From IMG/VR virus record IMGVR_UViG_3300030118_004595, positions 9,261-29,581 of that record: DNA of 20,321 nucleotides; one strand, given 5' to 3'. Under the pieces are notes generated by a model. That model ran no database searches and was not told where the DNA came from. It saw only the letters and a list, made by a program, of their open reading frames with translations. Below, in pieces: positions 1 to 20,321 of this stretch. The stretch's first letter is position 1, and each line of letters opens with the position of its first letter. Both the position numbers and the translations under genes were made by a program. Source of the DNA: a virus.

Positions 1-12
1 TTGTTGTTTTAT

Positions 13-222
13 TTATTTTTGTTTTTGTTTTTTTATTAGCTCATTAGCAAAATCTACAGCTTCTTGCTTGTACCAAAATCTTTCTTCTCGTAAACCCCAG
101 TGGTAAACTACGCCCCAGTCTTTAACGTCTAAGTCTTTATATATATGTATTTGATTTTCTCCTTCACCAAAGCTCTCTGAGATGCCTGGGAAATTTCCTT
201 TTATGTCTGTTGTTTTTATCAT
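13..222 (-). CDS. Small protein of unknown function
   Basis: This 69-residue protein is not one I recognise. It is rich in charged and aromatic residues, with a central segment WGVVYHWGLREERFWYKQEA and a lysine-rich end (KKQKQK). There is no signal peptide, membrane segment or cysteine cluster, so it is probably a small soluble cytoplasmic protein. It is the first gene after the strong terminator at 460-495 and has its own predicted promoter, with a TATATTTA box about 20 bases before the ATG. It is therefore likely to begin a separate transcription unit that continues off the left edge. The start is the only ATG near the promoter. Its role cannot be inferred. Confidence 0.7.
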   Translation of the reverse strand: MIKTTDIKGNFPGISESFGEGENQIHIYKDLDVKDWGVVYHWGLREERFWYKQEAVDFANELIKKQKQK

Positions 223-240
223 TGTTGTTTGTTTGATGTT

Positions 241-270
241 GTAAATATAAGAACTTTTCTGTTAAAAAAC
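241..270 (-). promoter_or_regulatory. Candidate Bacteroidota-type promoter for the left-edge gene
   Basis: On the minus strand TATATTTA (249 down to 242) matches the TAnnTTTG -7 box except at its last base. A T-rich TTT lies 17 bases upstream, where the -33 TTG would be expected, so that box is poor. The ATG at 222 would be about 15 bases from the predicted transcript start, much like the portal promoter. Prediction by eye. Confidence 0.45.
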
Positions 271-307
271 ACTATCTTTTGACAATTATTTTTAAAAAAA
301 GTGCATT

Positions 308-319
308 CCTATCTAGTAA
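308..319 (-). repeat. 12-bp upstream element, copy 1 (TTACTAGATAGG)
   Basis: The minus strand reads TTACTAGATAGG followed by AAT. The identical 12 bases occur at 17313-17324, again in an intergenic region and again followed by AAT after one extra G. Here the element lies 59 bases upstream of the predicted -7 box and 86 bases upstream of the ATG at 222. It may be the binding site of a phage activator. Function is inferred. Confidence 0.5.
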
Positions 320-459
320 ACTAAGCAAAAAAAAGTTTAAAAAAAGCTTAAAATAGCTTGATTTTAGGCCTTTTTTAGCATAACAAAGAGTAAAATTTAG
401 TCAATATTTCGCGCGGTTTAGTGGCTTTTTTTATATTTACGTGTTAATGTTAATCATTT

Positions 460-495
460 TTAAAAAGAAAAAAGACACCGGAATGGGTGCCTTTT
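460..495 (-). terminator. Rho-independent terminator of the late operon
   Basis: Read on the minus strand, AAAAGGCACC pairs with GGTGTCTTTT across a six-base loop (one G-U pair) and runs into TTTTTTCTTTTT. The hairpin occupies 470-495, about 60 bases after the metallophosphoesterase stop. The A run on the other arm could also make it work on the plus strand. This is a strong match to an intrinsic terminator. Confidence 0.85.
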
Positions 496-554
496 CTCAC
501 AACAACAATAAACTCGAAGATTAACAATGTAATCAACTTGAGTTTACAAAATTA

Positions 555-1784
555 TTAAATTACTATTTCAAATAACGTTTTTTTCGTTTTTGTTTTCAAC
601 AGTGACTTTGCGTTATATTCAGCTAGCTTTAAATTAATTTCATAGCCATTATAATTATCTGTATTTTGCAAATCAATTCGTGTATCATATCGACCTTCAT
701 TTGTATATATATATATATTTTGACTTGCTCGGCTGCTTAAATTTAAAGCGTTATCGCTATATGAATTTGCTCCTACAGTGCTTCCAGCTTGTGCGTAAAA
801 GTCACCTATTAAACAATGATGTTTATGGCCACAAATTACAAAGTCTATTTTAGTTCCTTTATTTGAATATTTTGATATTAAGCTATTGAATTGATTATCG
901 TTTAATCCTTTCAATTGATGGCCGTGGATTAACAGAATATTTTTATTAGCAATATTAACTACAACTTCTAATCCACAGTCTATAAAATTAATTCCTTTTT
1001 TATTTTCATATAATATTCTTAGCATTTCATATATCGTAAAATCATAATTATCGCTAGCTGTTATATCAGTCCAACCATTATTTTCTTTAACTCTACTTTC
1101 GTTTCCAGTAACGCAAGCTATATTTACTTGACCTATTTCGTTTAAGTCATTTATAAAATGCGATATTAAATTAACTGATAAGAACGTAGCTTTTGCGCGA
1201 TTTGTACTCATGGAAAGCATTTCATCTAATCTTCTATCAGAGTTCATTAGGTCTCCTGTAATAGCTAATAATATATTTTTAACTTTATATAACTTTGCAT
1301 GCTTTTTCGTAATATCTGCAAACTTCTGTAATCTTTTTGCAGCAATATTAAAGTCATATTTATTTCCTTCTATATTAACTAATTCGTTAAAATGAGTATC
1401 AGTTAAATGAACTATTAAAGCTGCATTTGCTTTTTGTGTTTTATATTCTTTTGTATATAATGTTAAATTATAATCTTTTAAAAGCTTTACTATTTCTTTA
1501 TTATATTCTGTTACAGCGTTTTCAATTCTTGCGTGTTCTCTAAAAGATTTTCTTTCAATTCGATTTAAATCTTGTTGCTTTTGTTTTTGCTTAGCAAGCT
1601 TTACACTACTTTTTAATAATTCTTTGTCTACGTAATGATGTTTGATTATTTGCTCAATAATTTTATTTGAGTCTTTTATATGAATATTTAAATTGTTTTG
1701 TTCAATTATTTTTTTTGAAATATAATCCAAGCCGTAGCCCTCTCGCCACAGTTCTATAATTATATCTTTATATTTATCGTACAT
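555..1784 (-). CDS. Metallophosphoesterase with N-terminal HTH-like region
   Basis: This 409-residue protein belongs to the calcineurin-like metallophosphoesterase superfamily, two-metal phosphomono- or diesterases that include Mre11/SbcD. The visible motifs are in the usual order: LTDTH (D129, H131), ITGDL (GD 177-178), VTGNES (GN 227-228), LIHGH (H287, H289) and CGHKH (GH 319-320, H322). The third motif reads GNE where the family usually has GNH, so the usual catalytic histidine is absent. Residues about 5-50 resemble a helix-turn-helix (IIELWREGYGLDYISKKI), and residues 60-100 are highly charged and probably helical. It follows the lysis genes and is the last gene before a strong terminator. 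DNA end-processing or phosphodiesterase activity is plausible but inferred; the substrate is unknown. Confidence 0.85.
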   Translation of the reverse strand: MYDKYKDIIIELWREGYGLDYISKKIIEQNNLNIHIKDSNKIIEQIIKHHYVDKELLKSSVKLAKQKQKQQDLNRIERKSFREHARIENAVTEYNKEIVKLLKDYNLTLYTKEYKTQKANAALIVHLTDTHFNELVNIEGNKYDFNIAAKRLQKFADITKKHAKLYKVKNILLAITGDLMNSDRRLDEMLSMSTNRAKATFLSVNLISHFINDLNEIGQVNIACVTGNESRVKENNGWTDITASDNYDFTIYEMLRILYENKKGINFIDCGLEVVVNIANKNILLIHGHQLKGLNDNQFNSLISKYSNKGTKIDFVICGHKHHCLIGDFYAQAGSTVGANSYSDNALNLSSRASQNIYIYTNEGRYDTRIDLQNTDNYNGYEINLKLAEYNAKSLLKTKTKKTLFEIVI

Positions 1785-1810
1785 AATAAAGGGGGTTTTT
1801 ATACCCCCAA
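1785..1810 (-). terminator. GC-rich hairpin just before the metallophosphoesterase start
   Basis: The minus strand reads GGGGGT, a six-base loop ATAAAA, then ACCCCC, followed by TTTATT and the ATG at 1784. Six strong pairs end only a few bases from the start codon. The U-run is short and interrupted, so it would be a weak terminator. It could instead shield the ribosome site. The structure is clear, the role uncertain. Confidence 0.5.
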
Positions 1811-1814
1811 TAAA

Positions 1815-2021
1815 TTATTTCTTTTTTGCTTCTTTTCCAAAATCTGCAAGACCTTGAAAACCGGCTAAAGATAAAAGTGCTACAAATAAATTAGTAGCTG
1901 TTTGCTCGTCAACACCTAATCCAGTCATTATAGCTGGAACTATTACCGAACTTATTGCATACCAAAACTTTTTGCTTTGTAATATTTGATTAACAAATAA
2001 TGCTTGAAACCAATTTTTCAT
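1815..2021 (-). CDS. Small membrane protein, holin candidate
   Basis: This 68-residue protein has two likely membrane segments: about residues 20-36 (YAISSVIVPAIMTGLGV) and about 43-59 (ATNLFVALLSLAGFQGL). A short turn VDEQT lies between them and the C-terminus is basic (KEAKKK). Size, topology and a charged tail are those of a small class II-type holin. It lies 16 bases downstream of the M15 peptidase gene, as expected for a lysis cassette. I do not recognise a specific family. A second membrane protein sits on the other side of the peptidase gene, so which one forms the membrane lesion cannot be settled. Confidence 0.6.
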   Translation of the reverse strand: MKNWFQALFVNQILQSKKFWYAISSVIVPAIMTGLGVDEQTATNLFVALLSLAGFQGLADFGKEAKKK

Positions 2022-2037
2022 GTTTTATGTTTTTAAA

Positions 2038-2508
2038 TTAATAATAATGCCAGCAGACCTCCGGCGTTTTAGTTTGGTCTGTATCAGCGTGAAGGAATGT
2101 TTTACCTATTCCTATTCGATTAAAACCGACTTTAATTAAAGCTGATAAAATTTTATATCTTATTTGAGAATTTGGAGTTGCTATATCTGCAGCAAGACCT
2201 TTTAAGTGAGCTGAATTTGTAGAAGCTTTATAACCTTTTTTCTTTAATTGCTCATTATATTCTTTTGTTCTATAGCCACTAGTTATGCGAAAAGGTACAC
2301 CCGCCACCTCTCTTGCTTCATCCAATTTTCTTACAAAGTCTAACTTCATATTTTTACCAGACCCTTCAACATCTGGTGAGTCAAACTCCGATAGGTGAAA
2401 AAATTTAATTTTTCTTTTCATTGGCAGGTTTCTGTCCTTTTCGTAATAATGTTTGCTGTGTTCCATAAACCGTTCTATTAACTTTATTAATAATTTTTTT
2501 AATTTCAT
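2038..2508 (-). CDS. Endolysin, M15-family (D-Ala-D-Ala carboxypeptidase-like) peptidase
   Basis: This 156-residue zinc peptidase would cleave peptide cross-links in host peptidoglycan and so act as endolysin. The M15 signature is complete: FRITSGYRT (73-81), then SAHLKGLAAD (99-108) giving zinc ligands H101 and D108, and LHADTD (139-144) giving the third ligand H140. It ends in WHYY. The segment FFHLSEFDSPDVEGSG (36-51) is the usual beginning of such phage enzymes. The true start could therefore be M30 (at 2421), but the first ATG fits the tight gene spacing and adds a basic amphipathic helix. No signal peptide is evident, so it would need a holin to reach the wall. It is flanked by two small membrane proteins. 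Confidence 0.88.
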   Translation of the reverse strand: MKLKKLLIKLIERFMEHSKHYYEKDRNLPMKRKIKFFHLSEFDSPDVEGSGKNMKLDFVRKLDEAREVAGVPFRITSGYRTKEYNEQLKKKGYKASTNSAHLKGLAADIATPNSQIRYKILSALIKVGFNRIGIGKTFLHADTDQTKTPEVCWHYY

Positions 2509-2529
2509 TCGCGGTTAATATCCCTTTAT

Positions 2530-2712
2530 TTACTTTTTTTTCCACGCGTTAACCTCATTAATTATTTTAACTATTGTATAAATACTTGCCACCAAATATG
2601 AAATTATTTTCAACCCTATTTCCACGTCTGTTAAGCTTACTCCAATAGCCCCAATATTTAACAAAATTGTTGTTGGGCAAAGTTTACTAATTATCTCATT
2701 CATTCTTTCCAT
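2530..2712 (-). CDS. Small membrane protein of the lysis cassette, possible holin
   Basis: This 60-residue protein has two hydrophobic stretches, about residues 14-28 (TTILLNIGAIGVSL) and about 32-50 (IGLKIISYLVASIYTIVKI), followed by a polar, basic end (NEVNAWKKK). It begins one base after the tail-fibre stop and is followed after 21 bases by the M15 endolysin. Position and topology suggest a holin or other lysis membrane protein. No diagnostic sequence motif is visible. An in-frame ATG at residue 4 (2703) is an alternative start. Confidence 0.6.
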   Translation of the reverse strand: MERMNEIISKLCPTTILLNIGAIGVSLTDVEIGLKIISYLVASIYTIVKIINEVNAWKKK

Positions 2713-2713
2713 T

Positions 2714-5700
2714 TTAATTTAATTGTTTTATCGTTAACTGACAACCATTTATTACTGTTACCGCGGCCAGTGAACTATTACTTGCTGCTTCTTTCCATAT
2801 TAATATTCTGTAGTATATTGTTCCATCACTAGGAGGGTTTTGTTTAATTATAACAGACCCTGAATTGCTTCCTTTTCTTACTGCTCCGTTTCCTCTATCG
2901 TATATATAAGCATAACTTCCATTTACATCAGTAAAATCAATTAAACCACTATCAGCAACTTGACCTTGTTGAAGTTTTATTCCAGTTAATATTCTATTAT
3001 TTACAACGGCCGTATCTGTTGTTATATTCCAATTAACTTCCCAAAAACCGGTTTCACTTCCAAAAGAAAAAGTGTATTGACTATTTTCAACTCCTTCTGC
3101 TCCTGATGAACCGTAAATAATTATTGTATTATCAGTTGAAGCTAATTCAGTATCAAATGGAACAACTACTCCATTTGCCGCTCCTGTTGTTGCTGAGGTT
3201 TGAACAGTTCCTTCACAAGTTAACATTGAATAATTTGTTATACCTCCTCCTGAACCTCCACCTGTTGCGTAATTAGGAATATTTAAAGTTGACCCGATTA
3301 ATGTTGAAGCTCCGCTTGTTCCTGTTGTTGTTAAAGTTAGTGAACTTTGCTTTGTATCAGCATACGCTTTAATAGATTCTGAAGTTGATAATTTCGTAGC
3401 ACTTGCACCAGTCATTGTATCAGAATCTAAAAAACCATCAATTGAAATACCTCCTTTTGTTAAGCTTGTTGCGCTTACATCAAAACCAGCTATACTACCT
3501 CTTGTTTTACGATTTACTTGCTCAAATAGTTGGTACATTGGAATTGATATATTAACTAATCCATCACTATCATAGGTCGGTGTAAATGCTTCAAATGATA
3601 TTGAAGTTGAATCTGTTGCAACATCGGCTGTTAACGTTACACAATAATCTGTATTACTTGGAAAAGATAAATTAACTTTGTCACCACTTTTTAAGTCGAA
3701 ATCCACCCCTAATTGATAATCTCCGTTAAATAAATTTGGCGCTGCAATAGCTAGCGAGCTTATTTCTACTTCTTTTGTTATACCTTCAGTTGAAGTTAAT
3801 AAATGATATTGCGCAGGACCCGGAGCTTGTCTTTGATTTAATAAATTTCTTTGACCACCATCTGGCGTATTTAAGTTAGGAGCTCCTGCCATTCTCGATG
3901 AACTTGAACCTGGAAGAGAAGTTGTCGCAGTTGTTTCAATCCACTCACCATCCCAAACCTCTTCGTTTAAAGCAAACGTTCCTTGCCTAAAAAAATATCT
4001 TGTATAAATAGGATTTCCATTATGCTGGTGGTCACAGTCTCTTATAACTCCAATTGGATTAATAAAAAAGGGTCTGCTGTTTATTGGATTAGTAGTTTCT
4101 ATTACTGAATTTATTGCTCCAAAACTTGCTCGTTTTATTATGCTGCTTTGACATAATTTAATTTGTCTATTTAATAATTCAACAAAATTATAACCAGTAT
4201 TTTGTGCGGGAACCGTTGTAGCAGTGTAATCTCTTCTATCCCAGTTATTATAATTCCAGTCAGTAAAAACCCAGCCAGAACCATCATAAACTTGTAAAGC
4301 ACTATCATCCCAATATTCTGGACCATCTCCCCAAAATAAATCGCCCCATTCAAGCTTATAGGAGCTGTCTGCTTGACTATTTACAAAGACTGTATTAGTA
4401 GCCGAGCTTTGTGTAGAAATAGGTTGTATAGTGCTTAAATAATTATTAAAAAAACCTGTTGACCATGAAGGCGGCTGTAATGCTGTTGTGTCAATAGGAT
4501 TTCCAAACGTACATATAGCTTGACTTCCATAAGGATTTCCTGTTTGAATATTAATACTAACCCCTCCCTGGTTTTTAATATAAACAGGACTTAAAGGAAT
4601 AAACACATAAACAGTATCAGCGTCTCTATAACCCGGAAATTCTAAATTAGTTAAAGGTATGGTTTGTGTACCTCCAGGCGTATATGTTTGACCTGAAGCT
4701 GCTGTAGCTAAATTTATTACCGGACCTAAATCAGTTGAACTTGTATAACCGGGAGTATCATCCCAACCATATGTATTTGCTACGGGGTCATAACTTAAAG
4801 TAGCAAGACCTCCAGCTGATAAAGTATTAACGCCCGGTTGCATTGCTATAACACGCACCAGAAATTGAAATAACGTATAGCTTGATAAAAACCAACCTGA
4901 CGGAGTAGTTAAATTAAAAAACCAATTTGTTCTAAATTTATAATTGGTACTATTCGTTACAGCAACGGTTTGGAAAGAACTAATATTTGCATTAACCCCA
5001 CCTCCACCAGGTTGAGTAAACCCAGGAAATATATTTTGAAATCCTTCGTGAACTAAATTAGTTTTAACTTCTTTTATTTGAGGTAAAAATTTATATACTG
5101 TTCCTTCTAATTTTTGAATTCTTTTTCCAGGGTGGTCAATGTTGTCAAAAGTATTATGAAATCTTGAATAATATTGATTTCCTATTGAAGCTTGTCTGAT
5201 TCCATAAAAATCTCCATCAGCATAAAATCTTTGTGCGTATTGGTCTAAAGGAATTTGCCAAGTATTACCCTGCGTAACTATTTCAGGAGGATTAGAATAT
5301 TCAAAAATTTGAACGAAATAATAATGGTTATTCCAGAATATAACTCTGCAGCCCCAAGACCTGCAAATTTGTTTTAAAACTTCATAAGCACTTGCTATAT
5401 TTCTTTGGCCATTTGAAGGATTAAATTTATCTGCCCAGCGAACGGTGCATTTTGTTAATCCCCACACACTTCTTGACCCTTGTGTTTTATCGGGTGAACC
5501 ATAAGTTCCATGAGAAGTATTATACCAACGTATACAAGTTTTAAAAGCAACTTTATTCGTAGCGTCATCCCAAAATCCATTTGGGTTTGCTTGATTTTTA
5601 TAATGCTTAGTATGCTGTAAAACCTGACCAACCCAATAAGCTACTTTTTGGTGGCCTTGATTATTATAAGAGTCTGCTGTTGTATCTACATTTTCAGACT

Positions 5701-6175
5701 GAAAATCGATTCCTTTAAGCTTACCTATTCCATCAGTAAATGTTAATTGAATTGGCATGGGAAAATTTCTATCTACCATTGTATCTAAATCGTGTAAAAA
5801 TTCTCCGTACCAAATTATGCTGTTTCCAATTTTAACAACAATAAAAATATCTCCTTCTTCATATGGTAAATATGATTTTCCGCTAATACCTAAAATATCT
5901 TCTAAAAAAGAAATTTGACCTGATGTAGCAGCGTTATTAATTACCATATTTAAAGAAAGCTTTGAACCAACTATTGGAGCAAATTTTTCATCGCCTTCGC
6001 AGTCATAGCTTATAGTCATTCCTTCATCAGTCATTTCTAAAGGAAAAGGTGCTGTATATGGCTGACCAGAAGCTGACCATTTTCTGTCATATATTTCTAT
6101 TGTATAAGTTTTCCCTGTTACTGATTTGGTACTTCCAAAAAATCTTTTTTCGTATACTGAATTTATTGAAGCCAT
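2714..6175 (-). CDS. Tail tip / fibre protein with hub-like N-terminus and receptor-binding-type C-terminus
   Basis: This 1153-residue protein sits directly after the tape measure (TAATG overlap), where siphoviruses encode the distal tail. The first half, mixed beta-rich with many aromatic residues, looks like a globular hub or baseplate part; I do not recognise its family. From about residue 800 it becomes a low-complexity fibre region, with a STSESIKAYADTKQSS segment (about 928-948) and the fibre-type SLTLTTTGTSGAS/STLNIPNY motif. A glycine-serine linker (about 970-978) leads to a final ~175-residue beta-rich domain with the look of a jelly-roll head, ending QLTIKQLN. That last domain is the best candidate for host recognition. 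Hub plus fibre in one chain is inferred from composition and position. Confidence 0.75.
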   Translation of the reverse strand: MASINSVYEKRFFGSTKSVTGKTYTIEIYDRKWSASGQPYTAPFPLEMTDEGMTISYDCEGDEKFAPIVGSKLSLNMVINNAATSGQISFLEDILGISGKSYLPYEEGDIFIVVKIGNSIIWYGEFLHDLDTMVDRNFPMPIQLTFTDGIGKLKGIDFQSENVDTTADSYNNQGHQKVAYWVGQVLQHTKHYKNQANPNGFWDDATNKVAFKTCIRWYNTSHGTYGSPDKTQGSRSVWGLTKCTVRWADKFNPSNGQRNIASAYEVLKQICRSWGCRVIFWNNHYYFVQIFEYSNPPEIVTQGNTWQIPLDQYAQRFYADGDFYGIRQASIGNQYYSRFHNTFDNIDHPGKRIQKLEGTVYKFLPQIKEVKTNLVHEGFQNIFPGFTQPGGGGVNANISSFQTVAVTNSTNYKFRTNWFFNLTTPSGWFLSSYTLFQFLVRVIAMQPGVNTLSAGGLATLSYDPVANTYGWDDTPGYTSSTDLGPVINLATAASGQTYTPGGTQTIPLTNLEFPGYRDADTVYVFIPLSPVYIKNQGGVSINIQTGNPYGSQAICTFGNPIDTTALQPPSWSTGFFNNYLSTIQPISTQSSATNTVFVNSQADSSYKLEWGDLFWGDGPEYWDDSALQVYDGSGWVFTDWNYNNWDRRDYTATTVPAQNTGYNFVELLNRQIKLCQSSIIKRASFGAINSVIETTNPINSRPFFINPIGVIRDCDHQHNGNPIYTRYFFRQGTFALNEEVWDGEWIETTATTSLPGSSSSRMAGAPNLNTPDGGQRNLLNQRQAPGPAQYHLLTSTEGITKEVEISSLAIAAPNLFNGDYQLGVDFDLKSGDKVNLSFPSNTDYCVTLTADVATDSTSISFEAFTPTYDSDGLVNISIPMYQLFEQVNRKTRGSIAGFDVSATSLTKGGISIDGFLDSDTMTGASATKLSTSESIKAYADTKQSSLTLTTTGTSGASTLIGSTLNIPNYATGGGSGGGITNYSMLTCEGTVQTSATTGAANGVVVPFDTELASTDNTIIIYGSSGAEGVENSQYTFSFGSETGFWEVNWNITTDTAVVNNRILTGIKLQQGQVADSGLIDFTDVNGSYAYIYDRGNGAVRKGSNSGSVIIKQNPPSDGTIYYRILIWKEAASNSSLAAVTVINGCQLTIKQLN

Positions 6176-8814
6176 TATGAATATCTTTTTAATCCGGTCA
6201 TTGCTTTTCTGCTTGACAATACTATTTCATTTCCACTTAATGAACCAACTACTCTTACGGTTTGTTGATTCTTGCCTAAAATTTCTGTTAACTTACTTAA
6301 AGGAGCAATAACTTCCGGGTCATTTTTAGCGTTTATATTATCACCAACTATTGCATTTGTTGGAGAATAAGCTAAACCTCCTTTTGCTAATGGTAACGGC
6401 TGCGCTGATATAGCAGCTATTTGAGCGCCTCCTAAGACTCCCGCGAGTATTGATAAGGGTATATTAGGTAAAGCTTTTGCAATCGCGGCAGCGGTGTTAA
6501 TAATAGCGTTAAATATAGCCATAGACTTTTCTCTCCTAGCTGCTTTCCTGTCAAGCTCTTTTTTCTTAGCTGCATACTTTGCGTCAATAGCTTCTTTTCT
6601 TTTTGCAAACTCTTCTTCAGATAATCCTTTTTGTTCAAGCTGACTTAGCTCTTTATTATAAGCATTATCCATTCTTATCATTTCATTTTCGTGTCTTTGT
6701 TGTGCTATAGCATCAATTTGACCCATAGTGTCAGACATAAATTCAGTCAAAGCTAATGTTATTGCTTGCGTTTTTCCGGCCCAGTTTGTCCAGTCTTCAT
6801 CTTGCTTTGCAAAGTATTTTGCCCACTCTTCACTCATGCCTTCTAAATGCGTACGTAAAGCAGATTTTTGACTAGGTAATTTTGCAGTCCAATCTTCCAT
6901 ACCACCTCCACCTCCTGAACCACTTGAACCACTCCCACCTGAACCATTATTCCCACCTGAACCGGTATTCCCTGTAGGCATATCGATATTTCCTGTACCT
7001 TCTGGAAATAAATTTTCAATATCAGTATTTCCTCCAGCACTACCAAATATTTCTTTAACTTTATTAATTCCGTCTTTAGCCATTTGGCCAAGTCTATCAA
7101 CACCTCCCTGAACGTCGTCTTCTGTTACATATTCAACAGGGTCTCTATTTAAAGTTGCGTCAACTGCGTCTTTGTAATTTTCTGTTGTGTTTTTTGCAAA
7201 AGTTGCTGCGTTTTTTTCTACTTTTTTCATTGCATTACTAAAGCCATCTCCCATTGCATTAGTAGCTTTTTTAAATCCTGCTTTTACATCATCCCAACTT
7301 AAAGTAAATATTCCTTTTATTACTTGACCAATTCCACCTAAAACATCTCCAGCTGATTTTGCAAACGCAACAATAACATCATAAAGACTTTGAAACGCAA
7401 ACTTTGCATATTCCCACATTGTTTTTAATACGAAAACAATTCCATTAATAGCAGCTCTAAAAAATAAAGATTCGTTATATAAGTCTATAAAATAGTTAAT
7501 TATTGCAGTTATCCATTTTCTTACAGTAGACCAGTTGTCCATAACAACTTTTCCTAATATAATTATTCCCGCTACAACTAATCCAAGCGGTGAAATTAAA
7601 AACGAAATACCACCAGCTATAAAACCAAATAAACTCATAAGAGGACCTGATAAAGCAATAAGACCTCCAATGGTTAATATTAAAGTTTTTGTTCCGCCAT
7701 CTAATCCTTGAAATTTTTGTATAACATTTGATATTCCTTGAACAATATCTGCCATTACAGGAAGAACAATATCTCCAATATCTTGCAAAGTTAATTTAAT
7801 ATTATTTATACTTTGCTCCATTTTGAACCCTGGAGTTTTGGCTAGCTCAGCAAAAGCGTCTTCTGTAAAACCAGCAGACTCTGCCATGCCGTCTAAAATT
7901 TCAATATAGTTGTCACCTTGTTCGCCAAGAACACCCATAATATTTTTAACAGCTTGAGACTTACCAAACAGTTCGGTCATTTCAACTCCGTTAGCAGCAA
8001 AAGAATCTTTTAAATGAAATAAAGTAGCGGCTAAACCAGAATCAGCAACCATAGCTCTTAAGCTTTCATAAGACATATTTACTTTCTCTAATGCCTTACG
8101 ACCCATTTCGGTTGGTTTTGTTATAGCCATCATAACTCCACCGAACCCAGTTGTTGCTGAACGAGCGTCTCCTGTTGTTTTTGTATATGTTGCAATATTT
8201 GCAAGAAGTTCGTCAAAAGAAATACCTAGCTCTGCAGCTAATCCAACTTGAGTACCTAAACTTTCTGCTAGTTCGCTACTTTCAAACATACCACTTCTAA
8301 CAGCCATTCCAAAAGCGTCTATAGCTTCTGTTGCTGTAATTGTTTCGGCTCCATATGCGTTTTGTGCAGCAGCAGCAACTTTAGCTAAGTCAGTTGATTC
8401 TCCTAACCCAACAGCTACTCCTTTATTTACAGTTTGTAATGTTTCTAAAGCGTTTGTTCCACGTAAACCGGCTGAGGTTAAAAAGAATAATCCTTCAGCT
8501 GTTTCTTGTGCTGAAACGGCAGTAACGGCTGAAATTCGTTTTACTCCTTCCGCGTATTTATCTAAATCTTTTGAACTACCGAGTACAAGAGTAGAAATTT
8601 TTGTCATTTCTTTTTGGAAGTCCATAGACATTTTTGCGGCTCCTCCTGCAATTAAAGCAAACGGCAATGTAAACGATGAAGTTATTCTTGAACCCATCGC
8701 TTTCATTTGTCCAGCAAATCTTCCTATCCTTGCTGAAGCTGCTTGTAAACCTTTATATAATCCTGTATTAACAACGCCCAGGACTACATTCATTGACGTT
8801 AAATTCTTACTCAT
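6175..8814 (-). CDS. Tail tape measure protein (TP901 type)
   Basis: This 879-residue protein sets tail length and is thought to pass into the host envelope on infection. Residues about 60-360 carry the phage TP901-type tape measure core (FQKEMTKISTLV, AQETAEGLFFLTSAGL, TTGDARSATTGFGG). A long hydrophobic segment at about 375-425 probably holds membrane helices. A Gly/Ser-rich linker covers about 612-638, a charged coiled coil (SQLEQKGLSEEEFAKRKEA) about 700-760, and the C-terminus has the common KGGLAYSP motif. At roughly 1.5 angstroms per residue, the usual rule for tape measures, the tail would be around 130 nm. The start overlaps the preceding chaperone reading frame by 8 bases. Confidence 0.93.
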   Translation of the reverse strand: MSKNLTSMNVVLGVVNTGLYKGLQAASARIGRFAGQMKAMGSRITSSFTLPFALIAGGAAKMSMDFQKEMTKISTLVLGSSKDLDKYAEGVKRISAVTAVSAQETAEGLFFLTSAGLRGTNALETLQTVNKGVAVGLGESTDLAKVAAAAQNAYGAETITATEAIDAFGMAVRSGMFESSELAESLGTQVGLAAELGISFDELLANIATYTKTTGDARSATTGFGGVMMAITKPTEMGRKALEKVNMSYESLRAMVADSGLAATLFHLKDSFAANGVEMTELFGKSQAVKNIMGVLGEQGDNYIEILDGMAESAGFTEDAFAELAKTPGFKMEQSINNIKLTLQDIGDIVLPVMADIVQGISNVIQKFQGLDGGTKTLILTIGGLIALSGPLMSLFGFIAGGISFLISPLGLVVAGIIILGKVVMDNWSTVRKWITAIINYFIDLYNESLFFRAAINGIVFVLKTMWEYAKFAFQSLYDVIVAFAKSAGDVLGGIGQVIKGIFTLSWDDVKAGFKKATNAMGDGFSNAMKKVEKNAATFAKNTTENYKDAVDATLNRDPVEYVTEDDVQGGVDRLGQMAKDGINKVKEIFGSAGGNTDIENLFPEGTGNIDMPTGNTGSGGNNGSGGSGSSGSGGGGGMEDWTAKLPSQKSALRTHLEGMSEEWAKYFAKQDEDWTNWAGKTQAITLALTEFMSDTMGQIDAIAQQRHENEMIRMDNAYNKELSQLEQKGLSEEEFAKRKEAIDAKYAAKKKELDRKAARREKSMAIFNAIINTAAAIAKALPNIPLSILAGVLGGAQIAAISAQPLPLAKGGLAYSPTNAIVGDNINAKNDPEVIAPLSKLTEILGKNQQTVRVVGSLSGNEIVLSSRKAMTGLKRYS

Positions 8815-9103
8815 TTTTTGATTCTATTATTTTTCTAAACAGTTCGGCTTCTGCACGAATTTTTTTCATTTCCTCAACAGTTTTAACACTTTTCTTTTTT
8901 TCCCATGGAAATTTAGCTAGGTCTTTCGGTTGTACATTTTTCTTCACATGAGGATTAATTACAACAGCTCCAATCCATCTTGCTATTTCCCATTTCGTTT
9001 GCAGCTCTACTTCATAACTATCAAACAAACCTTGCTGCGCATTAAAAAACATTCTAGGTGTTAAGTCATATAATTCATCTCTATTGAAACCTAACTGTCC
9101 CAT
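8807..9103 (-). CDS. Tail assembly chaperone, distal (gpT-like) part, probably made by -1 frameshift
   Basis: This 98-residue frame resembles the downstream member of a G/GT tail chaperone pair (GQLGFNRDELYDLTPRMFFN, then a WE..KW-type helical region). The same frame stays open upstream of its ATG and encodes IELTWDYIEKIG, reaching back to the stop of the preceding gene. The natural product is therefore probably a fusion of the upstream chaperone with this region, formed by -1 slippage on GAAAAAA at 9139-9145. The fusion would be about 247 residues. In lambda and many siphoviruses the G and GT forms hold the tape measure and recruit tail tube protein. The tape measure gene follows with an 8-base overlap. 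Independent initiation at the ATG at 9103 is possible but less likely. Confidence 0.8.
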   Translation of the reverse strand: MGQLGFNRDELYDLTPRMFFNAQQGLFDSYEVELQTKWEIARWIGAVVINPHVKKNVQPKDLAKFPWEKKKSVKTVEEMKKIRAEAELFRKIIESKNE

Positions 9104-9135
9104 TCCTATTTTTTCAATATAATCCCAAGTCAGTT

Positions 9136-9145
9136 CTATTTTTTC
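9136..9145 (-). promoter_or_regulatory. Probable programmed -1 ribosomal frameshift site
   Basis: The minus strand reads G AAA AAA TAG at the end of the first chaperone gene. Sliding one base back on the A run turns the stop into ATA GAA CTG and continues, without a stop, into the second chaperone frame. The A-site lysine tRNA re-pairs perfectly and the P-site one loses only its first base. No obvious stimulatory hairpin was seen downstream. Confidence 0.75.
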
Positions 9146-9549
9146 TGCTTGGGCTTTGGCTTTTTTTCGTTTGCAGTTTCAGGGGTTCCAAAAGAAATCG
9201 CCATATGCTCACTAAATAATTCCAAAGCTTTTTGCATTCCTGTCGCGTCACCATCTAACATATCAGCAATATCATCTGAAGTGTATTTAAAATCTACTCC
9301 AGCTCTTCGGTGACCTTCTTCAGTACCTGCAAAAATTAATTCAACAATATCATCTAAACTTAATTGTGTTCCAAGATTAGATAACTCCGCTAAACTAGTT
9401 CCGGTTTTTCTGCAATATTTTCTTAAAGCATTAAAACCAAAGTAACATGGTAAATCTTTTTTACCAAGTTTTACAATTTCATATTTCATTTTTTCGTATG
9501 TTTTATGAAGTCCAGCAGAGGTGAAATCATACGAAATGAAATCACCCAT
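9136..9549 (-). CDS. Tail assembly chaperone, proximal (gpG-like) protein
   Basis: This 137-residue protein lies between the tail tube and tape measure genes, the standard position of the gpG-type chaperone. It is largely helical (LHKTYEKMKYEIVKLG; LSLDDIVELIFAGTEEGHRR) and ends in a basic, proline-lysine tail (KKPKPKQKK). Its last codons are CAG AAA AAA TAG, a slippery A run right at the stop, and the -1 frame continues into the next gene. It would be made both alone and as the N-terminal part of a longer fusion. It acts in the cytoplasm during tail assembly and is not expected in the virion. The family assignment rests on position, size and the frameshift layout. Confidence 0.82.
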   Translation of the reverse strand: MGDFISYDFTSAGLHKTYEKMKYEIVKLGKKDLPCYFGFNALRKYCRKTGTSLAELSNLGTQLSLDDIVELIFAGTEEGHRRAGVDFKYTSDDIADMLDGDATGMQKALELFSEHMAISFGTPETANEKKPKPKQKK

Positions 9550-9571
9550 GCCTTCCTTCTGTTTTACGTCG

Positions 9572-9991
9572 TTAATTAGTATTTACAAAAAGAGGACCAG
9601 CCGCAACGAACGACGCGGAAAACGTTGCAGTTTCTTCATTTGGAGCGTCTAAAGATAGCTCCGTTAATATTGCGTCTCCAGTAAAAAATTTATCTCCTGA
9701 AACATTAGTTTTAAATTTTATAGTAACAATACTTTGAGCTGATATATAATCAGAATACATTTCAAAAAATTTTTTGTTTGTAACACTACTGTCAAAAGAC
9801 ATTAATGCACTGCAAGAAATTTCCCAATCTCTTCTGCTTACAGTTCTTGAATTCCAATCGCCTGTATTAGCTGTTGTAACATTCATTGTTTCTTGCGAAA
9901 TATTAATTGAGCAAGAAGTTGAAAATGCTATAAGAGTATTGTTTACAAAAACTCCAAACTGTGTTCCGTTAACTTTTCCTACTGAAGGCAT
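9572..9991 (-). CDS. Tail tube protein paralogue 2
   Basis: This 139-residue protein belongs to the TP901-type major tail tube family. It shares with the preceding gene an opening NGTQFGVFVNNTLIAFSTS, a central RRDWEISCSALMSF, and a closing DAPNEETATFSASFV. The two genes are a tandem duplication one base apart. Tail tube proteins stack as rings around the tape measure, so the pair may form mixed or alternating rings, or one may be specialised for the tail end. It is slightly shorter than its partner, mainly through the loss of a loop in the middle. It is followed after 22 bases by the chaperone gene. Which copy is the main subunit cannot be told from sequence. Confidence 0.82.
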   Translation of the reverse strand: MPSVGKVNGTQFGVFVNNTLIAFSTSCSINISQETMNVTTANTGDWNSRTVSRRDWEISCSALMSFDSSVTNKKFFEMYSDYISAQSIVTIKFKTNVSGDKFFTGDAILTELSLDAPNEETATFSASFVAAGPLFVNTN

Positions 9992-9992
9992 A

Positions 9993-10451
9993 TTATACTG
10001 TAGCCATTGTTAAGATACTCGTTCCAACAAAAGAAGCACTAAAAGTTGTTGATTCTTCGTTAGGAGCGTCCATACTTAATGAAGCCATATAAGCTTTACC
10101 AGACCATTTTTTATCTCCTGTTTCAGAAGATTCAAACGCTATAGTTAACTCATCTCTACCATAAGGGAAAGTAGAAGCTGTAGAGTCATAAATACCTGTA
10201 GTATATAGTTCATCAGGTGTTAATCCTCCAACTGCTGTGCCGTCTAAAGCTTTGAATGCTACCATACCTTCAACACTTATTTCCCAGTCTCTTTGACCTT
10301 CCATTACTTCTTTCCAACCTAAAGAGTCTTTATTAGAAGTTTCTCTAGCTGAATGGTTTATTGAAATCGACCCCGATGTTGCAAAAGCAACCAAAGTCGA
10401 ACCAGCATAAACCCCAAATTTAGTTCCGTTTATAATTCCATTTGATGCCAT
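9993..10451 (-). CDS. Tail tube protein paralogue 1 (major tail protein candidate)
   Basis: This 152-residue protein is the first of two tandem tail tube paralogues. Matching segments are NGTKFGVYAGSTLVAFATS near the N-terminus, QRDWEISVEGMVAF in the middle, and DAPNEESTTFSASFV near the C-terminus. Compared with the second copy it has an extra central stretch around LTPDELYTTGIYDSTAS. The fold expected is the beta-barrel tube subunit that polymerises on the tape measure. Its position after the tail terminator and two small proteins, and ahead of the chaperones, is canonical. Being upstream and longer, it is the better candidate for the main subunit, but that is a guess. Confidence 0.85.
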   Translation of the reverse strand: MASNGIINGTKFGVYAGSTLVAFATSGSISINHSARETSNKDSLGWKEVMEGQRDWEISVEGMVAFKALDGTAVGGLTPDELYTTGIYDSTASTFPYGRDELTIAFESSETGDKKWSGKAYMASLSMDAPNEESTTFSASFVGTSILTMATV

Positions 10452-10485
10452 AATTTTCTTTTTTTAATTTTAATGATTATTTATT

Positions 10486-10845
10486 TTACATAAAACTACA
10501 AATTGCTACACTGACCGAGGCCGTGGCTGAATAAGATATGTTAACATTATTATCAGAGTCGTTAAAAGCTTGACCAACAAAAGGACCAATAAAACCTATT
10601 TGACCAGGTTCTACAGAAACTGTTGCATTTGCTTTTGAAGCGTCACCGTACTGAGGAGAATCGAAGCTTGTAACTTGCGTTGTAAAAGTAAAAGTAATTG
10701 CTTCACCTTCAGCATTCCCGTTTTTACATGCTACGAATAATCTACCATTATTTTGAAATTTATCTCCAGAATCGCTAGCGCTTGTAAAAGTTAAAGCTGT
10801 TAGACCTGATTCTGTAATTACGTTAACTGTACTTATTTCTGCCAT
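10486..10845 (-). CDS. Small beta-rich structural protein (head decoration or minor tail protein)
   Basis: This 119-residue protein is rich in Thr, Ser and Val, in alternating patterns typical of a beta-sandwich (NVITESGLTALTFTSASDSG; VSVEPGQIGFIGPF; FNDSDNNVNISYSATAS). Similar small proteins are found among head and tail genes of many siphoviruses, where they are annotated as decoration, head fibre or minor tail proteins. There is no signal peptide or membrane segment. Its start overlaps the stop of the upstream 62-residue gene (TAATG), so the two are probably translated together. I am confident it is a virion or assembly protein, but not which. Confidence 0.6.
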   Translation of the reverse strand: MAEISTVNVITESGLTALTFTSASDSGDKFQNNGRLFVACKNGNAEGEAITFTFTTQVTSFDSPQYGDASKANATVSVEPGQIGFIGPFVGQAFNDSDNNVNISYSATASVSVAICSFM

Positions 10846-11033
10846 TATTCTTTGTCTTTAATATTTTCAATTTTAGTTTTTTTCACGTTTTTTACTTTGT
10901 TTTCTTTGAGTTTGTTGCAATATTCTTCTTCAAGCATTTTTTTATAGCCGTCTGAGGAAACTGGAATTTTATCTCCAATTTCAAAAACTTTATCGTTTCT
11001 TGTATATTTTTTTATTAATGTTATTATAGGCAT
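10845..11033 (-). CDS. Small protein of unknown function in the head-tail region
   Basis: This 62-residue protein starts with a short beta-like segment (MPIITLIKKYTRNDKVFEIG DKIPV) and ends in a strongly basic, lysine-rich tail (NKVKNVKKTKIENIKDKE). Short proteins with this opening pattern often sit between the tail terminator and tail tube genes in siphoviruses. No catalytic motif is visible. It overlaps the next gene by one base and follows the tail terminator gene by 11 bases, so it belongs to the same operon. Role unknown. Confidence 0.65.
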   Translation of the reverse strand: MPIITLIKKYTRNDKVFEIGDKIPVSSDGYKKMLEEEYCNKLKENKVKNVKKTKIENIKDKE

Positions 11034-11044
11034 AATATTTATTT

Positions 11045-11524
11045 TTATGATGTTATTATTCTTATTTTATAATCTTGTGAAATATGATGAACTCCATCGG
11101 GTAAAATATCTTTTTCATATTCTGAATTTTCTGATTCGAATATTAAAGAATCTATTTTCGGTCCGTATGTTGTTGGCTGTCCACCACTATCAACCACATT
11201 ATCCAGCGCATTTCTTACAACTACAGATAAATCTACAGCGGTATGATAGTTTACTGAAAACATGCTAATTTGCAAAGTCATAATATCTAAAGGACTTCGT
11301 CTGTTTTTTGTTTTAGTTAAAGGAACAGTAGCGTTTGGATTTGCTAAGCTTCCTTTAGTATCTGTTGTTTCTGTTGAGACAACAAAATAAACAATATAAG
11401 GAAATAAGTTTGCTGAAGGAGCCGGAGCAATATTTGGAAATATTCTACTTCCAACCAAATCAACAACATTAGCGTCATTTGATAGCAAATTAAATATTGT
11501 AGCTCCTATTTTTGAACTGCTCAT
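11045..11524 (-). CDS. Tail terminator / tail completion protein (DUF3168-like)
   Basis: This 159-residue protein matches the DUF3168 pattern: an N-terminal helix with a short valine-rich strand (IFNLLSNDANVVDLVGSRIF), a central LFPYIVYFVVS strand, and a long insert before SPLDIMTLQISMFS. It ends SQDYKIRIIT. Family members cap the tail tube and form the joint with the head. Its location between the HK97 gp10-like gene and the tail tube genes is the usual one. The start lies six bases downstream of the preceding stop. Assignment rests on recognisable pattern and gene order. Confidence 0.8.
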   Translation of the reverse strand: MSSSKIGATIFNLLSNDANVVDLVGSRIFPNIAPAPSANLFPYIVYFVVSTETTDTKGSLANPNATVPLTKTKNRRSPLDIMTLQISMFSVNYHTAVDLSVVVRNALDNVVDSGGQPTTYGPKIDSLIFESENSEYEKDILPDGVHHISQDYKIRIITS

Positions 11525-11530
11525 AATATG

Positions 11531-11989
11531 TTAAAATTTAAGTTCATAATATCTTTTTCCTTTATTCAAACCTTTAATTGCTCGCGCTACTATTACTTTA
11601 CAGCTATTAATCATTTCTTTTTTTACAATGCCTTTCATTGATGTAAACGCCGGCCTCATAAAAGGTCTTGCTTGCATATGAACTGTTCCATATTCTACGT
11701 TTTGACCATAAATAGGACCAGCATCCCACTGTTGTCCTTTTGGTACTCGAACTCCTACTGTAACAAAACCATCTTTTCTACCTTTACCAGTCACAAAAAC
11801 TTTAATAGATTTTTTAAGTAAACCGGTATCTGGATTTACATTTGCTCTTGCTGCTTTTACAATATGCTTTGCAGTATTACGAAAAGCTGCTATAAAAAAC
11901 TTTTTTTGGTCAATTAAATAAGGTAACCTAGCTAAGTCTTTTTGTACTCCTTTCCATCCTTCTAATCTTGTTACGTTTATTGCTGACAT
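11531..11989 (-). CDS. HK97 gp10-like head-tail/tail component
   Basis: This 152-residue protein has the features of the HK97 gp10 family: an N-terminal helix followed by FRNTAKHIVKAARANVNPDTG and LLKKSIKVFVTG, the variable basic stretch (GKGRKDGFVTVGVRVPKG), then YGQNVEYGTVHMQARPFMRP, the typical signature of the family. It would act at head completion or the top of the tail. It overlaps the previous gene by one base (TAATG), indicating translational coupling. The C-terminus (KGLNKGKRYYELKF) is basic. I see nothing unusual. Confidence 0.87.
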   Translation of the reverse strand: MSAINVTRLEGWKGVQKDLARLPYLIDQKKFFIAAFRNTAKHIVKAARANVNPDTGLLKKSIKVFVTGKGRKDGFVTVGVRVPKGQQWDAGPIYGQNVEYGTVHMQARPFMRPAFTSMKGIVKKEMINSCKVIVARAIKGLNKGKRYYELKF

Positions 11990-12342
11990 TAATCTTGAAT
12001 ATTATTTGGGGTAACAAAAGTTGCCTCAATTTTTAAAAATTTTTTTCTACCGTCTATTGCATTGATATAATGTATATTAAATTTATCATTATCAAACGAT
12101 ATATAACCCTGAACAGTTAATTCATTTGCAGGGTGTGCATTTCGCACATAAAACTCCACAGTTTGATTATTTTGCATTTGCATACCTTCTTCACTTACTT
12201 TACCACTTTTGTACACCACGTGCGCCCAAACGCGTCCTATCATTGAATATGAATCTTTTATAGTACCTCCATAAACAGTATCTGCGGCGCTGTTCACCCC
12301 ATATAACTCTATATACTTATCCATCATTCCTACCGCTATCAT
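11989..12342 (-). CDS. Head-tail joining / head closure protein (SPP1 gp16-like)
   Basis: This 117-residue protein has the pattern of the phage head-tail joining family: a short N-terminal strand (MDKYIELYGVNS), then IGRVWAHVVYKSGKVSEEGMQM, and beta segments QTVEFYVRNAHPA and GYISFDNDKFNIHYINAI, ending in KFLKIEATFV. The W-A-H/K segment and the strand order are characteristic. It seals the packaged head beneath the portal and receives the tail. The start overlaps the connector stop by four bases (ATGA). In-frame ATG codons at residues 6 and 7 (12327, 12324) would give a more typical beginning. Confidence 0.83.
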   Translation of the reverse strand: MIAVGMMDKYIELYGVNSAADTVYGGTIKDSYSMIGRVWAHVVYKSGKVSEEGMQMQNNQTVEFYVRNAHPANELTVQGYISFDNDKFNIHYINAIDGRKKFLKIEATFVTPNNIQD

Positions 12343-12950
12343 AACTCTTGATTTCTTAAAGTTTGTAATAAGTATTCAGAAGTTTTTGGTATCTGTGAAG
12401 CTATTCTTCCAACAATAACTGACTGACGATTTTCGTACATATCAGCAATCATAATTTTTATTGCTTGAATTGCTATTTCTACTTCTCCTCTCATTGCTTG
12501 CGAAGTTATCGTAACTTCAATATTTGATACTCCATTTCTTAAAGAGGGATAATCTTTTCCATCAACTAATGTTATTCTTTGAGGGTTTCCATAAGGGTCA
12601 AATATATAATTTGAAGCGTCCCAAGTTTGTTGAACACCATCATCATCATAATATTTAATATCAGTTATTGTTCTCCATACACCATAAGGAAGTTGTTGTG
12701 TTTGACTCCAAGTATCAGCTATAAATAACCAATCGCAAGCAGTAAAATCTTTATTAGCATAGTATTCTGCTGTATATTGTGCCGCTTGAATTAAAGAGGT
12801 TATATACGTGTCATCAGTGCTGTGAGTAATCCTTAAATGAGTTTTAGCTTCGTCAAGCGTTAAAGCAAAAGTTCTATCCGCCGCAGCTGTTACTCTTCTT
12901 AAATTTCTTAAAGGTAAATTTTTAGTTGTAAATGGATTTAATATTGACAT
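12339..12950 (-). CDS. Head-tail connector (HK97 gp6-like)
   Basis: This 203-residue protein shows the gp6-like connector signature, FALTLDEAKTHLRITHSTDD (residues about 28-47), followed by TYITSLIQAAQYTAEYY. A beta-rich middle contains WRTITDIKYYDDDG, and a C-terminal helical bundle contains EIAIQAIKIMIADMYENR, a standard ending region. Twelve or so copies form the adaptor ring under the portal. It is the first gene after the capsid terminator at 12961-12993 and starts 11 bases beyond it, so it depends on read-through of that terminator or on an unseen promoter. Confidence 0.88.
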   Translation of the reverse strand: MSILNPFTTKNLPLRNLRRVTAAADRTFALTLDEAKTHLRITHSTDDTYITSLIQAAQYTAEYYANKDFTACDWLFIADTWSQTQQLPYGVWRTITDIKYYDDDGVQQTWDASNYIFDPYGNPQRITLVDGKDYPSLRNGVSNIEVTITSQAMRGEVEIAIQAIKIMIADMYENRQSVIVGRIASQIPKTSEYLLQTLRNQEL

Positions 12951-12960
12951 TAGTTTTAGT

Positions 12961-12993
12961 TTAAAAAAGGGTGGCAGAATTCCACCACCCTTT
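12961..12993 (-). terminator. Rho-independent terminator after the major capsid gene
   Basis: On the minus strand AAAGGGTGG (12993 to 12985) pairs perfectly with CCACCCTTT (12974 to 12966) over a ten-base loop, followed by a T run. It lies about 30 bases after the capsid stop and just before the connector ATG at 12950. Such a terminator would leave capsid mRNA in excess over the downstream head-tail genes. Confidence 0.88.
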
Positions 12994-13022
12994 AAGTATT
13001 AATAAAAACAAGTTAACAGTTA

Positions 13023-14297
13023 TTATGCTGTTATCGAACCTCTACAGAATGACTTAGCTCTTCTAAATACTGAGTCCCAGAAAGAGTTAATTACTATTCT
13101 TACCTCACCAGAAATTGACTGAGAATAAGGGTCTACAACAACATCTAAAGCGTTACCAAATTGTCCAATAACTAAGTCAGAAAATTGTCCGAATACAATA
13201 CCTGTTTCAGAACCACCGGAAGTTGCAGCACCTCCAGCCGTACAAGCGTCAGAAATATTATTTGTAACTAATACTCTATAACCATTCATCATATTATCCA
13301 TTCCTAATAGTGGAGCACCATAACCAGTTTGAGTAGATGTTACACCTGGTTGACCAACAATTTGCTTTAATATTCCTCTTCCTTTAGAAGATGTTATATA
13401 AGCACTTCCTTCAGCGTTGTTTCCAGCTATATCTGTTTCCATTTCAATCATCTTAGCTAAAGTAGCAGTACCACCAGAAATTGATTCACTAGCTTGGTCG
13501 AATATACCAACTGGCTCAGCACCTGTACCATCAGAGTCAGAAAGTATCGCAGCTTCTAATGCAGCAGCAATAGCTTTATTCATATCGTCTCTTATAATAG
13601 ATTCAATATTTCCAACCTGCGCCATTAACATTTTTGAAATATCCATATAAGCAGCTAATTTATGAGGTGTTAAAGTTGAACCTCCAACTGCTGTAGCAGC
13701 GTCAGGTGCATTCGTAGTTTCACCAACAAAACCAGCTGTAGTTCCTGATAATACAGGAAGCTGAACTTTGCTTGATAATCCAGTTAAAAATGTTGCGCCT
13801 GCGTCAGCTAAAACTAAATGGTTCTGTAAAGTACCCATCCAGTCATTTACGTCTGTTGCAATTAATTCATTTGCGTCAGCTGTAGTTTGAGGGTTTGTTC
13901 TTGCAAGTACACCAGTAGGTAAAGCTAAACCAGAAAAACCTGGGTTGCTTCTTTTTGCCTCTACGTGCATTTCTTTTTCTATTCCATCAAGACCGCCTTC
14001 AGCGAATTGATTTATTGCTTTTACTAAGTTAAACTTTCTGTGAAGTTTTACTTCTTCTTTTTCTTGTGATTTACTTGCTGAACCAGCGAAACTTGCTGCT
14101 CTCTTTAATTGAGCTTCAACTTTTTCTGCTCTTTCAATTTTCCCGTCAACCACATCAATCGACTTTAATAATTCATCAACTGAATCATTTTCGTCTTTAG
14201 TTAAGTCACGCTCTTCTGTAACTGCTAAGTCTTTTATTGCTTCTAGCTTAGCCATTACGTCAGCACGTTCCTCTTTTAATGCTATCGAATTTTTCAT
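13023..14297 (-). CDS. Major capsid protein (HK97 fold)
   Basis: This 424-residue protein forms the head shell. Residues 1 to about 85 are a charged coiled coil (ERADVMAKLEAIKDLAVTEE; DGKIERAEKVEAQLKRAAS), the delta or scaffolding domain typical of HK97-type precursors. It is probably removed by the protease encoded next door; the boundary is likely near residues 110-120 (EAKRSNPGFSG), which is inferred. The rest has the fold's usual features, such as LALPTGVLARTNP, KVQLPVLSGTTAGFVGET, DDMNKAIAAALEAAIL and IVFGQFSDLVIGQF. The gene begins three bases after the protease stop and is followed by a strong terminator. No sign of truncation. Confidence 0.95.
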   Translation of the reverse strand: MKNSIALKEERADVMAKLEAIKDLAVTEERDLTKDENDSVDELLKSIDVVDGKIERAEKVEAQLKRAASFAGSASKSQEKEEVKLHRKFNLVKAINQFAEGGLDGIEKEMHVEAKRSNPGFSGLALPTGVLARTNPQTTADANELIATDVNDWMGTLQNHLVLADAGATFLTGLSSKVQLPVLSGTTAGFVGETTNAPDAATAVGGSTLTPHKLAAYMDISKMLMAQVGNIESIIRDDMNKAIAAALEAAILSDSDGTGAEPVGIFDQASESISGGTATLAKMIEMETDIAGNNAEGSAYITSSKGRGILKQIVGQPGVTSTQTGYGAPLLGMDNMMNGYRVLVTNNISDACTAGGAATSGGSETGIVFGQFSDLVIGQFGNALDVVVDPYSQSISGEVRIVINSFWDSVFRRAKSFCRGSITA

Positions 14298-14300
14298 AAT

Positions 14301-15386
14301 TTACTTCTTTTTTTTGATTATTTTTAATTTTAATTCTAACAAGTTTCGACTGATTAAATCGATTTCTTCTTCCTTTTTTTGTTGTTTTTCTTTTTCAATA
14401 GCCAAACTTCTTTGAGCTACTGCTAAATCATTTGCGTCAGGATATGCCGGAATTGACACCGGAGAAACGTCATAAAGTCTTTTAACTTTAGTAATGCTTC
14501 TTACATCAACACCGTTTTCTTTTGCCCACGAGTCACCTTGAACCGTAAATGCAAATGAACTTTGTGTTATATCTCCTCTTTCTAAAGAAACTAATAAGTC
14601 TCTTCCTGAAGTTGTATTAGGCACATCAAACTCATATTTTAAACCTTTATCATCAACAGAAAGTCTAAGTGTTCCGCTAGAACTTCGTGCTAATAAATGA
14701 TTTGGGTCGTGGTTAAAAAACGCGCGAACATCATTTTCTAATACATCATCAAAAGCTCCTGGCAATATTCTTTCTTGAAAACCACCTAAGTTTTCTGATA
14801 ATCTATTGAAAACAGCTGCGTGTCCTACAACCACTGTATTTTCGTTTTCATCTGAATTTCTTTTTTCTAAAGAAATATCAAAAAATCTTTTTTCAGTAGT
14901 ATTCATATTATCCCATATATTAATATTATTCTTTTTTTCTTTCATTGCTTCTTTGACCGGGTGTCCGTTAGGTAACAGGTCCGTGTCATGTTTACCTCCT
15001 CTAAATTTTCCTTTTTTAATAGCATATAAAAAACTATTAACTCGTGCAAGTGCCCAGCTTGTTTGATTCATTCCTGGTCTTACTGATGAAGGATTATTAG
15101 TAAAAGCCCCCTTGCCTCTATCAAAAACTTTTTCAAGTTTTGCATATGTTACTTTTAAGTTCCAACTTTTATTTAAATCTTTTACTTCTTCATTATGGTC
15201 AGTAACTTTTTTTTGTAGTGCTTTTTTATTTTTTGCACTTATAGCTCTTTTAACTTCATCAAATTTTGTTTCACAAATTGCATATCGTTGTTTATTGTCA
15301 TATTCTTTTTTCATAGTATCGTCTGACATACAACGGTCCATAAACTTTTCTTTAGTTTCGTTTTCGTTTGGTTTAGGAATCGGCAT
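14301..15386 (-). CDS. Prohead maturation protease (HK97 gp4 type, family U35) with N-terminal extra modules
   Basis: This protease cleaves capsid precursors inside the procapsid. I prefer the ATG at 15386 (361 residues; MPIPKPNENETKEKF is a recurrent phage opening and overlaps the portal by only 14 bases); an ATG at 15446 adds 20 residues. Protease residues start near 161 (MNTTEKRFFDIS) and include RAFFNHDPNH with H226, GDITQSSFAF with S276/S277, and DVSPVSIPAYP, giving the expected His and Ser of the family. Before it are two additional modules: residues 1-45 (RCMSDDTMKKEY, ICETKF) and about 70-145 (KLEKVFDRGKGAF, RPGMNQTSWALARVNSFL). The C-terminus is a lysine-rich coiled coil. An internal ATG at 14906 could give the protease alone. 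Confidence 0.9.
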   Translation of the reverse strand: MPIPKPNENETKEKFMDRCMSDDTMKKEYDNKQRYAICETKFDEVKRAISAKNKKALQKKVTDHNEEVKDLNKSWNLKVTYAKLEKVFDRGKGAFTNNPSSVRPGMNQTSWALARVNSFLYAIKKGKFRGGKHDTDLLPNGHPVKEAMKEKKNNINIWDNMNTTEKRFFDISLEKRNSDENENTVVVGHAAVFNRLSENLGGFQERILPGAFDDVLENDVRAFFNHDPNHLLARSSSGTLRLSVDDKGLKYEFDVPNTTSGRDLLVSLERGDITQSSFAFTVQGDSWAKENGVDVRSITKVKRLYDVSPVSIPAYPDANDLAVAQRSLAIEKEKQQKKEEEIDLISRNLLELKLKIIKKKK

Positions 15387-17229
15387 TTTCTTCTTTTTTA
15401 ATTTGTGCAACTTTTTTTCTACTCCAAGCAAACCCTGGGTCTCCACCCCATAAAGCCCATGCTATTCTTCCTGCTGACGGATAACCCTCTTCTCCTTGTC
15501 TAAACCCTTGAGCTTTTTTATCAACCTCGTGTCTACTAAAAAAACTAAACATTCGTTTTATTGATTTAAGTGAAAGGTCTCCATTAATAATATCTCTAGC
15601 TCTTGAAACTCCAACCATTGTACCACCTCTATTAAATTCTTTTCGCCACTCTAAACCTTTTTTAGCTTCTCTAACCATTCCTGCTGTAGGTGTTCTATCA
15701 ATATCAGCTAAAGCACGTTCCCCATAATTATCATCTTCTTTTTTACATTCGTCTTCAGCACAATCTTCTGTACAATGTTCTTTGCAATCGTGGTCTTTAT
15801 ATTCTTTTTTCTTTTTCTTATGATGATTTCTATCTAAAACTTCTTTTGCTTCTTCATGGTCTGCAAACGGCATATAATAAGTTTCTCCGTCTACAGTGTG
15901 CTCATGAGCTGTTGGAGGGTCACCACCAAGCTTTTCAGCTTCAGCTATAGCTTCTTCTTCATTATCAAATAAAGGCAGCTCTAAACCTTCTGTAATTAAT
16001 GAACCTATTTTTGCTCTTAGTTCTTTTCTTTCTTCTGAAGAATTATCATCATCTGTTATTGGTTCAAGATTAGAAGGTAAATATAAAATACCACCATTAT
16101 CAACTTTATTCATGTTTTCTTTTTCACGAACTTCGTTAATAGTCATTGCTCCTATTTTAACCATTTTTTCATAAAATGTAGCTCTATCATTTGGACTTCC
16201 TCTTAGTAAAGAGTTTGCGTCAAAGTTTGTGAATACTTTTCCTTGTTCGTCTGCTCTAAATAATTTTAAATTCATTTCTGCTTCCATATTAGATAAATAA
16301 GGCATAACAGAATAACGCACGAATTCAGTTGACTGTTGTTCTATATTGTTAAATGAAGATTTAGATAAATCTTTTAACATATGCGGAGGAAGATTAAAAA
16401 CACGAGCTACTTCTTGAATAGCCATATCTCTGGAAGATAAAAATTGTGCTTGTTCATTTGAAATAGATACTTGCTGAAACTTTAATCCTTCTTCTAATAT
16501 TAAAGTTTTATTTGCGTCATTTAAAGAAGCATATTGTTCTTGAAAACTTCTTCTTAGTCTTTCTATCGCTAACTCTGACATTTGTCGGTCTGTAGATAAT
16601 ACCCCACTTAATTTTGCCCCATTGGAAAAAAACGTATTTCCATAAGTTTCTACAGCTAATCCCCATCCTATAGCATTTTTACATTGACTAATAGGACTAA
16701 CTCCCTGATAACCGTCGACAGATAAAGATTTGAAATGCAAAATATCTTTTGAACTATACGTTGTGTTTTTTGTTCTGTCAGTATAGTATAAGTCATTTTC
16801 ATAATGTTTTATATTTATGTTTTCTGGTTTTAAACAGTATAAGCTTATAGGAATTCCAGAATTATTTCTTTCAATATATACGTATGAATTTCCATGCAAG
16901 CATAAATCGACTATAACTTTTGAAAAGAAATCTATTTTAGTTTGATAGTGGTTTGGGTTTAAAGTTAAGATTTTTGAAAGCGCATGGTCATCTCTTTTTA
17001 TAATATTTCCGTCTGCTTGTCTTTCACATATTTCAATCGGAATTTGAGAAATACTTTCACTTAATAATTTTACAGCACAAAAAACCGGAGTAAAACCCAA
17101 TGCTGTTTTTGAGTTAACTACAGCTCCTGAAGCAGCGTTTGCGAAGAACCTTTTAGGGTCAATATAACTCTTTGTTGAACGTTTTTCTGATGCTGTAAAT
17201 ATGCTTGTTATTCTGTCTAAAATACCCAT
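15373..17229 (-). CDS. Portal protein (HK97 type) with C-terminal extra modules
   Basis: The portal is the twelve-subunit ring through which DNA enters the head. The ATG at 17229 (MGILDRI, 618 residues) is chosen because the predicted transcript start would leave almost no leader for the ATG at 17241. Numbered from 17241, residues 1-390 are the HK97 portal core (TPVFCAVKLLSESISQIPIE, LHGNSYVYIERN, GYQGVSPI, VFNLPPHMLKD). Then follow a module at 425-470 with AEAEKLGGDPPTAHEHTVDG and YYMPFADHEEA, a charged Cys/His stretch (C486, C490, C494, C499), and a module at 515-606 with GLEWRKEFNRGGTMVGVSRA and YPSAGRIAWALWGGD. These modules are not part of a normal portal. Their function is unknown. Confidence 0.92.
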   Translation of the reverse strand: MGILDRITSIFTASEKRSTKSYIDPKRFFANAASGAVVNSKTALGFTPVFCAVKLLSESISQIPIEICERQADGNIIKRDDHALSKILTLNPNHYQTKIDFFSKVIVDLCLHGNSYVYIERNNSGIPISLYCLKPENINIKHYENDLYYTDRTKNTTYSSKDILHFKSLSVDGYQGVSPISQCKNAIGWGLAVETYGNTFFSNGAKLSGVLSTDRQMSELAIERLRRSFQEQYASLNDANKTLILEEGLKFQQVSISNEQAQFLSSRDMAIQEVARVFNLPPHMLKDLSKSSFNNIEQQSTEFVRYSVMPYLSNMEAEMNLKLFRADEQGKVFTNFDANSLLRGSPNDRATFYEKMVKIGAMTINEVREKENMNKVDNGGILYLPSNLEPITDDDNSSEERKELRAKIGSLITEGLELPLFDNEEEAIAEAEKLGGDPPTAHEHTVDGETYYMPFADHEEAKEVLDRNHHKKKKKEYKDHDCKEHCTEDCAEDECKKEDDNYGERALADIDRTPTAGMVREAKKGLEWRKEFNRGGTMVGVSRARDIINGDLSLKSIKRMFSFFSRHEVDKKAQGFRQGEEGYPSAGRIAWALWGGDPGFAWSRKKVAQIKKEENADS

Positions 17230-17251
17230 AAAATTCTTCATTTGCTACTTG

Positions 17252-17279
17252 CAAAAATATCATCTTTTATATTTTACAA
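17252..17279 (-). promoter_or_regulatory. Promoter of the head operon (Bacteroidota type)
   Basis: The minus strand has TTG at 17279-17277, exactly 17 bases, then TATTTTTG at 17259-17252, a full match to TAnnTTTG. This is the flavobacterial form of the Bacteroidota housekeeping promoter. The predicted transcript start falls near 17247, about 18 bases before the ATG at 17229. Strong match, not tested. Confidence 0.72.
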
Positions 17280-17312
17280 GCGTAGTTAAGTTTCGTTTTT
17301 TAATAAAAATTC

Positions 17313-17324
17313 CCTATCTAGTAA
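17313..17324 (-). repeat. 12-bp upstream element, copy 2 (TTACTAGATAGG)
   Basis: This is the same 12 bases as at 308-319, in the same orientation relative to the downstream gene. It lies 54 bases upstream of the TATTTTTG box of the portal promoter and 84 bases upstream of the ATG at 17229; the matching figures for copy 1 are 59 and 86. Possible activator site; function is inferred. Confidence 0.5.
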
Positions 17325-17350
17325 TTTCTTCCTATCGCATTTTTACAAAA

Positions 17351-17373
17351 GTTGGATAGTAATACTTACCAAC
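17351..17373. promoter_or_regulatory. Imperfect 23-bp palindrome, candidate operator
   Basis: The two 11-base arms GTTGGATAGTA and TACTTACCAAC are separated by one A and match as inverted repeats at 9 of 11 positions. This is the form of a dimeric regulator's binding site. As an RNA hairpin it would have a mismatch and a tiny loop, and only TTTT follows on the minus strand, so it is a poor terminator. Confidence 0.4.
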
Positions 17374-17393
17374 ATAGGTAAAGTTCCTTAAAC

Positions 17394-17410
17394 GCGTCCT
17401 ATTGCGTCCT
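17394..17410. repeat. Two direct GCGTCCT repeats spaced 10 bp
   Basis: GCGTCCT occurs at 17394-17400 and 17404-17410, one helical turn apart, in the control region between the terminase and portal operons. It is a GC-rich island in AT-rich DNA. It may be part of the regulatory array with the palindrome at 17351-17373. Role unknown. Confidence 0.35.
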
Positions 17411-17441
17411 GGGAGCTTTTTTAATAATTACATAAATTACG

Positions 17442-17651
17442 CTATTTTTTATACTTTTTTACCCTATTATTATGACTAATTCTGAACGAATCATAGCTAG
17501 AATAATTTCGTTTTGCAAAGTATTTTTCAAACTCTTTTTCTGTTTTTTCATAAGCTTCAAAATAAGTTTTTGACTCTTTACAAAATTTATGAAAACGTTT
17601 ATCAAAACCTTCTGGAGTTAGCATTGCTAATATTTCTAATGGGTACCTCAT
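17442..17651 (-). CDS. Small conserved-looking protein downstream of TerL
   Basis: This 69-residue protein starts inside the TerL stop (ATGA overlap), so it is coupled to it. It is aromatic and highly charged, with a repeated lysine/glutamate helix (FEAYEKTEKEFEKYFAKRNY) and SSYDSFRISHNNRVKKYKK at the end. Its size and position resemble small proteins often found after terminases in other phages, but I do not know a function. No membrane segment or metal-binding motif is present. It is the last gene before the intergenic control region. Confidence 0.7.
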   Translation of the reverse strand: MRYPLEILAMLTPEGFDKRFHKFCKESKTYFEAYEKTEKEFEKYFAKRNYSSYDSFRISHNNRVKKYKK

Positions 17652-19198
17652 ATCCCTATAATTCCTCTTGAGTCATATACGCTTGCTCCTGTATCGTTGG
17701 ACATATATTCTCCTAACGCCATTGCTAAAGAAACTACTCCGTCAACTTTTTCAGAAGAACGAGCTTTGTCGATTTTTATATTCCCTGCCGGGTCAGTTCT
17801 TAATTGAACATTTTGAACTTGCCACCTTAAGACTGGATTATTTCCGTGAACTAATTTTTTCTTTAATACATATTTTTCTAGCTCTTTTGTTGGAGCGCTC
17901 ATTGACGCATAGCCCTGCCCAAACGGACTCATAGTTGCTCCATCTTCAACTAAGTTATTTACAAGCTGCGAAGAATTCCAACGGTCAAAAGCTATAGACT
18001 TTATTTGATATTTTAAAGCTAACTCGTTTATAGTATGCCTTATAAAATTATAATCTTGAACATCGCCATCAGTTAAATTTATATAACCTTGCTTTGCCCA
18101 TGTTGTATATGGTACTTTATCTTTTTGGCTTCTTTCTTGAGCTGTCAATTCTGGTAACCAATAAAATGGAAGCACGTGAATCAAACCATCTTCCATCGGA
18201 AATATTAAAGTTAATGCGCTTAAATCTCTAGTGCTAGCTAAATCTAATCCTCCATAACAAACTTGATTTTTTAAATTATCAATATTTAAATTTTTATTGC
18301 ATAACATCCATTGGGAATCGCTTAACCATTTTGTTTCGTTTGTTGTCCACTGATTAAGATGAAGACGACGAAAAGAATTTTCATAAGACGGTAATTCGCT
18401 TGCTAGCTTTGCTTCTGCTTTTAAATATTCTTTTTTTACACTAACTCCATAATTAGGATTTGCTTTTTTCCAAGTAGATTCTAATTGAATATCATCATCA
18501 TCTTCTGCCGCATAAACTACTGGCAAAAACGTTTCATCTGTTATAACTCCTTGCTTTACTTTTATTGCATAGTCATGAACTTCCCAACAAATATTGCCGT
18601 CAGTTTTACTTGCCCCTGCTGTTGTTAAAGCAATTAATAATGGTTGAGTTCTAGCTCCTGTTGAGGTTTTCATAACGTCCCATAAGTCTCTATTTGGTTG
18701 TGTATGTAATTCGTCAAAGAGTATTGCATGAGCATTGTGCCCGTGTTGTAATTTAGCGTCAGCGCTTAATGCTTTATACGTATTTCCTTTTGATGGATTA
18801 ATTATTGAGCTCCTGTATACCTCACATCTTTTTAATAATTCTGGATTATTTTGAATCATGCTTTTCGCAATATCAAAAATAATACTTGCTTGATTTCTAT
18901 CTCCAGCACAGGAATAAACCTCAGCCCCTCTTTCATTGTCTGCGAAAAAAATATAAATTGCTATCGCTGCGGCTAAAGTGCTTTTCCCGTTTTTACGTGG
19001 TATTTCAACATAGCAAGTTCTATACTTTCTTAAATTTGTTTCTTTATGTTTCCAACCAAATAACGGTTTTATAATATCTTCTTTTTGCCATTCTTCTAAA
19101 ACAATAGGCATTTGTGAAAGCTCTCCTTTCGTATGAGTTATAAATTGTTCAATAAAAGAACAAGCGCGCTCTGCTGAGGTTTCATCGTAGTAATACAT
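17648..19198 (-). CDS. terL: Terminase large subunit (HK97-type motor and nuclease)
   Basis: This 516-residue protein is the ATP-driven packaging motor and nuclease. The N-terminal ATPase has an atypical Walker A, PRKNGKST (67-74), a Walker B ILFDE (159-163, D162/E163), and the coupling motif ALTTAG (190-195). The C-terminal RNase H-like nuclease shows GGLDLAS with D319, SIAFDRW with D405, and KVDGVVSLAMAL with D486, the three acidic positions expected for metal binding. The length is typical for the Terminase_1 family. It starts with a TAATG overlap to TerS, so the two are translationally coupled, and docks on the portal encoded downstream. Confidence 0.95.
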   Translation of the reverse strand: MYYYDETSAERACSFIEQFITHTKGELSQMPIVLEEWQKEDIIKPLFGWKHKETNLRKYRTCYVEIPRKNGKSTLAAAIAIYIFFADNERGAEVYSCAGDRNQASIIFDIAKSMIQNNPELLKRCEVYRSSIINPSKGNTYKALSADAKLQHGHNAHAILFDELHTQPNRDLWDVMKTSTGARTQPLLIALTTAGASKTDGNICWEVHDYAIKVKQGVITDETFLPVVYAAEDDDDIQLESTWKKANPNYGVSVKKEYLKAEAKLASELPSYENSFRRLHLNQWTTNETKWLSDSQWMLCNKNLNIDNLKNQVCYGGLDLASTRDLSALTLIFPMEDGLIHVLPFYWLPELTAQERSQKDKVPYTTWAKQGYINLTDGDVQDYNFIRHTINELALKYQIKSIAFDRWNSSQLVNNLVEDGATMSPFGQGYASMSAPTKELEKYVLKKKLVHGNNPVLRWQVQNVQLRTDPAGNIKIDKARSSEKVDGVVSLAMALGEYMSNDTGASVYDSRGIIGI

Positions 19199-19674
19199 TA
19201 ATCAAAATAATTATGTTCGTTGTGTTGTATATTTATTTGAGGTACAGAAATAGAACTTCTAGCCGAAGGAGTTAATCCAAACTGAGTTGCAATTTTCATT
19301 GCAGAATTTAAAGCGTCACGAGCTACTTTAACATAAGGGACAACTTGAGCATGCTTAATTGAGCCGTCTTTATTTTTATAAACTTGTATTCTTCCTTTCT
19401 CTCTTAATAGTTGTTCAGTTTCAATATACAAACTTATTTCATTTGCATAAGCTTCTATTAATCTTAAGTCAATTACATGCAACATATTTTTTCCAAAAAG
19501 TTCATTACATACTTTAGTAAATTCTATTTTGCCAATTTCAGAAAGCCAATTTGGTGGCTCGGGTATTTCTAAAACTTGTGTTGCTACCATTTCATTTTCA
19601 ACTAATCTATCTTTTCGAGTTGTTCCTCGAAGTTCTTTTAATTTAGTTGGTATTTTTTTTCTGCCTCTTGTCAT
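19198..19674 (-). CDS. terS: Terminase small subunit (P27 family)
   Basis: This 158-residue protein is the DNA-recognition subunit of packaging and works with TerL. It matches the P27-type small terminase: a basic N-terminus (MTRGRKKIPTKLKELRGTTR), the segment LEIPEPPNWLSEIGKIEF, a helix with MLHVIDLRLIEAYANEISLY, and the family hallmark FGLTPSARSSISVP near the end. It is not membrane-bound. It lies immediately upstream of TerL (overlap of one base in TAATG), and its own ATG directly follows the stop of a 41-residue basic gene. P27/HK97-type systems usually cut at cos sites; none was identified. Confidence 0.93.
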   Translation of the reverse strand: MTRGRKKIPTKLKELRGTTRKDRLVENEMVATQVLEIPEPPNWLSEIGKIEFTKVCNELFGKNMLHVIDLRLIEAYANEISLYIETEQLLREKGRIQVYKNKDGSIKHAQVVPYVKVARDALNSAMKIATQFGLTPSARSSISVPQINIQHNEHNYFD

Positions 19675-19800
19675 TTATCTTCCTTGACCTTTATATTTTT
19701 TTTTAAACTTTGTTTGACTTCTTGAAGCGTTTTTAGAATGCACTCCCGGCCTTTTTTTGTTTTTACTTTTTTTATATGCTTGAATAACTTTTTTTGCCAT
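19675..19800 (-). CDS. Short basic protein upstream of the terminase
   Basis: This 41-residue ORF reads MAKKVIQAYKKSKNKKRPGV at the start and FKKKYKGQGR at the end. About 40 per cent of its residues are Lys or Arg. It fills the gap between the ParB-like gene and TerS exactly: the stop TAA is immediately followed by the TerS ATG. Very similar short basic proteins with RPGVH and a terminal KxYxGQGR occur, as far as I recall, in related marine phages. The composition suggests nucleic-acid binding, which is inferred. It is short, but the tight spacing and non-random sequence support a real gene. Confidence 0.7.
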   Translation of the reverse strand: MAKKVIQAYKKSKNKKRPGVHSKNASRSQTKFKKKYKGQGR

Positions 19801-19806
19801 TGTTTT

Positions 19807-20247
19807 TTATTTTACTTTTCCACAACATTCACATTTTTCTTTTTCGTTTTTATCCTCGTCTACATCATCAACAGAATAAAATAATTCTTTTTCTTCAAAG
19901 CCCCAATCGCTTAAACTATTATAATCAAAATTATTAGCTAGCATATCAAAGTCCCAACCCCCGGTATTTTTATTTAAACGAATATTTAATTCTTGTTCAT
20001 GCTCTAATGATAAATTTAATTCAACAACAGGAACTGTTCTTTTACCTAACGACTTCCATACTCTTGTTCTTTGATGACCTCCGATAATTATATTATTTCT
20101 TTCCGGGTTTTTATTAATAATAACTGGGTCAACAAAACCAAAGCGCTCTAAAGAATTTTTTAAATCTTCAAATTGTTTTTTTGAAAGTGTGCGAGGATTA
20201 TAATCAGCAAACCTTAATTCATCTATTTTATATTTTTTTATTTCCAT
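19807..20247 (-). CDS. ParB-like nuclease/CTPase-fold protein with cysteine-rich end
   Basis: The ATG at 20247 (146 residues) is chosen over an upstream TTG (20268) that overlaps the preceding reading frame. Residues about 1-90 form a ParB/sulfiredoxin-type domain: IDELRFADYNPRTLSKKQ, the ligand loop IIIGGHQRTRVWKSLG, and LNIRLNKNTGGWDFDML. This domain, often fused to or beside adenine/cytosine DNA methylases in phages, binds nucleotides or DNA. The tail (DFDMLANNF, DWGFEEKELF) is the type linked to methylase partners. The C-terminus CECCGKVK has three cysteines and may be half a zinc knuckle. It precedes the terminase genes; roles in DNA modification or packaging are inferred. Confidence 0.82.
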   Translation of the reverse strand: MEIKKYKIDELRFADYNPRTLSKKQFEDLKNSLERFGFVDPVIINKNPERNNIIIGGHQRTRVWKSLGKRTVPVVELNLSLEHEQELNIRLNKNTGGWDFDMLANNFDYNSLSDWGFEEKELFYSVDDVDEDKNEKEKCECCGKVK

Positions 20248-20264
20248 AGCTATAAAACCCAAAC

Positions 20265-20321
20265 TCAAACCAGTTTCAGTTCAGGGGGGTATTGTGAATT
20301 TTGACATTGTGCACAGAAAAA
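20265..20321 (-). CDS. C-terminal end of an upstream gene (partial)
   Basis: Eighteen codons are open to the window edge and end in TGA at 20265-20267. They read FFCAQCQNSQYPPELKLV, containing a CxxC pair that could bind metal. A second frame over the same bases is also open (ending FTIPP) but looks less protein-like. The region is too short to identify a family, and the call is tentative. Confidence 0.3.
   Translation of the reverse strand, partial: FFCAQCQNSQYPPELKLV

Follow-up and report, generated by a model that had tools for sequence, protein, structure and literature searches.

A predicted five-helix domain at the C-terminus of an HK97-type phage portal protein, found also on other head proteins and in bacterial gene pairs

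Background

In HK97-type phages, the C-terminus of the portal and the N-terminus of the protease, or of the protease-capsid polyprotein, face the capsid interior. The internal proteins of phage T4 are head proteins that guard DNA. DarA-Hdf of phage P1 are also internal head proteins guarding DNA, as described in PMC12810830. Terminase-portal phages can carry accessory domains on their portal or MuF proteins, as in polyvalent proteins, and these domains are predicted to be packaged and delivered (Iyer et al. 2017, PMC5512222). The DNA analysed here, referred to as the window, is a stretch of 20,321 nt from the IMG/VR virus record IMGVR_UViG_3300030118_004595 (positions 9,261 to 29,581). Like the polyvalent and MuF-fused effectors, it has an accessory domain fused to the portal of a terminase-portal phage.

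Results and discussion

The portal protein and its neighbours

The portal gene (15373..17241, minus strand) encodes a protein of 622 aa, with an HK97-type core at residues ~29-383 and two C-terminal modules. All of the motifs quoted in a first-pass annotation, which was made from the sequence alone, are present in this ORF (17241..15373). By domain score and by fold the protein is an HK97-type portal. The Pfam portal domain PF04860 covered residues 53-376 (E 5.8e-101, 338 bits against a cut-off of 39), and the structural model was aligned over residues 29-383 with the HK97 prohead II portal 8cez_A (Z 28.5, 351 residues aligned, rmsd 8.0) and over residues 41-386 with a second HK97 portal structure, 8fql. 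Alignments with the closest solved HK97-type portals stopped by residue 383-401, with a few remoter rows extending to 425-429, and the aligned parts of the 8cez and 8fql chains stopped at their own residues 398 and 397, respectively. No counterpart of the C-terminal module was seen in either chain by structural alignment. In the full-length portal model, very low-confidence linkers occur at residues 391-401, 411-420 and 485-504, all ahead of that module.

The other portal module is small and was labelled HxHMP (residues 428-467; 15841..15960, minus strand). It matched a profile built from the same stretch (E 8.5e-14) and had a block pLDDT of 75-90 in the full-length model. A linker rich in Cys, His, Asp and Glu (residues 484-511; 15709..15792, minus strand) leads into the C-terminal module, and residues 485-491 and 493-504 of it are under pLDDT 50. 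The HxHMP module and the low-confidence linkers on either side of it were missing from the first-pass annotation.

For the S78 prohead protease gene (14301..15386, minus strand; PF04586, E 7.5e-47; TIGR01543), we propose a start at ATG 15386 instead of the longest-ORF GTG 15446; the ORF from this ATG overlaps the portal stop by 14 nt. Its N-terminus consists of a module of the QRYAIC type, labelled RCM (15255..15386, minus strand; E 5e-24 with a profile built from the same stretch), and a DUF5824 module lies N-terminal to the catalytic domain (14970..15242, minus strand; PF19141, E 1.5e-6, 28.9 bits against a cut-off of 25). No module was detected with Pfam or the module profiles in the major capsid protein (13023..14297, minus strand; PF05065, E 1.1e-26). 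The names WGGD, HxHMP, RCM, YPNEH and GCH are labels coined in the present analysis. A common origin of the module types was considered and rejected, as hhalign comparison of nine profiles gave a probability above 20% only for HxHMP with the DUF3721-like stretch of the module-only protein L012 (67%, a weak match whose seed is one DUF3721 sequence). The C-terminal portal module and DUF5824 showed no relationship by hhalign.

Limits, fold and profile of the C-terminal module

Residues 512-620 of the portal (15382..15708, minus strand) are predicted to form a five-helix domain, and a profile match covers residues 517-618. Modelled alone with AlphaFold, the module reached a mean pLDDT of 96.9 and a pTM of 0.88, and in the full-length model its residues 571-590 had block pLDDT values of only 59 and 75. 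As modelled, and judged by pLDDT, it is an independent domain behind linkers, separate from the portal crown; the full-length model and the structural alignments led us to reject the crown as an assignment. The first-pass annotation had proposed an extra module at this end of the portal, and both the module and its range (residues 518-622) hold, the latter to within a few residues by the fold and profile limits. That annotation had called for structure prediction and named two outcomes as contrary to its proposal, folding as part of the crown and similarity to a well-known portal extension. Neither was found: the prediction gave an independent fold, and no named Pfam or NCBIfam domain matched.

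The PHROGs v4 family phrog_2859, of unknown function, matched window portal residues 511-619 with E 8.2e-30 over profile positions 158-269 of 740. It was also matched by all 116 aligned module members, the window copy giving E 6.5e-31. Relatives are encoded in at least 599 of the 600 pattern-matched IMG/VR stretches listed, 80 of which were taken into the viral set. Because of the phrog_2859 match (8.2e-30) and these relatives, the module is not a product of chance. Over the 116 aligned members, 17 positions are invariant and 30 have the same residue in at least 95% of members. The median pI is 9.7 for phage modules, 9.9 for bacterial modules and 10.1 in the window. Net charge varies between -5 and +12 over 80 phage copies and between -12 and +17 over 61 bacterial copies, and DNA binding therefore cannot be uniform.

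Searches for a described counterpart gave little. With Pfam, nothing exceeded the curated cut-offs for the 116 members (best E 0.009, scattered families), and NCBIfam searches of the window fragment, L012 and six small module proteins gave no hit above the cut-offs. A Foldseek search of the PDB had a best E of 3.0, with no match naming a function, and a second PDB comparison (VIA), of chains ranked by Foldseek only, gave a designed protein as its best match (Z 5.3, 84 residues aligned, rmsd 3.7). A resemblance to DUF3140 (PF11338) was also considered; there was no Pfam match to it among the 116 members, and neither a scan of 41 genomes nor one of 6, in which the control was silent too, yielded a DUF3140 sequence from which to build a profile. 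A description of the module domain was not found in the literature covered, which comprised titles and opening abstracts, with subscription papers mostly outside its scope.

Position and carriers in viral loci

The viral set consists of the 80 related IMG/VR loci and the window (81 loci, 82 domain copies); the loci were picked for carrying the module, and many are related. A second viral scan gave 77 new loci, many of them on contigs already in the set, which serve as examples only and are outside the counts. A head domain was detected in the same ORF for 71 of the 82 copies, the module being C-terminal to a portal in 29 and N-terminal to a protease or major capsid protein in 42, and no other position was seen among these 71. 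The remaining 11 copies comprise eight in incomplete ORFs, two in L012 and one in L075, which Pfam identifies as a lambda-type portal and which bears the module C-terminally. Exactly one copy was present in 44 of 45 whole records, with one tandem pair, and all 32 loci in which the portal and protease genes are both complete have one module copy each.

The carriers include HK97-, lambda- and Mu-type portals, S78- and XkdF-type proteases, and capsid fusions. The same side rule holds in three families of portals and in two or more of proteases. This is in line with the suggestion in the first-pass annotation that the module recurs in structural proteins of unrelated phages. Its view that the module is dispensable to the portal fold also stands, as the 38 complete portals of the viral set that lack modules altogether measure 390-505 aa and the 25 that carry the studied module 514-843 aa. 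Seven module types occupy the same portal and protease ends in the viral set, and in one locus (L077) DUF5824 is a free gene at the portal-protease junction. In HRTV-4, the module is inside a protein named in its record as portal and Mu gpF-like, neither part of which was recognised by Pfam at E 0.01. Free forms of the module occur in phages outside head gene clusters, for example in PaBG, where the module gene adjoins topoisomerase genes; several other free phage copies are near head genes. An assembly role would also fit the latter. PaBG is mentioned only for a topoisomerase in the passages covered of a jumbo-phage survey (PMC7824862).

Parsimony indicated at least 13 switches between the portal and protease sides over the 94 rows with either state, on a tree from a quick search of 107 columns in which 76 of 167 inner branches are open; the starred branches alone force four switches for the portal label. 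The nearest neighbours of the window copy are protease-borne. Carrier states were set by hand for L007, L040, L054, L067, L075, L085, L088, L089 and the phage and plasmid solos, and 14 of 176 rows are without a state. Pfam agreed with the hand assignment of L088 (XkdF-type protease); for L085 it gave no more than a weak match to DUF2213, and for L089 no match at all, and both of these states come from annotation or our own reading.

Bacterial homologues

Stand-alone homologues are found in bacteria. Of 55 alphaproteobacterial loci, 42 have a DUF2945/Tudor gene next to the module gene and 13 do not. An EcfG general-stress promoter motif, in the form given in part of PMC6599016, was found upstream in 30 of the 55 loci (absent in 25), mostly 62-123 nt ahead of the first domain. 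The same motif occurred in 216 of 14,813 random windows and in 15 of 546 upstream regions of other genes. Judging from this motif, the bacterial module genes seem to be switched on by the general stress sigma factor. When the neighbours of 47 bacterial solo genes were clustered, only the Tudor gene formed a cluster that recurred on the same strand directly beside the solo gene (11 loci at this level of sensitivity). Other neighbour clusters were rejected as partners since they looked like lineage synteny or opposite-strand ORFs, and the N-terminal extensions of many solo proteins were rejected as fusions, seeming to be products of the longest-ORF rule. The bacterial form is rare: it was found in two of 289 genomes of the class, one being the search centre, with no more than 16 candidates scored in many genomes.

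Nine of the 81 viral loci encode the same Tudor domain as a fusion with the module. When checked with PF11160, five of six phage Tudor fusions passed the cut-off, L031 falling short by 0.3 bits, and four of four bacterial neighbours passed. A protein of Vibrio phage 150E35-1 annotated as DUF2945 was dropped as a Tudor fusion, since neither Pfam nor the Tudor profile detects such a domain there.

Function of the module and alternative explanations

The explanation that we favour, with moderate confidence, is that the module is a self-contained accessory domain of a stress type, which enters the prohead by fusion and acts in the virion or in the new host. Residues 512-620 would be a small domain outside portal function, put into the prohead by fusion to an inward-facing end of a head protein, namely the portal C-terminus in the window and, in relatives, the N-terminal end of a protease or of a protease-capsid polyprotein. 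Once in the capsid interior, and perhaps released by the prohead protease, it may do the same job as its free homologues do in the bacterial cytoplasm with their Tudor-like DUF2945 partner. This job would probably be the binding or protection of nucleic acid, or of a nucleic-acid-bound partner, either within the virion or shortly after the DNA has been delivered; a nucleic-acid-related job is proposed because the domain is mostly basic, with a pI of about 10.

Alternatively, the module may serve assembly, as a docking tag of the prohead core that joins portal, protease and capsid precursor through a common partner and is removed at maturation, an idea that we regard as possible but somewhat unlikely. 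Where it adjoins a head domain, the module is confined to proteins that assemble together in the prohead, at their presumed inner ends; portal and protease genes adjoin, several module types are common to the same ends, and some free phage copies are near head genes. However, one copy per genome on a single carrier is ill suited to joining several proteins, and modules of any kind are absent from 38 complete portals of the set. The carrier stoichiometry would also span a wide range, since in such phages the portal is present in about 12 copies and a capsid fusion in hundreds, and another function is needed for the free copies in bacteria and for that of PaBG, which is outside the head genes. 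A portal-specific assembly role is less likely than a carrier-independent job because the module is also found off the portal and free in phages and bacteria, and because its carriers have been swapped.

An ejected effector against the host or its defences is unlikely. Such a polyvalent-like domain would be freed by the protease, enter with the DNA and disarm host stress or defence responses by mimicry of host proteins. Accessory domains on portal and MuF proteins with predicted injection are an established theme in PMC5512222, HRTV-4 carries the module in a protein of both descriptions, and the host homologues resemble stress genes. However, no known effector domain, enzymatic or anti-restriction, came up when the window portal was searched with Pfam and PHROGs, the main text of PMC5512222 does not name DUF2945, tudor or DUF5824, and bacterial genomes bearing homologues are rare.

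It is very improbable that the module is a by-product of a portal-protease junction that tolerates insertions, where small domains hitch-hike with no virion function. Seven module types do share these ends, the two genes overlap in the window, and the free DUF5824 gene of L077 is at the same spot; against this, the 17 invariant and 30 near-invariant positions, with sequence kept through repeated carrier switches, indicate selection on the domain itself. Least probable of all, and already largely refuted, is an ordinary portal extension, for although the module is at the C-terminus, where crowns and barrels form, and the P22 portal barrel putatively points inwards (PMC4992974), alignments with the closest HK97-type portals end by 383-401, very low-confidence linkers precede the module, and the same domain occurs on proteases, on capsid fusions and alone.

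A wider picture can also be put forward tentatively. Many tailed-phage lineages, one archaeal included, may have a common kit of small domains, each in at most one copy, exchanged from or to the bacterial general stress response, with the module and its Tudor partner as a core item. These would be strung on the interior-facing end of any handy head protein and freed in the capsid by the prohead protease, to preserve the genome or enter a new host.

The analysis delimits an unnamed domain that occurs in hundreds of viral contigs from the environment, with a rule for its attachment (behind a portal or ahead of a protease, once) and a link to a bacterial gene pair of stress-induced appearance. 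These results raise the question of whether stress-type proteins are stored in capsids through fusion to inward-facing head proteins. They also call for caution with the labels "major capsid protein" and "prohead protease" in marine phages, where such genes can start with unrelated small domains.

Comparison with known systems

The window portal has its core in common with the HK97 portals (8cez, 8fql), whereas the module matches neither. The family phrog_2859 covers the module in about 110 of its 740 profile positions; the domain is neither delimited nor named there, and no function is given. Whereas the polyvalent effectors described in passages of PMC5512222 are mostly enzymes, the module is an unnamed helical domain, and unlike them it is also found at the N-termini of proteases and capsid proteins and is related to proteins encoded in bacterial operons that have a stress-type promoter. 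The proposed likeness to P1 DarA-Hdf and the T4 internal proteins, compared by description only, is that of accessory proteins inside the head near the DNA, although those are separate gene products and the module is a portal or protease fusion. No Pfam model covers the module, and Hva1_TUDOR/DUF2945 (PF11160) is its partner, not its homologue: an operon neighbour in bacteria and a fusion partner in phage head proteins.

The portal module as a domain

The C-terminal module of the portal is a genuine domain, widespread and unnamed. It follows an unusual rule in its choice of carriers, and it is tied unexpectedly to bacterial operons with stress-type promoters. The portal gene (17241..15373, minus strand) encodes 622 amino acids, of which residues 53-376 matched PF04860 in a Pfam scan; in a PHROGs scan, residues 2-512 matched phrog_12 and residues 511-619 matched phrog_2859, which carries the function label "unknown". 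A full-length AlphaFold model from a 40-sequence alignment (mean pLDDT 78.6, pTM 0.50), which gives confidence per residue and no placing of the portal parts relative to each other, has the portal core followed by four linkers with pLDDT below 50. Two of these (residues 391-401 and 411-420) precede a small module at approximately 421-483, and two (485-491 and 493-504) come after it; next is the C-terminal module at 511-620, whose ten-residue blocks have pLDDT 91-97 except for 571-580 (59) and 581-590 (75). The HK97 prohead II portal aligned structurally with model residues 29-383 (Z 28.5). Modelled alone with AlphaFold from 116 sequences, the module was predicted to be a compact five-helix domain (pLDDT 96.9, pTM 0.88).

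A Pfam scan of 116 module members gave no family better than E 0.009, an NCBIfam scan of the module proteins tried gave none over the cut-off, a profile search of PDB sequences gave no match at E up to 1, and Foldseek gave no PDB match at E 0.001 or better. The best PDB match on a second look was a designed protein (Z 5.3), a score that the tool rates as common for helical models. Predicted viral proteins (BFVD) yielded 59 matches at E ≤0.001, and the 50 listed included records named portal, prohead protease, XkdF, Mu gp29, major capsid fragment and Tudor protein. Records named HAD-like, ParB/sulfiredoxin and Dps were also among those 50, and judging by these names the module may also occur outside head proteins.

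The portal gene also contains a second small module, AHEHTVDGETYYMPFADHEE (15841-15960, minus strand), and a Cys/His-rich linker, DHDCKEHCTEDCAEDEC (15709-15792, minus strand), possibly metal-binding as judged by eye. The protease, whose likely ATG gives a 14-nt overlap with the portal stop, has two extra modules ahead of its S78 domain: one of the RCM/QRYAIC type at its start (15255-15386, minus strand) and a DUF5824 module (14970-15242, minus strand). Upstream of the terminase genes, a 153-aa ORF (19807-20268, minus strand) resembles a ParB-type nuclease domain by eye.

Carriers in viruses

Module relatives were encoded in at least 599 of 600 pattern-matched IMG/VR stretches; the best 80 of these relatives were kept and, with the window, gave 81 loci (carrier loci, viral or bacterial, have L-numbers). 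In addition, 30 of 50,697 phage records matched, with hosts including Vibrio, Roseobacter, Synechococcus, Pseudomonas, Halorubrum and others. Using profiles built in this analysis to locate head domains and modules, 82 module copies were placed in the 81 loci, 29 of them on the C-terminal side of a portal and 42 on the N-terminal side of a protease domain, a capsid domain or both. The remainder were in ORFs without a visible head domain, eight truncated and three complete. Two of these three form a tandem pair in a 618-aa protein of modules only (L012:3559-5412), made up of a DUF3721-like part, the two portal-module copies, a DUF6582-like stretch and DUF5824. The third (L075, residues 518-619) is again C-terminal to a portal, of lambda type (PF05136, residues 55-340), which the portal profile built here had missed. 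No copy among the 82 preceded a portal, followed a capsid domain or separated a protease from a capsid domain. Six other module types, four under our own labels, keep the same side rule in these loci for copies beside a detected head domain: DUF5824 (36/36), HxHMP (17/17), RCM (9/9), Tudor (7/7), YPNEH (6/6) and GCH (2/2). Portals of the HK97, lambda and Mu types are among the carriers, as are S78- and XkdF-type proteases and perhaps an S77-type protease (L194, which at E 0.0019 falls short of the curated cut-off).

Two loci, L063 (2816-4138) and L221, have both a capsid gene free of the module and a second, capsid-like gene that bears it at the N-terminus. Long module-bearing phage proteins show further bead types, namely DUF6582 and zinc-ribbon domains (L186:891-3164, L194:3986-6217) and DUF5872 (L229:3986-5974). 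DUF5824-like sequences in the phage collection were found in 189 records, 183 of them Salinibacter ruber M8 phages, whose proteins among the 40 matches listed are annotated "hypothetical protein".

A search of 45 whole records, many of which are fragments, found one module copy in 44 and the tandem pair in the other. Where the portal gene and the protease gene were both complete (32 loci), there was always one copy, a count that mainly means that two were not seen, since loci were picked for carrying the module; the same 32 loci never had two of DUF5824 (present in 14), HxHMP (7), RCM (6) or Tudor (3). On a module tree (176 rows, 107 columns, quick search) the portal-side versus protease-side label changes at least 13 times, and the portal-borne module of the window clusters with the protease-borne modules of L002 and L003 (SH-aLRT 91). 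DUF5824 stands as a gene of its own in L077, where it separates the portal and protease genes; the window has it on the protease, and in many relatives the portal bears it. In L251 the portal carries the Tudor domain and the protease the module. Therefore the same module set is split differently between neighbouring genes.

Tudor partners and free forms

Fusions of the Tudor domain (DUF2945, PF11160) to the module were found in 9 of the 81 viral loci and in five phage-like loci of a genome scan. Five of six phage Tudor-module proteins passed the PF11160 cut-off (L103, L106, L023, L072 and L234; E 1.9e-5 to 3.1e-13), and the sixth, L031, fell just short (23.8 bits against 24.1). GCH-Tudor-module proteins consisting of modules only occur in L200 (3236-4381), L234 (3014-4336), L238 (3176-4321) and similar ones. 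A CWDGYVQRGMKPG...PNCVP stretch is additionally present in the L200, L213 and L234 proteins. A protein of Vibrio phage 150E35-1 (L090:3351-3734) contains the module and is annotated DUF2945, yet neither PF11160 nor our own Tudor profile found a Tudor domain in it. Jumbo phage PaBG encodes a free 110-aa module copy (L084:3492-3824), annotated "putative DNA-binding protein", which adjoins topoisomerase subunit genes, with no annotated head gene in the 7.3 kb examined.

A scan of species genomes gave 344 module relatives in 396 stretches. Of the 80 loci kept, 61 are stand-alone genes; in 15 of the other 19 the module shares its ORF with a detected portal, protease or capsid domain. A same-strand Tudor/DUF2945 gene lies within 900 nt in 42 of 55 alphaproteobacterial solo loci, preceding the module gene in 32 and following it in 10. 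Pfam placed all four bacterial Tudor neighbours submitted to it (L172, L116, L120, which is verrucomicrobial, and L122) above the cut-off of PF11160, with E from 2.2e-16 to 2e-21. Genes that are adjacent in one setting and fused in another usually have products that act together, and we infer this for the module and the Tudor domain.

The motif GGAAC-N15-19-GTT, a form of the promoter of the general stress sigma factor EcfG, was sought in the 300 nt that precede the first domain. It was present in 30 of the 55 alphaproteobacterial solo loci, mostly 62-123 nt away, and absent from the other 25. For comparison, it occurred in 216 of 14,813 random windows, and other ORFs of these loci had it upstream in 15 of 546 cases (30/55 versus 15/546, Fisher P 1e-24, kinship ignored). 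In one study the EcfG motif reads GGAAC-N17-20-GTT and is enriched close to starts, at up to 100 bp (PMC6599016). By record title, the 30 motif-bearing loci have 14 different labels, 12 of them genera. Only 2 of 289 sampled alphaproteobacterial genomes had the module, and the search was centred on one of these two. On the module tree the bacterial solos cluster almost completely together (2 changes), a grouping from which the direction of transfer is not readable.

A Burkholderiaceae MAG contig (L152:1-7659) has a 2,553-aa ORF, open at its start, with the module at residues 2006-2099, which suggests a large multidomain protein.

Possible role

In known phages of the HK97 type, the C-terminal side of the portal and the protease are both inside the prohead, where the protease cleaves itself and its neighbours. 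A module tied to either the portal C-terminus or the protease end would thus arrive in the same prohead compartment, and because both ends would reach it, the carriers would be interchangeable and one copy would be enough. We infer a delivery model for the module, which is testable. The chief rival is that the module is a docking tag for assembly of the prohead core. The free forms in bacteria and PaBG argue that the activity of the module is independent of the head. Our leading guess for that activity is that the module binds or protects nucleic acid, because the domain is mostly basic (pI 10.1 in the window, with the net charge of copies ranging widely), has a Tudor partner and appears to be under stress control.

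Known phages offer comparisons. The P22 portal barrel is putatively inward-pointing (PMC4992974). In SPN3US, head proteins are cut by a prohead protease, and many of the proteins packaged in the head pass into the host on ejection (PMC10052503). In P1, the DarA-Hdf proteins line the inside of the head in contact with DNA (PMC12810830), showing that an arrangement such as that envisaged for the module, of DNA-touching proteins lining the inside of the head, does exist.
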